From the NCBI GenBank assembly GCA_020629635.1, contig JAHDCX010000008.1, positions 62,001-126,000 of the forward strand: DNA of 64,000 bases. The letters are read 5' to 3'. Position 1 is the first letter of the stretch, and every line of letters starts with the position of its first letter. Of this stretch, positions 1 through 64,000 are shown piece by piece. Under the pieces are notes generated by a model that searched no databases, was not told where the DNA came from, and saw only the letters and a program-made list of their open reading frames with translations. The stretch comes from Acidimicrobiales bacterium. Lineage in GTDB: Bacteria > Actinomycetota > Acidimicrobiia > Acidimicrobiales > SHLQ01. Both the position numbers and the translations under genes were made by a program.

Positions 1-255
1 CACCTCCTCGACCTTGATCGGCTCGGCGACCGAATCGAGGGTGCCTGCTGCGTCGCGAAGGTCGGGAAGCCGGACCGACCGTCGGATGGGTGTCTCGGCC
101 AGAGGTGCCTGGTCGATGTCGAGGATTTCCAGCTCTCTTCTCGCCCGGTCGACATCGACGTCAGGGTCCAAGCAAAAGAGGTCGCTGGTGGTGATCTGCC
201 GCACGGTGATGCCGGACTGGAGCAACCTCCTCGTGGCCTGATCCTCAGCTCGCAT
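1..255 (-). CDS. Hypothetical protein, N-terminal part (possible CBS domain)
   Basis: An open frame on the minus strand starts with ATG at 253-255 and is still open at the window edge, so only its first 85 residues are visible. The start is preceded by a purine-rich GAGAGGGGG about six bases upstream. It lies 32 bp downstream of the helicase stop in the same direction, so it is probably the last visible gene of the restriction-modification operon. Residues about 15-55 read like one half of a CBS domain (a TSDLF-x-LDPDVDVD turn followed by a short helix), but the similarity is weak. The function is unknown. Confidence 0.55.
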   Translation of the reverse strand, partial: MRAEDQATRRLLQSGITVRQITTSDLFCLDPDVDVDRARRELEILDIDQAPLAETPIRRSVRLPDLRDAAGTLDSVAEPIKVEEV

Positions 256-287
256 GAGGGCCCCCTCTCGGAACTGGCATGGTTGCG

Positions 288-2816
288 CTACCCGGTGACG
301 TATGGGGCAGAGGCTTGCCCGGTGTACAGGGCGGCGACCTCTGCTCCCTCGAAGCTCCGGACTTCGTCACGGACGACCTCTTCGCCGAGGTCGAGGTAGC
401 GGAGCCCGTCGGTGGTCTTGGTGATCGACTCGACCCGTACGAACGAGCCTCCGTGGTGCTCAGCGAAGTCGGCGAGTGCGATGAGCTTGTTGCGGGCATC
501 GGCGAGATGGTCGCCGTGCGGATCGACGATGGATGCCGCCAAGGTGCCGTTGTCGAGGCGAGAGATGACTACGAAGTCGGGTTGAAGTGACGTCCACCGG
601 CCGTCGTCGCGCTGATAGGCAATCCGAAGCGCTGCGGGCGTCGCTCTCGATGGGTTGCGGTACCAGGCGACAGTCGTTTCGCGGGCGATCTCGGTCTCGA
701 TCACCTCGGTCTCCCAGCTGTTCAGCTGTGCGGGGAACATTCCCTCGGCGTCGCTGAACAGGTGCTTCGCGAAGACCGGAAGTGGCCCTGTGGATCCCGC
801 AGTCGCGGTGGTCAAGTTGTCTCGCAGGTCGATGGTTGCTGCCTCCGGGGCGGTCGTCATCTCTTGCACGCGGCGATAGGCGTCGCGGGTCGACCCGGTG
901 GTGTTCTTGATGGCGACGGCGTGATCGCTCAGCCGGGCTTGTACCCACGCAGTCGCAGCAGCATCGAGCGCGCCCAGAACGCCGCTCACGCTGAACAGCG
1001 CGGCGACCTCGACGCGGACCGACAGGGTGTCGGCGTCGTCGCCGGCCCTGTCGACGCGATACCGGTAGTAATCCTTACCTGCTCCTTCCGGCACCGAGCT
1101 GATGACCTTGCGTGTGTCGCGGTCGAGGTCGGCGAGGTGGGTCGCAATTTGGCGGGTGGACCGCTGCACGGCCTGGCCTTGGGCATCCAGAACATCGGTG
1201 GCGACGTCGGTCGTCTCGAAGTCGGCGACTTTCGCCTCGACCTCGTCGGCGTACTTCGCTGCCTGGCCGTCGAGTTCGGAGTTCAGCACCTTCGTGAGCT
1301 GCTGGCCTGCATCGGCGACGAGTGCGGATCCTGACACGTCATCGCAGAGCAGCTGTGCCAGCTTTCGTGCGCGACGCAACGGGCTCGCCAAGGTGTCAGG
1401 GGTTGGGATGCTCGGCAGCGACTCGACGAACTCGAACACTTGCGCAGGGAGCGAACCGTTTCGCTCGAAAGTCTTCGGGTCCCGACTGACTGTCGCGCCG
1501 ACGCGGCCGTCACGGCCGCTGGCGCCTTCGCCCTCGAGTTCCGCCTTGATCGTTTCGAGCGCAGCCCTGTTGAAATTCGGCAGGTAACACGAGACCGAGT
1601 TCAGCGCGTCGTCGGTGGCGATCCTGTGGGCAAGCGGCTGACGCACCATGCGGCCGACGATCTGGGCAATGTGCGTGGCGTCCTTCGCTGGTCGCTCGGA
1701 GTACATGACCTCGGCTCGAGGGCAGTCCCAGCCGGTCGAGATCGCCGTCTTCGCCAAGACAACTCGGATGTCGTCATCGGACTGGATCGACTCCGGGGAG
1801 ACCCACCGGATGGTTCGCGATGGCAGCGCGATCGTTTCGTGCTCGCCGAAGACGTTCACGACGGCGTCGGCATGCAGGCCTGGCCATTCGGCATCGATGA
1901 CAGCCATCAATTCGGTCAGCTTCGAGTCGGACGCCTTGTCCGGCACCTGCACGACCATCACAGGAAGCACCGAGGGCTCGCTCTCCTCGGCGGCGTACGT
2001 TGCCCAGCGAGCCTCGTAGTCGAGCGTTGCCTTCACTGCCTCGCGCAACAGCGTCGTCGAGAACGTTCCCGACTCGTCGGGTTGGTCGATCCCGATCTCG
2101 TCCTTGACGAGTCCCGAGGCCCGGACAAGGTCGATGTCGACCTCGACAGCCGGATACTGCGTGCGCTCGTCGAGCCCCGACATCGCGGCGGCGAAACGGT
2201 CGATCGTTGCGGAGATCCCCCACACGGCGGGAACCGGCGGGTTGGTGCCCGGCTGGCCGTCGATGATGCGCTTCACGATCGTCTTGCGGTCCCGCGACGA
2301 CTTCATGCCCTTGTGGGCCTCGTCGAGCACCAGGTAGAGGTCGACCCGACCGTCATTGATCGTGTTCGCGATGATGTCCCACATCGAGTACTGCCGCTTG
2401 TTGCTCGAGCCCTGTGCCAGCCCGGCGTTCTTCGAGAGCTTCTGGACGTTGAGGAAGTAGACCCGACCCGGAGAAAGCTGGGAGTCCATGAAGTCGTTGT
2501 CGATGGTGTAGAGCTGATTGACCGCCAACATGTCCGAGGCGGCGAGCATCTTGTTGCGCGTCTGGCTGTTGAGAGCAGGGTCGTCGGTGACCCACAAGAA
2601 GCAGGCCCGAGGATCAGCCTCGACACCGAGGTCAGCCGATCCGTGGAATGTTGCCTCGATGACCGCCGTGGCGATCACCGTCTTGCCCGAACCCGTGATC
2701 GCCGACAGTGCGAACGATGAACGGTAGCCGCCGCTCAAATCGTGGCGGGCCCGCTTCAGACGGTCGAGGCACCCAACTGCTGCCTCGCGCTGATAGTCGA
2801 ACAGCTCGAACCTCAT
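288..2816 (-). CDS. Type III restriction enzyme Res-like DEAD/DEAH helicase
   Basis: This 842-residue protein is an SF2 helicase of the type III restriction (Res) kind, expected to translocate on DNA with the methyltransferase encoded just upstream. Walker A is TGSGKT at residues 41-46, the DEAH box is at 165-168, motif III SAT at 202-204, and the arginine-finger motif QIVGRMVRQ lies near 390. The C-terminal 100 residues contain PDF followed by DPHGDH, where type III nucleases normally have PD...(D/E)xK, so the nuclease site looks altered. The start codon overlaps the methyltransferase stop (ATGA, 2813-2816), which implies translational coupling. I infer a restriction or related antiphage role. 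Confidence 0.88.
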   Translation of the reverse strand: MRFELFDYQREAAVGCLDRLKRARHDLSGGYRSSFALSAITGSGKTVIATAVIEATFHGSADLGVEADPRACFLWVTDDPALNSQTRNKMLAASDMLAVNQLYTIDNDFMDSQLSPGRVYFLNVQKLSKNAGLAQGSSNKRQYSMWDIIANTINDGRVDLYLVLDEAHKGMKSSRDRKTIVKRIIDGQPGTNPPVPAVWGISATIDRFAAAMSGLDERTQYPAVEVDIDLVRASGLVKDEIGIDQPDESGTFSTTLLREAVKATLDYEARWATYAAEESEPSVLPVMVVQVPDKASDSKLTELMAVIDAEWPGLHADAVVNVFGEHETIALPSRTIRWVSPESIQSDDDIRVVLAKTAISTGWDCPRAEVMYSERPAKDATHIAQIVGRMVRQPLAHRIATDDALNSVSCYLPNFNRAALETIKAELEGEGASGRDGRVGATVSRDPKTFERNGSLPAQVFEFVESLPSIPTPDTLASPLRRARKLAQLLCDDVSGSALVADAGQQLTKVLNSELDGQAAKYADEVEAKVADFETTDVATDVLDAQGQAVQRSTRQIATHLADLDRDTRKVISSVPEGAGKDYYRYRVDRAGDDADTLSVRVEVAALFSVSGVLGALDAAATAWVQARLSDHAVAIKNTTGSTRDAYRRVQEMTTAPEAATIDLRDNLTTATAGSTGPLPVFAKHLFSDAEGMFPAQLNSWETEVIETEIARETTVAWYRNPSRATPAALRIAYQRDDGRWTSLQPDFVVISRLDNGTLAASIVDPHGDHLADARNKLIALADFAEHHGGSFVRVESITKTTDGLRYLDLGEEVVRDEVRSFEGAEVAALYTGQASAPYVTG

Positions 2817-4918
2817 GAGCCCGCCCCGGTGTTGATAGCGAACGTCGACAAGTAGTTCTCGTAGAGCCGAACCACGTCGACACCGTCAGGAAGCTCTGCA
2901 GCGACGTTGGCGAACTCCGATGCCGAATCGGTGACCACGAACACGTGAGTCAGCGATTCAGGGAGCTTCTCGACAAAGGTCCGCCACCGATCCGAGTTGA
3001 AGAGCACTGCGTAGTGCTCGCTCATCACGTACGGCTTCCGGCGACCGGCGCTGTCGTGAGACTCGGTCAGCACTGGCCCGACCGATCCGGCGCGAATCCA
3101 GAGCAGTGGAGCGATGGCCTCGAACGCCTTGTCCAGTTCAACAGCCTCGGCATCGAGGTACTCGAGCTCCACGAACTCCACGTTCTCCTCGAAGCCCTCC
3201 GCCATCGGAAACTCGTCAGTGAACTTGTAGTCGCCGTTCACCGGCTCACCTTCGGGCGTGATTCCGGTGATCGCAGCCTGGATCCGAGGACGGGTGATGT
3301 ACTCAAAGATCCCCAAGCGCTCCCACGCGGCGTCGCCGGTGCGATGACCGGCAGCGGCGAGACGCCGTGCCTCTTCCTCGGACACCTCGTTGTTCGTGAC
3401 CACGATGGAACGGCGGGTGCCGCCATCCTGTCGGTTGAGCCTCGCAACCGCGTGGGCGGTGGTGCCCGAGCCGACGAAGAAGTCCAGGACGATTGCATTT
3501 GGCTTGCTCCCGACGGCAACTCGCAGCGTGTCTTCTACTGCGTACAGCGACTTGGGGTAGGGGAAGTCGCGCCCTGGAATAAACCGTCGGTTGAGTTTCG
3601 TCCCGTAATCGCGAGCGAAGTGAGACCGGAGGTTCCAGACTGTTGCCGGTGTCGAGGTATTTGCAGCTCCGTCTGCAAGGGCGACCTCAAGGCCGCCGTA
3701 CTGATCGCGGCCGGTGACGACAAAGGTGCCTTCCTCGATCTTGCGAAGGGTTCCTGGGCGCATATAGGTGATCGGCCGACTCTTCGTTTCCGGATTCCAC
3801 TGACCTAAGCGCGCTGTGCCAGCTGCGAGGAACTCTCGCATCTTCGACGAGCTGAAGCGCCAGGTTTGCTCTCGGCCCGAGGTTGCCAAGGGCCACAGCA
3901 CAGTTGCCCCCGCGGGGGGTTGGTACTCGTCGATGGGTTCGTCGGGTTCTAGTGGCTCTCCGACTGAGAGCAGGTCCCCGGTTTCGCCGTCGAGGTGGAC
4001 TGGATAGAAGAGGTTGGGTCGCGCCTCACGAAGCGCAGAGCCTGGGCCCGTGCGTATCGCGGAGAACCACAGTGTCCCTGTTGTTGCGTCCTCCTTGGCC
4101 TCTTCCAGCATGCTGGTGATCCATCGCGCGGTGACGGCGTCGCCGAAGAACGCGAAGAAGATGTTCTCCTCGACGCGCGAGAGCCGACCTGGGCGAGTGG
4201 ATCCGGCGTGGTTCGTCACCGCAGTGGCCATCTGAATCTCGGCGGAACGGAACGTCTGCTCAAGCAGGAGCTCCAGCTTCGAGCGTTCCTTCTCGTCGAT
4301 CGTGACGATCAGCACCGAGTCCTCGGGATTCAGCAGCTTCTTCGCCAACAGCAGTCGGCGCTGCATGAAGGCGAGCCATTTCGAGTGGCGGTAGGCGTCG
4401 TCGCCGTCGACGTAGTCGTTGTTGTACTTCCAGTCGCGGGCGCCGGTGTTGTAGGGCGGGTCGATGTAGATGCAGTCGACCTTGCCGGCATGGGTGAACT
4501 GGAGGGCTTCGAGGGCGTGGTAGTTCTCTCCCTTGATGACGACATGTGCCGGCTTGTCGCCGCCACGCTCGATTGAGCCGAGTCGCTTCAGCCCCGGGTA
4601 GATGGGCTCGCCGAACTCGGCCACCGCGACGAGGTCCTCGACCGGCACGGTCTCCTCCCCATCGGGCCCGGCGAGCATTGCGTGGCCGCTGCGCACTCGC
4701 AGGACGACGCGTTGCTCGTCCTCCATACCGTCCCGGCGAACCACCTTGGTCCCACGTCGGATGCCGTGCTGGGGAAGCGCGACCCGTTCGGGAAGGTGTT
4801 CCTCGAACACGAGCCCGAACTGCCGCTTCTGTCGAAGCTTCGTGATCTGAGCCGCCAAGTCTCGTCGGAGCGCTTCGTCATCGACCCGTGCCAGAAGCGC
4901 GTCGAGCTCGTCAGCCAC
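2813..4918 (-). CDS. Site-specific DNA-methyltransferase, type III Mod-like (adenine, beta class)
   Basis: This 701-residue protein is an amino-methyltransferase of the type III Mod family, expected to transfer a methyl group from SAM to adenine and to give the specificity of the R-M pair. Motif IV DPPYNTG starts at residue 153 and the SAM-binding FVGSGTT motif follows near residue 484; that order (IV before I) defines the beta class. The start is GTG at 4918. It overlaps the helicase gene by four bases. Upstream are 170 bp without a clear gene, then a truncated co-directional gene, so part of the original operon has been lost. Confidence 0.9.
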   Translation of the reverse strand: MADELDALLARVDDEALRRDLAAQITKLRQKRQFGLVFEEHLPERVALPQHGIRRGTKVVRRDGMEDEQRVVLRVRSGHAMLAGPDGEETVPVEDLVAVAEFGEPIYPGLKRLGSIERGGDKPAHVVIKGENYHALEALQFTHAGKVDCIYIDPPYNTGARDWKYNNDYVDGDDAYRHSKWLAFMQRRLLLAKKLLNPEDSVLIVTIDEKERSKLELLLEQTFRSAEIQMATAVTNHAGSTRPGRLSRVEENIFFAFFGDAVTARWITSMLEEAKEDATTGTLWFSAIRTGPGSALREARPNLFYPVHLDGETGDLLSVGEPLEPDEPIDEYQPPAGATVLWPLATSGREQTWRFSSSKMREFLAAGTARLGQWNPETKSRPITYMRPGTLRKIEEGTFVVTGRDQYGGLEVALADGAANTSTPATVWNLRSHFARDYGTKLNRRFIPGRDFPYPKSLYAVEDTLRVAVGSKPNAIVLDFFVGSGTTAHAVARLNRQDGGTRRSIVVTNNEVSEEEARRLAAAGHRTGDAAWERLGIFEYITRPRIQAAITGITPEGEPVNGDYKFTDEFPMAEGFEENVEFVELEYLDAEAVELDKAFEAIAPLLWIRAGSVGPVLTESHDSAGRRKPYVMSEHYAVLFNSDRWRTFVEKLPESLTHVFVVTDSASEFANVAAELPDGVDVVRLYENYLSTFAINTGAGS

Positions 4919-5088
4919 GTGTGGCCTGTCGAGTCGGCTGGCAGGGATCTGTCATTCGCATCACGCCGCTCGACTATAGGAGTCGCCAGGCGCCTGGAGG
5001 GGAAACGGATGAGGGTTGACGGCGGGTCCCGCCCGCCAGCCGCGCTCCGATCGCCAGGCTCCTCTCGAAGTACTGCTCGCGCTCCCGA

Positions 5089-5460
5089 TCATGAGCGATC
5101 GCGAATCGCGTAGCCGCGCAGCTCGGGTTCGATGGCCTCGGCGAAGCGGAGGATGGCGTCTCGCACCTCGGGGCGGTCGGTGTCGATGAGCGACTCCCAG
5201 GGGACGTCGTCGCGGTCGACCAGGTCGAGGAGTGTGAGGCCGGGGAACTTGCGGCCGTACTCGGCGTTGATCAGCTCCCACACCTTGCGGCCGAGGAGCA
5301 CCTCCGAGGTCCGCCGGTAGGCCCGCCTCGGAACGTCGGCGTTGAGCGAGAACCGGGTGGCCGCCGCGTTGTAGCGCTCCACGAGCCGGCCCATCTCGGC
5401 GAACAGCTCATCAGAATCGCTGACCTTGTCGACCAAGTGATTCTGCGCCACGAACACACC
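5089..5460 (-). pseudogene. C-terminal fragment of an unknown protein
   Basis: About 120 codons on the minus strand encode a plausible protein end, with mixed charged and hydrophobic helices (for example RRAYRRTSEVLLGRKVWELI) and a TGA stop at 5089-5091. The open frame continues leftward into 5461-5916, but there it is only the antisense of the coupling-protein fragment. The real gene therefore lost its 5' part at about 5.43-5.46 kb. It lies upstream of and co-directional with the Mod/Res pair, so it may have been the first gene of that operon. I do not recognise the family. Confidence 0.5.
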
Positions 5461-5940
5461 GGCCGGGCCCTCGACACCGAACTGCTCCTGCTGCTCGACG
5501 AGACCGCCAACGTGCCCCTCGCCCAACTCCCGCACTGGGCCTCCACCGTCGCCGGCTACGGCATCCAGCTCGTCACTGTGTGGCAATCGAAAGCCCAGAT
5601 CGACGCTGCCTACGGACCTTCGGCCGACACCGTCATCGCCAACCACCTCACACAGGTCTACTTCCCCGGCATCCGAGACCTCGCCACCATCCGCTACGTC
5701 TCCGAGCTCCTCGGCACCGAACACCAGCCCGGCTACGTGAACGGACCGACGATCACCGAGATCCACCAATTCGGACGAGACACCGCCACCGGCGTGCCCC
5801 TCGTGCCCTCCAACGTGCTGCGCCAGCTCGGCCAGGACGACCGGCTCGTCATCACCAACAACAAGCCCCCCGCACACGCCCACGCCCTCGACCGGATTCC
5901 GAGGAGATCGCGCCACCTCAACCGACCAGCCGAGTCCTGA
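5455..5940 (+). pseudogene. Truncated type IV coupling protein (VirD4/TraG-like), C-terminal part
   Basis: The plus-strand frame encodes the C-terminal quarter of a conjugation coupling ATPase. It has a Walker B strand (LLLLLDETANV), the motif LPHWASTVAGYGIQLVTVWQ and the following VIANHLTQVYFPGIRD, as in TraG/TraD proteins of actinobacterial conjugative elements. The N-terminal Walker A domain is absent, and sequence to the left belongs to an unrelated antisense gene fragment. It is followed 150 bp later by an integrase gene in the same direction. This is a remnant of an integrative conjugative element and cannot support transfer by itself. Confidence 0.75.
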
Positions 5941-6091
5941 CCCGGATCCTGTCCCGACGGACCACCGGCCGCAAGCTCGTTCGTCCTCGGCCTGCGGCCT
6001 CCGGGCGCTCCAACTTGCCCCCGCCGCCCCGCCGGAAGAACTGGGCTACCAGGAACTCGACGCACCCCTGCGAACACCAAGGAACGAACCC

Positions 6092-7269
6092 ATGCCGAGA
6101 CGACAGCCCGGAGTCACCAAGTGCACCACCAGCGATGGACGCACCTTCTGGCAGTACGTCGTCGACCTCGGCGACGACCCCGACACCGGCAAGCGCCGCC
6201 AACGCCGCAAGCGCGGATTCGCCACCCAAGCCGACGCGTCCGCCGCGCTCGACGAGGCCCGCCGGGCGATCGAGGCCGGCGGGTTCCTGTTCGACGTCGA
6301 GCAGATGACCTTCATCGAGTACCTGGAGCACTGGCTCGAGGGCTTGCCCCAGACCGACATGAAGCCCCGGACGATCAGTGACTATCGCAACGAGACCCGC
6401 CGCTACATCAAGCCCCACCTCGGCGACGTCAGCTCACGAAGCTGACGCCCTTGCACCTCGAGCGCCTCTACCGGACCCTCATGGCCGAAGGCGGCAGGGG
6501 AGGGCGGCCGCTGTCGCCGAAGACCGTCCTCCGTGTGCACCGTGTGATCCGCAAGGCCATCGGCGACGCCGAACGCAAGGGCATCCTCCAGCGCAACGTT
6601 GCCCGCCTCGCCGACAAGCCCAGCACCGCCCAGCTCGACACCGAGCGCCCCGCCTGGACACCCGACGAACTCCGCACCTTTCTCGCAGCCGCCGAGGGCG
6701 ACGAGCTGTTCGCCCTCTACCGACTGGCCGCGCTCACCGGCATGCGCCGAAGCGAACTCTGCGGCCTGCGGTGGGAGGACGTCAGCCTCGCCGACCAGAC
6801 CGTACGCGTCCGCCAGACCCTCGGTGTCACGAACGGAGTGCCCCGGGTCAGCACCCCGAAGTCACGCCGGTCACGGCGTGTGATCGACATCGACGACCGC
6901 ACGACCGACATCCTCCGAACGCACGCCGGCCAACAACGCCAAGCAGCCGAGTTCGTGGGGGAGGGCTGGACCGACACCGGCTACGTCTTCGCCACCGTCA
7001 TCGGCACCCCGCAGCACCCCGACAACGTATCGAAGCGCTTCGTGGCGCTCGTCCGCACCCTCGAGGTCCGCTACCTCACCCTCTACGGCCTCCGCCACAC
7101 GCACGCGACCCACCTGCTGGCGATGGGCAAGAACCCGAGGATGGTCAGCGAACGCCTCGGCCACGCCGACGTCGCCTTCACCCTCCAGGTCTACGGCCAC
7201 GTCCTCCCCGGCCACCAACGCGAAGCCGCCGAGGCCGCGGCGGGTCTCGTGGACGACGATCGATACTGA
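6092..7269 (+). pseudogene. Tyrosine integrase broken by one frameshift
   Basis: Two adjacent frames together give a normal actinobacterial phage/ICE integrase of about 390 residues. The first (6092-6445) has the AP2-like arm-binding and SAM-like core-binding domains and ends HLGDVSSRS-stop. The second continues as QLTKLTPLHLERLY if one base is restored near 6430-6433. The catalytic residues are intact in the second part: Arg in TGMRRSELCGLRW, the box LRHTHATHLL, His in LGHADVAF and Tyr in VYGHV. The start ATG 6092 has AAGGAA upstream. The gene is convergent with the RT gene, four bases apart. The lesion could be a real mutation or a sequencing error. Confidence 0.85.
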
Positions 7270-7273
7270 CCCC

Positions 7274-9358
7274 TCACGCCGTCGGATGAGCGGCTCGAAA
7301 CAACTCCTCGGCTCTCCGGTCACGGAGCCTGTCGGGGTTGGCCTCAAGCTGTCGTAGCGACGACGAGATGAAACCGGACATCTTCGCTGGAGCTCCGGAG
7401 CGGAGAATCGGCAACAACATCAGTGGCCGAACGTGAACGTGGTGGCGGTTGGGCATCAGCCTGATCGCTGGCCGTAGGAGGTTCAGCGCGACTCCCACAG
7501 CCTTCTCGTCGTTGCGCTGAAGCGAGTCGAGATAGCGGAGGGCCATGACGTCACTCCACGGCAGACCTGGCAGCGCCTCGGCCGTGAGCAGCCGGTCAGG
7601 CTTGTTGATGGCGGCCGCGAGCACGGCTGTCTGGATGCGAGCGTGCGACTTTGGTTCGCACCGACTGGCCACCAGGTTCACAACGTCGTCATGAAGCTCG
7701 TGATCGCCGAACTTCGCGATGACCGGCACTGCCGCCGCGGCCAATCGGTCGGCCAGAGTCCCCGCTCTTTGTCCGGGCGGATCGATCTGATCCCGGACGA
7801 GGCGCCAGGTGCTAGTCGCAATCGCCGAGTGGCCGGATTCGCCCAGCGAATTTGGGGCTGATCCGATCGTCTCGAGGATCAGCAGCGGGACGTCTCCGTA
7901 GATATCGGATACCTCGGAGGCGAGCCTCAGGAGCTCCGCCGCTGTGGCCTCGGTCAGCGGGAATGAACGAACGTACTCGAGCAGCTGCGTGACGCTGTCG
8001 GGCAGAGCCCGCAAGTCGGCCAATGCCTCGGTCGTGAACTGGCCGCAGCCAGCTCGCCTAAGCACTGCGTAGTAGCGCCGAAGGACGCGGTCCCAGCGGC
8101 GCGGCTTGTCCAGGAGTGCTCGGTGAGCCTCGAATCGCAAGGAGAGCTCCTGGAGCAGCTCGTCCGGCGGCGACATCTGACGCAGTGGCCCGTGTTCGAG
8201 CGATGCCAGCTGCTGCTCGACGTCCTCTAGCCAACCGTTCTCCTCCGCCATTGCGTTCCTGAGGTACGTCTCGGTGGTGACGACACGAGTCTTGGCTGTG
8301 TTGGGGTAGAGACCAAGCGGCTCGAGCGCCCGTTGCAGCCGTGCAATCAGGCGATGCCCCATCTCAACGCTCTCGGCACCAATCACGAAGTCGTCCATGA
8401 ATCGGCTGTACAGAAGCGCCTCGCCTTCGGTGTCGAAGTACCGGTCAACGCCAACAAGCAGGCTGTGGGCGATCGCTCTACTGGAGTCGAAGCCCTCCTG
8501 CGGGATGCCCATCGTCGGGGAATCGGCGTAGCCGGGGTGCGGTAGCGATCGGCGGATCAATGAGATGCAGAGTCGGACGACCTCCTTCTCGAGCGACGTG
8601 TGGCTGTGAAGGTGTTCCCGCACGACTTCAAGGTCGATCGAAGTAAAGAAGTTGGCGATGTCGCTCTCAACGACGTAGGGGCACGAGTCACAGATGTGGG
8701 CGATGATGCCTTGCTTCTGGAGCCAGATCTTGAACCAGTCGTCCTCGTAGCTCTCGGTGTCCGAGAGTGCGATCGGGCGGCGCTTCTTCTCGCTCGTCTC
8801 GTCCTCATCGTTCGCGCGTGTTGGCGTTGAAGCCGATGCTTCTTTCCCTTCGACCTCGAACTCGGGCTCGTCGTGATTCTCATCAACTTCGCCATCAACC
8901 CGCGCCCGAGCCGCGAGCTTCGCCAACCTGTCGGCGTCCTCCAGTGTTGCCCCGGTCCAGGTGCGCAAGTCCCGCTTCAAGTCTGGCTCAGCTCGCAGGA
9001 CGAGAGCGCGATACACGAGAGCGTCGCGCGGCGACATCACCGCAAGGGGCCGGGATAGGCCGGTCGCCTTCGCTCCTCGCACGATGACCGCTGGCTCCGG
9101 CGTGAACGTCGCTGTCAGGAGATCCTGGGAGAGCCTCTCGATGAAGGTGTGGAGACCCCACTCGTATGCGGCGAACTGAACCGGGTCTTGTGCGAGGTAG
9201 AAGTCTCGGAGGCGCGCAGAGCGCAGACCTCTCCGAACGTGGCGCTTCCAGACCGCTGAGAGCAGCCCAGGGTCAGCGACCGTGGCCATCGAGGTCTGCT
9301 TCGGCGGCGAAGGCCGTGGGTCCTCTGGCGGCTGCTGGCCGTTCCGATCTCCTGCCAC
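7274..9358 (-). CDS. RNA-directed DNA polymerase, candidate antiphage (DRT/Abi-type) reverse transcriptase
   Basis: The 694-residue protein has an RT palm: SRPLAVMSPRDALVYRALV (RT2), VVESDIANFFTSID (RT3, first catalytic Asp), GIPQEGFDSSRAIAHSLL (RT4), YSRFMDDFVIG (RT5, the FMDD form of YxDD) and LGLYPNTAKTRVV (RT6). An acidic insert lies between RT2 and RT3. About 300 helical residues follow the palm and show no maturase or thumb motifs of group II introns. This layout is known from unknown-group and abortive-infection RTs used in phage defence. The GTG at 9358 opens the frame; ATG at 9289 is an alternative start. It lies between a broken integrase and tRNA-Lys. The family is clear; the defence role is inference. 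Confidence 0.85.
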   Translation of the reverse strand: MAGDRNGQQPPEDPRPSPPKQTSMATVADPGLLSAVWKRHVRRGLRSARLRDFYLAQDPVQFAAYEWGLHTFIERLSQDLLTATFTPEPAVIVRGAKATGLSRPLAVMSPRDALVYRALVLRAEPDLKRDLRTWTGATLEDADRLAKLAARARVDGEVDENHDEPEFEVEGKEASASTPTRANDEDETSEKKRRPIALSDTESYEDDWFKIWLQKQGIIAHICDSCPYVVESDIANFFTSIDLEVVREHLHSHTSLEKEVVRLCISLIRRSLPHPGYADSPTMGIPQEGFDSSRAIAHSLLVGVDRYFDTEGEALLYSRFMDDFVIGAESVEMGHRLIARLQRALEPLGLYPNTAKTRVVTTETYLRNAMAEENGWLEDVEQQLASLEHGPLRQMSPPDELLQELSLRFEAHRALLDKPRRWDRVLRRYYAVLRRAGCGQFTTEALADLRALPDSVTQLLEYVRSFPLTEATAAELLRLASEVSDIYGDVPLLILETIGSAPNSLGESGHSAIATSTWRLVRDQIDPPGQRAGTLADRLAAAAVPVIAKFGDHELHDDVVNLVASRCEPKSHARIQTAVLAAAINKPDRLLTAEALPGLPWSDVMALRYLDSLQRNDEKAVGVALNLLRPAIRLMPNRHHVHVRPLMLLPILRSGAPAKMSGFISSSLRQLEANPDRLRDRRAEELFRAAHPTA

Positions 9359-9450
9359 CCGCTGTCCACCTTCCGTCCGGGCCCAGGATATTTGTGGTGA
9401 GTGCGGATCTCATGTGACCACGGTGTGACCACGGGGCCGTTTCGGCCCGG

Positions 9451-9505
9451 CACGACGAAACCCCAGGCGGCCCGAAATCTGGGCCTGACCTGGGGTTTCT
9501 TCGTG
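9451..9505 (-). terminator. Long hairpin directly after tRNA-Lys
   Basis: The arms 9457-9467 and 9489-9499 form a perfect 11-bp stem (GAAACCCCAGG with its complement). It is extended outward by 9451-9455 with 9501-9505 and inward by 9469-9473 with 9481-9485. The structure starts at the last base of tRNA-Lys and has no U-run, as is usual for terminators in GC-rich actinobacteria. It also lies upstream of the RT gene on the same strand, so it could form part of an RNA read through from the tRNA. Confidence 0.65.
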
Positions 9506-9578
9506 TACGCCCCCTGGGACTTGAACCCAGAACCTGCGGATTAAGAGTCCGATGCTCTGCCAATTGAGCTAGAGGCGC
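9506..9578 (-). tRNA. tRNA-Lys (anticodon CTT)
   Basis: The minus strand folds as a cloverleaf: acceptor arm 9572-9578 with 9507-9513, anticodon CTT in the loop ACTCTTAAT, and T-loop GGTTCAAGTCC. CCA is not encoded. Its 3' end points toward the mobile island on the left, so it is the likely attachment target of the adjacent integrase. Confidence 0.95.
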
Positions 9579-9635
9579 GTGTTGTGCCCCACGAGGGTAT
9601 CGAACCGAATCGGTCCTCCACCCGCCGGGACATGG

Positions 9636-9710
9636 GGTGACTGACGGGATTTGAACCCGCGACCACCGCGACCACAACGCGGCGCTCTACCGGACTGAGC
9701 TACAGCCACC
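9636..9710 (-). tRNA. tRNA-His (anticodon GTG)
   Basis: The minus strand gives a cloverleaf with anticodon GTG in CGTTGTGGT, T-loop GGTTCAAATCC, a paired 7-bp acceptor stem and the extra 5' G (complement of 9710) opposite C73 that marks tRNA-His. It lies 57 bp upstream of tRNA-Lys on the same strand and is probably co-transcribed with it. Confidence 0.94.
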
Positions 9711-9779
9711 ATGAATGCGGCTCACACCATACCGTTCTGTCGACGGATTGGCGAGGGTCGATCGCCTCGCTCCATCGGG

Positions 9780-12116
9780 TCAGGCGGCGTTTCGGTGCAC
9801 CCGAGCGAGCTCGGTGGTCGACATCGGCAAGCCGAGGTGGAATCCCTGGGCGTGGGTCGCACCGGCGCGTTCTGCGAGCCGGAGGTGCTTCTCGTCCTCG
9901 ATTCCTTCGACAATGACGCCGAGCCCGAGCGATTTCGCGCCGGCACAGATGCCTGCGAGCATCGCCCAGGCCCGCTGCTCCGACAGGCGTGCGGTGAAGG
10001 TGCGGTCGATCTTCAGTGCCGTCATGGGCATCGACAACAGGTACTCGAACGATGATTGGCTCGACCCGAAGTTGTCCACGATCAAGGTGACGCCCGCCTC
10101 GTGCAGCCGCTCCACGGCCGCGCGAGCGTTGTCGACACGATCGACGAGGTGTGTTTCTGTCAGCTCGAAGACCAGGAGTTCAGGGCGGAGCTGGTGATAA
10201 TCGAGCGCAGCGAGGACGGTGTCGACGAAGCCATCCTGACCCAACTGCGTTGCGCTGAGGTTGACGCCGATGCCGATGTCTCGATCTTCGAGCTCCCGGT
10301 TCACATCCGCGGCGGCCTGCAACGCCTCGCGCACGATCCAGTCGCTCAGATCACGGACGAGACCGGACTGTTCGGCGACCGGAATGATCTGCGCCGGCCC
10401 GATCTGTCCATGCGTGGGATGATTCCATCGCAACAGCGCCTCGGCGCCGATCGCCGCCGAATCGTCGGTGATGGGGAAGATCGGCTGGAAGGCCAGGTCG
10501 AGCCCGCCCGAGACGAGGGCGCGGCGCAGGTCCCGGCGCATGGCGAGCGGCGACAACGTGGCCGAATCGTCGGGCATGACATAGGGCATGGCCTGGTTGC
10601 GGCCGGCCCGTTTCGCTTCATACATGGCGTGGTCCGCCATCTGCAGCACGGTCAGCATGGTCGACGTGGGAGTGGAGATGGCCACGCCGACCGATCCGCT
10701 GAGCTCGATCTGTCCTTCCCCGATGTCGAACGGGGCCCGCAGCGCAGGGAGTACCCGTTCGGCGAACTCCATGGCGTGGTCGTAGTCGGGTACGCCCTTT
10801 GCGATGATGACGAACTCGTCACCGCCGAGCCGCGCGACGAAGTCGTCACCACGGACCAAAGCCGTGAGGCGGCGTCCGACCTCTCGGATCACCATGTCGC
10901 CCGCATCGTGGCCGAGCGAGTCGTTGACCTGTTTGAAGCCGTCGAGGTCGCACATCAGCACACCAAAGGTGCGGTGCGTCTCCCCGGGGGCGAGCAGCTC
11001 TTCGAGCGCCATCTCGAGACCGCGTCGGTTGGCAGCACCCGTCAGTGGGTCGGTGACCGCCTCGACCTGCAGCTGTTCCTGTCGTTTGATCGAGGCGGTG
11101 ATGTCCTCCGCCGAACCGATCAGCTCAACGTGGCCCTGTGAGTTCGTGTAAGTGCGGACGCGGAGTCGGACGAAGCGTTCACCGGCCCCGGTTGGATGGC
11201 GCACGTCGACCGTGGCCTCGCCGTCCTCGATGATGCCGGCGAGCGATTCGGGCAATGGCGTACCGTCGAGGAGACGCGCCTTGTGGATCGGCATCACTGC
11301 GGGCACCGGGCCGCCGTACACCGCGTCGAGGTTGCTGTTCTTGAACAACAGCGTGCCCGCAAGGGTGCAGCGGAAGATACCGAAGGGCACGGTCTCTGCG
11401 ATGTTGCGAATGTTGCGCTCACGCTGCTCCACGAGACGGGCCGCCATGACGTCGTCGGTCACGTCGACAAAGACGATCTCCGACGCGTGATATTGCGTCG
11501 ATGCGGTGGTCTGGAACCAGCGTTCCGAGCGGTCAGCGGTGAGCATCCGAACTCGGGTGGTCGACAAGGAGTGTCGGGTCGATTCGAGCCAGCAGTCGAT
11601 GAACGAGTCCGCCGATTCACCGATCATCAAATCGAGGACGGACATCCGGGTGAGGTCGGCAACGTCGAGGCCCAGCACGTCGGCAAACGATGCGTCGGCC
11701 GACAGCACCATCAGACGTTCGTCGCACACGAGACGGTGCGCAGGGGTTGTCGTCCGTTCCTCGACGGGTCGCAGCGGAGCAAGTCCCGCGTCGGGGTGCA
11801 CGACGAGGATGATGGCGTCGCCGTCCTCGGAGACCATTGCGGAGATCAGCCGGGTGGCCTCGGTCGTCTCGAGTTCGATGGTGGTCGGTCCATCCGTTCG
11901 GGCGCCTCGGACGGCCTGAAGCATCGCCACGTGCGCGTCTCGACCCTCGTTGCGCAGATCGGCGCCTTCCGCAACATCGCTGAACGCCGCGTCAAAATCT
12001 GCGGGGACGACCTGGCGCAAGGCCACACCTCGCAAAACGCTGACGAGCGCGTCGGGGTGGCGGTCGAGAAATTGGATGACCGGAGTCGGCACGGCCCCGC
12101 GGGGAGACGGTTCCAC
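9780..12116 (-). CDS. PAS/GGDEF/EAL cyclic-di-GMP signalling protein
   Basis: This soluble protein has PAS-like sensor regions in its first 370 residues, then a GGDEF and an EAL domain. Counting from an upstream ATG at 12173, GGDEF is at 450-454 and is preceded by an intact inhibitory RxxD site (RGDD), so it is probably an active, product-inhibited diguanylate cyclase. EAL is at 578-580, but the metal-binding DDFG motif reads DNFG (700-703), so phosphodiesterase activity may be impaired. The ATG at 12173 would lie inside tRNA-Arg on the other strand; GTG at 12116 or 12092 is a more credible start. No membrane segment is visible. Confidence 0.88.
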   Translation of the reverse strand: MEPSPRGAVPTPVIQFLDRHPDALVSVLRGVALRQVVPADFDAAFSDVAEGADLRNEGRDAHVAMLQAVRGARTDGPTTIELETTEATRLISAMVSEDGDAIILVVHPDAGLAPLRPVEERTTTPAHRLVCDERLMVLSADASFADVLGLDVADLTRMSVLDLMIGESADSFIDCWLESTRHSLSTTRVRMLTADRSERWFQTTASTQYHASEIVFVDVTDDVMAARLVEQRERNIRNIAETVPFGIFRCTLAGTLLFKNSNLDAVYGGPVPAVMPIHKARLLDGTPLPESLAGIIEDGEATVDVRHPTGAGERFVRLRVRTYTNSQGHVELIGSAEDITASIKRQEQLQVEAVTDPLTGAANRRGLEMALEELLAPGETHRTFGVLMCDLDGFKQVNDSLGHDAGDMVIREVGRRLTALVRGDDFVARLGGDEFVIIAKGVPDYDHAMEFAERVLPALRAPFDIGEGQIELSGSVGVAISTPTSTMLTVLQMADHAMYEAKRAGRNQAMPYVMPDDSATLSPLAMRRDLRRALVSGGLDLAFQPIFPITDDSAAIGAEALLRWNHPTHGQIGPAQIIPVAEQSGLVRDLSDWIVREALQAAADVNRELEDRDIGIGVNLSATQLGQDGFVDTVLAALDYHQLRPELLVFELTETHLVDRVDNARAAVERLHEAGVTLIVDNFGSSQSSFEYLLSMPMTALKIDRTFTARLSEQRAWAMLAGICAGAKSLGLGVIVEGIEDEKHLRLAERAGATHAQGFHLGLPMSTTELARVHRNAA

Positions 12117-12159
12117 CGTTCTTGATTCGGCACGTGAGCCGTAGCCTTGAAGTGGTTCC

Positions 12160-12233
12160 GCCTCCGTGGCCAAATTGGATAAGGCAACGGGCTTCTATCC
12201 CGTCGACTGCAGGTTCGAATCCTGCCGGGGGCA
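12160..12233 (+). tRNA. tRNA-Arg (anticodon TCT)
   Basis: The plus strand forms a cloverleaf with acceptor stem 12160-12166/12226-12232, anticodon TCT in GCTTCTATC, T-loop GGTTCGAATCC and discriminator A at 12233. CCA is not encoded. It is divergent from the GGDEF/EAL gene and excludes the longest possible start of that gene. Confidence 0.94.
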
Positions 12234-12252
12234 CACCAGGTCAGTCATTGAA

Positions 12253-13410
12253 TCAGTTCGAAGCGAAGACGGCCGACGCTGCCGTGCCGATGACCCCGTC
12301 GATGTCGGACAGGGAGACCTCCCGCCCCGTCGAAAGCTCGACGAGCCACAGCCTGCGGCTGCCGGTCATCGCCGCCCACTCGCCATCTGCGGTGATGGCG
12401 AAGGGGCGATCGGATGTGCGGAACGACGTGTCGAGGATGTTGCCGCTCTCGACGCCGACGAAGTTCGACTGGAGAAGATCCTCCGACCGGACGTGAATGA
12501 CCGTGCCCGACGCGTGTACCTCGTTGCGATCGAGGAGTCCGTCGGGTCGGGCGATCGGTGGGCCGAGCTTCGCCTCGAGGGCGTCGAGCCACCGCACGGT
12601 GCAGGTCGTATCGCACGTCTCCACGAGGAGCTGCGTGTCGCCATCGGCGAGGATCGAGCCGCGGAAGATCACCTCGCCGTCGCGCATCGGCGAGACGAAC
12701 ACGCCCGGCTCGGCTTCGTCGATCAACGGAGGTCGCGCCAACTCCAGCCGCGGAGACACCCGGGTCGTACGAATGCTCTTCGTGGTCACCGCTCGAACCG
12801 GGGCGTTGGTGTCGAGTGAGAGGAGTTGCCATTGCGTGGTCTCGTCGCCGCGCTCGGCGACCCACACCGTGCCTGATGTCGCCGAAGGGGCGATCAGGTC
12901 GACGCGAAACCCGTCACCGGCGGTGATCGGCGAGGGATCGGCATCGAGCGCCGAATCGTCGATCACCCGGTAGTCCCCGTTCGCAAGGTCGCCGTAAATG
13001 ACCCGGCGGCCGACGCTCACCAGGGGATAGCCGCGCACGTCGAGCACCGTTGCTGTGCCATCGTTCGGATCGATTCGGGCGATCGGCGCGTCGCCACCCA
13101 CCCACAGCACTGCGTCGACTCGGGTGCCCAACGCTGACGAATCGCCGATGTCACCTGTTGTGGTGGGGGATGACGTCGATGCTGGTGGCTCGACCTGACT
13201 CGTGGTCGTTGGCAGGGTCGTCGATGCGGCCTCGACGCTCGCCGGAGACCCCTGGCCAGGTCGAAGCGCCAAGACGACGACGACGACGGCGATCGCTGCC
13301 ACCAGCGCGCGAAGGGCACCCGGGCGGACCGGGTCCGGCGGTTCTGTGCCCACCGGATCTCCGAGGTCGACCTGCGTCAGCGGGTCGGTGGTGGCTTCTT
13401 CCGGGTCCAT
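12253..13410 (-). CDS. Hypothetical membrane-anchored protein, beta-rich exterior domain
   Basis: The protein (385 residues from ATG 13410; an in-frame ATG lies at 13467) has a short cytoplasmic N-terminus, one membrane segment (LVAAIAVVVVVLAL), a Thr/Ser/Pro-rich linker and a beta-rich domain of repeated strand-turn units resembling a propeller (VLWVGGDAPIARIDP, VIYGDLANGDYRVID). A Cys pair (CDTTC) may form a disulfide outside the cell. The start at 13410 gives a 34-bp overlap with the end of the upstream GGDEF/EAL gene. No enzyme motif is recognised. A surface or sensory role linked to the upstream gene is only a guess from position. Confidence 0.7.
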   Translation of the reverse strand: MDPEEATTDPLTQVDLGDPVGTEPPDPVRPGALRALVAAIAVVVVVLALRPGQGSPASVEAASTTLPTTTSQVEPPASTSSPTTTGDIGDSSALGTRVDAVLWVGGDAPIARIDPNDGTATVLDVRGYPLVSVGRRVIYGDLANGDYRVIDDSALDADPSPITAGDGFRVDLIAPSATSGTVWVAERGDETTQWQLLSLDTNAPVRAVTTKSIRTTRVSPRLELARPPLIDEAEPGVFVSPMRDGEVIFRGSILADGDTQLLVETCDTTCTVRWLDALEAKLGPPIARPDGLLDRNEVHASGTVIHVRSEDLLQSNFVGVESGNILDTSFRTSDRPFAITADGEWAAMTGSRRLWLVELSTGREVSLSDIDGVIGTAASAVFASN

Positions 13411-15641
13411 CGTGAGGCGCGGCCGAGAAGCGGTGTCAGCGCAAGCGCCGAGATCGGTGCGTGCCACAGGTACCCCTGGCCGAACGGCACCCGAAGGTCT
13501 CGAAGGACGCGAGCCTGGGCCTGACGTTCGACACCCTCGGCGATAGCGACGCGTTCTTCGCCGTTGATGATCTCGAGTACGTGGCGGAGTCGGTTCTCGG
13601 CTCGGACGTCGGTGTCGATCTCCGAGACGAGACTGCGGTCGATCTTGACGACGTCGCTCGGAATCGTCATCAGCCGGTCCACGTTCGATCCCTGCACACC
13701 GAAGTCGTCGATGGCGATCTTGATCCCCCGTTCCCGAAGCAACGTCAACGAGTGGCGAAGGTCGTCCTCATGGGCGTTCAGGCTCTGTTCGGTGACTTCG
13801 ACCTGCAGCATCGTCGACGGGACTCGATGCTGGCGAAGGATCTCGAAGATCTCCCTGGTCGACAACGAGTCGCTGACGTGGTCGGGGGACAGGTTGAGCG
13901 ACATCGTGAAGCGCTCATCGACGACGCCGTGCGCCAACCATTCCGAGAGTTGCACGATCGACCTCGTCAGGATTTCGAGGTCGAGCTTGTCGAACATGCC
14001 CCGTTCGGTGCCCGGAGGCAGAAACGACGACGGATCGAGCATGCCGAGCTCGGGATGCATGTAGCGGGCCAGAACCTCGACTCCGACGATCTGCTGATCG
14101 ACGAGCTCGATCACCGGCTGAAAGGCCAGACGAATCTGTTCGGGGGAGATCTCGACGTCCTCGGCGCGACGGCGCGCGCGGCGAAGACCACGACGGCGTT
14201 CCTTCTCGCGATACATCGCGAGGTCGGCGCTCTTGAGCAAGGTGTCCGGCGAATCGGTGACCTTGGCGATGGCGAGCCCGACCGACCCTCCGACCCGTTG
14301 CTGGCGGCCATTGACCAGGCACGTCGAGTCGAGAGCTCGTTCGATTCGGGAGGCGATGCTGCGGGCGGTTGCCGGTTCGGTTCGGGTCAGCACGCAGAAT
14401 TCGTCACCGCCGAAACGGGAGATCAGCTCGGTCGGGCCTGCGGTCGAGGCGAGCTGATTGGCGACGTGTTTCAACACGATGTCGCCGCCCTCGTGCCCCT
14501 GCGAATCGTTGATCCCCTTGAAATCATCGATGTCGCAGAAGATCACCGCCACGGGGTCGCGCTGATCGAGCGCAAGGGTCAGCTCTTCCATGAGACGTGC
14601 CCGATTGGCCAGTCCGGTCAGGGGGTCGTGCGTCGCCCGATGCTGGAGGAGCAGCGCCGCCCTACTGCGCTCCTCGGTGTCAGACTCGAGCCGGTCGTCG
14701 AGATCCTGCAACGTGCGCGAGACCACGCCGATCTCGTCGTTCGAGGTGTCTTCGAGCGGATGACTCAGTCGGCCACGCGAGAGCTGTTGGGCGCCGCGGA
14801 CGACGTCACGAAGTCGGCGTCGCGCCGGCACAAGAGGAGCCGCCGAGAGGCCAAGCACCGCAATGGAGAACGGCAGCAGCCACGGCGGTGGACCCGCGAC
14901 GACCGCGTCGGCCGAATCGGTCGCCGCAATGACGACCCACTCGACACCGCTGACGGCTTTCATTCGGGCGTGAGATGTTCGACCGTTCAACGACTCGTTC
15001 TCGATCGTTGCCTCGCCGTCTTCGAGGGTACGTTCGAGGTGAGCGGCCGTCGTGTCGTCGACCTGAGCGATCGGCTGATCGCCGTTGTGGCGCGACGGGG
15101 TGAAAATGACGAGCTCGCCGGCGGCATTCCGTGCGGCAAGTAGCGCCTCCGTCGAGTCGCCGGCCTTGGCGGCGGCGACCATCGCCAGGGTGTCGGACAT
15201 GTCGAGGGCGCCCACCAGACGGTCACCGTTCGGTGTCGGAGCGGCGATCAGCGCCGTCACCCGATCTTCGATCGAGCGGGTCGCGCCGATCGACGTGCCC
15301 AATCCGGCTCGCTGCAGCAGGTTCGACGTCGCGCCGAGACGTCCGGTTTCGTCAGAAGCGAGTCGTTCGACAGCGACAAACCCCGAGTGATCGAGTTGGT
15401 CGAAGCCATCTTCGCCGTCGTCGAGTTCGGCTGCGACGGCCTCGATCTCCGTCATCGCATGGCGAACCCGTAGGTCGATCGAGAGCGCAATCGGATCGAC
15501 GACGGCACCCAGCTGATCGAGGTGTTGTTCGCCGGATGCGTCGGCGCGGCTCGACAGCAGCGACCAAGTCATCAACCCCATCGCCACAACGGCGAGGAGC
15601 ACGGCGAGGAGGAGGCGGCGGCCGATCGTGAGTCGGAACAC
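13377..15641 (-). CDS. Membrane GGDEF/EAL cyclic-di-GMP protein with extracytoplasmic sensor
   Basis: The 754-residue protein has an N-terminal membrane helix (LLLAVLLAVVAMGLMTWSLL), an extracytoplasmic region of about 220 residues, a second helix (PFSIAVLGLSAAPLV), a HAMP-like linker, then GGDEF and EAL domains. RFGGDEF is intact, but the RxxD inhibitory site is missing (GPTE at that position). In the EAL domain the signature is EVL with the catalytic Glu kept, and NLS, EVTE, DDFG and AEGVE are all present, so both activities are plausible. Unlike the GGDEF/EAL protein ending at 9780, its metal site is complete. It lies upstream of the membrane-anchored protein ending at 12253. Confidence 0.9.
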   Translation of the reverse strand: MFRLTIGRRLLLAVLLAVVAMGLMTWSLLSSRADASGEQHLDQLGAVVDPIALSIDLRVRHAMTEIEAVAAELDDGEDGFDQLDHSGFVAVERLASDETGRLGATSNLLQRAGLGTSIGATRSIEDRVTALIAAPTPNGDRLVGALDMSDTLAMVAAAKAGDSTEALLAARNAAGELVIFTPSRHNGDQPIAQVDDTTAAHLERTLEDGEATIENESLNGRTSHARMKAVSGVEWVVIAATDSADAVVAGPPPWLLPFSIAVLGLSAAPLVPARRRLRDVVRGAQQLSRGRLSHPLEDTSNDEIGVVSRTLQDLDDRLESDTEERSRAALLLQHRATHDPLTGLANRARLMEELTLALDQRDPVAVIFCDIDDFKGINDSQGHEGGDIVLKHVANQLASTAGPTELISRFGGDEFCVLTRTEPATARSIASRIERALDSTCLVNGRQQRVGGSVGLAIAKVTDSPDTLLKSADLAMYREKERRRGLRRARRRAEDVEISPEQIRLAFQPVIELVDQQIVGVEVLARYMHPELGMLDPSSFLPPGTERGMFDKLDLEILTRSIVQLSEWLAHGVVDERFTMSLNLSPDHVSDSLSTREIFEILRQHRVPSTMLQVEVTEQSLNAHEDDLRHSLTLLRERGIKIAIDDFGVQGSNVDRLMTIPSDVVKIDRSLVSEIDTDVRAENRLRHVLEIINGEERVAIAEGVERQAQARVLRDLRVPFGQGYLWHAPISALALTPLLGRASRWTRKKPPPTR

Positions 15642-15654
15642 GAACGGATCGTCC

Positions 15655-15894
15655 CTACTTCTTCTTCAGCGACTCGTAGATCTTCTTGCAGTCCGGACAG
15701 ACCGGGAAGTCGTCAGGCTTGCGTGTCGGGACCCACTTCTTTCCACACAGCGCCACGACGGCATGGCCATTGACGGCGCTCGACGTGATGTCGGACTTCC
15801 TGACGTAGTGCGCAAACTTGTCGTGGTCGCCCTCGTCGACCGGCGCGTCACGGACCGATGTCTCCTCGATCGGGATCGTCACGGTGTCAGCCAT
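15655..15894 (-). CDS. DUF3039 family protein
   Basis: This 79-residue protein matches the small actinobacterial DUF3039 family. It has a central HAVVALCGKKWVPTR segment and a C-terminal CPDCKKIYE pair, so Cys50-like and CPDC residues could form a zinc ribbon. The start ATG at 15894 is followed by an acidic N-terminus. The biochemical function of the family is not known to me. The gene lies 13 bp upstream of the membrane GGDEF/EAL gene on the same strand. Confidence 0.85.
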   Translation of the reverse strand: MADTVTIPIEETSVRDAPVDEGDHDKFAHYVRKSDITSSAVNGHAVVALCGKKWVPTRKPDDFPVCPDCKKIYESLKKK

Positions 15895-15955
15895 GGCGAA
15901 ATCGTACGGGAAGAAGGCTCGTGGCCACGATTCCCGTCAATGCCGGCGCTGGCGA

Positions 15956-16567
15956 TCAGACGCGAGCAGCGGTGATCTCGGCGCTGATCGCCGTGACGAC
16001 CTCGTCGAGCGGTTGTCCGTGCTCGACGACTCGATGCGCATGATGGGCGCTCGGTTCGACGAAACGATCGTGCATCGGGCCCACGGACTCGTCGAACTGT
16101 TGACGCACGCTTTCGGGGGTGCGTCCGCGCTCCTCGACGTCGCGAGCGAGGCGCCGCTCGAATCGAACATCGGCCGGACAGCGCCGATAGACCCGCAGAT
16201 CGCAGCGCTCGGCAACGTTGTCGAAGGCGAAGAGCAGGATTCCCTCCGCGATCACGATGTCGCGGGCCGGCAGGATCGTGAGGTCGTCTGCACGCTGGTG
16301 AGTGGCGAAGTCATAGACCGGCATGCACACATCGAGGCCGTCTCGCAAGGCGTCCAGGTGACTGGCGTACAGCTCGGCGTCGAGCGAATCCGGATGGTCG
16401 AAGTTGACCCGCGCCCGATCCTCGGCGGGCATGTCCCGGAGATCCTTGTAGTAGGCGTCGAAAGGAAGGATGGTCACCCGATCCCGTCCGAGGCGATCCG
16501 CCAGCTCGCTCGCCAGCCGCGACTTGCCCGAGCCGCTTCCTCCACAGATTCCGATGATCACAGCCAC
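15956..16567 (-). CDS. udk: Uridine kinase
   Basis: The protein phosphorylates uridine/cytidine to UMP/CMP in pyrimidine salvage. The P-loop GGSGSGKS lies near the N-terminus. It is followed by FDAYYKDL, by NFDHPDSLD and YDFATHQR (nucleoside binding), by IVIAEGILLF and by RRLARDVEERGR (lid). Length (203 residues from GTG 16567) is normal. An ATG at 16612 would add 15 residues with no family match, so the GTG, which reads straight into VIIGICGG, is preferred. It is divergent from the desaturase gene. Confidence 0.88.
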   Translation of the reverse strand: MAVIIGICGGSGSGKSRLASELADRLGRDRVTILPFDAYYKDLRDMPAEDRARVNFDHPDSLDAELYASHLDALRDGLDVCMPVYDFATHQRADDLTILPARDIVIAEGILLFAFDNVAERCDLRVYRRCPADVRFERRLARDVEERGRTPESVRQQFDESVGPMHDRFVEPSAHHAHRVVEHGQPLDEVVTAISAEITAARV

Positions 16568-16687
16568 GGGCCCCGACCGTACCGCGCGCAACGTGGGTCG
16601 TCCGCAATCCACGTGAGCATTTTGTCCGTCCGGCCCATGGTCGCCGAGGACGAGATCACCGACGTTGATGGGCTACATTCGTCGCCG

Positions 16688-17581
16688 ATGGGTCCGAGAC
16701 ATGAGTTGATGGCCGCCGTCGATGGAGACATCGAACGGTTGATGGCCGAGCACATCGACAAGCGACCGACCTGGTACGCGCACGATCTCGTGCCGTGGGA
16801 AGAAGGGCGCAGCTACGTCGATGAGCCCTGGGACGAATCGCAATGCACCGTCAGTCCGGAGGTGCGTGAGGCGATGGTTCTCAATCTGCTGACCGAGGAC
16901 AATCTGCCCTACTACCACTACGCGATCGCGTCGGAGTTCGGCGAGGACTCGGCGATCGGCCGCTGGACTCGTCGTTGGACGGCAGAGGAGGGCCAGCACG
17001 CCATCGTCATCCGTGATTACCTCATGATCAGCCGCAACTGCGATCCCGTCGCCCTCGAAGACGCTCGCATGCAGACCGTCAGCCGCGGCTGGGACTCGCC
17101 GTGGACCGATCCGATCGACATCTTCGTGTACACCTCGGCCCAGGAGCTGGCCACCCGCGTCTCACACCGCAACACGGGTGTCGTCGCCGACGACGAGACG
17201 GCCTACGAGATCATGAAGCGTGTGGCTGCGGATGAGAACTACCACTTCATCTTCTACAAGGGGATCGTGTCGGCGATGCTCGAACACGACCCGTCGGCGT
17301 GCGTGCTGTCCATGAAGAAGGTGTACGAGAACTTCGCCATGCCGGGGACGGTGGTCCCCAACTTCCGCAAGCGTGCGGCGATCACCGCACGAGCAGGTGT
17401 CTACGACCTGCGCATCCATGCCGAGAAGGTCCTGACGCCGGTGCTGCGGGACTGGGGAGTCAGCGAACTCGAGGGCCTCAGCCCCGAGGCCGACCAGGCT
17501 CGCCACGAGCTGCTCGCCATGCCGGGCACCCTCATCGCCAGAGCCGAGAAGCTCGAACGCCGCCTCGCCAAAGCCGGCTGA
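16688..17581 (+). CDS. Acyl-ACP desaturase family di-iron protein
   Basis: This 297-residue protein matches the ferritin-like stearoyl-ACP desaturase family (mycobacterial DesA type). The expected ligands occur as two helices: a Glu in TEDNLPYYHY near residue 70, EEGQH at 100-104, and in the second half a Glu in SAQELATR and DENYH near residue 187. It should introduce a double bond into ACP-bound fatty acids with ferredoxin and O2. ATG 16688 was chosen because the open frame upstream (from 15818) is antisense to udk. A hairpin at 17599-17616 separates it from the convergent gene. Confidence 0.87.
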   Translation: MGPRHELMAAVDGDIERLMAEHIDKRPTWYAHDLVPWEEGRSYVDEPWDESQCTVSPEVREAMVLNLLTEDNLPYYHYAIASEFGEDSAIGRWTRRWTAEEGQHAIVIRDYLMISRNCDPVALEDARMQTVSRGWDSPWTDPIDIFVYTSAQELATRVSHRNTGVVADDETAYEIMKRVAADENYHFIFYKGIVSAMLEHDPSACVLSMKKVYENFAMPGTVVPNFRKRAAITARAGVYDLRIHAEKVLTPVLRDWGVSELEGLSPEADQARHELLAMPGTLIARAEKLERRLAKAG

Positions 17582-17598
17582 GAGTTCAGCCAGCCGTG

Positions 17599-17616
17599 AC
17601 CGGCCTACGGGCCGGT
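17599..17616. terminator. Bidirectional hairpin between convergent genes
   Basis: ACCGGCC (17599-17605) pairs perfectly with GGCCGGT (17610-17616) around a TACG loop. It lies 18 bp after the desaturase stop and overlaps the TAG stop of the opposing UGSC gene, so it could end both transcripts. There is no U-run. Confidence 0.5.
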
Positions 17617-18123
17617 GATGGCGGCGATCAATTGATCGACCGTCTCGGCCGCGATCGCCCGCATCTGATCGTCGGTTCGGTCCTGGATCGGGTGCTCGGT
17701 GAAGACGCGAGCCGCATCGAATCCGAGCTTCGTGCTCTGGACTTCGGCCGCATCGACGAAGGGAGCGCTTGCCACGAACACGCCGGGCACGCCGCGGCGC
17801 TCGAGATCGCTGATGTCGTGCACACTGCACGACACGCACGAACCTCAATCGGCGAGCGCCTCGATCACTGCGTCACACGACGTGGCGATCTCGTGGCGGA
17901 GGTCGGTGGGCGCGGGCTTGGCGAACGTCGGTTTGGTGAAGCGACGCACCGTCGCTCCGAGGGAGATGAGACGTGACTCGACCTCGTCGAGGAACACGTC
18001 GCCCCGGGGTTTGGAAATGTCGAGCAACCCAACGGTGAGGCCGGCCAGCGATTCGGGTCGAGTCGTTCGCTCGCGGGCGCTCGGCGCGGTCTCGTCGGTC
18101 GGGTCGAGGACGGTGGTGCTCAT
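17605..18123 (-). CDS. UGSC family protein, probable selenoprotein with Sec at in-frame TGA 17845-17847
   Basis: One frame of 173 codons runs from ATG 18123 to TAG 17605, interrupted only by TGA at 17845-17847 (codon 93). Around it the sequence reads EALAD-U-GSCVSCSVHD, the U-G-S-C motif that names the UGSC (seleno)protein family; cysteine homologs carry C there. A perfect 9-bp hairpin begins ten bases after the TGA, as expected of a bacterial SECIS. Both halves keep protein-like composition across the TGA. The start overlaps the stop of the thioredoxin-like gene (ATGA), with AAGGAG upstream. A thiol/selenol redox role is inferred from the motif and partner. Gene callers will split this gene into two or drop it. 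Confidence 0.8.
17814..17834 (-). promoter_or_regulatory. Candidate bacterial SECIS hairpin
   Basis: On the minus strand TGTCGTGCA, loop GTG, TGCACGACA form a perfect 9-bp stem, extendable by one G-U pair. The loop starts 19 bases after the TGA codon, inside the range known for bacterial SECIS elements (roughly 16-37 nt), and holds the exposed G/U bases that SelB reads. The stem is inside the coding sequence and needs no frame change. Confidence 0.7.
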
Positions 18124-19556
18124 CGGACGATCTCCTTCGTGACCGGCACACTACCCATCGGCCCACTGACCCATCCACCGAAGGTGGAAGAGAACAGGCC
18201 TGCTGGTCCGCCGACATGGACGACGAGCAATCCGCCGGACCGAACCTTGGGCAGCGTCGCTCCCTCGAATCCGAGACCGGTCGGAATGCCCTCGGCGACG
18301 CCGTCGACGCCACGCAGAATTCCGTCGACCTCGATCTCGAGGCGCGAGGTGAGTTCGGTCTCGAAACGCTCACGATCCCAACCGGCATCGCGGAACCGGG
18401 CCATGTGCTCCGGGCAAATGGCGACGATCGTGTCCATGCCGGTGATGCGCGGGTGCACGTTGTTTCGCACGACCATGGCGATCGACTCGGTCAGCCCGGC
18501 GGGGTCCTGGGTCATCTGGTCGAAGATGATCCGAGGGGCTTCGCCACAGAACACCGTGACGGTCGAGACATCGGGGGAGTGGCCGAGCGACTCGGCGAGC
18601 GACGTCCAGGGCGAGCCCTCTTCGTCCTCGGCGAAGCAGAGCCCGACTTTGCCCGGCTGACCGTGGGTCGACCGGTCGACTTCGCCCGGAACGCCCCCGC
18701 CGATGTTGCGGATCACGAGTTGCAGCGCTCTGCCAATCGTCGAGTTCGCCCGGTTTCCCTGACCAAAGACATTCATTCCGGAGTTCATGCCGATCTCGTT
18801 GCGGATCGGGCCGTTGACGATGAGGATCGGCGCAACACCCATCGTGGTTGCCAGGACGCCGTGCATGTTGAACTCGTCCGTGCAGACGGCTTCGACCGCC
18901 GCGATGACCACCGGGAGGTACTCGGGCAGGCATCCTGCCATCACGGCGTTGATCGCGATCTTCTCGACCGTGACGTCTGCGAGGTTGGGAGGCACGGTGG
19001 CGACGACGTCATCGGCGGGCCGAGTGGTCCCACTCAGCATTCGGGCGACTCGTTCGGGGGTCGGTGGAACGACCGGGAGGCCGTCGCTCCACCCTCGGTC
19101 GTACATCGCCTCGAACGGATCCTCGGCCGTGGCGAACTCGATCTGACGGGCACGAAGTCCGTCACCGAAGGCGGCCTCGAGAGCGTCGGCGTGCTCGGGG
19201 TCGACCGACAGCGAGCCGCAACCGGGACGATGCTCGGGGAGCCCGTCACCGAGTTCGGCAATGCCGGTGAAGTCGCGCCATTGATCCACACTCCACCCAA
19301 CGATTCGGTCCGTTTCGGCGCCGTCGGTGACGCGCATCAACGTCGGAACGGTCTCGATCGAGTTGCGCCAGCTCAACTCCAGCGACCTGTCGTCTCGCAC
19401 GCCCGGGATCGACGGAAAACCAGGGTCGTCCTGCGAGAAGACGGTGAGCGAACTCGCACGGTCGAGGTCGGCGAGGACGGGCGCGATCAGCTCGCACGTC
19501 GGACAGTCCTTCTTGACGAAGGCGACGAGGCCATCGGGAAGTGGTGGTGACGACAT
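18120..19556 (-). CDS. Thioredoxin-like domain protein, partner of the UGSC gene
   Basis: The first 95 or so residues look like a thioredoxin fold: FVKKDCPTCELI with the CxxC pair C18/C21, then a VPT cis-proline motif (ETVPTLMRV) and a strand. A long second domain follows, beginning FEAMYDRGWSDGLPVVPPTPERV and including conserved-looking stretches such as AVMAGCLPEYLPVV, LIVNGPIRNEIGMNSG and a Gly-rich C-terminus (SGGLLVVHVGGPAG). I do not know an activity for that domain. The stop overlaps the start of the UGSC gene, so the two are translated together, probably as one redox system. It is divergent from the carboxylesterase gene, 38 bp apart. Confidence 0.75.
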   Translation of the reverse strand: MSSPPLPDGLVAFVKKDCPTCELIAPVLADLDRASSLTVFSQDDPGFPSIPGVRDDRSLELSWRNSIETVPTLMRVTDGAETDRIVGWSVDQWRDFTGIAELGDGLPEHRPGCGSLSVDPEHADALEAAFGDGLRARQIEFATAEDPFEAMYDRGWSDGLPVVPPTPERVARMLSGTTRPADDVVATVPPNLADVTVEKIAINAVMAGCLPEYLPVVIAAVEAVCTDEFNMHGVLATTMGVAPILIVNGPIRNEIGMNSGMNVFGQGNRANSTIGRALQLVIRNIGGGVPGEVDRSTHGQPGKVGLCFAEDEEGSPWTSLAESLGHSPDVSTVTVFCGEAPRIIFDQMTQDPAGLTESIAMVVRNNVHPRITGMDTIVAICPEHMARFRDAGWDRERFETELTSRLEIEVDGILRGVDGVAEGIPTGLGFEGATLPKVRSGGLLVVHVGGPAGLFSSTFGGWVSGPMGSVPVTKEIVR

Positions 19557-19594
19557 GCCAGATCCTCGCGCAGACCCACGCGAGACTGGAACCC

Positions 19595-20230
19595 ATGACG
19601 CTCACGCAGTACCGAATCGACCGCGGCGGTGTGGACCGCCTCCTGTTCTTGATGCACGGCTACACGGCCGAGCAACATCACCTCGCCTCCTATGTTCCCC
19701 TGGTGGACCCTGACGAGCGGTTCACGGCAATCGCGCCCCGCGGCCCCTACGACATGCCCGACGGTGACGGTGCCGGGTGGTGGCACATCGATCTCGAGAC
19801 CTTCGAGCAGAAGACCGACCAGTTCGGCCCGTCGCTCGAGACCCTCGAGGCGTTCATTGCCGCCGAAGCCGACGCGGTTGGGGTTCCGCTCGAGCGGTGT
19901 GTGGTCGGTGGGTTCAGCCAAGGCGGCTATCTGGCGCTCGCTCTTGCTGGCAAAGCCGACGCCCCGCGTTATGCGGGCGTGTGGGCGATCTGTTGTGGTC
20001 TCCCGCCCGCGGAGGCAGTTTCGGTCGACCTGTCCAACGGCGATGGCCGTCCGCTGCTTTACCAGTGGGGTACGAAGGACGCCTTCATCGGCCCGGACCA
20101 GCCCAAAGAGGTCATTGCAACCCTGGAGGCCGGTGGATGGGACCTGCGCCACCACGCCTACGACATGGCGCACAGTCAGACCATCGAGATGATGGTCGAC
20201 GCCCGCGACTGGCTCGGACGAGTCCTGTAG
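19595..20230 (+). CDS. Carboxylesterase/phospholipase-like alpha/beta hydrolase
   Basis: The 211-residue protein is a small serine hydrolase of the carboxylesterase/lysophospholipase type. LFLMHGYTA marks the oxyanion strand, GFSQGG the nucleophile elbow with catalytic Ser, GTKDAFIG the acid and the His in MAHSQTIEM the base. Length is normal for the family. The ATG at 19595 was chosen because the frame upstream overlaps the divergent gene. The natural substrate cannot be read from sequence. Confidence 0.83.
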   Translation: MTLTQYRIDRGGVDRLLFLMHGYTAEQHHLASYVPLVDPDERFTAIAPRGPYDMPDGDGAGWWHIDLETFEQKTDQFGPSLETLEAFIAAEADAVGVPLERCVVGGFSQGGYLALALAGKADAPRYAGVWAICCGLPPAEAVSVDLSNGDGRPLLYQWGTKDAFIGPDQPKEVIATLEAGGWDLRHHAYDMAHSQTIEMMVDARDWLGRVL

Positions 20231-20349
20231 CGCCTGACCCCGCCTGCGGCGAAGGGGGTAGCGCCGGTCCGGCTGTGCCGGTCGGTGCGGTGGGGGCCTC
20301 TGGCATTCCGCAGTGCGAGCCTGTTGCGAGCCTGCGGCGAAGAGATTGG

Positions 20350-20421
20350 AGCGGGTGATGGGAATCGAACCCACATCATCAGCTTGGAAGGCTGAGGTTC
20401 TAGCCGTTGAACTACACCCGC
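20350..20421 (-). tRNA. tRNA-Gly (anticodon TCC)
   Basis: The minus strand folds with acceptor stem GCGGGTG/CACCCGC, anticodon TCC in CCTTCCAAG, and T-loop GGTTCGATTCC. It has 72 nt and no encoded CCA. It is divergent from tig. Confidence 0.94.
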
Positions 20422-20479
20422 GGGTACCCCCAGCGTATCCGTGGGGTGAACGGTTGTGCGCCCATAGACTGCGACGCCT

Positions 20480-21838
20480 GTGAACAGCACGCTCGAAACC
20501 CTCGAAGACAACTTGGTCAAGTTGTCCGTCACGATCGACGAGGCCGAGTTCGAACCCGAACTCGACGCCGCCTACAAGCGCATCGCCAAGGAGGTCCGGC
20601 TGCCCGGCTTCCGGCCCGGCAAGGTGCCACGAAAGCTGCTCGAGAAGCAGCTTGGCCCCGGTGTCGCTCGCGAAGAAGCCATGCGCGCCGTACTCCCGGA
20701 CTACTACTCGAAGGCCGTCGTCGACAACGACGTCGATGTCATCGCCGCACCGGAGATCGAGATCACCGGTGGACAGGACTCCGGCGATGTCACCTTTGAT
20801 GCGGTCGTCGAGGTTCGTCCGACGGTCACCGTCACCAACTACGAAGGGCTGCGCATCGAGGTCTCCTCGCCGCATCCGACAGACGCCGACCTCGAGGAGC
20901 GGATCGACTCCATCCGGCGCCAACACGCCGAGCTCGAAACGGTCGACCGCGCTGCCGGAGAGGGCGATCACGTCACGATCGACATCGCCGGCACCGTCGA
21001 CGGCGAACCCGTGCCGGGGCTCACGGCCGAGGACTACGACTACGTCGTGGGTTCGGGCGCCGTCGTCGCCGAGATCGACGAGAACCTGACTGGTGCGTCG
21101 GCCGGCGATTCGGTCGAGTTCTCCGCCGACCATCCCGCCGAGGACCAGGACACCACGATCGACTTCGTGATTGCGGTCAAAGAGGTTCAGGAGCAGGTGC
21201 TGCCCGAGGCGGACGACGAGCTCGCCAAGGAGGCGAGCGAGTTCGACACGATGGACGAGCTCCGGGACGATCTCATGACCCGGCTCGCCGAGGTCAAGCG
21301 TTCTCAGGCAGCCAACGACGTCGACACGAAGACGAGCGACGCGCTCGCCGAGCTCGTCACCGACGACCTCAGCGAAGCGCTGATCGAGGACGAGATGGAG
21401 AATCGGGCCCAAGAGCTCGCCATGCGGATGCAGGCGCAGGGCCTTCAGCTCGAGCAGTACCTCCAGATCACCGGAACGTCGCCGGAGATGTTCCGCGAGC
21501 AGTTGCGTGAGCAGGCGCAGACCTCCGCCCGCGTCGACCTCGCGTTGCGGGCGATCGCCGATGCGGAGGGCATCGAGGTCGACGACGACGAACTCGATCA
21601 CGAGTTGATGCACCTCGCCACTCAGCTCGATCAACCTCTGGCCGATGTGAAGACACAGCTCGAGGCCAACGGACGGCTCAACGCCATTCGATCCGACATG
21701 CGGCTGCGCTCGGCACTCCAGTGGGTGATCGAGAAAGCCGACATCGTCGATGAAGATGGGAATCCCGTCGACCGAGAGCTGTTGACTCCGCCAGAACATG
21801 ACCACGACCACGCTGACCACGAGTCAGAGGAAGAGTGA
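20480..21838 (+). CDS. tig: Trigger factor
   Basis: Ribosome-associated chaperone with peptidyl-prolyl isomerase activity. The N-terminal domain holds the ribosome-binding signature [14 protein letters not shown] (about residues 42-55), the PPIase (FKBP) domain covers about 150-235, and the long helical C-domain follows, ending in an acidic tail with His ([14 protein letters not shown]), common in actinobacteria. The length of 452 residues is typical. The start is GTG at 20480. The stop overlaps the clpP start, so tig, clpP and clpX form the usual protein-quality operon. Confidence 0.96.
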
Positions 21839-22476
21839 ACGTGACCAACGCACAGAACTACCTGGTTCCTCAGGTCATTGAGCGGACCCACAACGGCGAG
21901 CGAGGCATGGACCTCTACTCGCGCCTGCTGAAGGACAACATCATTTTCCTCGGCACCCCGATCGACGACACGATCGCAAACCTCGTGTCGGCGCAGCTGT
22001 TGCACCTCGAGTCGGAGAACCCCGACCGCGACATCAACATCTACATCAACTCGCCCGGCGGCGACATCAATGCGCTGTTCGCCATCTACGACACGATGCA
22101 GTACGTCAAGCCGGACATCTCGACGATCTGCTTCGGTCAGGCGGCGAGCGCCGCTGCGGTCCTTCTGGCAGCCGGCACGCCCGGCAAACGGCTCGCCTTG
22201 GCGCACAGCCGAGTCCTCATCCACCAGCCCTACGCCGGTGCCCAGGGTCAGGTTTCCGACATCGAGATCGCGGCGAGCGAGATCAACCGTCTCAAGGTGC
22301 AGCTCGAGCAGCTGCTCGCGATGCACACGGGGCAGACGGTCGAGAAGATCTCGGCGGACACGGACCGTGACTTCGTGATGACCGCCGATGAGGCGCTCGA
22401 ATATGGAATCATTGACGAGGTCATCGCCAACCGGGCCGCAATCGACACCAGCGGACCCATCAAGGCCGTCGAGTAG
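21835..22476 (+). CDS. clpP: ATP-dependent Clp protease proteolytic subunit
   Basis: Serine peptidase forming the tetradecameric barrel used by ClpX and ClpC. The catalytic triad is Ser105 (GQAASAAAV), His130 (SRVLIHQP) and Asp179 (DTDRDF) with standard spacing. It also has INSPGG of the oxyanion strand. GTG at 21835 overlaps the tig stop by four bases; GTG at 21841 is a possible alternative. Length 213 residues is normal. Actinobacteria usually have a second clpP; only one is visible here. Confidence 0.96.
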
Positions 22477-22524
22477 CCGACCGACAAGGTTCGGTAGGTA
22501 ATCCGATCAACGAGGGAGACACGC

Positions 22525-23802
22525 GTGGCGAAGTTCGGTGAGGGGGGAGAGCTTCTCAAGTGCTCGTTCTGCGGCAAGTCGCAGAAGCAGGTGAAGAAGC
22601 TCATCGCCGGTCCCGGCGTCTACATCTGTGACGAGTGCATTGATCTCTGCAACGAGATCATCGAAGAAGAGCTCGCCGAGGCGTCAGACATCGATTTCGG
22701 CGATCTTCCGAAGCCGTCGGAGATCCACGAGTTCCTGAACACCTACATCATCGGGCAGGAGCACGCGAAGAAGATCCTGTCGGTTGCGGTGTACAACCAC
22801 TACAAGCGCGTGGAGTTCGGGGCGACGCTCGACAACGAGGTCGAACTCTCGAAGTCCAACATCTTGCTGGTCGGCCCGACCGGTTGTGGCAAGACGCTGC
22901 TGGCGCAGACGCTCGCTCGGATGCTCAACGTGCCGTTCGCGATCGCCGATGCGACCGCGCTGACCGAAGCGGGCTACGTGGGCGAGGATGTCGAGAACAT
23001 CCTTCTCAAGCTTCTTCAGGCGGCCGACTACGACGTCAAGAAGGCCGAGACCGGGATCATCTACATCGACGAGATCGACAAGGTCGCCCGCAAGAGCGAG
23101 AACCCGTCGATCACCCGAGACGTGTCGGGAGAGGGCGTGCAGCAAGCACTGCTCAAGATCCTCGAGGGCACGACCGCAGCGGTTCCGCCGCAGGGCGGGC
23201 GCAAGCATCCGCACCAAGAGTTCATTCAGATCGACACGACGAACATCCTGTTCATCTGCGGTGGGGCGTTCGCCGGCATCGAGAAGATCATCGACGAGCG
23301 CGAGGATCGCGGCGGGGTGGGCTTCAACGCCAACATTCGCCGCCGCGAAGAACGCAACGACCTCGGCGACGTGCTCACCCGCATGCGCCCCGAAGACCTC
23401 ATGACCTTCGGCCTCATCCCCGAGTTCATCGGTCGCCTGCCGGTCGTCGGGTCGGTCGGAAACCTGTTCCGCGAAGACCTCGTGCGTGTGCTGACCGAGC
23501 CGAAGAACGCACTCATCAAGCAGTACCGCAAGTTCTTCGAGTTCGAGAACTGTGAGCTCGAGTTCGAAGACGACGCCCTCCTCGCGATTGCCGATCAGGC
23601 GATCGCCCGCGGCGTCGGTGCACGTGGTCTGCGCGCCGTGCTCGAAGAGGTGCTGTTGTCGACGATGTACGACCTGCCCGGTCGTGACGACGTCGGCAAG
23701 GTCGTGATCAGCGACGAAGTGGTCAACAATGGCGTCAACCCGACGCTGCACCCGGTCACCCCCGGCGCCGAAGAGGACCGACCGCGTCGCGCCGCTTCCT
23801 GA
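22525..23802 (+). CDS. clpX: ATP-dependent Clp protease ATP-binding subunit ClpX
   Basis: AAA+ unfoldase that feeds substrates to ClpP. The N-terminal zinc domain has C13-x2-C16 and C35-x2-C38, Walker A is GPTGCGKT at 117-124, Walker B is IIYIDEIDK, and GYVGEDVEN and [17 protein letters not shown] are family hallmarks. The length of 425 residues is full. GTG 22525 is preceded by GAGGGAG. The gene follows clpP after 48 bp. Confidence 0.97.
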
Positions 23803-23849
23803 GCGAACATCCTGGCGGACTCCTGAGCACGGCCTCGTAGGCTCGCCGC

Positions 23850-25133
23850 GTGAGTTTCACGGAAGCGCTTCGGTATCTCGACCGTCACATCAATCTCGAG
23901 GCACGAGCCGGCCATTTCGAAGATCTTTCTCTCGGTGCGATGGAGGCGCTCATGGCGCTGTCCGCCGATCCGCACCGGACGTTCCGGACGATCCATGTGA
24001 CCGGGACGAACGGCAAGGGTTCGACCGCAACGATGATCGCTCGGTTGCTGCAGGCGAAGGGGCTCAAGGTTGGCCGCTACTCGAGCCCTCACCTTCACTC
24101 GATCACCGAGCGGATCGAGGTCGATAGCGAACCGATCAGTCGTGAGGACTTTGCAACGACGGTGCTCGAGCTCGCACAGATCGAAGCACTGACCGAACAT
24201 CCGAACAGCTACTTCGAGCTGCTCACCGCTGCCGCGTATCGCTGGTTCGCTGAGGTCGCGGTTGACGTGGCCGTCGTCGAGGTCGGCGTGCTCGGGCGAT
24301 TCGACGCGACGAACGTGATCGAGGCCGATGTCGCGGTGGTCACCAACATCGGCAAGGACCACACCGATGGGGTCGGCGACTGGCGACGGAACATTGCGTC
24401 GGAGAAGGCCGGAATCGCGAAGCCGACCTCGACCCTCGTGGTTGGCGAGCCATCGGCCGACCTCCTCGACATCTTCGAGGGGGAAGGGGCGGAGTCGACC
24501 GTCGTCGTGAATCGGGACTTCGAGCTGACCGACGACCAACCCGCCGTCGGCGGCCGGCTGATTGGGGTTCGAACACCCCGCGGTTTGTATGAAGACGTGT
24601 TCCTCGGGGTTTTCGGCTCCCACCAGGCCACAAACGCGTCGATCGCACTGACCGCAACCGAGGAGTTCTTCGACGCGGCGATCGAGGACGACGTGGTCGC
24701 CGAAGCCTTCGGCGAGCTGGCCTTGCCGGGCCGGGCAGAGGTGGTCGGCCGGGAGCCAATCGTCGTGCTCGACGGCGCCCACAACCCACCCGCGGCACAC
24801 GCACTCGCCGAGACGCTCGCGGTCTCGTTTGGCGGAGCTCAGCCTCGGGTGTTCGTACTCGCAACGCTCGAGCCTCGGGATCCTGCAGACTTCATTGCCG
24901 ATGTTGGTGTTGGCCCAGGCGACCACGTCGTGGCGATCGCGGTCAACTCGCCGCGATCGGTTGCGCCTGAGCGGATCGTTGCCGCGGCAGAGGCTGCGGG
25001 TGCGCTCGCCGAATCCGCAAGTGACGCCGAGGATGCCGTCGAGCGGGCACGTGTCCTCGCCGGTGTCGACGGAATCGTGGTCGTGACCGGCTCGCTCTAC
25101 GCCGTCGGTGAAGCACGCGACGTCGTCGCCTGA
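23850..25133 (+). CDS. folC: Folylpolyglutamate synthase / dihydrofolate synthase
   Basis: Mur-ligase family enzyme adding glutamate to folates (and to dihydropteroate). The ATP loop VTGTNGKGST lies near residue 50. It is followed by YSSPHLHSITERI, TAAAYRWFAEVAVDVAVVEVGVLGRFDATNV and the C-terminal ligase domain with LDGAHNP. The length of 427 residues is normal. It starts GTG at 23850, 47 bp after clpX, and is probably co-transcribed with clpX and ndk. Whether it carries both activities cannot be decided from sequence. Confidence 0.93.
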   Translation: MSFTEALRYLDRHINLEARAGHFEDLSLGAMEALMALSADPHRTFRTIHVTGTNGKGSTATMIARLLQAKGLKVGRYSSPHLHSITERIEVDSEPISREDFATTVLELAQIEALTEHPNSYFELLTAAAYRWFAEVAVDVAVVEVGVLGRFDATNVIEADVAVVTNIGKDHTDGVGDWRRNIASEKAGIAKPTSTLVVGEPSADLLDIFEGEGAESTVVVNRDFELTDDQPAVGGRLIGVRTPRGLYEDVFLGVFGSHQATNASIALTATEEFFDAAIEDDVVAEAFGELALPGRAEVVGREPIVVLDGAHNPPAAHALAETLAVSFGGAQPRVFVLATLEPRDPADFIADVGVGPGDHVVAIAVNSPRSVAPERIVAAAEAAGALAESASDAEDAVERARVLAGVDGIVVVTGSLYAVGEARDVVA

Positions 25134-25186
25134 TCCGTTGCCGAGCATCGCGATCACCGACGGCGCGCAGCGGTAGATTCTCCGCC

Positions 25187-25594
25187 ATGAACCGGACTTT
25201 CGTGATCTGCAAGCCCGACGCCGTCGAACGAGGCCTCGTCGGGCGCATCATCTCCCGCTTCGAGGACAAGGGGCTCACGGTGGTTGCCGCCGAGCTCCGA
25301 CTGCTCGACGACGCCACCCTCGATCGGCACTACGAGGAGCACGTCGACAAGGGCTTCTATCCCGACCTCAAGGCCTTCATGAGCCGATCGCCAGCGATGG
25401 TGATGGTCCTTGAGGGGCCTGAGGACACGTACGCGATCGTGCGTTCGATGATGGGAGCCACCAATCCTGCCGAGTCGCCGGCCGGAACGATCCGTGGTGA
25501 TTTCGGGACCGTGATGACCGAGAACCTCGTGCACGGATCCGACTCGAACGAGTCTGCGGCACGCGAAATCGGCATCTTCTTCCCGGAGCTCTGA
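25187..25594 (+). CDS. ndk: Nucleoside diphosphate kinase
   Basis: Transfers the gamma-phosphate between nucleoside tri- and diphosphates through a phosphohistidine. It starts NRTFVICKPDAVERGLVGRI and keeps the family active-site loop, but the segment usually read NLVHGSDS appears as ENLVHGSDSNESA with the catalytic His in it. The length of 135 residues is standard. It is the last gene before the mreB promoter region. Confidence 0.96.
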   Translation: MNRTFVICKPDAVERGLVGRIISRFEDKGLTVVAAELRLLDDATLDRHYEEHVDKGFYPDLKAFMSRSPAMVMVLEGPEDTYAIVRSMMGATNPAESPAGTIRGDFGTVMTENLVHGSDSNESAAREIGIFFPEL

Positions 25595-25656
25595 CCCGAA
25601 TTTCTCGCCGAGTGGCTGGGCATGCACAGAGCGTCGTCATGACGGTCTGGGGTGTT

Positions 25657-25686
25657 TTGCAACTTCGTTACGACACTGCCTAGAGT
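25657..25686 (+). promoter_or_regulatory. Candidate promoter of the mre operon
   Basis: TTGCAA (25657-25662) and TAGAGT (25681-25686) are separated by 18 bp, giving a sigma70/HrdB-like promoter in the 147-bp gap between ndk and mreB. A leader of about 50 nt follows and contains a GC-rich inverted repeat (GGGGCCGT...ACGGCGCCCC). It has not been tested. Confidence 0.45.
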
Positions 25687-25741
25687 TTGCCTTGGAGAGA
25701 GGGGCCGTCCCCACGGCGCCCCTCAGTCTGGGAGCACACAG

Positions 25742-26797
25742 ATGGCTGACAGGGAGCGGAGAGGGTTTTCGACCTTCGGCTCGGTCGCCGGCCGAGACAT
25801 GGCCGTCGATCTGGGAACCGCCAACACACTGGTCTACGTCCGCGGTGAAGGCATCGTGCTGAACGAGCCGTCCGTTGTCGCGGTCAACGTTCACACGGGT
25901 GAGCCGCTCGCGGTCGGCGCGGAGGCCAAGCGGATGATCGGACGCACGCCGTCGCACATCCAGGCCGTCCGTCCGCTGAAGGACGGCGTGATCGCCGATT
26001 TCGACATCTGCGAGAAGATGCTTCGCTACTTCATCGAACGTGTGCACCCCCGCAAATGGGCGCGCCCGCGCATGGTGATCTGTGTGCCGTCGGGTATCAC
26101 CGGCGTCGAGCAGCGAGCCGTGCAGGAAGCGGCAGAGTTCGCTGGCGCCCGCAAGCCTGCGTACATCATCGAAGAGCCGATGGCCGCGGCCATCGGTGCT
26201 GGTCTTCCGGTGCAGGACCCGACCGGGTCGATGATCGTGGACATCGGTGGCGGGACGACCGAAGTCGCCGTCATCTCGCTCGGCGGGGTGGTCGCCAGCC
26301 AGTCCGTCCGAGTCGGTGGTGATGAGCTCGACGACGCGATCGTGCAGTTCGTCAAGAAGGAATGCAGTATCGCCGTCGGTGACCGGACGGCCGAGGAGAT
26401 CAAGAAGGCGCTCGGCTCCGCGTGGCCGCTCGAGCAAGAACTGAAGGCCGAGATTCGAGGCCGCGATCTCGTCACGGGGCTTCCCCAGACCATCGAAATG
26501 ACGACGACGATGATTCGTGAAGCGCTCGCCGAGCCGGTCCAGGCGATCTGCGATGCCGTGAAGATGACGCTCGATCAAACACCACCGGAGCTCGCCGCAG
26601 ACATCATGGAACGCGGGGTCTGCTTGGCCGGCGGGGGTGCATTGCTCCACGGACTCGACGTGCGTCTGCACGACGAAACCGGCATGCCCGTGTACGTCGC
26701 CGATCGTCCGCTCGATGCGGTTGCGCTCGGTTCGGGTGAGAGCCTCGAGCAGTTCGACCGGCTGCGCGGCGTGCTCTTCTCGTCCAACACGATCTGA
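25742..26797 (+). CDS. mreB: Rod shape-determining protein MreB
   Basis: Actin-like ATPase that forms membrane-bound filaments guiding lateral wall synthesis. The phosphate-1 loop is AVDLGTANTLVYV, phosphate-2 is VDIGGGTTEVAVISLGG and the adenosine motif is CLAGGGALLHGL. The length of 351 residues fits. ATG 25742 has GGGAG upstream; the frame extends upstream into non-coding leader. It leads the mreBCD-mrdA-rodA operon. Confidence 0.96.
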   Translation: MADRERRGFSTFGSVAGRDMAVDLGTANTLVYVRGEGIVLNEPSVVAVNVHTGEPLAVGAEAKRMIGRTPSHIQAVRPLKDGVIADFDICEKMLRYFIERVHPRKWARPRMVICVPSGITGVEQRAVQEAAEFAGARKPAYIIEEPMAAAIGAGLPVQDPTGSMIVDIGGGTTEVAVISLGGVVASQSVRVGGDELDDAIVQFVKKECSIAVGDRTAEEIKKALGSAWPLEQELKAEIRGRDLVTGLPQTIEMTTTMIREALAEPVQAICDAVKMTLDQTPPELAADIMERGVCLAGGGALLHGLDVRLHDETGMPVYVADRPLDAVALGSGESLEQFDRLRGVLFSSNTI

Positions 26798-26808
26798 CCA
26801 TCTGATCG

Positions 26809-27666
26809 ATGGCCGCGCCGCAGGGCACGGGGAAGCGCCGGATCACTCTGGCGATGGTTCTGCTCGCCGCAGCCTCGCTGATCACGCTCGACTTCCAGTC
26901 CTTTGGGCCGCTCGGCACGGTCCAGACAGGACTGCGTGAGGTACTTGCCCCCATTCGTTCTGGCGGCGAGCGACTCGCCTCACCGGTGACAGGCCTGTGG
27001 GAGGGCGCGACCCGCTACGACGAACTCCAGGCCGAGAACGTCGAACTTCGCGAAGAGATCGATCGGCTCCGTGGGGATCTCGTCCGCGACGGCATCGATC
27101 GTGGCGACTTCGAGGCGCTGCTCGAGATGAATGGTCTCGAAGTGCCGCAGGGCTACCCGTTGTTGCTCGCGCCGGTTCGGACCGGAACGGTGGGCAACTT
27201 CACCACAGGTGTCGTTGAGATCGAACGCGGCTCGGCCGACGGGATCCAGAAGGACATGGCCGTGGTCACCCGTGCCGGCCTCGTCGGCCGCGTCGAACAG
27301 GTCGACCGGACGTCGGCGACGGTCCTGCTCATCTCGAGCGACCGGTTCGTGATCGGCGCCGAGATCAACGGCGAGATCGGCCTCGCCCGCGGGGAGAACA
27401 ACACCGAGCGGATCAAGATCGAGGAAGGCATCAGCGGCCGCGCCGAAATCGAAGTCGGGGATCCCGTGACGACGTCGTCGAGTGATCGCAGCCTCTTCCC
27501 GCCCGATCTGGTCATCGGGACGGTGCAATCGCGCCGGGTGAACGAGGCCAAGACCACCGTCGTCGTCGAGCTCGCCGCAAACCCCGTCGACCTCCGATTC
27601 GTCAGTGTCGTGCTGGTCGACCCCGGCGAAGAGGTCGAGTCCGCTCCCGTCGGGATCGCTCGATGA
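26809..27666 (+). CDS. mreC: Rod shape-determining protein MreC
   Basis: Bitopic protein with one N-terminal membrane helix (ITLAMVLLAAASLITL), a coiled coil (LQAENVELREEIDRLRGD) and a beta-rich extracytoplasmic domain that activates the PBP2-RodA synthase. The length of 285 residues is usual. It lies 11 bp after mreB and its stop overlaps the mreD start (ATGA). Confidence 0.93.
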   Translation: MAAPQGTGKRRITLAMVLLAAASLITLDFQSFGPLGTVQTGLREVLAPIRSGGERLASPVTGLWEGATRYDELQAENVELREEIDRLRGDLVRDGIDRGDFEALLEMNGLEVPQGYPLLLAPVRTGTVGNFTTGVVEIERGSADGIQKDMAVVTRAGLVGRVEQVDRTSATVLLISSDRFVIGAEINGEIGLARGENNTERIKIEEGISGRAEIEVGDPVTTSSSDRSLFPPDLVIGTVQSRRVNEAKTTVVVELAANPVDLRFVSVVLVDPGEEVESAPVGIAR

Positions 27667-28187
27667 GTCGATGGCGCACGGCGATCGTGCTTTTCGTGAT
27701 GCTGGCCGCACAGGTGTCGGTCTTCGTGCATCTCCGGCCGTTCGGCGTGGCGCCAGACGTGTTGTTGGTGGGGGCGATCATCGGCGGGCTGGTCGGTGGA
27801 GACGAGTTCGGTGCCCGAAACGGGTTCGTCGCCGGGCTGCTGTTCGACCTGGTGCTCGCCGGACCCTTCGGTCTCGCCGCCGGTGTCTACGGCGTCGCCG
27901 GCTACGCCTCCGGGTTACTCGGCCAGGCGGTCGACTCCGAGGACCCACGGGTCGTGCCCGTCGGTGTGTTCGTCCTGTCGCTCCTCGGGACAATGGGGTA
28001 CGCCTTTGGTCTCGGCGTGCTGGGTGCCGGTGGTCTCATCGGTCGCAGCGTCTTGTGGGTGGCGGTGATGGTCGCCATCTGGGCCGTCCTGCTGATGTTT
28101 CCGGTTCGTGCCGGGTATGGATGGGTGGCCGCCGCAGACCGCTCGTTCGCGACCGGCGAACCGACTCGAAACGTGGTGAACTCGTGA
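27663..28187 (+). CDS. mreD: Rod shape-determining protein MreD
   Basis: Small membrane protein of 174 residues with five or so hydrophobic helices (AIVLFVMLAAQVSVFV, VAPDVLLVGAIIGGLVGG, FVLSLLGTMGYAFGLGVLG, WVAVMVAIWAVLLMF). MreD proteins diverge strongly, so the call depends on topology plus position between mreC and PBP2. It overlaps mreC by four bases. Confidence 0.87.
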   Translation: MSRWRTAIVLFVMLAAQVSVFVHLRPFGVAPDVLLVGAIIGGLVGGDEFGARNGFVAGLLFDLVLAGPFGLAAGVYGVAGYASGLLGQAVDSEDPRVVPVGVFVLSLLGTMGYAFGLGVLGAGGLIGRSVLWVAVMVAIWAVLLMFPVRAGYGWVAAADRSFATGEPTRNVVNS

Positions 28188-28218
28188 CGGGTGATCGGGC
28201 GGTCGTCTCGGCCCCGGG

Positions 28219-30468
28219 ATGCGTGTGATGGAGGACTCAGTTCGACTGCGGATGCGCGTACTCGGCGTGGTCGCCGTGGCGTTGTTCGTCGCCCTCTTCG
28301 GGCGTCTGTGGTACCTCCAGGCGTTGCAGAACGAGACCTTCGAGCAGGTCGCAACCCAGCAGATCACCCGCAGTATCCGGACACAGGCCGAGCGCGGTCA
28401 GATCTTCGACCGAAACGGCCGTGTCCTCGTGCAGAACCGGCTGTCCACGATCGTCACGATTCATCGCGACGAGAACAAGCAGGCGCTCATCAACCTCGGT
28501 TACACCAACCTCGACGAACGCAAGGAGTTCCGTTCGGAGATGTTCGCCACGCTTGCCCGCGAGTTGTCCGGCTCGGGGCAGCTCACCAAGGTCTCGAACC
28601 TGCAACGTGCCTTCGACGATCCGAGCTACACCGACTTCGAGGAGATTCCGATCGCCCGCGACGTCGACGAAGAACTCCTGATCTTCATCGGCGAGCGTCC
28701 CGACGTGTTCCCCGGAGTTCGGGTCACCCAGGACGTCGTACGGAGTTATCCGTTCGGCCAGGCTGCGGCGCACATCCTGGGCTACGTGGGGTCGATCAAC
28801 CAGAGCGAGCTCGAATCGAAGGAGGCGCTCTACAAGATCGACGACCCCGATTCAGACGATCCGGCCGACAAGATCGACGACCCCGACGGCAAGCAGTACC
28901 GAAGCAACGACGAGATCGGAAAGGCGGGCATCGAACGCTTTTTCGAGGATGACCTTCGGGGGATTCCCGGGACCAGGACGTTCTTGGTCGACAACGTCGG
29001 CAACTTCGTCGCACCGGTGGGCGAAGACGTACCGCCTCGCCCAGGCTCTGATGTGCACCTCACGATCGACATCGACCTGCAGGTGCGACTCGAGTTCGAG
29101 CTGAAGCGCGCCTTGGACCGGGCGAGGGACGTACCGGTCGAACAGGACGAGCCGCCCTTCAACGCACCGGCAGGGTCGGCGGTGATCATGGATCCCCGCA
29201 ACGGCGACATTCTGGCGATGGCGTCGTACCCGACGTACGACCCGGCGGACTTCATCGAAGGTCTTTCCCAGGACGAGTACGACCGCCGATTCAATGACCC
29301 GTTCGAGCACCAGCCGCTCGTCAACCGAGCCATCGAGGGGACGTACCCGGCGGCGTCCACGTTCAAGCCGTTCACCGCAATCGCGGCCGAGAACTTCGAC
29401 GTCTTCGGGTGGGACTTCGTCGAAGAGTGGAACGTGTACACGAGCGACCCCGGCTACTGGGATCTGCAGTCCTGCAAGATCGACTTTACGGGTGACGTTG
29501 CCGGCGCCTTGGCGAGCGGTTGTCGAAAACGAAACGCCGGCAACCAAACCATGGAGGGCGTGGACCTCCAGCACTCGTTGACGTTCTCGTCCGACACCTA
29601 CTACTACAAGATTGGCGAGGCGTTCTGGGTCGCTCCCGACGACCAGATCAACCCCAACGGCATCCAGATCACCGCCCGTGATTTCGGGTACGGCACGACG
29701 AGTGGCGTGCAGCTGCCCAACGAACGCCCGGGCATCATGCCGACGGCCGAGCTCATGCGCGAACGCCACGAGGCAAACCCCGACGCCTTCCCGAGAGGAC
29801 AGTGGACCTCGGGTGACAACACGAACATCTCGATCGGTCAGGGAGATGTGCTCGTCACGCCGCTACAGCTCGCCAACTCCTATGCCGTGCTCGCGAACGG
29901 CGGGACGCTGTACTCACCGAACATCGTCACGCTGATCGAGCCCAACGAACAGTCCGACGACGAGCCGGTCGAGTTCGCCCCTCGGGTCGTGCGAGAACCC
30001 GACATCCCCGACGCCATCGAACAGGTCATCCTCGACGGACTGCTCGGGGTGAACTTCATGGAGAAGCCCAATATCTCCCAGCCGTCGGGTACCGGGTTCC
30101 CCGCCTTCAATGAGCCCGACGAGGGCGGCGTGGACTTCCCACTGTTCGAGTGGCCCGTGGCCGGAAAGACCGGTACGGCCGAGAAGGTCGGCAAGGCCGA
30201 CAACTCGATGTACGTCGGATTCGGACCGTCCGGGTCTGCGTACTGGTCGACGCCGGAGAACGAACCCGAATACGTGATCTCCGTCGTGCTCGAAGAAGCC
30301 GGGTTCGGGTCGAAGGTGGCCGCGCCGATGGTCGCTCGCATGTTCAAGGCGATCGCCGAAGACGACATCGATCGCGCCATCAGCCAGGAAGAGGCCGACG
30401 ACTTCTACGCCCTGACCCAGAGCCTGGAACTCGAGGCGCCCGACTCGACTGCGGCGGTGGACCAATGA
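28219..30468 (+). CDS. mrdA: Penicillin-binding protein 2 (elongasome transpeptidase)
   Basis: Class B PBP that cross-links lateral peptidoglycan with RodA. A membrane helix (VVAVALFVALFGRLWYLQAL) is followed by the pedestal domain and the transpeptidase domain with S380-T-F-K383, S457-S-D459 and K650-T-G652. The length of 749 residues exceeds the common 600-650 because of acidic inserts, including a near-duplicated DDPDSDDPADKIDDPDG. ATG 28219 could be replaced by ATG 28228. Its stop overlaps the rodA start. Confidence 0.94.
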   Translation: MRVMEDSVRLRMRVLGVVAVALFVALFGRLWYLQALQNETFEQVATQQITRSIRTQAERGQIFDRNGRVLVQNRLSTIVTIHRDENKQALINLGYTNLDERKEFRSEMFATLARELSGSGQLTKVSNLQRAFDDPSYTDFEEIPIARDVDEELLIFIGERPDVFPGVRVTQDVVRSYPFGQAAAHILGYVGSINQSELESKEALYKIDDPDSDDPADKIDDPDGKQYRSNDEIGKAGIERFFEDDLRGIPGTRTFLVDNVGNFVAPVGEDVPPRPGSDVHLTIDIDLQVRLEFELKRALDRARDVPVEQDEPPFNAPAGSAVIMDPRNGDILAMASYPTYDPADFIEGLSQDEYDRRFNDPFEHQPLVNRAIEGTYPAASTFKPFTAIAAENFDVFGWDFVEEWNVYTSDPGYWDLQSCKIDFTGDVAGALASGCRKRNAGNQTMEGVDLQHSLTFSSDTYYYKIGEAFWVAPDDQINPNGIQITARDFGYGTTSGVQLPNERPGIMPTAELMRERHEANPDAFPRGQWTSGDNTNISIGQGDVLVTPLQLANSYAVLANGGTLYSPNIVTLIEPNEQSDDEPVEFAPRVVREPDIPDAIEQVILDGLLGVNFMEKPNISQPSGTGFPAFNEPDEGGVDFPLFEWPVAGKTGTAEKVGKADNSMYVGFGPSGSAYWSTPENEPEYVISVVLEEAGFGSKVAAPMVARMFKAIAEDDIDRAISQEEADDFYALTQSLELEAPDSTAAVDQ

Positions 30469-31613
30469 CGGCGCTGCGAGCCGGCCGTGCCGGCTTCGAC
30501 GACCGCGAGAGCCAGGGGCCGCTCTGGATCCGACTCGACGTCTCGGTGATTCTGCTCACCGCAGCGCTCGTCGCACTCGGTTTGGTCGTCGTGTACTCCG
30601 CAACCCGCGGCGTGCTGACCCCTGACGACGTGCCGAATCGAGCCGTCCTCGAAGCGCAGATCGTCTTCGTTGGCGTGGGGTCGTTTCTGGGCGCGTGTGC
30701 CGCAGCAGTGGACTACCGCAAGGCCCGAGCCCTCATTCCGGTGCTGTATGGATTCACGGTTGTGCTGCTCGTTGGCCTGTTCTTCTTCGGCTCCACCTTC
30801 AACAATGCAACGTCGTGGTACTCGGTCGCCGGCATGACTCTTCAGCCGTCGGAGCTCGCCAAACTCACCTTGATCGTGGCGCTGGCCGCCTGGTTCTCGA
30901 ACTCACGCGAATCCGACGGCCTTACGCTGTTCGATGTTGGCGTCGGTGGCGCGATCGCCGGACTGTTCGGGTTGCTCGTCCTCATGCAACCCGATTACGG
31001 GACCGTGATGGTCTACGGCGCCATCGTTGCGGGCGTCGTCCTCGTTGCGGGCGTGAAGCCGTGGCACGTCGGCATCGTGATCGCGGCGCTCACGATGCTC
31101 GTCTTCGTCGGGTTCTCGACCAATCAGATTCAGCAGTACCAGATCGAGCGCTTCACGGCATTCGCTGCGGAGAGCGGCACGACGGAGCGGTACAACGTCG
31201 ATCAGGCCGAGATCGCCATTGGCAACGGGGGGCTGCAGGGGCAGGGTTTGTTCCAGGGAACGCAGAACAACAACTCGTTGGTCCCCGAGAAGGAGACCGA
31301 CTTCATCTTCTCGGTTCTGGGCGAAGAGCTCGGCTTCGTCGGTGGGGCGACGCTTCTCGTGCTCTTCGGCTTGCTGCTCATGAGGATCTGGCGAATCGCG
31401 ATCCTCGCCGAGAACGACTTCGGTCGGTTGATCGCCGTGGGCGTGTTCTCGATGTTCTTGTTCCAGGCGTTCCAGAGCATCGGGATGAACATGGGAATCA
31501 TGCCGGTGACCGGCATTCCGCTTCCGATGATCTCCGCCGGCGGTACGTCGATGCTCACGAGCCTCATCGCCATTGGCCTCGTCGAGAATGTGCACGCCCA
31601 CCGCCTCCGTTGA
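30465..31613 (+). CDS. rodA: Peptidoglycan glycosyltransferase RodA
   Basis: SEDS-family lipid II polymerase of 382 residues with about ten membrane helices. Typical signatures are YSATRG after the first helix, WYSVAGMTLQPSELAKLTLI, LMQPDYGTVMVY and GIMPVTGIPLPMISAGGTSML near the C-terminus. ATG 30465 overlaps the mrdA TGA by four bases (ATGA), fixing the start; the open frame further upstream is inside mrdA. Confidence 0.94.
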   Translation: MTALRAGRAGFDDRESQGPLWIRLDVSVILLTAALVALGLVVVYSATRGVLTPDDVPNRAVLEAQIVFVGVGSFLGACAAAVDYRKARALIPVLYGFTVVLLVGLFFFGSTFNNATSWYSVAGMTLQPSELAKLTLIVALAAWFSNSRESDGLTLFDVGVGGAIAGLFGLLVLMQPDYGTVMVYGAIVAGVVLVAGVKPWHVGIVIAALTMLVFVGFSTNQIQQYQIERFTAFAAESGTTERYNVDQAEIAIGNGGLQGQGLFQGTQNNNSLVPEKETDFIFSVLGEELGFVGGATLLVLFGLLLMRIWRIAILAENDFGRLIAVGVFSMFLFQAFQSIGMNMGIMPVTGIPLPMISAGGTSMLTSLIAIGLVENVHAHRLR

Positions 31614-31631
31614 CCTCTAACATCGGCAACC

Positions 31632-33596
31632 ATGACGATCGACGACTCACCGTCGATCTGGGCTGAACTCGAACCGCTCCTCGCCCAGGTCGAGAAACCG
31701 GCGCGCTACATCGGCGGCGAAGGCGGCATGCAGAGTCCTGAGCACGCTCTGGACAAGGTCGCATGGCTGTTCACCTACCCCGACACCTATGAGGTCGGTC
31801 TCCCGAACCAAGGCCTGCAGATCCTCTACGAGATCGTCAATGAGTCCTCGATCGGCGTCGCCGAACGCTCCTACGCCCCGTGGCTCGACCTCGAAACCCT
31901 CCTCCGATCGGAGGGACTGCCACTGTTCAGCGTCGACACCCACCGACCGGCCACCGATTTCGACATCATCGCCTTCAACCTCTCGGCCGAGCTGACGTAC
32001 ACGAACCTGCTCAATTGCGTCGATCTCGCCGGGTCGCCGGTGCGGTCGGCCGATCGCGGACTCGACGATCTGTTCGTGATCGTCGGCGGACACTGCACCT
32101 ACAACCCCGAGCCGCTCGCCGACTTCGTCGATGCCGTCGTGCTGGGTGACGGCGAAGAAGTGATCACCGAGATCACCCAGGTCTTCCACGACTGGAAGAA
32201 CGGAGGGCGCCTCGGCGGCCGAGCGGGAGTGCTCGAGGCGCTTGCGCAGGTCGCCGGCGTGTACGTGCCCTCGCTATTCGAAGCCGTCTACGACGGCCAG
32301 GATCTCGTCGAGACGCGCCCGATCCACGATGGCGTTCCAGCCCAGATCGAGAAGCGCACCATTGCGGACCTCGGCGAGTGGCCGTATCCGAAGACGCCGC
32401 TCGTGCCAATCACCGACGTCGTCCACGACCGGCTCAACGTCGAGGTCTTCCGAGGATGCACCCGAGGGTGTCGCTTCTGCCAGGCCGGCATGATCACCCG
32501 CCCCGTCCGCGAACGCCCGGCCGAACAGGTTCGGTCCATGATCAGCGACGGCATCGCCCGATCGGGGTACGACGAAGTCGCCCTTACCTCGCTGTCGACG
32601 GCCGACTTCAGCGGTATCGGCGAGGTCATCTCCGACACGATGAACGATCCGACCTGCTCGAACGTCTCGATCTCGCTGCCGTCGCTGCGCGTCGACGCGT
32701 TCGGCGTGGACATCGCCGCCGAGCTTCAGAAAGGCCGGCGATCCGGCCTGACCTTTGCCCCGGAGGCGGGGACCTGGCGCATGCGGCAGGTGATCAACAA
32801 ACTGATCCGGGAAGAGGACCTGTACGGGGCCGTCGATTCGGCCTTCAGTCAGGGCTGGCGGCGATCGAAGCTGTACTTCCTCACCGGCCTCCCGACCGAG
32901 ACCGATGAGGACACGCGCGGGATCTTCGAGCTCGCCCGAAACTGCGTGAAGATCGGCAAGTCGTACACGAGCGGGGCGTCGGTCACCGTGTCGGTCGGAG
33001 GTTTCGTGCCCAAGCCCTTCACGCCGTTCCAGTGGTTCGGCCAGAACACCCTCGTGGAGCTTCGCCGCAAGGTCGGCGTTCTTCTGGAAGAGAACCGGGC
33101 GAGCCGAGGGGTGCAGTTCAAGTGGCACGATCCCGAGGCCACGCTCGTCGAGGGACTGTTGAGCCGCGGTGATCGTCGGATCGGGCCGGTGATCGAAACG
33201 GTGTGGCGCAACGGCGGCACCTTCCAGGAATGGAGCGAAAAGCTCGACCTCGACCGTTGGCTCGACGCCTGCGACGCTCACGGAATCGACATCGAGTGGT
33301 ACGTGTACCGGCATCGAACCGAGGACGAGGTGTTTCCGTGGGATCACCTTTCGGCCGGGTTGCACAAGGACTTCTTGTGGCAGGAGTGGCAGGACGCACT
33401 CGCCGAGGTCGGTCTCGAGGACTGCCGCTGGACGCCTTGCTACGACTGCGGGGCCTGCACGGGGTACGGCATCGAACACGTTGTGGCGTCCGCGACCCCG
33501 CCGGCGGGCGGAAGCCAGGGGACTGGGCAAGACCTTGCGACCGGCGGGGCGGTTCCGGTGACGCTGATGTCGCGAGATCGGACGCCCGTCGGGTGA
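31632..33596 (+). CDS. TIGR03960 family B12-binding-domain/radical SAM protein
   Basis: The 654-residue protein has an N-terminal cobalamin-binding-like Rossmann region (VAWLFTYPDTYEVGLPNQGLQILY), the radical SAM cluster C276-x3-C280-x2-C283 (RGCTRGCRFC), a TIM-barrel body and a C-terminal Cys group (TPCYDCGACTGYG). It matches the TIGR03960 family, whose substrate is not established. It overlaps the following DUF2344 gene by four bases (GTGA), the standard pairing of these families in actinobacteria. Confidence 0.92.
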   Translation: MTIDDSPSIWAELEPLLAQVEKPARYIGGEGGMQSPEHALDKVAWLFTYPDTYEVGLPNQGLQILYEIVNESSIGVAERSYAPWLDLETLLRSEGLPLFSVDTHRPATDFDIIAFNLSAELTYTNLLNCVDLAGSPVRSADRGLDDLFVIVGGHCTYNPEPLADFVDAVVLGDGEEVITEITQVFHDWKNGGRLGGRAGVLEALAQVAGVYVPSLFEAVYDGQDLVETRPIHDGVPAQIEKRTIADLGEWPYPKTPLVPITDVVHDRLNVEVFRGCTRGCRFCQAGMITRPVRERPAEQVRSMISDGIARSGYDEVALTSLSTADFSGIGEVISDTMNDPTCSNVSISLPSLRVDAFGVDIAAELQKGRRSGLTFAPEAGTWRMRQVINKLIREEDLYGAVDSAFSQGWRRSKLYFLTGLPTETDEDTRGIFELARNCVKIGKSYTSGASVTVSVGGFVPKPFTPFQWFGQNTLVELRRKVGVLLEENRASRGVQFKWHDPEATLVEGLLSRGDRRIGPVIETVWRNGGTFQEWSEKLDLDRWLDACDAHGIDIEWYVYRHRTEDEVFPWDHLSAGLHKDFLWQEWQDALAEVGLEDCRWTPCYDCGACTGYGIEHVVASATPPAGGSQGTGQDLATGGAVPVTLMSRDRTPVG

Positions 33597-34297
33597 TCCT
33601 TCGGCTCCGCTACACGAAGAACGGCAAGATTCGTTTCATCGGGCACCGCGACGTCGCCCGAATCTTCGAGCGCAGCCTGCGCGTCGCTGGCGTACCGGTG
33701 GCGTACAGCGAAGGGTTCTCGCCGCGCCCCAAGCTCTCCTTCGGGCTGGCCCTCTCGGTTGGCTATGAGTCCGACAACGAATACCTCGATGTCGTGGCCT
33801 CGGAGTCGGTCGATCTCGGGCACGTGCTCGATCGGCTCGGGTCCGCGCTGCCAACGGGCATCGAGCTGCGTGAAGTCGGTGAGGTGGAGCGGTCGAAGAC
33901 ATCGCTGATGGAGGCCGTCACCAGCTGTGACTGGGAGATCGACGTGACCGGCCAGGACCCGGCGACGGTGAAGGGATCTGTAGATCGGCTGCTTGCTGCC
34001 GATAGGGTGATGATCACGAGAGAGCGCAAAGGGAAGCCGGTTCACGACGACATCCGCCCCGATCTGCTCTCACTGAAGGTGTTGATGAACACGAAAACTG
34101 CGACGTCACGGATTCATGCCGAACTCGGCACCGAGTCCCGGTCGCTGCGACCAGCCGAATTCGTGTCGGTGCTCGAACCATCGGTTCGCACCGTGCGCGT
34201 TCGACGGTTGCACCAATGGATTTCAGACGGGATGACGAAGATCGAGCCGCATGAGGCCGTCGTCTCCCGAGCTGCGCACACGGAGTGTGCGACATGA
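33593..34297 (+). CDS. TIGR03936 / DUF2344 radical SAM-associated protein
   Basis: The 234-residue protein starts ILRLRYTKNGKIRFIGHRDVARIFERSLR and contains the hallmark YSEGFSPRPKLSFGLALSVG of DUF2344. It is thought to act with the radical SAM protein encoded immediately upstream. GTG 33593 sits in a GTGA overlap with that gene's stop, which decides the start. Its molecular activity is not known. rne follows after 12 bp. Confidence 0.9.
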   Translation: MILRLRYTKNGKIRFIGHRDVARIFERSLRVAGVPVAYSEGFSPRPKLSFGLALSVGYESDNEYLDVVASESVDLGHVLDRLGSALPTGIELREVGEVERSKTSLMEAVTSCDWEIDVTGQDPATVKGSVDRLLAADRVMITRERKGKPVHDDIRPDLLSLKVLMNTKTATSRIHAELGTESRSLRPAEFVSVLEPSVRTVRVRRLHQWISDGMTKIEPHEAVVSRAAHTECAT

Positions 34298-34309
34298 GAA
34301 GGGAACAAC

Positions 34310-36160
34310 ATGTCCGACGAGAAATCGGCGCAGTCGCGCCAGGGGAGTCGCCAGTCCGCGCCTGACAACGCGCGCGCCTCGCAGGGCTCTCCGCCCAACG
34401 GTTCTCCGCGAAACGCGGACACGGGTGCTTCGCCATCCGGAACCTCATCTGCCAAACCCAAAATTGGTGACACCCGCCGTCCGAAGATTGGCGATTCACG
34501 CCCCGCCCCCGAGGCCGCATCGGGCTCGGATGCAAACGGTGGCGGGAAGAGCGGCGGCGGGCGACGTCGCCGTGGCCGCGGTGGCAGCCAGAACCAGAAC
34601 GACGGTCAGAACAACCGCCAGGCCTCGTCCGAGGCAAAGCGCCAGGGCGGCCAGGCCAGCAGCGGTCAGAACCCCAAGACCGATTCGAACGCCGGAGGAG
34701 CAAACACCGGTGGCGAAGGCGGCAGCGGATCCGGGCGCCGTCGTCGGCGCCGCGGTGGCCGAGGCCGCGGAGGCTCGGGCGGCGGCGGCGGAAACAACGC
34801 CAACCAGCCGGTCACGGCGCTCACCGGAGAAGCGATCGAGCTCGACGAAGAGCAGCTCGCGCTTCGCAAGGGTCGGGAGCGCAAGGGCAAGCCCGCAGGT
34901 CGGTACCTGATGTGCGTGTCGGTTCGTGACGAGGCCACCCAGATCGCCGTGCTCGAGGGACGAAACCTGATCGAGCACTACGTGTCTCGGCCCAGCGACG
35001 ACATCTCGCAGATCCATGGCAACATCTACATGGGTCGTGTCCAGAACGTGCTGCCAGGTATGGAGGCTGCATTCATCGACATCACGACGCCGAAGAATGC
35101 GGTGTTGTATCGAGGCGACGTGCAGTTCGACCCGGAGGACGTCGAGTCCCGGAACCCCAAGATCGAACAGCTCCTGAAGCCGAAGCAGAACATCCTTTGC
35201 CAGGTGACCAAGAACCCGATCGCTCACAAGGGCGCCCGTCTCACCCAGGAGATCTCTCTGCCGGGACGCTTCGTCGTGCTGGTCCCGAACTCCGACACCT
35301 ACGGCATCTCGAAGCGGCTGCCCGACAAGGAGCGTAAGCGGCTCCGCAAGATCCTCGATCGGGTCAAGCCCAAGGGCGCCGGCATCATCGTGCGCACCGC
35401 CGCTGAGAACGTCACCGAAGACGAGATCGTGGCAGACGTGAAGCGCCTCGCCGATCAATGGGCGGCCATCGACGAGCTCGCCAAGAAGTCGAACAAGCCG
35501 GCACTCCTGTACCGGGAGCCGGAGATGGCGGTTCGCGTCATCCGAGAAGAGTTCAACAAGGACTACCGCGGGGTCATCATCGACGACCGTGCGCTCTACG
35601 AGGACGTCAAGAACTACGTGGCTTCCATCACGCCGGCCTTGGCGGACCGGGTCCAGTTCTACGACCGCGACAAAGAAAAGCTGAGCTTGTTCGAGCGACA
35701 CCACGTCTCCGAGCAGCTCCGCAAGGCCGTCGACCCCAAGGTGTGGTTGCCGTCGGGTGGTTCGCTCATCATCGAGCAGACCGAAGCGCTGACCGTGATC
35801 GACGTCAACACCGGCAAGAACGTCGGGTCGTCGAGCCTCGAGGAAACCGTCTACCGGAACAACCTCGAAGCGGCCAAGGAGATCGCCCGACAACTTCGGC
35901 TCCGAGACATCGGCGGGATCATCGTGATCGACTTCGTCGACATGGAGATCAAGAAGAATCGCGACGAGGTCACCAGGGTCTTCCGAGAGGCTCTTGCGCA
36001 GGACAAGACACGAACGCAAGTCTTCGACATCTCCGAGCTCGGCCTTGTCGAGATGACGCGTAAGCGCATCGGTGAAGGCCTGGTGGAGAGCCTGTCCTCG
36101 CAGTGCGAGACCTGTGAGGGCCCTGGCCATATTCTCGACACGGAGTTGCTCGAAGTCTGA
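34310..36160 (+). CDS. rne: Ribonuclease E/G family endoribonuclease
   Basis: Endoribonuclease for mRNA decay and rRNA/tRNA processing. The first 190 residues are low-complexity, rich in Gly, Ser, Arg, Gln and Asn with RRRRGRGG blocks, likely RNA-binding and disordered. The S1 domain (GNIYMGRVQNVLPGMEAAFIDI) and the DNase I-like catalytic domain follow, with metal-binding Asp in LTVIDVNTG and IIVIDFVDM, and the zinc-link CETC near the C-terminus. There is no long C-terminal scaffold, so it is the RNase G-like core with an N-terminal extension. ATG 34310 has AAGGGAAC upstream. Confidence 0.94.
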   Translation: MSDEKSAQSRQGSRQSAPDNARASQGSPPNGSPRNADTGASPSGTSSAKPKIGDTRRPKIGDSRPAPEAASGSDANGGGKSGGGRRRRGRGGSQNQNDGQNNRQASSEAKRQGGQASSGQNPKTDSNAGGANTGGEGGSGSGRRRRRRGGRGRGGSGGGGGNNANQPVTALTGEAIELDEEQLALRKGRERKGKPAGRYLMCVSVRDEATQIAVLEGRNLIEHYVSRPSDDISQIHGNIYMGRVQNVLPGMEAAFIDITTPKNAVLYRGDVQFDPEDVESRNPKIEQLLKPKQNILCQVTKNPIAHKGARLTQEISLPGRFVVLVPNSDTYGISKRLPDKERKRLRKILDRVKPKGAGIIVRTAAENVTEDEIVADVKRLADQWAAIDELAKKSNKPALLYREPEMAVRVIREEFNKDYRGVIIDDRALYEDVKNYVASITPALADRVQFYDRDKEKLSLFERHHVSEQLRKAVDPKVWLPSGGSLIIEQTEALTVIDVNTGKNVGSSSLEETVYRNNLEAAKEIARQLRLRDIGGIIVIDFVDMEIKKNRDEVTRVFREALAQDKTRTQVFDISELGLVEMTRKRIGEGLVESLSSQCETCEGPGHILDTELLEV

Positions 36161-36175
36161 CGAAGGGGAGTCGCC

Positions 36176-37414
36176 ATGGCCGATATCGACACGATCTCTG
36201 CGGAGGCAAACGCGTGGGTTGGGGACAGCTGGGACCCTGATCTGACGGTCGGCGAATGGTGGGCAAAGCTCGCAGATTCGGGGTACGGACATCCGACGCT
36301 GCCCGAGAATGCTGGTGGTCGCGGCTACAACCGTGCCGGCAACCGGGCGGTACGCCAGGCGATTGCCGATGGGGGGGCCATGGGGCCGCCGACCGGGCTC
36401 GGAATGATGCTCGCGGCGCCGACCATCGCCACGCACGGCACTCAGGAGCAGATCGACCGGTTGGTTCGGCCGATGATCGACGGCACCGACGCCTGGTGCC
36501 AGCTCTTCTCCGAGCCGAACGCGGGCAGCGACCTTGCAAGCCTGCAAACGTCAGCGCTTCGTGACGGCGACGAGTTTGTCGTCAATGGCCAGAAGGTGTG
36601 GACGTCGGGGGGCAAGATCGCCAACAAGGGCATGTTGATTGCGCGCACCGACGTCGAGCTACCGAAACATGTCGGGATCACGTGGTTCGCGTTCGACATG
36701 GATCAAGCCGGGGTCGACGTTCGTCCGTTGACCGAGATGACCGGCCGCGCCATTTTCAACGAGGTCTTCATCGACGACGCACGAGTGCACGTCGATGACA
36801 TGATCGGCGATGCGCAGAACGGCTGGCGAGTCGCCAATGACACGCTCATGTTCGAACGGATGAGTCTCGGAGCGAATCCGGTTCCGCTCAAAAGCTGCTC
36901 GCCCGGACCCATCGCGAACAACCTCGAGCGGCGAGCCGGCGACGTCGTGATGTCCGCCGGATCCGGCGAATCCGGCGTTCCGTCTCCGAACTTGGCGTTG
37001 TGGGAGCGCCTCGTCGAGTACGCCACGAAGACCGGCCGCATCGACGACCCGGTCCTGCGCGACCAGTTTGTTCGTTTCTACGAGCTGGCCGAGGTGAATC
37101 GCCTCCTCGCGATGCGAGGCCGCACCAAGGGGGCGAGCTCCGCCTCACCGAATCTCTCGAAGTTGATGATGAGCGACCTGTATCGCAGCGCCCGCGAGCT
37201 CGGTGCTGCGGTGCTCGGCATGGACGCCACCCTCCACGACGAGGAAGGACTCGTTGCCTTGGTGCAAGAGCTCATCATGTTCTCGCCCGGCCCCGCCATC
37301 TACGGCGGAACCGATCAGATCCAGCGCAACATCATCGGCGAACGCGGCCTCGGCCTTCCCAAAGAGCCCGGCCCCGACAAGACCACCCCCTTCAACGCCC
37401 TCCCCAAGAACTGA
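36176..37414 (+). CDS. Acyl-CoA dehydrogenase family protein
   Basis: FAD enzyme of 412 residues oxidising an acyl-CoA alpha-beta bond. It shows WCQLFSEPNAGSDLASLQTSA (FAD/substrate site), KVWTSGGKIANKGMLIART, and at the C-terminus GGTDQIQRNIIGERGLGLPKEP; the catalytic base position usually filled by Glu lies in the segment before ATYGGT-like and appears as Gly-Pro-Ala-Ile-Tyr, so it may be of the type with Glu elsewhere. Chain-length preference cannot be told. It starts 15 bp after rne, and a strong palindrome follows its stop. Confidence 0.9.
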   Translation: MADIDTISAEANAWVGDSWDPDLTVGEWWAKLADSGYGHPTLPENAGGRGYNRAGNRAVRQAIADGGAMGPPTGLGMMLAAPTIATHGTQEQIDRLVRPMIDGTDAWCQLFSEPNAGSDLASLQTSALRDGDEFVVNGQKVWTSGGKIANKGMLIARTDVELPKHVGITWFAFDMDQAGVDVRPLTEMTGRAIFNEVFIDDARVHVDDMIGDAQNGWRVANDTLMFERMSLGANPVPLKSCSPGPIANNLERRAGDVVMSAGSGESGVPSPNLALWERLVEYATKTGRIDDPVLRDQFVRFYELAEVNRLLAMRGRTKGASSASPNLSKLMMSDLYRSARELGAAVLGMDATLHDEEGLVALVQELIMFSPGPAIYGGTDQIQRNIIGERGLGLPKEPGPDKTTPFNALPKN

Positions 37415-37432
37415 ATTTCCCGGCAGCTTCTT

Positions 37433-37500
37433 GGGGTCAAGTCTCAACAAGTAACAACCGCCTTCGGCTCCGATGTTGTTACTTGTTGAGACTTGACCCC
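37433..37500. repeat. Long perfect palindrome at convergent gene ends
   Basis: Arms of 26 bp (37433-37458 and 37475-37500) are perfectly complementary around a 16-nt centre. The left arm begins GGGGTCAAGTCTCAACAAGT. It lies between the stops of the acyl-CoA dehydrogenase and the convergent SDR gene, so it could act as a bidirectional terminator. A related copy at 44122-44190 shows it is a dispersed repeat and not a unique terminator. Confidence 0.85.
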
Positions 37501-37512
37501 CTTCAGGCCCAC

Positions 37513-38271
37513 TCAGACCATCGTGAGGCCGCCGCTCACGGAGAGGGTCTGGCCGGTGGTGAATGCTGCGCCGTCACTGCAGAAGTAGACGACTGCGGGA
37601 GCGATCTCTTCGGGGGCGCCAAGCCGCTTCATCGCGGTCGCACCGGCCATGGCGTTGATGACCTTGTCGGCGTCGGCGGCTTCGCTGGCGATGGCCCCGA
37701 GGAGCGGCGTGTCGGTCGGGCCGGGGCAGACAACGTTGACCGTGACCCCGTTGCGGGCGAGTTCTCGAGCCAGGGTCTTCGAGAAGGCGATCGTCGCGCC
37801 CTTCGCACCGGAGTAGACAGCTTCGAGCGACGACCCGACTCGACCAGCGTCGGAGGAGATGTTCACGATCCGACCCCACCCGCGGTCGACCATGCCGGGC
37901 GCAAACGTGTGACACGTCCGGAGCACGCCGGTGAAGTTGAGGTCGAGCACCTGATGCCAGAAGTCCTCGTCGGTGTCGAGGAACTTCCGAAAGCGATCCC
38001 ACCCGGCGCAATTCACGAGGATGTCAGCGCCCCCGAACTCGCGGTCGATGCGATGCTTTGCGTCGGTGACGGACTCCGCCGACGTCACGTCCAGCCGGAT
38101 CGTGATGGCACGGTGCCCTGCGGTGGCGATGTGGTCGACGACCCGATCCGCTCCGCCGGTGTCGATGTCGGCGACGACGACCGAGTGTCCGGCGGCAGCC
38201 AGAGCGGTGGCGATCGCTGCGCCGATGCCGCTCGCTCCGCCGGTGACGACCGCGATTCGGGCCTCGCTCAT
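37513..38271 (-). CDS. SDR family NAD(P)-dependent oxidoreductase
   Basis: Classical short-chain dehydrogenase of 252 residues. The cofactor motif is TGGASGIG, an acidic residue follows strand 2 (VADID, favouring NAD), then NCAG, the catalytic Ser in NISSDAG, Y-x3-K in YSGAK and the PG motif CPGPTDTP. It resembles 3-hydroxyacyl or hydroxycyclohexane-carboxyl-CoA dehydrogenases, fitting the neighbouring acyl-CoA gene, but the substrate is unproven. ATG 38271 overlaps the stop of the LLM gene (ATGA); the longer upstream frame is inside that gene. Confidence 0.9.
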   Translation of the reverse strand: MSEARIAVVTGGASGIGAAIATALAAAGHSVVVADIDTGGADRVVDHIATAGHRAITIRLDVTSAESVTDAKHRIDREFGGADILVNCAGWDRFRKFLDTDEDFWHQVLDLNFTGVLRTCHTFAPGMVDRGWGRIVNISSDAGRVGSSLEAVYSGAKGATIAFSKTLARELARNGVTVNVVCPGPTDTPLLGAIASEAADADKVINAMAGATAMKRLGAPEEIAPAVVYFCSDGAAFTTGQTLSVSGGLTMV

Positions 38272-39296
38272 GCGGCTCGCACCGCCTCGGCCAGCTCGGC
38301 CCAGCGGTTGCGGAGGGGCTCGTTGCTCATGATGTCGTCGCCTCCGATGTAGGTGATAAGTCGGCTCGCACGTCCGGCGTATCGCTCGATCAGCGTGTCG
38401 GCGACCTGTTGCCATGTTCCGACGACCGCAAAGTGATCCAGCATGTCGTCGGTGATCAGGTCGCCGATCGTTGCGAGGTCGCCCGCCTTCATCCGCTCTC
38501 GGACCCGGCCGGTGGTGCCCTCGAAGCCGAGGTCGTCGAACTGGAATGCGTAGTTGGGGGTGCTCCCGTAGAAGGCGATTTGGCGGCGTGCGTACTCGAC
38601 GTAGCGACGCCGATCTTCGTGGGTGTCACCCGGACAAATGAAAGCGGGAATCAACAGATCGATGTCGTCAGGGTCCCGACCCGCGGCAATTGCGCCGTCT
38701 TCGAGCGCTGGTCGTAGCCGGTTGTCGAGGTAGTGGACTGAGTGGAGCGGATGGACATGGACGCCGTCGGCGACCTCGCCGGCGACCCTCGTCATCAACG
38801 GGCCGACGGCAGAGATGTCGACCCGCATCGGATGATCGTGCGGCGGCGGCGTCCAGTCCGGAGGCAGCAGCGACAGTTGATGGAAGTCCCCGTCGTGGGC
38901 AAGTCGTTCCTCCCGGGCGAAGGCGCGCCAGCACGCCCGGACAGCGAGTACATGGTCTCGCATCCGAGCCGCTGGCCGATCGAAGTCACTTCCGTAGCGA
39001 CGCGTGATGTGCGCCTTGACCTGCGATCCGAGGCCAAGGCGGAAGCGCCCCTTGGTATTGGCGGCCATCTCCCACGCGATGGACGCCGAGATCATCGGAC
39101 TGCGGGGAAACGCGACGGCGATGCCGGTGCTGTAGTGCAACTCCGGAGCTGCGAGGGATGCGGCCGTCATCTGCATCCACGGAACCTGAGACGTCTCGGT
39201 CCACAACATGCCGCTGAACCCTGCGGCATGCGCATGTCGGGCCAGCGCTGCCGCATCGGCCCAGCTCCGGGGCCCGGTCATGACGTCGAAGTGCAT
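38268..39296 (-). CDS. LLM class F420-dependent oxidoreductase (TIGR03617-like)
   Basis: The 342-residue protein is a luciferase-like monooxygenase fold enzyme, probably using coenzyme F420. Family stretches include FDVMTGPRSWADAAALARHAHAAGFSG, STGIAVAFPRSPMISASIAWEMA, GRFRLGLGSQVKAHITRRYG and the C-terminal VVGTWQQVADTLIERYAGRASR. It resembles the TIGR03617 group. The substrate is unknown. It is translationally coupled to the SDR gene downstream, suggesting a shared pathway. Confidence 0.9.
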   Translation of the reverse strand: MHFDVMTGPRSWADAAALARHAHAAGFSGMLWTETSQVPWMQMTAASLAAPELHYSTGIAVAFPRSPMISASIAWEMAANTKGRFRLGLGSQVKAHITRRYGSDFDRPAARMRDHVLAVRACWRAFAREERLAHDGDFHQLSLLPPDWTPPPHDHPMRVDISAVGPLMTRVAGEVADGVHVHPLHSVHYLDNRLRPALEDGAIAAGRDPDDIDLLIPAFICPGDTHEDRRRYVEYARRQIAFYGSTPNYAFQFDDLGFEGTTGRVRERMKAGDLATIGDLITDDMLDHFAVVGTWQQVADTLIERYAGRASRLITYIGGDDIMSNEPLRNRWAELAEAVRAA

Positions 39297-39350
39297 GGCG
39301 CCAACCTACTCGTGTGGCTATGACCGGAGTCACACTGCGAAACTGCGACC

Positions 39351-40274
39351 ATGACCATCGTCGGTGCGAGCAGTCCCTTCGAAGCGCCCTCGGTCGACGA
39401 TGACGAACTTCGTGAGGTCGAGCAGGCAATTCAGCGGGCTCAGCGTGATCGATCGGTCGACCATCTGCACGTGCTCGGCCTGGGCGAGATCAGCGTCGCC
39501 GTCGGATGGCCGACCGAAACCCCACGCTTCGTCGCCAAGCGGCTGCTGCCCCTGGCCGACGTGGGCGACGCACGACGCGACGCCGACGCAATCGTCAGTT
39601 TCGCCTCGGCGATCGAGGGGGGTGGTGGCAACCTCGTCGGTACCGACGTTCGGTTGCTGCACCGGGACGATGGCGCCCATGTCCCGTACCTCTTGCAGCC
39701 CATCGTCCCGAGGTCGGCGTTGGCCGAGACCCTCCTCGACGACGACCCCGTCGACGAACATCCAGCGTTCGTGGCGCTCCACGACCTGGTGACGACGGTT
39801 GGTGACGGTCGCTTTGCCATCGATCCCCAGATCCCGAATTTCGCCTGGCACGACGACATGCTCTGGTTGTTCGACTTCTCGACACCCATGACCTACGACG
39901 AGCACGGTCGATTCAACGCGAACTTCGATTCGGGTTACTCGCTGCTGCCGACCGTCTTGAAGCCCGTCCTCAAGCGCGAGGTCGCCAAGATCTTCGAGTA
40001 CTACCGTTCGCCCACGCAGGCGCTCACGCAGACCCTGGTGTTCCTTCGGCGGATCGATGCCGACCGATGGGTCGATCCGGCCCTGCTCACGTTCAACCGG
40101 CGTCTCGAGCAGCCGATCGTCCGCGACGACGTCGATGCGTTGTACGAGCGGCAAGTGAGGGAGTTCCCGAGGATCAAGAACCTGGCGAGACTCGAACGGG
40201 CGTGGCAGGAGAAGGTCAGACGACGTCCGTATGAGTACGTGATCACCGACAGCTTCAGTGGTCGGGTTCTGTAG
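39351..40274 (+). CDS. Hypothetical protein, possible kinase-like fold (DUF6206-like)
   Basis: This 307-residue soluble protein has no clear catalytic signature. The segment FAIDPQIPNFAWHDDMLWLFDFSTPM resembles the loop and DFG-like part of aminoglycoside-phosphotransferase-type folds, and FVAKRLLPL could hold a lysine like that of kinases. I believe it corresponds to DUF6206, an actinobacterial family, but cannot confirm. The start ATG 39351 is 54 bp from the divergent LLM gene. It is co-directional with the molybdenum hydroxylase gene 33 bp downstream. Confidence 0.6.
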   Translation: MTIVGASSPFEAPSVDDDELREVEQAIQRAQRDRSVDHLHVLGLGEISVAVGWPTETPRFVAKRLLPLADVGDARRDADAIVSFASAIEGGGGNLVGTDVRLLHRDDGAHVPYLLQPIVPRSALAETLLDDDPVDEHPAFVALHDLVTTVGDGRFAIDPQIPNFAWHDDMLWLFDFSTPMTYDEHGRFNANFDSGYSLLPTVLKPVLKREVAKIFEYYRSPTQALTQTLVFLRRIDADRWVDPALLTFNRRLEQPIVRDDVDALYERQVREFPRIKNLARLERAWQEKVRRRPYEYVITDSFSGRVL

Positions 40275-40307
40275 CATGCGGCCCACCGACTCAGAGGAGA
40301 TTGCCCC

Positions 40308-42566
40308 ATGTCGATGATTGGCACCCGGGTCGTGCGTCGAGAGGATCCGGCGCTCCTCACCGCTGGCGGCACGTACGTGAGCGACACCGGCCCGTCCGAC
40401 GCAGCGCACCTGGTGTTCGTGCGCTCGACGATGGCCCATGCCGAACTCCTCGAGGTCGACGTGTCCGACGCGTCGAGTGCGCCCGGGGTGATTGCGGTCT
40501 TCACCGCAGACGACCTCGACATGTCGGTGCTCCCGCCGGGTAACCCCATGATCAACCAGGACTTCGTCCGACATCCGCTGGCATCCGAGCGGGTTCGGTT
40601 CGTCGGCGAGCCGATCGTCGCGATCGTTGCCGAGTCGGCCGCCGCAGGTGTTGACGCCGCCGAACTCGTTTTCGTCGATTACGAACCGCTGCCGGCGGTG
40701 ATCGACCTCGACGACGCCGTCGCAGGTGACCAACTGCTCTTTCCCGACGTTGGGACCAACCGCTGCTTCGCGCTGCCACCCAACGATTCGCCCGACCCGG
40801 TCGACGGGTGCGACGTCGTGGTCGAGTTCGAGTTCGACAATCCTCGGTTGACCGCAGCACCGATCGAACCTCGTGCCGCCGTTGCCGAGTGGGCGGACGG
40901 ACGGCTCACGCAATGGTCGAGTACTCAGTTCCCGCACCGCACGCGAGAGGCGCTCGCGTCGGCCATGGACGTCGAGGTCGACACGGTCCGGGTGATCACG
41001 CCTGATGTCGGGGGCGGCTTCGGCGCGAAGAACGGCTCCTACGTCGAGGACCTCATCCTGGCGTCCGTGGCCCGGGTGCTCGACCGTCCGGTTCGGTGGA
41101 CCGAAACCCGTACCGAGTCGATGCTGTCGCTCGCGCACGCCCGGTCGTTGCGTTATCGGGTGGCCATCGGTGGGACGGCCGACGGCGACATCCTCGGCTA
41201 CCGGGCGCACCTCATCCAAGATGCTGGCGCATATCCGCTCATCGGTGCGATCCTGCCGTTCCTCAGCCTGATCATGACGTCGGGGTGTTATGCGATCCCG
41301 GCCGTGAAGATGACGGCCGAGAGCGTGGTCACGAACACCGTTCCGATCGGGGCGTATCGCGGCGCTGGACGCCCGGAAGCCACCCTGCCGCTCGAACGGG
41401 CCATCGACCGCTTCGCTGCCGCAATCGGCAAGGACCCGGGCGAAGTGCGGCGCATGAACTTCGTGGCGCCCGAGGATTTTCCCTTCAAGACCCAGACGGG
41501 CGCCGACATGGACTCCGGCGCCTACGCCGCTGCGATGGATCAGGTCGAGGCCCACGCGGATTACGTGGCCCTGCGCGCCGAGCAGGCTCGCCGTCGCCGC
41601 GACGGCGACGTGTCGCTGCTCGGACTCGGATGGTGCGCCTATGTGGAGATCGCCAACCCGATGGGTGCCGGCGAATACGGCTCGATGCACATCCACCCCG
41701 ATGGGCGGGCGACGGTCCGAACCGGATCTTCCGCGCATGGCCAAGGGCACGACACCGCATTCGCCCAGATCGCCAGCGAACAGACCGGCATCCCGTTCGA
41801 GATGATCGAGGTCCGCCACGGCGACACCGACGACATCCCGCGTGGCGGCGGAACCGGAGGCTCTCGCTCCCTCCAGACCGGCGGCGTGGCCGTGTGGGAG
41901 GCGGCGGGAGGTCTCGTCGATCGGGCCAAAGCAGTGGTCGCCGACGTGCTCGAGGCGCATTTGGACGACATCGTGCTCGACCGAGGGTCGGGAGCGTTCA
42001 GCGTTGCGGGCAGCCCGGCCATCTCGATCGGTTGGGGCGATGTGGCGCAACGGTGGGAGGACAACGAGTCCAGCCCGTTCATCGAAGAGACCGACTTCAA
42101 ACCTCCGGCGGCCACGTTCCCGTTCGGGGTGCACCTCGCGGTCGTCGACGTCGACCGCGACACGGGCCGGGTCACTGCGCTCCGTCACATCGCATGCGAT
42201 GACGCTGGGGTGATCGTGAACCCGACGATCGTCGACGGTCAGGTCCACGGGGGTGTTTCTGCCGGAATGGCCCAGGCCCTCATGGAGGTCTTCTCGTACG
42301 ACGAGGACGGCAACCCGCTCACGGCGAACTTCATGGACTACGCGATGCCGGCCGCGAGCGAATTCCCGAGCTTTGAGCGGCTGGTGATGGAAACACCGAC
42401 CGATCGGAACCCCTTGGGAGTGAAGGGCATCGGCGAGTCCGGAACGATCGGCGCGACTCCTGCGGTCCAGAACGCCGTCGTTGATGCGCTCAGCCACCTG
42501 GGGGTCACCCATATCGATCTGCCGGCAACACCGCAGCGTGTCTGGCACGCCATCAACGGTCGCTGA
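40308..42566 (+). CDS. Xanthine dehydrogenase/CO dehydrogenase family molybdopterin-binding large subunit
   Basis: The 752-residue protein is the molybdenum subunit of a hydroxylase that binds Mo-MCD and inserts water-derived oxygen into its substrate. It starts with a typical GTRVVRREDPALLTAGGTYVSD domain, then GGGFGAKNG, AYRGAGRPEA and the catalytic Glu loop KGIGESGTIG. The active-site loop AYRGAGR differs from AYxCSFR of true aerobic CO dehydrogenase, so CO is an unlikely substrate. The FAD and iron-sulfur subunits normally alongside are absent here; a CoxG-like gene lies 6 kb away. Confidence 0.9.
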   Translation: MSMIGTRVVRREDPALLTAGGTYVSDTGPSDAAHLVFVRSTMAHAELLEVDVSDASSAPGVIAVFTADDLDMSVLPPGNPMINQDFVRHPLASERVRFVGEPIVAIVAESAAAGVDAAELVFVDYEPLPAVIDLDDAVAGDQLLFPDVGTNRCFALPPNDSPDPVDGCDVVVEFEFDNPRLTAAPIEPRAAVAEWADGRLTQWSSTQFPHRTREALASAMDVEVDTVRVITPDVGGGFGAKNGSYVEDLILASVARVLDRPVRWTETRTESMLSLAHARSLRYRVAIGGTADGDILGYRAHLIQDAGAYPLIGAILPFLSLIMTSGCYAIPAVKMTAESVVTNTVPIGAYRGAGRPEATLPLERAIDRFAAAIGKDPGEVRRMNFVAPEDFPFKTQTGADMDSGAYAAAMDQVEAHADYVALRAEQARRRRDGDVSLLGLGWCAYVEIANPMGAGEYGSMHIHPDGRATVRTGSSAHGQGHDTAFAQIASEQTGIPFEMIEVRHGDTDDIPRGGGTGGSRSLQTGGVAVWEAAGGLVDRAKAVVADVLEAHLDDIVLDRGSGAFSVAGSPAISIGWGDVAQRWEDNESSPFIEETDFKPPAATFPFGVHLAVVDVDRDTGRVTALRHIACDDAGVIVNPTIVDGQVHGGVSAGMAQALMEVFSYDEDGNPLTANFMDYAMPAASEFPSFERLVMETPTDRNPLGVKGIGESGTIGATPAVQNAVVDALSHLGVTHIDLPATPQRVWHAINGR

Positions 42567-42581
42567 CCTCGGAGATCCGCC

Positions 42582-43217
42582 ATGCCTGAAATCGACCACC
42601 TGGTCTTTGCGGCCGACGATCTTGGATCTGCGGTGGCTGATGCCGCGGCTCGGTTCGGGGTCGAGCCGGTTGTCGGCGGCAGCCACGACGGCTTCGGGAC
42701 CCGCAACCATCTGCTCGGGATCGACGACACCACCTACTACGAGATCATTGGTGTTGACCATGACCAACCCGAGCCGCGTGGGCCTCGGCCATTCGGGATC
42801 GACTCGATGGCGGGCCGCCGCCTCGTGACGTTCGCCGTCCATCCGGGCAAGGGTGAGCGGCTCGAGGACGTCGGGGCGATGATGTCGGCTGACGGCATCG
42901 ACGTCGGCCCGATTGCGTCGATGAGCCGCCGTACTCCGAGTGGCGAGGAACTTCGGTGGAGCCAGCTCCGCGGCGCGGGTACCGGATTTGCCGGAGGGGG
43001 AGTGGTGCCCTTCGTCATCGACTGGGGACACGGACCCGGGCCAGCGCCGACGCTTCCCTCGCTGGGGGGACTCGTCGAGCTCGAGCTTCGGCATCCAAAC
43101 CCGCAGGTGCGAGCGATGATCGAACGTTGGGGGATCCCCAAGATCGTCGTGGTGGATGGAGTGGAGGGCCTTACGGCGAGGTTTTTCACGCAACGCGGCG
43201 AGGTCGTGATCGACTGA
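42582..43217 (+). CDS. VOC family protein (glyoxalase_3-like)
   Basis: The 211-residue protein starts MPEIDHLVFAADDLGSAVADAAARFG, a vicinal-oxygen-chelate betaalphabetabetabeta unit with the first metal ligand His6. The body fits the glyoxalase-like group of about 200 residues that scan a single long domain, ending VELELRHPNPQVRAMIERWG, with a Glu ligand candidate. It follows the molybdenum hydroxylase by 15 bp, so the two may act in one catabolic path. The substrate is unknown. Confidence 0.85.
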   Translation: MPEIDHLVFAADDLGSAVADAAARFGVEPVVGGSHDGFGTRNHLLGIDDTTYYEIIGVDHDQPEPRGPRPFGIDSMAGRRLVTFAVHPGKGERLEDVGAMMSADGIDVGPIASMSRRTPSGEELRWSQLRGAGTGFAGGGVVPFVIDWGHGPGPAPTLPSLGGLVELELRHPNPQVRAMIERWGIPKIVVVDGVEGLTARFFTQRGEVVID

Positions 43218-43255
43218 TTGCGCCACGGTGCGTGCAGGCGCCGGATATGTCGATT

Positions 43256-43268
43256 ATGTTACGAACAT
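43256..43268. promoter_or_regulatory. Small inverted repeat upstream of the MscS gene
   Basis: ATGTT-ACG-AACAT is a perfect 5-bp inverted repeat 39 bp before the GTG start, in the only AT-rich patch of this gap. It could be a regulator site or part of a promoter. It is short enough to be chance. Confidence 0.25.
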
Positions 43269-43307
43269 TACAGATCGACATGCGGGTGGTTGGAAGGACA
43301 CGACATC

Positions 43308-44144
43308 GTGGGCGAGGACTTCCTGAACGCAAGTCTCGGCATCGACTTCGACGGTGCCGCATTGATGACAACGAGCGGGCCGATCGTCGTGCGCCTGTGC
43401 GGGCTCTCACTCCTGTCGTTCCTGGCGTCCCGCGTCGTCAAGCGCGCCGTACGAAACATCGACGACGACCGCACGCGACGCCAGCTCGACTTCTTTGCTC
43501 CGAAGACGGTGCGAGTGCTCGTCATCGCTGCGGGTCTCGAAGTCGCTGGCATCGATGTGACGGGAATGGCGGCCATCCTCACCACGGTCGGTTTCACCGG
43601 CGCAGTGATCTTCACCCCTTTGGGTCAGAACATCGTCGCCGGTGTGGTCACCACCCTCGATGACATCTACGACGTCGGCGACGTCATCGAGGTCGATGGC
43701 ACCTGGGGGACGGTGCTCAGCCGATCGCTGCTCCGCATCGAATTGGGACGCCCCGATGGCACGACCGTGTGGATCCCGAACGCCGTCGTATCGGAGCGAA
43801 AGACCCTCAACCATTCCCGGATGGGTGGGTACCGAATCGAGATCGACATCCCGCTCGATCACAGCCCGGACCGTGATCTCGCCCGGGCCGTCATGGAGCG
43901 GCTGCTCGACGGATGGGAGTGGCAGCTGCCGGAGCGGCGCCCGATGATCTGCTTCGACGAAGTCGCAGGCGACGCGACCATCTTCAAGGTCTACGCATGG
44001 ATCGCCGACCGGTCGACCGAACCACTGCACCGGTCGCAGCTGCTCACCGCCTTGGTCGGAGCACTGGAGGACGCCGGACTCTCCGTCGGCCACACCACCA
44101 ACCTCTCCGCCCACGCACCAGTGGGGTCAAGTCTCAACACGTAA
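43308..44144 (+). CDS. Mechanosensitive ion channel (MscS) family protein
   Basis: The 278-residue protein has membrane helices at the N-terminus (VVRLCGLSLLSFLASRVV and TVRVLVIAAGLEVAGI) and a pore helix region AAILTTVGFTGAVIFTPLGQNIVAGVVT. It is followed by the MscS beta domain with YDVGDVIEVDGTWGTV and VWIPNAVVSERKTLNHS. It probably opens on membrane tension to release osmolytes. GTG 43308 with GGAAGGA upstream was chosen; upstream codons show no membrane protein pattern. The last six codons and stop lie inside a palindromic repeat (44122-44190), so its C-terminus GSSLNT is repeat-encoded. Confidence 0.88.
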   Translation: MGEDFLNASLGIDFDGAALMTTSGPIVVRLCGLSLLSFLASRVVKRAVRNIDDDRTRRQLDFFAPKTVRVLVIAAGLEVAGIDVTGMAAILTTVGFTGAVIFTPLGQNIVAGVVTTLDDIYDVGDVIEVDGTWGTVLSRSLLRIELGRPDGTTVWIPNAVVSERKTLNHSRMGGYRIEIDIPLDHSPDRDLARAVMERLLDGWEWQLPERRPMICFDEVAGDATIFKVYAWIADRSTEPLHRSQLLTALVGALEDAGLSVGHTTNLSAHAPVGSSLNT

Positions 44145-44190
44145 CACGCCGCCGTCACCCAAACTTGTTCGTTGTTGGGACTTGACCCCA
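44122..44190. repeat. Palindromic repeat related to 37433-37500
   Basis: TGGGGTCAAGTCTCAACA (44122-44139) pairs with 44173-44190 with one G-U mismatch. The sequence of the left arm matches the 37433 palindrome for 17 bases and continues with CGTAAC instead of AGTAAC. Like that copy, it lies between convergent genes (MscS and VOC stops) and covers the MscS stop codon. Confidence 0.82.
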
Positions 44191-44194
44191 AGGC

Positions 44195-44659
44195 TCACCC
44201 CAGGGCGGCGATGACGTCCGCGGGCGCTTGCACCAGTTCGATCAGAACGCCCTCGCCAGAGAGCGGGAACTCATCGCTGGCCTTGGGGTGGACGAACACG
44301 ATGTCGTGTCCGGCAGCGCCGGGGCGGATACCCCCTGGCGTGAAGCGCATGCCCTGCTCGGTGAGCCAATCGACGGCGGCGGCCAAGTCATCGACCCACA
44401 GCCCGACGTGATTGAGTGCCGGGTCGTGCACCTTCGGCCGCGACTCCGGCTCAAGAGGCTGCATCAGATCGATCTCGACAGCATGCGCGCCAGCGCCCAG
44501 CGTGAGGATGTCCTCGCGGACGTTCTCGGATTCGCTCGTGTACTCGCCGGTCTTGTCGACGCCGAGCGTGTCAACCCACAGCGTCCGAAGCGGCTCGAGG
44601 TCGAGGCCGCCGATCGCGATCTGCTGCAACCCGAGGATCCGGAATGGTCGCTCGCTCAT
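44195..44659 (-). CDS. VOC family protein, methylmalonyl-CoA epimerase-like
   Basis: The 154-residue protein has two VOC repeats. It is coupled to the methylmalonyl-CoA mutase gene by an ATGA overlap, so the epimerase that supplies the mutase with the R isomer is the obvious reading. [18 protein letters not shown] holds one His ligand and VLIELVQAP the Glu. The usual first ligand in the opening strand (DHIGIAV) is replaced by LQQIAIG, so His is Gln; this could weaken metal binding or signal a different activity. Confidence 0.8.
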
Positions 44660-46776
44660 GCGCTCGCCCGTTCGCTCAACAGCCGGACGACTTCGGCGGC
44701 TGCATCAGGAACGTTCGTGCCCGGGCCGAAGATGCCGATCACACCAGCCTGGGTGAGCTCGTCGTAGTCCTTCGGCGGAATCACCCCGCCACACACCACG
44801 GCAATGTCCGCTCCGGCGGCATCGAGTGCGGCAATGAGTTGGGGAACGAGCGTCGTGTGGCCGGCCGCGTGGCTCGAGACCCCGACAACGTCGACGCCGT
44901 GGCGGGCGGCCTCGGCCGCCGCTTCCTCGGGCGTCTGAAAGAGTGGGCCGACGAACACGTCGATACCCATGTCGGCGAACGCGGTCGCAATCACCCGACC
45001 GCCGCGGTCGTGTCCGTCCTGGCCCATCTTGGCGACGAACATGCGTGGCGAACGGCCGTGGTCGGCGCGGAACGCCTCAACCGCGGCGATCACTGCGTCG
45101 AAGTCGGGGTGGCCTTCGTATGCCTTCGCGTACACGCCGGAAAGCAGTTGCGTCTGGGCCCGGTGTCGTTCGAAGACGGCCTCCATCGCATCGGACATCT
45201 CGCCGACGGTCGCCCGTGCCCGGGCGGCCTCCACGCACGCCGCAAGCAGGTTGCCCGATCCCATCGCCGTGGACGTGATGGCTTCGAGCGCCGCCTCGGT
45301 GGCGCCCGCGTCACGGCTCGACCGGATCTCCTCGAGTCGGCGGACCTGTTGTTGGCGGACCTCGGCGTTGTCGATGTCGAGCACCTCGACACCTTCGGAC
45401 GAGTCGACGGTGTACTTGTTGACCCCGACGATCGTGTCGACGCCCTGATCCACACGGACCTGGCGAAGGGCAGCGGCTTCTTCGATGCGAAGCTTGGGGA
45501 TGCCCTGGTCGATCGCCTTGGTCATCCCGCCGAGCGCTTCGACCTCGGCGATGATCTCCCGGGCCCGGTCGGCAAGGGCAGCCGTGAGTGACTCGACGTA
45601 GTAGCTGCCCGCGAGCGGGTCGACGGTTCGGGCCACGCCCGTTTCCTCGGCAAGGATGAGTTGCGTGTTGCGGGCGATCCGGGCGGAGAACTCGGTCGGG
45701 AGTCCGAGCGCCTCGTCGAAGCTGTTCGTGTGCAGGCTCTGCGTACCGCCGAGCACGGCGGCCATCGCCTCGAACGCGGTTCGCACCACGTTGTTGTGCG
45801 GGTCCTGCTCGGTGAGCGAGACGCCCGAGGTCTGACAGTGCGTGCGCAGCATCGACGACTTCGGGTTCTTCGGCTCGAACTGCGCCATGAGCTCGGCCCA
45901 CAACAACCGTGCGGCGCGGAGCTTGGCGATCTCCATGAAGAAGTCCATGCCGATGTTGAAGAAGAAGCTCAGACGTGGAGCGAATGCATCGACGTCGAGG
46001 CCCTTCGACAGGGCCGCACGGACGTATTCGAGGCCGTCGGCCAGGGTGTAGGCGAGCTCGAGGTCGCACGTCGCGCCCGCCTCCTGGATGTGGTAGCCGC
46101 TGATCGAGATCGAGTTGAACCGCGGCATGTGTTGGCTCGTGTACTCGATGATGTCCGCCACGATCCGCATGCTCGGCTCGGGCGGGTAGATGTAGGTGTT
46201 GCGGACCATGAACTCCTTGAGGATGTCGTTCTGGATGGTCCCCGACAGCTGGGTCTGGTCGACGCCCTGCTCCTCGGCCGCCACGATGTAGCAGGCCATG
46301 ATCGGCAGTACGGCGCCGTTCATCGTCATCGACACGCTCATTTGATCGAGCGGGATGCCGTCGAACAGGATCGACATGTCCTCGACCGAGTCGATGGCCA
46401 CTCCGGCTTTGCCGACGTCGCCGACGACCCGTGGATGGTCGGAGTCGTAGCCCCGGTGGGTGGCGAGATCGAACGCCACCGACAAGCCCATCTGGCCGGC
46501 GGCGAGGTTTGCCCGGTAGAAGGCGTTCGACTCTTCGGCCGTGGAGAAACCGGCGTATTGACGGATCGTCCACGGCCGGTTGGTGTACATCGTGGCCCGC
46601 GGTCCGCGGACGAAGGGGGCGTGTCCCGGAACGGAACCAAGGTGGTCGATGCCGTCGAGATCATCGGCGGTGTAGAGCGGCTTGACGTCGATGCCTTCAG
46701 GGGTCGTGATCGTCAGATCGTCGAGGTCTTTGCCCCGAAGCTCCGACCGGGCAGTGTCCTCCCACTGCTGTCTCAT
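44656..46776 (-). CDS. mutB: Methylmalonyl-CoA mutase, large subunit type
   Basis: The 706-residue protein interconverts methylmalonyl-CoA and succinyl-CoA with adenosylcobalamin. The CoA/TIM-barrel part contains [24 protein letters not shown] with active-site Tyr, [12 protein letters not shown] and [10 protein letters not shown] with active-site His. The B12 domain starts near residue 575 and has the DxHxxG motif in GQDGHDRGG. It contains both domains, as in the alpha/large subunit; no small subunit gene (mutA) or meaB is visible nearby. It is followed by the epimerase-like gene and preceded by the thioesterase gene on the same strand. Confidence 0.94.
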
Positions 46777-46795
46777 TGCTCGCTCCGCTCGAGTG

Positions 46796-47665
46796 TCATC
46801 GCGTGCTCCGTTCGGGGTCGATGGGCCGCATCAGACCCTCTTGCGCGGCCGAGGCGACCAGCGTCCCGTCTTCGGAGAACACGTGGCCGATGTTGAAGCC
46901 TCGCGCACCTGATGCCGACGGCGAATGCATCGAGTACAGCATCCACTCGTCTGCACGGACCGGACGATGGAACCACATTGCGTGGTCGAGGCTTGCGGCC
47001 ATGATCTGGTCGAACGACGACGCATGGGCCCGAACCGCGGTGCCGAGAAGGGCGAAGTCGCTCATGTAGGTGAGCAACTGGCGATGCATCGCCTGCCCGC
47101 CGTCGGGGAGCGTGCCATTGGCTCGGAACCACATCCGCCGAACCGGGTCGCCGGGCGTCCAGTCACTGGGCGAGACGAAGTGACGCACCTCGATCGGGAT
47201 CCCCTGGAGGTTCCAGTGGCGGGGGAGGAAGTCCCGCGAGGTGAGACCGAAGTCCTCAGGGGTGGGGGTGTCGGCGGGCCCGGGAACGTCGGGCATGTCC
47301 ATCTCGTGCTCGAAGCCCGATTCGTCCTTGTGGAACGAGGCCGACAGATTGAAGATCGCCTCGCCGTGCTGTCGGGCAACCACCCGACGGGTGGCGAAAC
47401 TTCGCCCATCACGAATGCGGTCGACGTCGAGGATGACCGGCACGGTCGGATCGCCGGGCCGTAGGAAGTAGGAGTGGAGCGAGTGGACCTCGATGTCGTC
47501 GATCGTGCGATAGGCAGCGGCGAGCGCCTGGCTCGCAACGAGTCCACCGAAGAGCCGGAACGCTTCCCAATACGGTGGGTGCCCGCGGTACAGGTTGCGA
47601 TCGAGTTCCTCGAGATCGAGGCTTTCCAGGATGATGTCGAGGTCGGCCTGGTCCTGCGTGCTCAT
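46796..47665 (-). CDS. Acyl-CoA thioesterase II (TesB-like)
   Basis: The 289-residue double-hotdog protein hydrolyses acyl-CoA. It has [23 protein letters not shown] (first hotdog helix), [34 protein letters not shown], and the second hotdog with [20 protein letters not shown], ending [14 protein letters not shown] 47665 is preferred; an upstream frame to 47749 runs through a palindromic repeat. It stops 19 bp before the mutase start on the same strand and belongs to that acyl-CoA group. Confidence 0.9.
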
Positions 47666-47725
47666 TGCCCGCATCGTACCGCTGCGCACTCTCGTCAACC
47701 TTCGAGCATCGCCTCGACGGGATCT

Positions 47726-47756
47726 TGTCACGTTGGTGTCAGGCACCAACGTGACA
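47726..47756. repeat. Perfect 13-bp-arm palindrome
   Basis: TGTCACGTTGGTG (47726-47738) and CACCAACGTGACA (47744-47756) are perfectly complementary around TCAGG. It lies 11 bp after the stop of the DUF2889 gene and could terminate it. The GGTGTCAGGCACC core is of the kind seen in dispersed palindromes, but no second copy is visible here. Confidence 0.7.
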
Positions 47757-47767
47757 CGAACCGAGGT

Positions 47768-48427
47768 TCAGTGCTCCCAGTTGGCGGTGAGCTCGGGAGA
47801 GCCGAGCTCCCGATGACGCTTCTCGATCCAGACGGGGGCGCCCGTCGGTTCATCGGCCATCGTTGCTCGGGCGTGGTCGCCGTGCTCGTCCCACACGTGG
47901 CACGAGTTCAGCGTGAACGCCATCGAGAGCGCCTTCTCTTCCGCTGTCCATTCCTGCGCGCCCAGTGCCTGACCGTCGACGTGGGGGAGTTGGCGCATCG
48001 AATAGATCGACTGGATCGCCACGGGCGCCATGGCTTTGAGTAGGGCTCCGATGTGTGTGCATCCCGCTTGGCGCCCGAAGGTGGCGTTCACGAACCGGCT
48101 GAACCCGGCAGCGATCGACTGGCCGACGAGCTGTTGGTACGCGGTCGTGATGCCCGGGCACTCGTGATGAGGGTGCTCGGAGAAGCCCACATCGATGGCG
48201 GCGATCTCGAGCTCGGGGAATCGCAGGGTCAACGAGACGGTCATGTCGTGCACCGGCAACGCGGTGCTGTCGCCCTTGACGAAGAGACCGGCGGGTTTGG
48301 CGTCGATGATTCGCCCGTCGAGCCGGATGGTCGAGTCGTCCACGCGGAAAGACGCCACGTCGTAGGAGCGTGAGTGGATCAACACATCGCCCGAGTCGAG
48401 TGCGTCAGCGTCGTAACGTTGGGCCAT
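47768..48427 (-). CDS. DUF2889 domain-containing protein
   Basis: The 219-residue protein has the DUF2889 pattern: HSRSYDVASFRVDDSTIRLDGRIIDAKP, HDMTVSLTLRFPELEIAAIDV, and CPGITTAYQQLVGQSIAAGFSRFVNATFGRQAGCTH, with conserved Cys. The family function is not established. The start ATG 48425-48427 shares bases with the start of the divergent F420 gene, leaving no leader for either. Start codons further downstream (GTG within DVL) are possible. Confidence 0.85.
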   Translation of the reverse strand: MAQRYDADALDSGDVLIHSRSYDVASFRVDDSTIRLDGRIIDAKPAGLFVKGDSTALPVHDMTVSLTLRFPELEIAAIDVGFSEHPHHECPGITTAYQQLVGQSIAAGFSRFVNATFGRQAGCTHIGALLKAMAPVAIQSIYSMRQLPHVDGQALGAQEWTAEEKALSMAFTLNSCHVWDEHGDHARATMADEPTGAPVWIEKRHRELGSPELTANWEH

Positions 48428-48926
48428 GGTCAAGAAGATCCCACGAGACGATCGTCGTGCCCAATATCTGGCGTCAGATCGCGAGGTCGATGCGCGAGAT
48501 CTTGCGGCGTTCGTCGAGGGAAAGAACCGGTGGGTGCTCTCGACGACGCGGCGCGACGGGCGCCCGCAGATGAGTTTGGTGAGCGGCGGCATGTTGCCCG
48601 ACGGGCGACTGGCGATTGCGAGCTATCCGACGCGGGCCAAGGTGCACAACGCCAAGGCCAATCCCGACGTCTCCGTGCTCGTGATGGGGGACGAGTTCAA
48701 CGACGAATGGGTGCAGATCGACGGCACCGCCGAGGCGACCGATGTTCCCGAGGCCGTGGACGGGTTGGTCGAGTACTTTCGGGCGATCTCTGGCGAGCAC
48801 CCAGATTGGGACGAATACCGCCAGGCGATGATTGATCAGGGCAAGTCCGTGATCCTGATCACGCCGACACGGTGGGGCCCGATCAGCAAAGGCGGCTTTC
48901 CGCCCGAACTCTTCGAGCCGGTCTGA
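48426..48926 (+). CDS. PPOX class F420-dependent oxidoreductase
   Basis: The 166-residue split-barrel protein resembles the actinobacterial F420/FMN-binding group (Rv1155-like). It has FVEGKNRWVLSTTRRDGRPQMSLV, RLAIASYPTRAKVHNAKANPDVSVLV and DEWVQIDGTAEATD, and ends WGPISKGGFPPELF. It probably reduces an unknown substrate with F420H2. It starts inside the palindromic CCATGG from which the DUF2889 gene starts in the other direction. Confidence 0.88.
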   Translation: MVKKIPRDDRRAQYLASDREVDARDLAAFVEGKNRWVLSTTRRDGRPQMSLVSGGMLPDGRLAIASYPTRAKVHNAKANPDVSVLVMGDEFNDEWVQIDGTAEATDVPEAVDGLVEYFRAISGEHPDWDEYRQAMIDQGKSVILITPTRWGPISKGGFPPELFEPV

Positions 48927-48941
48927 GGCGGTCTTCGTGGC

Positions 48942-49658
48942 TCAGCGGCGCCGGCGGAGCAACGCCCGCAGAATCACCAACGCGAGCGCGACGCCGGCGA
49001 CGGGTGCGGCTCGCTTCCACACGGCGTTACCGGCGACGTCGAGAAGATCGATCGCATCGTCCTCGTCGCTCGGCGATTGGCTCGGCGTTGCCGTTGATGT
49101 CGTGGCGGTCGCAGGCGTGTCGGTGGCGGTCGACGCGGCTTGCGAGACGTCACTCATCGCGGCGGTTTCGGGAGCGTCTTGTGGGGCGATGGGCGGCGGC
49201 GTCAACTCCTGATCGGCGACCAGCTTGCCCGCGACACATTCGGCGAACTGCCCTAGCAGCTTCTCGCTGACGTCTTGCATCACCCCGCGACCGAACTGCG
49301 CGACCTTTCCGCTGACCTTGAGGTCCGTGTCGATGTCGACCTTCGTCTGGCCGCCGCCGACGTCGGTCATCTGTGCGGTGATCAGCGCCTGGGCGTTGCC
49401 TGCGCCACGGGTGTCTCGACCTTTGCCGTTGATCACGGCTCGATGCGTTGAGGCATCCTTTTCGACGAAGGTTGCCTGCCCCGTGTATTCCGCGGTGACC
49501 GGACCGACCTTCACCTTGACCCGGCCCTTGTGCGTGTCGCCGTCGGAGGACTCGAGCTTCGCCCCTGGAAGGCAGGGGGCGATGGTCGGGATGTCGGTCA
49601 GAACCTCCCACGCCCGCTCGATCGGTGCATCAACGGTGAACGAGTTCTCGATCTTCAT
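48942..49658 (-). CDS. CoxG-like SRPBCC family protein with C-terminal membrane anchor
   Basis: The 238-residue protein has a START-like SRPBCC domain typical of CoxG (FTVDAPIERAWEVLTDIPTIAPCLPGAKLES, GRVKVKVGPVTAEYTGQATF). A Thr/Ala-rich linker and a C-terminal membrane helix (APVAGVALALVILRALL) with an RRRR tail follow. CoxG proteins anchor or mature aerobic CO-dehydrogenase-type molybdenum enzymes at the membrane, so it may serve the enzyme at 40308-42566. The integrated element starts 42 bp upstream of its start. Confidence 0.9.
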   Translation of the reverse strand: MKIENSFTVDAPIERAWEVLTDIPTIAPCLPGAKLESSDGDTHKGRVKVKVGPVTAEYTGQATFVEKDASTHRAVINGKGRDTRGAGNAQALITAQMTDVGGGQTKVDIDTDLKVSGKVAQFGRGVMQDVSEKLLGQFAECVAGKLVADQELTPPPIAPQDAPETAAMSDVSQAASTATDTPATATTSTATPSQSPSDEDDAIDLLDVAGNAVWKRAAPVAGVALALVILRALLRRRR

Positions 49659-49699
49659 GTCCCCAGTATCGCATCAGACTGCCCCGCGGTAGCGAGCTG

Positions 49700-49720
49700 C
49701 TACCAGTACTCCTCGAAGTG
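49700..49720. repeat. attL, left copy of the 21-bp attachment core
   Basis: Identical over 21 bases to 55476-55496; it begins CTACCAGTACTCCTCGAAG. Flanking bases differ at both sides, so the identity is confined to the core. Confidence 0.9.
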
Positions 49721-49765
49721 TGGGACTGCGGCGAGAACCGTTGAGATGTCAACAAAGGCAAGGCA

Positions 49766-50857
49766 TCAGCTGGCGTTCGCTACACGAGGGCTACACACAA
49801 GATCGTCGTAAGCGTTCGAAATCGCCACCCGAGTGGACTCATCTGACGACTTCCAGAGATGTCCGTAGACGTCCAAAGTGAGCATCGCCGACTTGTGGCC
49901 AAGTCGCTTCTGGACGACCTTCACTGACTCGCCAGCCTCGATCAGCACTGATGCGTACGCATGACGGCATCCGTGCGGTGTTGCATCGACACCAGCTCTT
50001 TCGGCCGCCGAGCGCCACGCTGCGCCGAACTGGTGCCGGGCCACCAACTCGCCTCTGGTGTTGGTGAAGATGACGCTGTCGGGGCCGAGCCCGTATTCGT
50101 CGACGTGTGCATCGAACTCGACCACCAGCCACTCGGGGATCGGCACAATGCGGTTGCCCGACTCCGTCTTGGGTGGCCCGAACTCAGGCTTTCCCGCAAT
50201 CGTCACGAGTTGGCGGTCGACCTTGACGGCAGGTGCAACGCGGTCAACGGCGTCGATAGTCAGCCCACAGGCCTCGGCCGGCCGTAGGCCGGTGGCTGCC
50301 ATCGTCAGCACGATGGGGCGGTACCTCGGAGTTATCTCGTTGGCCACCGCGATGATCTCGTCCGGCGTCGGCGGGTTCACCTCCTTCGAGCTGGCAGCCC
50401 TGGGCTTCCACCCCTTGCGCGGAGCCGTGGCGAGAATCTCGTCGTCGACCGCCGCATTGAACACGGCGGCCACGTAGCGGCACGTGACGTTGATCGTCGA
50501 GGGTGCCAGGCGCCCCTCGAGACTCTTTGCCCAAGCCTGAAGGTCGGTCTTGCGAATCGACTTCAGGGGGCGATCTCCGAGAACTGGGTACACGTGCAGA
50601 CGCAGCGACCGTTCGACGTTGTCTTCAGTGAGTGGACGATGGTCTTGGGCTTTCCGCCACCTCTCGGCGTACTCGGCGAATGTAATCAGCCCTGCGGACG
50701 GGTCGATGTAGGTGCCCTCGAGCAAACGGGCGTCGAGTTGGGTCTGGTATTGCTTGGCGAGCGCTTGTTTCGGGAAGGTCTTTGTCCGCTGACGGCCGTC
50801 GGGGTCACGCCATCGCACCCACCACTTGCCGGAAGGGGAGCGGCTGATCGAACTCAC
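49766..50857 (-). CDS. Tyrosine recombinase/integrase of the element
   Basis: The 363-residue protein integrates and excises the element. An N-terminal arm-binding domain (SISRSPSGKWWVRWRDPDG) is followed by the core-binding domain (LTEDNVERSLRLHVYPVLGDRPLKSI) and the catalytic domain with Arg in ATGLRPAEACGL, the box CRHAYASVLI, His in RLGHKSAM and Tyr in LDVYGHL. GTG 50857 forms a GTGA overlap with the stop of the upstream gene; longer frames read through that gene. The stop lies 45 bp from attL, the usual position of an integrase. Confidence 0.92.
   Translation of the reverse strand: MSSISRSPSGKWWVRWRDPDGRQRTKTFPKQALAKQYQTQLDARLLEGTYIDPSAGLITFAEYAERWRKAQDHRPLTEDNVERSLRLHVYPVLGDRPLKSIRKTDLQAWAKSLEGRLAPSTINVTCRYVAAVFNAAVDDEILATAPRKGWKPRAASSKEVNPPTPDEIIAVANEITPRYRPIVLTMAATGLRPAEACGLTIDAVDRVAPAVKVDRQLVTIAGKPEFGPPKTESGNRIVPIPEWLVVEFDAHVDEYGLGPDSVIFTNTRGELVARHQFGAAWRSAAERAGVDATPHGCRHAYASVLIEAGESVKVVQKRLGHKSAMLTLDVYGHLWKSSDESTRVAISNAYDDLVCSPRVANAS
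49779..49796 (+). other. Paired GCTACAC motifs near attL (candidate integrase arm sites)
   Basis: GCTACAC occurs at 49779-49785 and 49790-49796, in the same direction, 11 bp apart (one DNA helical turn). The same pair with the same 11-bp spacing occurs at 55336-55353 near the right end. This fits arm-type sites read by a tyrosine integrase. The left pair overlaps the last codons of the integrase gene. Confidence 0.5.
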
Positions 50858-51690
50858 GGCCGACGATGTGCGGCGAGCTCGTCGAGCGTTCGCTGTGTCA
50901 GCTTGCCGCCACCAAGACCCCACCTGCGATCCGAGATGAACTCCTTCTTCGCAAGGCTGTTGCCGATCTGGTGCCACCACGTAGACGGATAGCCAGTGTA
51001 GGAGAACTCGTTTGCCAACCACTTCACGGGCGCCGCCGGGTCTTGCTCGGCGGCGTAGATGAAGAGGTTCGCCAGCTCGGCGAACTCTCTGATGTTCCGC
51101 CCCCCAAGACCCCGTTTCGTCGGTGTGGTCCGCGGAGTCGGCAGCCGGTACCAGCCCCGAAGAATGTCTACCTCCGCCACACACTGCGAGGCAGCGACGA
51201 CCAACTTCTCGGCGTCGGCGATGTTCGACCTCGACAGCGCCTTCAGCGCTGCGCTACTGGGTGCGGACGTCGGCTTGATACCTACCGAGCTATGTGCGAG
51301 CGCCATCTCCTCGGGCCCGTCCTCTGTCTCGTAGACAGCGTCCGAAGGGTCGAGAGCGATCCACTCGTTATTCCACTTGGCTCGATCGATCCGCTCATGG
51401 TGTACGGGCCACTGCCCATGAGGCTGAATCACGGCGTTGACAAACGTTGCGGACTTGAGGTGGTCCCGGTCCGGATGATGCCCGTCGAAGCTCTGCACCT
51501 CTGCGACAACTTGCCAGTCGTCAATTGGTCGAGACATCACGTAGTGGGACCGCTGCCGCGGCCAGTCGTAGCGTTCGCCGGGGTCATATGCGAGCCAAAC
51601 GTTCGACCAGATCGGATGGTCGTTCGTTGTGAGCGGATGGACGTCGAGGTCGTCCAGGTCACCGAGGAACAGCGAGTACTCGAATTGCAT
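50854..51690 (-). CDS. Hypothetical protein coupled to the integrase
   Basis: The 278-residue soluble protein is not recognised. The N-terminal part is aromatic and His rich (YSLFLGDLDDLDVHPLTTNDHPIW, HHERIDRAKWNNEW). The C-terminal part (FAELANLFIYAAEQDPAAPVKWLANEF then GYPSTWWHQIGNSLAKKEFI and RWGLGGGKLTQRTLDEL) reads like a winged-helix unit with a basic wing, so DNA binding is possible. Its stop overlaps the integrase start, so the two are translated together. The gene and the divergent excisionase gene share an AT-rich gap of about 110 bp (51691-51804) that probably holds both promoters. Confidence 0.65.
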   Translation of the reverse strand: MQFEYSLFLGDLDDLDVHPLTTNDHPIWSNVWLAYDPGERYDWPRQRSHYVMSRPIDDWQVVAEVQSFDGHHPDRDHLKSATFVNAVIQPHGQWPVHHERIDRAKWNNEWIALDPSDAVYETEDGPEEMALAHSSVGIKPTSAPSSAALKALSRSNIADAEKLVVAASQCVAEVDILRGWYRLPTPRTTPTKRGLGGRNIREFAELANLFIYAAEQDPAAPVKWLANEFSYTGYPSTWWHQIGNSLAKKEFISDRRWGLGGGKLTQRTLDELAAHRRP

Positions 51691-51804
51691 TGCGAAATCT
51701 TAGATGCTTCCAGAGCACAAACTCATATCTATCGACTCTCAATCCCGAAAGAACCCTTCCCTTCGACGTGGTGGGCTTAATCGCACGTGGATAGCTTGCA
51801 GGGA

Positions 51805-52014
51805 ATGAGCAGCAAAACAACTGACCTCCCAACGTTCATGTCGTCGTCCGAGCTGGCAGAGCTTTGCAATGTGAGCCTTGGCACCGTGCACGGCTGGCGG
51901 CACAGGAACATTGGCCCGCCCGGATACAAGATTGGCGGTGCCCTGCGGTACAGGTACGACGAGGTGATGGATTACCTCGACACATGTCGGCTGGATATGG
52001 GCGCCGCATCATGA
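51805..52014 (+). CDS. Excisionase / MerR-like helix-turn-helix protein
   Basis: The 69-residue protein has the small winged HTH of the excisionase family: SSSELAELCNVSLGTVHGWRHRN (helix-turn-helix), then PGYKIGGALRYRYDEVMDYL (wing and last helix). It should control the direction of recombination. ATG 51805 was chosen; GTG at 51787 would add six residues. The TGA overlaps the ATG of the next gene. Confidence 0.87.
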   Translation: MSSKTTDLPTFMSSSELAELCNVSLGTVHGWRHRNIGPPGYKIGGALRYRYDEVMDYLDTCRLDMGAAS

Positions 52015-52598
52015 CCGCACCCAGCGACGCCGCCTTAGCCAAGTGGGCGAGCAGTACGCCGGTCTCGTTCCTGTCGCTCGTCTCGCTCGCCGTGACGGCG
52101 ACAACCGGCGATGACGGCAGGATCGCCCTTGATTTCCCGCACCACTCGCAAACGGGCGGCAATGCGGGCACCTCGACGTGGACGCCGACATCGGATCGGT
52201 GGACGAACCCGTGGCCTCGCCCCGTCTTCGGGGCTAACCGGCTGGATCCGGTCATGTTCCCGACACCGCACGTCTTCGTGGTCGGGTCCCCGATCGATGC
52301 CGGGGTGATCGTCGAGGCGTTCGACCTTGCCACACCCGTTGTAGCGGTTGACCTCGCTGCGAACGTCATCGACCCTGCGGTTGGTGAACTCGGTGCAAGC
52401 GGGCGCCCATGCACGATCGTCACGGGGTCCAGCGACGTTGTCGGGCCTGAGCTGGCCGAGACCCTGCCGAGTGCCGCTCACGTCGCCCTACCGGCGCCTC
52501 ACAGCTCGTTGTGGGCTGCCGCCGAGGTGCTGGGCGCCAACGCCTTGCCGGAGCTGTTGCGCGCGCTGAGGGCGCCTCTGGGGGCGGTGGCGGCGTAG
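52011..52598 (+). CDS. Hypothetical protein, possible degenerate Toprim-like fold
   Basis: The 195-residue protein is coupled to the excisionase gene by an ATGA overlap. After an 80-residue unclear N-terminus it alternates strands and helices: VFVVGSPIDAGVIVEAFDL, VVAVDLAANVID, CTIVTGSSDVVGPELAETL, AAHVALPAPHSSLWAAAEVLGANALPELL. This follows the Toprim order (Glu-Gly-x-x-Asp-Ala, then Asp-x-Asp-x-x-Gly), but the acidic residues are partly missing (GSPIDA, SSDVVG). It may be a decayed or specialised replication/primase-like protein of the element. The family call is inference. Confidence 0.6.
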   Translation: MTAPSDAALAKWASSTPVSFLSLVSLAVTATTGDDGRIALDFPHHSQTGGNAGTSTWTPTSDRWTNPWPRPVFGANRLDPVMFPTPHVFVVGSPIDAGVIVEAFDLATPVVAVDLAANVIDPAVGELGASGRPCTIVTGSSDVVGPELAETLPSAAHVALPAPHSSLWAAAEVLGANALPELLRALRAPLGAVAA

Positions 52599-52845
52599 GG
52601 CGCGGGCATTAAGGCGCTGACGGTCTTCGGCCGGGTTCGACCCCCGGCGGTCTCGCCACCGACCTCGCCGACCGAAAGGCAGCGGTGCTCGAGATCGAGG
52701 CCACTGGACATTGGGCCGTGGGTCACCGGTTGTCGCCGCCTACATCGATGAGGCCGACGCATGGAGCGCTACCGGACGACTCGACGAGGAGGAGTGTGCG
52801 TGGTTGCCGCCACGGGCTAGACGACCGAGGCAAGCCTCCAAGTCG
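52599..52845. other. Intergenic stretch without a supported gene
   Basis: These 247 bp in the element hold a GC-rich patch with a T-arm-like sequence (GGGTTCGACCCCC, about 52635-52647) but no full tRNA fold, and no coding frame with family features. Confidence 0.4.
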
Positions 52846-53121
52846 TTAAGCCTCGTCTCGCAGCATTTTCCACACGAGGTGACCGGCAAGACTAACCACC
52901 GCTGAGAGAAGAACAACGATGGTGATGGCCAGCACAAGGCTTCCACCTCTCAACGCGACGGCAGCGAGCACCGAGGCGAAGCCGACGAGAACTGCGATGA
53001 GAGCCGGGACTGCGCCATCAAAAACGTGACGCAGATGTGTAAAGCGCTCAAATCGATCTCTCACCTCCTTCCCATCGACGCCGTCATCGCTTGCATTTAG
53101 GGGTACCTGTGATGCGGTCAT
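52846..53121 (-). CDS. Small membrane protein, two helices, unknown
   Basis: The 91-residue protein has a charged N-terminal third (DGKEVRDRFERFTHLRHVF) and two hydrophobic segments (VPALIAVLVGFASVLAAVAL and LVLAITIVVLLSAVVSLAGHLVW), so it is a hairpin membrane protein. No family is recognised. It follows the other membrane protein gene of the element on the same strand after 85 bp, so the two may act together. No strong RBS is seen before ATG 53121. Confidence 0.55.
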   Translation of the reverse strand: MTASQVPLNASDDGVDGKEVRDRFERFTHLRHVFDGAVPALIAVLVGFASVLAAVALRGGSLVLAITIVVLLSAVVSLAGHLVWKMLRDEA

Positions 53122-53206
53122 GGGAAACTGAGCCTACTTGTTGGGCCGCAGTGTGGCGGCGACTGACTTGCGAATGGGAGTGCATAGTGCGGGAGACGGC
53201 TGAAAC

Positions 53207-54037
53207 CTACTCCAACGGGGGTTCTTCCGTTCCGTCATCGACGTCGATGATCGACTTGGGGAGCTCGACCTGTTCGGGTGGCTCACTCGCCCAGATGAAT
53301 CCGCCGACGCAGAACAGTGTCGCAGCGAGGAACAGCGCCACCGAGACGATGAGCTCACGGGCCCTGTTTGCGAAATGTAGATCCCCGAGCCGGTTCGTGA
53401 TCACGGTGAGTAGGAACGGGGGCAGGACGACGAAGATTCCGAGACCCTGCCAGAAGTAGGTCCGGTCGAGCGTTCGGAGGTCAGTCAGGACGAGAATCGT
53501 CAGTACGTTCGCTGACAGGGCAATCATCGGACTTCGCCAATCGAAATAGTCCTCCCCAGTGAAGCGGCGCGGTGGATTCGCAAGGAGGGAGACGATGTTG
53601 TTTGGCCATTCCTCCCCCTTGCGTCGCTTCACGGACCCGAGTCCCGCCGTCGTTTTGTACAGGCGCGTGAGGTGCTCGTTTGTCAGGTCCGCAACAGCGC
53701 CACCCTCATCACCCTGCCCGTTTGGCGTCGAAGAATCGGGCTCTCGAGCCGACTCATTGTCGGCTTGCACGACAACCGCCGCTTCGGTTTGCTCCGACAT
53801 GACCCCAACGTGTCCGGCGGCCACCGCTTCTCCCATGAGTGTGGCGGCGACCTGTTGATACCTGAGCACAGTTGCGTTGTGCTCTTGCTTCCTTGAGACC
53901 GCGACCAGCAACGAAGCCACGAGGGGGACGCCAATGAACTGAGCGAACAACAACCAGTCAGTAGCCGTGAACTGCCTCACCTGTACGAACGCGCCTTTCA
54001 GCAATCTCAACCCAAGTGCCAGCGCGAGTGCTATCAC
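53207..54037 (-). CDS. Multi-helix membrane protein, unknown
   Basis: The 276-residue protein has about five membrane segments: one at the start (LALALGLRLL), one around LLFAQFIGVPLVASLLVAV, and three in the second half (MIALSANVLTILVLT, GLGIFVVLPPFLLTVITN, LIVSVALFLAATLFCVGG). The cytoplasmic middle (residues 60-150) is charged. The start is uncertain; GTG 54037 opens the frame. It has no recognised family. Cargo of this kind in small integrative elements sometimes protects against phage, but nothing in the sequence proves it. Confidence 0.6.
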   Translation of the reverse strand: MIALALALGLRLLKGAFVQVRQFTATDWLLFAQFIGVPLVASLLVAVSRKQEHNATVLRYQQVAATLMGEAVAAGHVGVMSEQTEAAVVVQADNESAREPDSSTPNGQGDEGGAVADLTNEHLTRLYKTTAGLGSVKRRKGEEWPNNIVSLLANPPRRFTGEDYFDWRSPMIALSANVLTILVLTDLRTLDRTYFWQGLGIFVVLPPFLLTVITNRLGDLHFANRARELIVSVALFLAATLFCVGGFIWASEPPEQVELPKSIIDVDDGTEEPPLE

Positions 54038-54326
54038 AGATGTCTGGCGTTTCTTGAATCGGGTCGGCGCCGTGGTAGCTCTCGGACCGTTGCGCAGGAT
54101 TTACCGCCGCCCAACTCGACTTCGACACAACGCCATCCCATAACCCACATCGCCGAAGGTGCTCCCTGATCACGGCGACAGCTCTGCGGCCGGGTCGGAT
54201 AGCTCAACGTCGGCGAGGTCAGCGTCTGCGCTGGTCGGCATCGGGATGAAGCCCGCACCGGTTGGTGTCGGGCCTTGCGTGGTTTTGGCGGCGGTTGCCT
54301 AGCCACGATGCGTCAGCGTCCACTGT
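54038..54326. other. Intergenic stretch, nothing recognised
   Basis: About 290 bp between the membrane protein gene and the tape-measure remnant contain frames only in antisense or without protein character. It could hold promoters for both flanking genes; none is clear by eye. Confidence 0.35.
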
Positions 54327-54680
54327 GTGGACTTGAAGAAGACGCTAGAGCTAGACGTCTCCGGTGCGTTCGACGAACTCGCCCGACTCACCGCACAGAT
54401 CAACGACCTCACTCGGGTCAAGCCAAAGCTCGACTTCGACACCACCCCGGCCGTCCGCTCCATTGAGCTGGTCAACCGGCGACTCAAGGAAATCAGCGAC
54501 AAGGCCGTCGAGATCACGGCCAACGTCAACGACTCGGAGATCGTCGCCCTTCAGGGCCTGATCGACGATCTCTCGTCGGAGTCGGTCACCATCGACACGA
54601 CCATCGACGACTCGGGCATCCGGTCACTACTTGCCGACCTCGATGGTGGCGTGACCGCCGAGGTGCAGATCGGCGCTCGG
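54327..54680 (+). pseudogene. N-terminal fragment of a phage tape-measure-like protein
   Basis: From GTG 54327 about 115 codons encode LELDVSGAFDELARLTAQIN, then INDLTRVKPKLDFDTT and further alternating helix/strand repeats (EITANVNDSEIVALQG, VTIDTTIDDSGIRSLLAD), as in the N-terminal part of phage tail tape-measure proteins. At about 54675 the pattern breaks off and the frame continues only as antisense of a lipoprotein gene. No other tail gene is nearby, so this is a scar of a phage-derived segment. Confidence 0.55.
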
Positions 54681-54870
54681 CTTCGGTTGTTGTCGTCGAC
54701 TCAGCCACGGTCGTCGTTGTCGCCTCTTCGGCGCGCTCCTCGACAAGCTCAGCCACTTGTGCCTCGAGTTCGGCGACCCGAGCCTCGGCTGCATCCAGTT
54801 CGCTGGAGCTTGCGCCGCCGCACCCGACAGTCAGCACGATTGCCGCCGCCAACATCATCGTCAGTCTCAT
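54680..54870 (-). pseudogene. N-terminal fragment of a lipoprotein with coiled coil
   Basis: The minus frame from ATG 54870 (GGAAGGG upstream) has a signal peptide with lipobox LTVG-C, then a coiled coil (ELDAAEARVAELEAQVAELVEE) and a Thr-rich stretch (TTTTVAESTTTTEAE). Past about 54680 the frame is only the antisense of the tape-measure fragment, so the mature domain is missing. The two truncated genes meet end to end, marking a recombination joint. Confidence 0.55.
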
Positions 54871-54967
54871 TGCGCCCTTCCGCATCGCCCGCCAACGTGC
54901 GCACCGTACCGACACGGACGCACCACGGGCGCGCTGGGCTAGTGGGTCAAACTGCCCAACAACGAGT

Positions 54968-55000
54968 CGAGCCCGCCCCGGCTGATCCGGAGCGGGCTCG
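54968..55000 (-). terminator. Strong hairpin after the small element gene
   Basis: CGAGCCCGC (54968-54976) pairs with GCGGGCTCG (54992-55000), with an inner CCGG/CCGG stem. It lies about 100 bp after the stop of the gene at 55103-55312, in the direction of its transcription. Confidence 0.5.
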
Positions 55001-55102
55001 TGTCGTTGCTTGATGTTGTTCTCGTGCGAAGGGAGTGCGCCTCGCCGGGCCGTCTACGAACCGGACACCGGCGAGGCGTTGTCGCACCCCTTTGCAGTGG
55101 TC

Positions 55103-55312
55103 TCAGACGCTCGCCTCGGCGACGATCTCGGCGACCTGCTCACCAGTCGCACCGGCCTCGAGTGCGGCGGCTGCGGCCTCGTGCAGGCTCGCCTTCATCC
55201 GGGCTAGCAGCGCCTCGGCCATCGGTACCTGCGTCGCTGCCAGTCGAAGGTCTTCGAGGCTGTCGTCGAGCAGCTCGGCGGCTACGGCTTCGTTGTACTC
55301 GGTCGTGTTCAT
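55103..55312 (-). CDS. Small acidic helical protein, unknown
   Basis: The 69-residue protein (LLDDSLEDLRLAATQVPMAE and ARMKASLHEAAAAALEAG) is almost all alpha helix, acidic and Ala/Glu rich. It has a convincing AAGGAG at a good distance before ATG 55312, so it is likely real. There is no known family. It is the last gene before attR. Confidence 0.55.
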   Translation of the reverse strand: MNTTEYNEAVAAELLDDSLEDLRLAATQVPMAEALLARMKASLHEAAAAALEAGATGEQVAEIVAEASV

Positions 55313-55335
55313 TGGGGTGCTCCTTGGGTGGCTTC

Positions 55336-55353
55336 GCTACACATGCGCTACAC
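55336..55353 (+). other. Paired GCTACAC motifs near attR (candidate integrase arm sites)
   Basis: GCTACAC occurs at 55336-55342 and 55347-55353, 11 bp apart, same direction, within a perfect CGCTACACATG tandem. It mirrors the pair at 49779-49796. Confidence 0.5.
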
Positions 55354-55475
55354 ATGCGAAATGAACGAATTAACTATGAGTTAAGCGAAACAAGCGAAGG
55401 AAGTCAAGAGAATCGTTGAAACTGCGAGGGGTGTAGCTTTCGACGTTGAAAACACACGACCCTTGAAACTCAGTC

Positions 55476-55496
55476 CTACCAGTACTCCTCGAAGTG
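55476..55496. repeat. attR, right copy of the 21-bp attachment core
   Basis: Identical to 49700-49720. It encodes the C-terminal HFEEYW and TAG stop of the reductase gene on the minus strand, so integration leaves that gene intact. Confidence 0.9.
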
Positions 55497-57227
55497 CACG
55501 TTGCCGGGCTGGCCGCGTCGGTCGATCGTGAAACCCCGTTCGGTCAAGAGCTGCACGACGCCGACGGGCTCGGGCCATTCGGTGCCATCGGCGCCATCCT
55601 CGGGCAGGCCGATCATCGACGGGTTGCCGCAGAGGAACACGTGGCTCGCGTCAGGGGTGAAACGATGCCCGGTGATCTCGTCGATGTCTCCATCGCGGAT
55701 CAGGTCCTGGAGGTAGCGCTTCGGTACGTCCGGTTCGCGGGTCGGCGCGGGCAGATAGTGGTACTGCGAGAACCGTGACTCGAGTTCACGGTGTTGTTCG
55801 AGATAGCCGAGGTCGGCCCAGTTCCGGACGGTCACGGCCGAGACGATCGGCCCCATGTGGCCCTTGCGAAGCAGCTCGGTGACCATCGCGTTGTGGGGCG
55901 CCTCGCCGGTACCGGTGGAGAGGAACAACACCGTTGACCACGGATCGGTGACGGACGCGAGCGTGTACCGGCCCGCCACCTTCGGACCGAGGTAGATGCG
56001 GTCGCCGGGCTTCTTCAAGGCGAGGCGCGGCGTGAGCGCCGGCGTGTTGTCGTCGGTGGGCGGAACGAGGACGATGTAGAACTCGAGTTCGTTCTCGCCG
56101 GTCCGTCGTGCGAGGTAGCCGTTGTCATCGAAGATCGGATGCGAGATCGAGTAGCTCCGACGGATCAACTTGAACCACCGGTCGTCGAGGTTGTCGTCGA
56201 CGGCTTCGTCGACTCGGGCCTCCCAGAAGCCGAGACCGAGCGAGGCGTATTGTCCGGGCATGTAGGCGGTGTCGCCGGTGTCAGGACGTACACGCAGCAC
56301 CCAGAGGTCCGAGTGGGTCGGCTCGAACATCGTGATCGTGGCGTTGTAGTGCTCATGACGGAGCTCTTCGACCGCACCCTCATGACGGGTGCGCTGTGAG
56401 AGGACCGGCGCTGGCGGAACGTCTGCGCCCGGGAAGCACGCCTCCGCCACCACGTTGCCGGCATTCCAGCCGTGGGCGATCGGAACGGTCGGATCCTCGC
56501 CCGACACACCGAGGAAGATGACTCGACCCGTTGCGACGGCTGCCTCCGAGATCACCGCGCGGGTTGCCTGCGGCTGGCGCCGACTCGACGCAAACACCAC
56601 GTGGTCGAACTCGAGGTCGGGGGTCCGGCGGTCGTCGAAATAGGCGACCGGGAAGCCGCCGACATCGCCGATTTGGTTGGGCACGGCGCGGTACAGAACC
56701 GTGATCTTGCGCTCTCGCTCCAGCCGTCGAAGCATGTGGGCGCCGGCGGGCGAGAGCTTGCCGGGATCCATGCCACCCGCGGCGTACACCACCCGCGCCC
56801 CGTCGTGGGCGGCCGCGGCGACGAGCTCGACTGCGTTGTCGGTGTGGCCGATCACCATGACGTCTTCTTCGAACACCTGGTCGGGGAGCACGTCCACCCG
56901 TACGCGATCGTTGTCCGGAATCGGTATCGGCGCTCGCCACGCCGGGTCGGGTTCGCGGTGGGCAACAAACACGCCCGTCGTTCGGTAGGCGTGGAGCGTG
57001 GTGTTCACGACGAGGGCATCGCCGTGCACGTCGATCGAGGTCACCTGCTCGCCGTAGCCGACGTCGAGCCGGTTCTCCGGCACGAGCTCGGGGAAGGCGA
57101 CATCGTCGCTCGGCTCGATGACCCGGACCAGCTCGATTCCCGAGCGAATCGAACTGATCGCGACCGAGAGACCGGCCGCGGTGCCGCCGATGATCACGAG
57201 GTCGTAGGTACTCGACGCAGCATTCAT
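55476..57227 (-). CDS. Rossmann FAD/NAD domain fused to ferredoxin-NADP reductase-like domain
   Basis: The protein (583 residues) joins two redox modules. The N-terminal 250 or so residues start DLVIIGGTAAGLSVAISSIRSG (dinucleotide fold) with a second nucleotide motif (VMVIGHTDNAVELVAAAAHDG), like thioredoxin-reductase or lycopene-cyclase-type flavoproteins. The C-terminal half is an FNR: RRSYSISHP (FAD), GPKVAGRYTL, LFLSTGTGEAPHNAMV and the terminal EEYW, whose aromatic end stacks on FAD in bacterial FNRs. ATG 57227 has GGAGAAG upstream. Its 3' end is the element's integration site. Electron transfer between NADPH and ferredoxin is likely. Confidence 0.85.
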   Translation of the reverse strand: MNAASSTYDLVIIGGTAAGLSVAISSIRSGIELVRVIEPSDDVAFPELVPENRLDVGYGEQVTSIDVHGDALVVNTTLHAYRTTGVFVAHREPDPAWRAPIPIPDNDRVRVDVLPDQVFEEDVMVIGHTDNAVELVAAAAHDGARVVYAAGGMDPGKLSPAGAHMLRRLERERKITVLYRAVPNQIGDVGGFPVAYFDDRRTPDLEFDHVVFASSRRQPQATRAVISEAAVATGRVIFLGVSGEDPTVPIAHGWNAGNVVAEACFPGADVPPAPVLSQRTRHEGAVEELRHEHYNATITMFEPTHSDLWVLRVRPDTGDTAYMPGQYASLGLGFWEARVDEAVDDNLDDRWFKLIRRSYSISHPIFDDNGYLARRTGENELEFYIVLVPPTDDNTPALTPRLALKKPGDRIYLGPKVAGRYTLASVTDPWSTVLFLSTGTGEAPHNAMVTELLRKGHMGPIVSAVTVRNWADLGYLEQHRELESRFSQYHYLPAPTREPDVPKRYLQDLIRDGDIDEITGHRFTPDASHVFLCGNPSMIGLPEDGADGTEWPEPVGVVQLLTERGFTIDRRGQPGNVHFEEYW

Positions 57228-57276
57228 GGTCTTCTCCGGTCGGCGATACGGCCCTCGAGTCAAGACAAGGGATGCC

Positions 57277-59490
57277 TCACGCCGTCAGTGGCGGTCTCCG
57301 TCGGCTCCACGTCAACGGATCGAGTCTCGGGTGCGGAGTTGCCGCAAAGGCATCGCCTTCGAGCGAGAGATTCGGTGAGTGTGCTGGATCGGACGCGAAG
57401 GCGGCCGACCAGCGTTCGTGAAACCGCGTCGCTTCTGTGACGTATCGGGCGACCTTTTCGGGGTCGTCTTCGGGGCCGCGGCTGAGGCTCTCGTGATGGA
57501 CAAGTTCGGCAGTGGGCGTCCACAGCGTCCGGAGTCCGAGCGTTTCGCGGACCCGAACGCAATAGTCGATGTCGTTGAAGGCGACGCCCAGTTCTGGATC
57601 GAGTCCGCCAACGCGGTTCCAGGCGGCGCGATGGGTGGCGAGGCACGCTCCGGTGACGGCGCCCGCTTCGTGGGTCAGTCGGAGTCGATTGTGATAACCG
57701 TGCCGTCGAGTGGGCTCGTGTAAGTGATGATGTCCTGCAACGCCGCCGAGTCCCAGGATGACGCCTGCATGCTGGATCGTCCGATCGGCGTACATCAGCT
57801 TGGCTCCGACCACTCCCACCCCGTCGCGGACGAGCCACCGCACCATCGCCTTCAGCCATTGGGGATCGATCACTTCGATGTCGTTGTTGAGCAGGACGAT
57901 GACGTCCCCGCCCGACGCGTCGACGGCACGATTGCAGATATCCGAGAAATTGAACGGGCCCGGGCATCGAACGACACGCTGGCCGTCGCGTTCGGCGAAC
58001 TGATCAAGGAACTCGTGTGTGGCTGCCTCGGACGAATCGTTGTCCGCAATGATGACCTCGAGGTCACCGTAATCGGTGGCATGGAGACCAGCGACGCTGA
58101 CGGTGAGCAGGTCTGCTCGGTCTCGAGTCGGGATCACAACCGAGACGGATGGCCAATCGGGAGGGGCGGGCGGCTGCACTTCGTACCCGGTCGGGGCAAC
58201 CTCGCGGACCGACCATGACGGGCCGAGGTGATCGACGAGCACCCGTCGGCCGACCTCACCGATCGCAGGTTTCTCGTCGATCGACAGGGCGGTGGAACCC
58301 GCAGTCTTGCGCCAGGAGTACGTGACGAGCGGAACATGGGCGATGCGATCGAACGGAACGCTCGACGTGACCCGGAGGAGCAGATCCCAGTCCTGTGCGC
58401 CGTCGTACTCGGCTCGGAGTCCGCCGACCTCCTCGACAATGGTGCGCCGGATCGCGGTCAGGTGGGAGAGATAATTCTGTCCGAGCAGCAGTTCGGGATT
58501 CCAGGGCGGTTTGAAGTGCGGAGCCGACCATCGCTCGCCGGTCGACGTTGCCTCGACCTTGTCCTCATCGGTGTACACAACGTCCGCGTCCAGACCGGCC
58601 ACGGCGACGACGGCAAGCGCAAAGGGCTCGAGGAGGTCGTCATGGTCCACGAAGACGATCCATTCGCCGGTCGCCTCAGCGATCGCGCGATTCGTCGCTG
58701 CAGAGATACCGCCGTTCTTCTCGGCCCGGACGATCGAGACCCGTGGATCTTCGCCGGCCTCGTCGAGGACGGCGCGCACCGCAGCGTCAGTCGAGGCGTC
58801 GTCGACGAGGCACAACTCCCAGGCGTCATGGAGCTGGCGGCGCACCGAGTCGATCATCGATCGGAGATGGCCCGGGTCTGGATCGTGAACTCCGGCGACG
58901 ACCGAAATCGTTGGCCAACCCGCAGGCGGACGTATCTCCTCGAGCGTGGCACGCCATGCGTCGGCCATCGGGGGTGTCAGGTCAACGTTCCGGGCCCGCC
59001 AACGCTGGTGTTCGAGTGCGGTCGCCCGGCGGTGCTGTAGGCGCTCGTAGGAGACGGCGAGGTGGGCGCGCACGGCGGCCAGCCCGCCATGAGAAAGCGG
59101 CGTTCGTAGTCCAGCGAGCTCGGCGAACCCGGCGCGGCCGCGCCCAACGCTCGACGCAACGAGATCAACGAGCGACAGGATCGGTCCAGTCGGTCCTGGG
59201 AGGGACTGGAAACTGACGTCCCGAATCGAGGCATCGACGTCGCCGTGAACCTCCACATCGACCCGCCGCGTGTGCACGGGAACGTGAACGATCCGGGACA
59301 CTCCCCAGCGGGTGCGTGGCACGAATCGCTGGACGATGTGCACGGGGGTGTCCTCGTCGGCGAAGAAACGCAAGACGACGGTCGACTCGTCCTCGGGGTC
59401 GTCTCCGTCGAGCTGGATCCGAGCCCGGTACCATCCCGGTTCCGGCGGTCGGGCGATCGTGGTCGACACGGCGTCATCGGTCTGCCGCAC
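57277..59490 (-). CDS. Double GT2 glycosyltransferase
   Basis: The protein (737 residues from GTG 59490; GTG 59469 is an alternative) has an N-terminal beta-rich region of about 100 residues and two GT-A domains. The first has SVVAGVHDPDPGHL, LVDDAST, DHDD and VVYTDEDK. The second has VSVVIPTRDRADLL, IIADNDSSE and LNNDIEVI with GGLDPELGVAFNDIDYC (acceptor site). Each domain could add a sugar to a surface glycan. Both DxD-type sites look intact. The frame upstream of 59490 is antisense to the divergent methyltransferase gene. Confidence 0.87.
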   Translation of the reverse strand: MRQTDDAVSTTIARPPEPGWYRARIQLDGDDPEDESTVVLRFFADEDTPVHIVQRFVPRTRWGVSRIVHVPVHTRRVDVEVHGDVDASIRDVSFQSLPGPTGPILSLVDLVASSVGRGRAGFAELAGLRTPLSHGGLAAVRAHLAVSYERLQHRRATALEHQRWRARNVDLTPPMADAWRATLEEIRPPAGWPTISVVAGVHDPDPGHLRSMIDSVRRQLHDAWELCLVDDASTDAAVRAVLDEAGEDPRVSIVRAEKNGGISAATNRAIAEATGEWIVFVDHDDLLEPFALAVVAVAGLDADVVYTDEDKVEATSTGERWSAPHFKPPWNPELLLGQNYLSHLTAIRRTIVEEVGGLRAEYDGAQDWDLLLRVTSSVPFDRIAHVPLVTYSWRKTAGSTALSIDEKPAIGEVGRRVLVDHLGPSWSVREVAPTGYEVQPPAPPDWPSVSVVIPTRDRADLLTVSVAGLHATDYGDLEVIIADNDSSEAATHEFLDQFAERDGQRVVRCPGPFNFSDICNRAVDASGGDVIVLLNNDIEVIDPQWLKAMVRWLVRDGVGVVGAKLMYADRTIQHAGVILGLGGVAGHHHLHEPTRRHGYHNRLRLTHEAGAVTGACLATHRAAWNRVGGLDPELGVAFNDIDYCVRVRETLGLRTLWTPTAELVHHESLSRGPEDDPEKVARYVTEATRFHERWSAAFASDPAHSPNLSLEGDAFAATPHPRLDPLTWSRRRPPLTA

Positions 59491-59523
59491 GGCGAGAATT
59501 GTAGTTGGTCTAGGTTCGAGGCG

Positions 59524-60264
59524 GTGTTTGACGGCCGATCCGACCGAGACTGGAAGCGCTTCGGAAACGAAGACCCGTACTTTGGGGTGATCAGCGACGA
59601 ACGGTTCCGTTCGGCCAATCTCTCCGCCGAGCGAAAGGCGGAGTTCCACGGATCGGGCCGCGCGGACTTCCGTCGCGTCCTCGACGTGATCGAGCAACAG
59701 TTGGTGCCGAACTTCGTGCCGGCCCGTGCCCTCGACTTCGGGTGTGGCGTCGGCCGAATCCTGATCCCGCTCGCAGAGCTCGCCGAGGTCGCGATTGGCC
59801 TGGACGTCTCCGAGGGCATGTTGGCCGAAGCCCGCAAGAACTGTGCAGACGCAGAACTCGACAACGTCGAGTTCGTTCTCTCCGATGACGAGCTGACCGG
59901 GGTCGCGGGTCAGTTCGACCTGATCCACTCCCAGATCGTGTTCCAGCACATTCCGCCGGCTCGCGGGATGCGGATACTTCGGCGTCTGCTCGATCGGCTC
60001 ACACCCGGAGGGGTTGGCGTTGTCCACGTCACGTACTCGACGACGGCAAGTCGAAGCCGTGTGGCCGGCAAGGGTCTGTTGTCCCGGGTACGACATGCGC
60101 TCGGCGGTCGGCTCGTCGGCTCGCCTCGCATGGAGATGCATGCCTACGACCTCGCAGACGTGCTCGGGGCGCTCAGCGCGATCGGCGTCGAACAGTGCCA
60201 TCTCGAGACCACGAACCACGGCGGAGAACTCGGGGTCGTCCTCTACTTCCTTCGACCCTCGTGA
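59524..60264 (+). CDS. Class I SAM-dependent methyltransferase
   Basis: The 246-residue protein has motif I LDFGCGVGRILIPLA, an acidic residue after strand 2 (GLDVSEGML), motif II/IV (DLIHSQIVFQHIPPARGM) and a C-terminal GELGVVLYFLRP. The substrate is unknown; because it diverges from a glycosyltransferase gene, modification of a glycan or related molecule is possible. GTG 59524 was chosen; longer frames overlap the opposite gene. Confidence 0.85.
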   Translation: MFDGRSDRDWKRFGNEDPYFGVISDERFRSANLSAERKAEFHGSGRADFRRVLDVIEQQLVPNFVPARALDFGCGVGRILIPLAELAEVAIGLDVSEGMLAEARKNCADAELDNVEFVLSDDELTGVAGQFDLIHSQIVFQHIPPARGMRILRRLLDRLTPGGVGVVHVTYSTTASRSRVAGKGLLSRVRHALGGRLVGSPRMEMHAYDLADVLGALSAIGVEQCHLETTNHGGELGVVLYFLRPS

Positions 60265-60346
60265 TGCAGCGTGCAGACGCTCGTTCTTGACGAAGCTTCA
60301 CGATCGTCTTGCAACTCGCTATCAGTGGGTGCCGTAGCGTGAACGA

Positions 60347-61105
60347 ATGAGTCGCAACGTCCTCCTGGCCGCCCTCGCCATCGTCGTCCTCGCCGCAGGG
60401 TGGTTCGCGTTCGAGATCATCGACACCGACGCCCCCGACGCGGTCTCCACGGACGCCGCACTCCAGCAGCTTGCCGACGACGCGGCGGCCGCGGAGGTTG
60501 ACGCTGGGGGGACCTCGGCCGATGCGCCGGCGGCCGGGACGATCGATGCCGTTGGCACCTGGGTGGTCGACGACGAGTTCGGCGACTTCGGATTCTCCAA
60601 CGCGAGCGGCAGCTTCGCGGGCTTCCGGGTAGGCAAGACGTTCTTCGCTGGAGGGGGAGCGACGGCGGTCGGGCGATCGGGTGGCGTCACCGGAGAACTC
60701 GTGATCGAAAACGGCGCGCTCACCAGCGGAGAGATCGTTGTCGACATGACCGAGATGCGGTCGGACGAACGGGCTCGCGAGAGCGTCATCAACGACGTGA
60801 TGAACGTCGCCGAGCACCCGACGGGCACCTTCGTCGTCGCCGGACCCGTTTCTCTCGACACCACGGCGCTCACCGCTGGCGAAACGGTCTCGGTGGCAGT
60901 CGATGGTCAGCTCACCATCTCTGGCGTCACTCAAGACGTCACCGTTCCGATCGAAGCGACCATCGTGGACGGCGGACGTGGGGTCGTCGTGGGGTCGACT
61001 GAGCTGGTGTGGGCCGACTACGGCGTCGAAACGCCGGAGTCGAGCGTGGCCAGCGTCGCCGACGACGGGGTGCTCGAGTTTCAACTCGTCGTGCGGACCC
61101 CGTAG
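60347..61105 (+). CDS. YceI family protein, membrane-anchored or secreted
   Basis: The 252-residue protein has an N-terminal membrane/signal helix (VLLAALAIVVLAAGWFAF), an Asp/Ala linker, and a lipocalin-like YceI domain: GTWVVDDEFGDFGFSNASGSFAGFRVGKTFF, ALTSGEIVVDMTEMRSDERARE, VAEHPTGTFV and LTISGVTQDVTVPIEATIV. YceI proteins bind polyisoprenoid or amphiphilic lipids. It has no signal peptidase II Cys. It is a single gene in front of the exporter operon. Confidence 0.88.
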   Translation: MSRNVLLAALAIVVLAAGWFAFEIIDTDAPDAVSTDAALQQLADDAAAAEVDAGGTSADAPAAGTIDAVGTWVVDDEFGDFGFSNASGSFAGFRVGKTFFAGGGATAVGRSGGVTGELVIENGALTSGEIVVDMTEMRSDERARESVINDVMNVAEHPTGTFVVAGPVSLDTTALTAGETVSVAVDGQLTISGVTQDVTVPIEATIVDGGRGVVVGSTELVWADYGVETPESSVASVADDGVLEFQLVVRTP

Positions 61106-61122
61106 CGACTCGTCATCAGCAC

Positions 61123-61142
61123 TACTCCCTCGGGAGTAGTTC
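61123..61142. promoter_or_regulatory. Perfect inverted repeat, candidate operator of the ABC operon
   Basis: ACTACTCCC-TC-GGGAGTAGT is a 9-bp-arm inverted repeat 55 bp upstream of the ABC ATPase start and 18 bp after the YceI stop. A dimeric response regulator partner of the histidine kinase at 63115 could bind it. It could also serve as a terminator of the YceI gene, though it has no U-run. Confidence 0.5.
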
Positions 61143-61196
61143 GAAAGCCTCCCGGTGTGGGACGACCCGAAACGGGTCTTTCCGCACGATGGGAGC

Positions 61197-62141
61197 ATGA
61201 TCAACGTCACCAACCTCACCAAGGCCTACGGCGACACCACCGTCGTCGATGACCTCACCTTCACCGTCCAACCCGGAATTGTCACCGGCTTCCTCGGCCC
61301 GAACGGCGCCGGCAAGTCGACCACGATGCGGATGATCCTCGGCCTCGACGCTCCGACGTCGGGCACGGCAACCGTCAAGGGCAAGGCCCTGACCCAACAC
61401 GGGCGCCCGCTCACCGTGATCGGCTCGCTGATGGACGCCGGAGCGGTACACCCGACACGATCGGCGTACGACCACCTTCGGGCGCTCGCGGTCACCAACG
61501 GCATCAGCACCGCACGGGTCGACCATGTTCTCGACACGGTTGGACTGGGCTCGGTCGCCAAGAAGCGCAGCGGCGGCTTCTCCCTCGGCATGGGTCAGCG
61601 GCTCGGCATTGCCGCCGCCCTGCTCGGCGACCCGGAGGTCGTCATGCTCGACGAGCCGGTCAACGGCCTCGACCCGGAGGGCATCCTCTGGATCCGCCAC
61701 CTGCTCCAGGATCTCGCCCGAGAAGGCCGCACGGTCTTCGTCTCCTCACACCTGATGAGCGAGATGGAACTCATGGCCGAACACTTCGTCATCATCGGCG
61801 GCGGCCGCCTGATCGAAGACATCACCGCCGACGACATGCGGGCAATGGCCGTGGGCGAGAGCACGCTCGTACGGGCCGACCGGCTCGACGACCTGGTCAG
61901 CCATCTTCGTGGCGATGGAGTCGAGATTGTTTCGAGTGACCGCGAGACGATCGAAGTGTCTGGACTCGACGCCGCGGCGATCGGGCGGATCGCCGTTGAT
62001 CAGGGCATCGCCCTGCGCTCGCTGATTCCCGAATCCCGCACCCTCGAGGACGTCTTCATGACGCTCACTGCCGACAGCGTGCAGTACCAGGCCTCGACGC
62101 CCTCGGACCGCTCGGGCGAACTCGTCGGAGCGTCGCAATGA
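61197..62141 (+). CDS. ABC transporter ATP-binding protein
   Basis: The 314-residue ATPase of the daunorubicin/bacitracin exporter type has Walker A GPNGAGKST, signature FSLGMGQRLGIA (a variant of LSGGQ), Walker B VVMLDEPVNGLDP and the H-loop SSHLMSEMEL. A C-terminal regulatory tail follows (from about residue 215). ATG 61197 is preferred to the earlier in-frame ATG 61155. Its stop overlaps the permease start (ATGA). The transported compound is unknown; drug or peptide efflux is typical. Confidence 0.92.
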   Translation: MINVTNLTKAYGDTTVVDDLTFTVQPGIVTGFLGPNGAGKSTTMRMILGLDAPTSGTATVKGKALTQHGRPLTVIGSLMDAGAVHPTRSAYDHLRALAVTNGISTARVDHVLDTVGLGSVAKKRSGGFSLGMGQRLGIAAALLGDPEVVMLDEPVNGLDPEGILWIRHLLQDLAREGRTVFVSSHLMSEMELMAEHFVIIGGGRLIEDITADDMRAMAVGESTLVRADRLDDLVSHLRGDGVEIVSSDRETIEVSGLDAAAIGRIAVDQGIALRSLIPESRTLEDVFMTLTADSVQYQASTPSDRSGELVGASQ

Positions 62142-63118
62142 CCTCGACCTCGCCCCCGGCAACCCCCGACATCGACCCAAACACCACCCACCTCTCACCC
62201 GGAAAGCACGAACCAATGACAGCAACGATCCCCGCCACCAATCCGAACAACACCATCAACCCGAACACCACCGTCACGAAAACGCCGAACACCGGCACAC
62301 CGACTGACCTCGACGCACCAATGTCCGCCAATGAATCCGGGGGACGAGTCCGACTCGACAACGTGATCCACGGCGAGTGGATCAAGTTCTGGTCGGTCCG
62401 CTCGACCAGCATCACCCTCGTCGCCGCGGCCTTCGCCACGGTCTTCTTCGGCATGATCTTCTCCTGGACGGTTGGCAGTGATGAGCCTGCGCCCGGGCCG
62501 GGCTTCGGCCTGACCGACCCGATCGATGTCGCCCTCGGCGGGATCAACATGGCCGAGATGATCATCGGCGTCCTCGGCGTGATCCTCGTGACCACCGAGT
62601 ACTCGACCGGCCTGATCCGCACGGCCTTCGCCGCCGTGGGCAGGCGGACGAACGTCCTGCGGGCCAAGGCGGCCGTCCTGACGGCATCGGTGATCGGCGT
62701 TATGTCAGTCGGCGTCCTCGGAGCGCTCTGGGCCGGCCAGGCCGTCTACGGCGGGACCGAGCCCACGCTGTCGATGACGGATCCCGAGCTGTGGGGCGTC
62801 GCCGCAGGTGCCGTGGCCTACCTCGTCGGAATCGGGTTGATCGGGCTGGCGCTCGGCTTCATGCTCCGGTCGGCATCGGGCGCAATCGGGTCGCTCTTCG
62901 GCGGCATCTTCATCGGCCCCCAGCTCATGCAGCTGCTCCCAGACTCCTTCACCGACGCCGTCCTCAAATACCTGCCCTCCGAAGCGGGTACTGCGATGAT
63001 GAGCCGGGTGAACGACCCCGACCTTTTGAGCACAGGGACGGCCTACGTCGTCTTCGGCGCCTGGGTCTTCGGGTTCCTCGGGATCGCCGCAGCGATGCTC
63101 CGGCGCCGGGACGCATGA
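62138..63118 (+). CDS. ABC transporter permease
   Basis: The 326-residue protein has about six membrane helices (LVAAAFATVFFGMIFSW, MIIGVLGVILVTTEYS, AAVLTASVIGVMSVGVLGALW, LVGIGLIGLALGFML, AIGSLFGGIFIGPQL and GAWVFGFLGIAAAML). The first 60 residues are a disordered Thr/Asn/Pro-rich tail (NPNNTINPNTTVTKTPNTGT), unusual for the family; a later ATG near residue 63 (MSANESGG) could be the true start. Translation is coupled on both sides, to the ATPase and to the kinase gene. Confidence 0.88.
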   Translation: MTSTSPPATPDIDPNTTHLSPGKHEPMTATIPATNPNNTINPNTTVTKTPNTGTPTDLDAPMSANESGGRVRLDNVIHGEWIKFWSVRSTSITLVAAAFATVFFGMIFSWTVGSDEPAPGPGFGLTDPIDVALGGINMAEMIIGVLGVILVTTEYSTGLIRTAFAAVGRRTNVLRAKAAVLTASVIGVMSVGVLGALWAGQAVYGGTEPTLSMTDPELWGVAAGAVAYLVGIGLIGLALGFMLRSASGAIGSLFGGIFIGPQLMQLLPDSFTDAVLKYLPSEAGTAMMSRVNDPDLLSTGTAYVVFGAWVFGFLGIAAAMLRRRDA

Positions 63119-64000
63119 CCGGACCTGGCGAGAGCGTCACTCGCTGGTTCGCCACCGACCGACGTCGATTCGACGTCGGTCTCGGCGTTCTGGCCACCGC
63201 ACTCACGATCCTGCCGCTGTTTGGTGGGCCCGAAGAGTTCGACACCGGTTGGCCCGATGTGGCCGCCGGTGTCGTCGCGTTCGCGCTGATCGTCTTTCGT
63301 CGGGCCGCCCCCGGGCCGCTGCTCGCGATTGCGATGGTGGGTGCGGCGGCGTTCGTGGGCGTCTACGAACGGCCCACGACGTTGATCTTCGCAGCACTGA
63401 TCCTGGTCGGGACGGTTGCTGTTCGCATCTCGCGTTGGCCGGCGTTCGCTCTCGGCGCAGCGATCGGGGCCAGCTTCTACTTCGTGACCTTGATCGCCGG
63501 TGACCTCGAGTTCGGCGACGAGCGTGCCGTGATCTTCGTCGGCTGGACGGCGGCAGTCATCGGGATTGCCGATGCCACCCGGTCCTGGCGAAGCCTTCGG
63601 GCGTCGTCCGAGGCCCAGATCCGAAGCGCGGTCCTCGCCGCCGAAGCACAGACTCGACAGCAGGTCTCCGAGGAGCGACTCGCGATCGCACGTGAACTGC
63701 ATGATCTGCTCGCACACAATCTGTCGGTCATGAATGTGCAGACCGGGGCGGCGATGCATCTGCTTCGTGACAACCCCGACGCTGCAGAGGCCGCGCTCGG
63801 AACGGCTCGCGACGCCGGTCGCGACGTGCTTGACGAGCTTCGGTCCCTGTTGTCGGTTCTCCGCACGGATGGAGACACCGATGCGCCCACGTCGTCGCTG
63901 CCGACGTTTGTCGACGTTGACGCCCTCGTCGACACGATGCGAACCACCGGTCTCGATGTGCGGTGGACGCAGACGGGTGAGCCACGCGAGCTCGCGCCGG
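63115..64000 (+). CDS. Sensor histidine kinase, partial (NarL/DesK type)
   Basis: The frame starts with ATG 63115, overlapping the permease stop, and is open to the window edge (295 codons seen). About five membrane helices come first (VGLGVLATALTILPLFGG, VAAGVVAFALIVF, LLAIAMVGAAAFVGV, LIFAALILVGTVAV, AVIFVGWTAAVIGIA). They are followed by a coiled coil and the HisKA_3 box SEERLAIARELHDLLAHNLSV with the phospho-His. The ATPase domain lies beyond the edge. It probably senses envelope stress or a drug and controls the ABC operon with a response regulator encoded just outside. Confidence 0.9.
   Translation, partial: MTGPGESVTRWFATDRRRFDVGLGVLATALTILPLFGGPEEFDTGWPDVAAGVVAFALIVFRRAAPGPLLAIAMVGAAAFVGVYERPTTLIFAALILVGTVAVRISRWPAFALGAAIGASFYFVTLIAGDLEFGDERAVIFVGWTAAVIGIADATRSWRSLRASSEAQIRSAVLAAEAQTRQQVSEERLAIARELHDLLAHNLSVMNVQTGAAMHLLRDNPDAAEAALGTARDAGRDVLDELRSLLSVLRTDGDTDAPTSSLPTFVDVDALVDTMRTTGLDVRWTQTGEPRELAP

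Follow-up and report, generated by a model that had tools for sequence, protein, structure and literature searches.

The UGSC selenoprotein family was described by Zhang and Gladyshev in 2008 from ocean metagenomes, in which 255 sequences with selenocysteine (Sec) and 21 with cysteine were found (PMC2398784). With these 255 sequences it ranked in the top five selenoprotein families of the Global Ocean Sampling by number, and in non-marine samples it outnumbered every other family; the same study considered a thioredoxin-like fold likely and reported a selenoprotein in which UGSC is fused to a domain referred to as Unknown_1 (PMC2398784). A 2026 review still lists UGSC among the selenoproteins with a Trx-like fold whose functions are largely uncharacterised (PMC13188914). 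Two other Sec proteins are relevant here, GrdB (PF07355), protein B of glycine/betaine/sarcosine reductase, and PrdB of D-proline reductase (TIGR04483), in which Sec is coupled to thiol-driven reductive cleavage via a proposed selenoether (PMC10298544). Our literature search on selenoproteins of Acidimicrobiia found no paper.

The window analysed here, 64,000 nucleotides of an Acidimicrobiales genome, carries a UGSC gene and, directly upstream of it, a gene that we refer to as the partner (Table 1). Our overall reading, to which we give a probability of roughly 0.8, is that the locus encodes a UGSC selenoprotein working with a thioredoxin-domain partner, probably in a GrdB/PrdB-like manner. 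The UGSC gene is a single frame of 173 codons from ATG to TAG whose sole internal stop is a TGA at codon 93, within the residues A-L-A-D-U-G-S-C-V-S-C (DUGSC being residues 92-96). The numbers given in the first-pass annotation for this frame are exact and apply to the minus strand; read on the plus strand, the interval yields a different, meaningless frame. The prediction that automated calls would split the gene into two short frames is borne out by the table-11 ORFs, which comprise a 92-residue product and an orphan 3' part. The protein scores above the curated cut-offs of both NCBIfam NF041046, 'UGSC family (seleno)protein' (149.9 bits, cut-off 125), and Pfam PF24696 (147.9 bits, cut-off 25). 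It resembles the members of these families over its whole length, in the U-G-S-C motif and in the TGA codon, with no essential difference, and in the family alignment position 93 is U or C while G94 and C96 are invariant. The gene is thus an ordinary member of the known UGSC selenoprotein family, and the initial call of a probable selenoprotein in such a family was correct but not new, since the family had been described earlier (PMC2398784; NF041046).

Table 1. Features of the UGSC locus and of the second UGSC copy in the same genome (positions in the window unless a contig is given).
Feature	Position	Strand	Details and basis
UGSC-family selenoprotein gene	17605..18123	minus	ATG 18123-18121, TAG 17607-17605; 172 residues, Sec93; translated with TGA = U
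Sec codon UGA, codon 93	17847-17845	minus	Seen in the sequence and by comparison of homologues
bSECIS core	17813..17835	minus	10-bp stem with one G-U; 3-nt apical loop GUG 17825-17823; from fold, covariation, codon constraint and consensus criteria
Extended SECIS fold, predicted	17801..17848	minus	Lower stem including the UGA encloses the core hairpin; MFE structure
AAGGAG Shine-Dalgarno-like site	18132..18137	minus	8 nt before the UGSC start; seen in the sequence
Partner gene	18120..19556	minus	478 residues, directly upstream of UGSC; ORF
Partner N-terminal thioredoxin-like domain	19257..19556	minus	First 100 residues; C18-x-T-C21 and V70-P71 invariant
Partner C-terminal domain	18123..19256	minus	No Pfam/NCBIfam family; C209 and H384 invariant
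Second UGSC copy (L013)	G000:C31:487235-487762	minus	TGA-bearing UGSC domain

The hairpin downstream of the TGA was found as first reported, a perfect 9-bp stem with a GUG loop that starts 19 nt after the UGA, and a G-U pair added to the nine Watson-Crick pairs extends it to 10 bp. Published bSECIS criteria call for a loop of 3-9 nt with a G in its first two positions, a stem of 4-16 bp, a spacing of 16-37 nt and an MFE of at most -7.5 kcal/mol (PMC13188914); the window hairpin agrees with all of them (3-nt GUG, 10 bp, 19 nt, -26.3 kcal/mol), which answers the bSECIS check suggested by the first-pass annotation. The folding energy of the 51-nt region, -26.3 kcal/mol, corresponds to z = -4.0 and is matched by none of 200 shuffles. 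Among 43 distinct sequences the core pairing is maintained, more strictly than that of the outer stem, and compensatory changes occur at G18-C30 (to A-U in four sequences) and at C21-G27 (two sequences with G-C). None of 500 shuffles, a control that ignores relatedness, attained the same covariation score. Codon choice is constrained as well: Ser100 is encoded by AGT in 81/81 sequences, as against 5% of Ser codons elsewhere in the family, Val101 by GTG in 80/80 (background 36%) and Thr97 by ACG in 67/69 (background 22%). At Asp92 (17848-17850) GAT is used in 79 of 81 sequences, compared with 30% of the family's Asp codons elsewhere, a bias that possibly belongs to the lower SECIS stem or to the recoding context.

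Rfam gave no match at the hairpin at the gathering threshold. Perfect 9-bp hairpins alone are not rare, 10 of them occurring in the 64-kb window, but only two of the 159 internal TGAs flanked on both sides by 60 or more open codons have a stem of at least 9 bp at bSECIS distance, the UGSC codon and a TGA at 47770 (minus strand, 13-bp hairpin). The latter was rejected as an ordinary stop that, with its hairpin, separates a DUF2889 gene from a gene for an acyl-CoA thioesterase. Elsewhere in the window, an Rfam ASdes match (RF01781, 46.7 bits; 16988-17055, minus) lies antisense to a fatty-acid desaturase gene and likely reflects conserved desaturase coding sequence, not an RNA gene. A 694-residue reverse transcriptase (7274-9358, minus), adjoining tRNA-Lys and tRNA-His genes, matches PADLOC RT_UG13a (E 2.2e-99), a DRT candidate anti-phage family.

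The source genome (4.45 Mb, 37 contigs, 96.5% complete) encodes the whole selenocysteine machinery for which the first-pass annotation proposed to search. selA and selB lie side by side on contig C28; tRNA-Sec scores 65.1 bits (gathering score 47) and has the anticodon TCA (UCA); and selD (L011, G000:C13; 362.7 bits) has an in-frame TGA of its own, in HGAG-U-GCKLDP. The absence of selB or tRNA-Sec, named at the outset as one of two outcomes that would refute Sec decoding, is therefore not what we observe. selA is found in 17 of the 18 genomes with a TGA-type UGSC, as against 2 of 12 others; the one TGA-type genome with no selA match is a draft of 94% completeness (G036). Ten related loci have selB, selA or both just upstream of the partner-UGSC pair, as in L073 from the cultured Desertimonas flava, where selA (187-1434), selB (1472-3151), the partner (3506-4948) and UGSC (from 5001) follow one another. 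A further candidate selenoprotein gene of the source genome (L146, from G000:C12:50623 onward) encodes a short protein that is GrdB/PrdB-like and whose reading frame contains a TGA, in V-P-V-U-P-V-C, and similar single-domain TGA genes are present in many actinobacterial genomes.

Codon 93 is TGA in 80 of 80 related loci, several of which are near-identical and hence not 80 independent events, and the protein is conserved on both sides of it. These loci come from a collection of one genome per species, mostly Acidimicrobiia together with Chloroflexi, 'Deltaproteobacteria' and Sulfitobacter. Among them, three records titled as Bifidobacterium breve MAGs (L079-L081) resemble the Acidimicrobiia-like loci, and their labels are probably wrong. 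Four distant homologues, inspected in a phylum sample of 296 genomes (L102, L116, L119, L120), have TGC or TGT at this codon, so that the alignment recommended in the first-pass annotation shows either U or C at position 93. The AGTGTGCA hairpin is absent from these four inspected Cys-type homologues, and in L102 the equivalent region folds worse than shuffles.

Could the TGA nevertheless be a genuine stop, or have arisen through pseudogene decay or faulty sequencing, so that only a 92-residue protein is made? TGA does serve as a stop in the same operon, at the end of the partner gene. However, chance is excluded by the presence of TGA at the same codon in all 80 related loci, where both flanks of the protein are conserved, and its recurrence in 80 separate records means that it is not a sequencing error; the covarying SECIS and the complete Sec machinery likewise speak against termination, which we regard as highly improbable. 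Nor is there much to be said for UGA being read as another residue, for instance as Trp through a changed code, or by readthrough: the open frame is all that speaks for it, whereas the homologues lacking TGA carry Cys and not Trp, genes of the source genome end in TGA, and tRNA-Sec and SelB are present, so that we give this reading hardly any credence. The machinery, the bSECIS and the homologues instead support the original proposal that this organism decodes UGA as Sec, and on this comparative evidence Sec is almost certainly inserted at codon 93.

The partner gene was overlooked in the first-pass annotation. Its stop codon TGA overlaps the start of UGSC (ATGA), which suggests that the two are translationally coupled. 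A relative of the partner adjoins UGSC in 79 of the 80 related loci (within the flanks, L092 being the exception) and in all 19 loci of the genome search; in a clustering of conserved neighbours it is the only near-universal neighbour of UGSC. A MutY-like gene and other neighbours, named from reading of their sequences, look like chromosomal synteny. The N-terminal domain of the partner matches PDB thioredoxins in a profile search (best E 2.5e-5) and in VIA structure comparison (Z up to 9.1 over 84 residues, 2.5 A), and a structure search with the partner model returned matches filled by this domain. Beyond thioredoxin-like families, the partner matches no family in Pfam or NCBIfam; C209 and H384 of its C-terminal domain are present in 19 of 19 divergent loci. 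This C-terminal domain is probably the Unknown_1 of Zhang and Gladyshev 2008 (PMC2398784).

In the second UGSC copy of the source genome, L013, a single frame joins the TGA-bearing UGSC domain to a domain homologous with the C-terminal one of the partner, and the thioredoxin part is lacking; this copy most likely represents the UGSC/Unknown_1 fusion type (PMC2398784). The window locus differs from this arrangement in having two separate, overlapping genes and an extra thioredoxin domain in the partner. No thioredoxin domain could be detected beside the divergent UGSC copies, which counts against our reading of the pair. A comparison of the UGSC and partner profiles revealed no similarity (0.5% probability). 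Because of their adjacency and of the fusion in L013, we consider it very likely that the partner acts together with UGSC.

A diverse UGSC alignment matches the Sec domains of GrdB and of short actinobacterial PrdB-like proteins, Sec on Sec, and all the GrdB and short PrdB-like proteins compared have TGA at the aligned position. The profile scores, 40.4 and 43.2, exceed the maxima of column shuffles (20.5 and 18.0; 60 each) and the scores of reversed profiles (14.6 and 12.7), and they remain at 35.8 and 39.7 when the U-G-S-C-x-x-C columns are masked. Single hhalign comparisons of UGSC with GrdB and PrdB reached E-values of 1.4e-5 and 4.4e-6, with a probability of 25-88% that varies with the alignment used, and weak reciprocal matches were obtained with single sequences (L013 against PrdB, E 0.015; GrdB against UGSC, E 0.013). 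In both groups Sec stands between a beta strand and a helix, and a conserved E-x-x-G-[IV]-P stretch after Sec is common to them. UGSC nevertheless falls below the family cut-offs: the window protein has no PF07355 match, and L013 scores 14.7 bits against TIGR04483 (cut-off 300). It also pairs with a thioredoxin-fused protein, and this partner shows no match in Pfam or NCBIfam to pyruvoyl-forming subunits (GrdE/PrdA), so that any relation to them would be a distant one. Taken together, the profiles point to UGSC as a distant relative of the GrdB/PrdB Sec domain, a link of which we found no earlier statement in the open-access papers searched.

The AlphaFold2 model of UGSC (pLDDT 91.7, pTM 0.86) contains five strands (30-35, 58-63, 85-91, 114-119 and 138-142) alternating with helices, and U93 is placed just after strand 3. 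A thioredoxin fold, taken as beta-alpha-beta-alpha-beta-beta-alpha with the redox motif after the first core strand, does not describe this model; the fold is thus predicted to be alternating beta/alpha and not the thioredoxin-like one previously considered (PMC2398784). Structure searches of the PDB returned generic alternating beta/alpha folds only, the best match being a chain of the MCR activation complex (Z 11.4, 132 residues, 3.3 A), followed by receiver domains and lumazine synthases. No GrdB structure was among these matches, which is evidence neither for nor against the relation proposed above, and the UGSC profile, searched against PDB sequences, found a single match without significance (E 0.4).

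Thioredoxin-fed, Sec-catalysed reduction is the best mechanism that we can propose for the UGSC-partner pair. SelB, tRNA-Sec(UCA) and the downstream hairpin almost certainly direct the ribosome to insert Sec at UGA codon 93, and the mature protein is predicted to be a five-stranded alternating beta/alpha domain with U-G-S-C lying where strand 3 passes into the following helix. Judging from conservation, U93 would be the catalytic selenolate, acting as nucleophile, and C96 the resolving thiol. The adjacency, fusion and conservation described above suggest that the CxTC thioredoxin domain of the co-translated partner may return the selenenylsulfide to the reduced selenolate, and that the C-terminal domain, with its invariant Cys209 and His384, probably helps to form the active site.

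Which reaction would be catalysed is a more tentative matter. In GrdB and PrdB, too, Sec chemistry is driven by thiols and involves a separate subunit as partner, and the profile similarity to their Sec domain led us to propose that the pair works like these reductases; nothing in our analysis marks an anaerobic amino-acid fermenter, which we count against such chemistry, and we put its chances somewhat short of even. Alternatively, UGSC may be an ordinary thiol oxidoreductase or peroxidase, in which a Sec93-C96 selenenylsulfide, fed by thioredoxin, would serve to reduce peroxides or disulfides without cleavage of a carbon-heteroatom bond. The U-x-x-C motif and the thioredoxin domain of the partner are what such an enzyme would display, and most prokaryotic selenoproteins are thiol oxidoreductases (PMC2398784); yet the fold model does not resemble thioredoxin, GrdB and PrdB are the closest relatives by profile, and a simple oxidoreductase would leave the partner's large and conserved second domain unexplained, so that we hold this alternative to be a real possibility but less likely than not. 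Thioredoxin-fed Sec catalysis can also be taken further in the GrdB/PrdB direction, with UGSC and its thioredoxin-fused partner forming a branch of the GrdB/PrdB superfamily that has so far gone unrecognised: the two would make up a Sec reductase of two components that reductively cleaves a carbon-heteroatom bond of a small molecule with electrons delivered by its own thioredoxin domain, in Actinomycetota, Chloroflexi and some Proteobacteria that are not anaerobic amino-acid fermenters. In this full form the proposal is speculative, and we deem it unlikely.

The UGSC gene is an example of how stop-codon annotation truncates selenoproteins. To the known family this locus adds a partner gene, a revision of the predicted fold and a distant kinship with GrdB/PrdB. 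A fixed partner, a predicted non-thioredoxin fold and a distant link to glycine and proline reductases together offer a concrete and testable starting point for the UGSC family.
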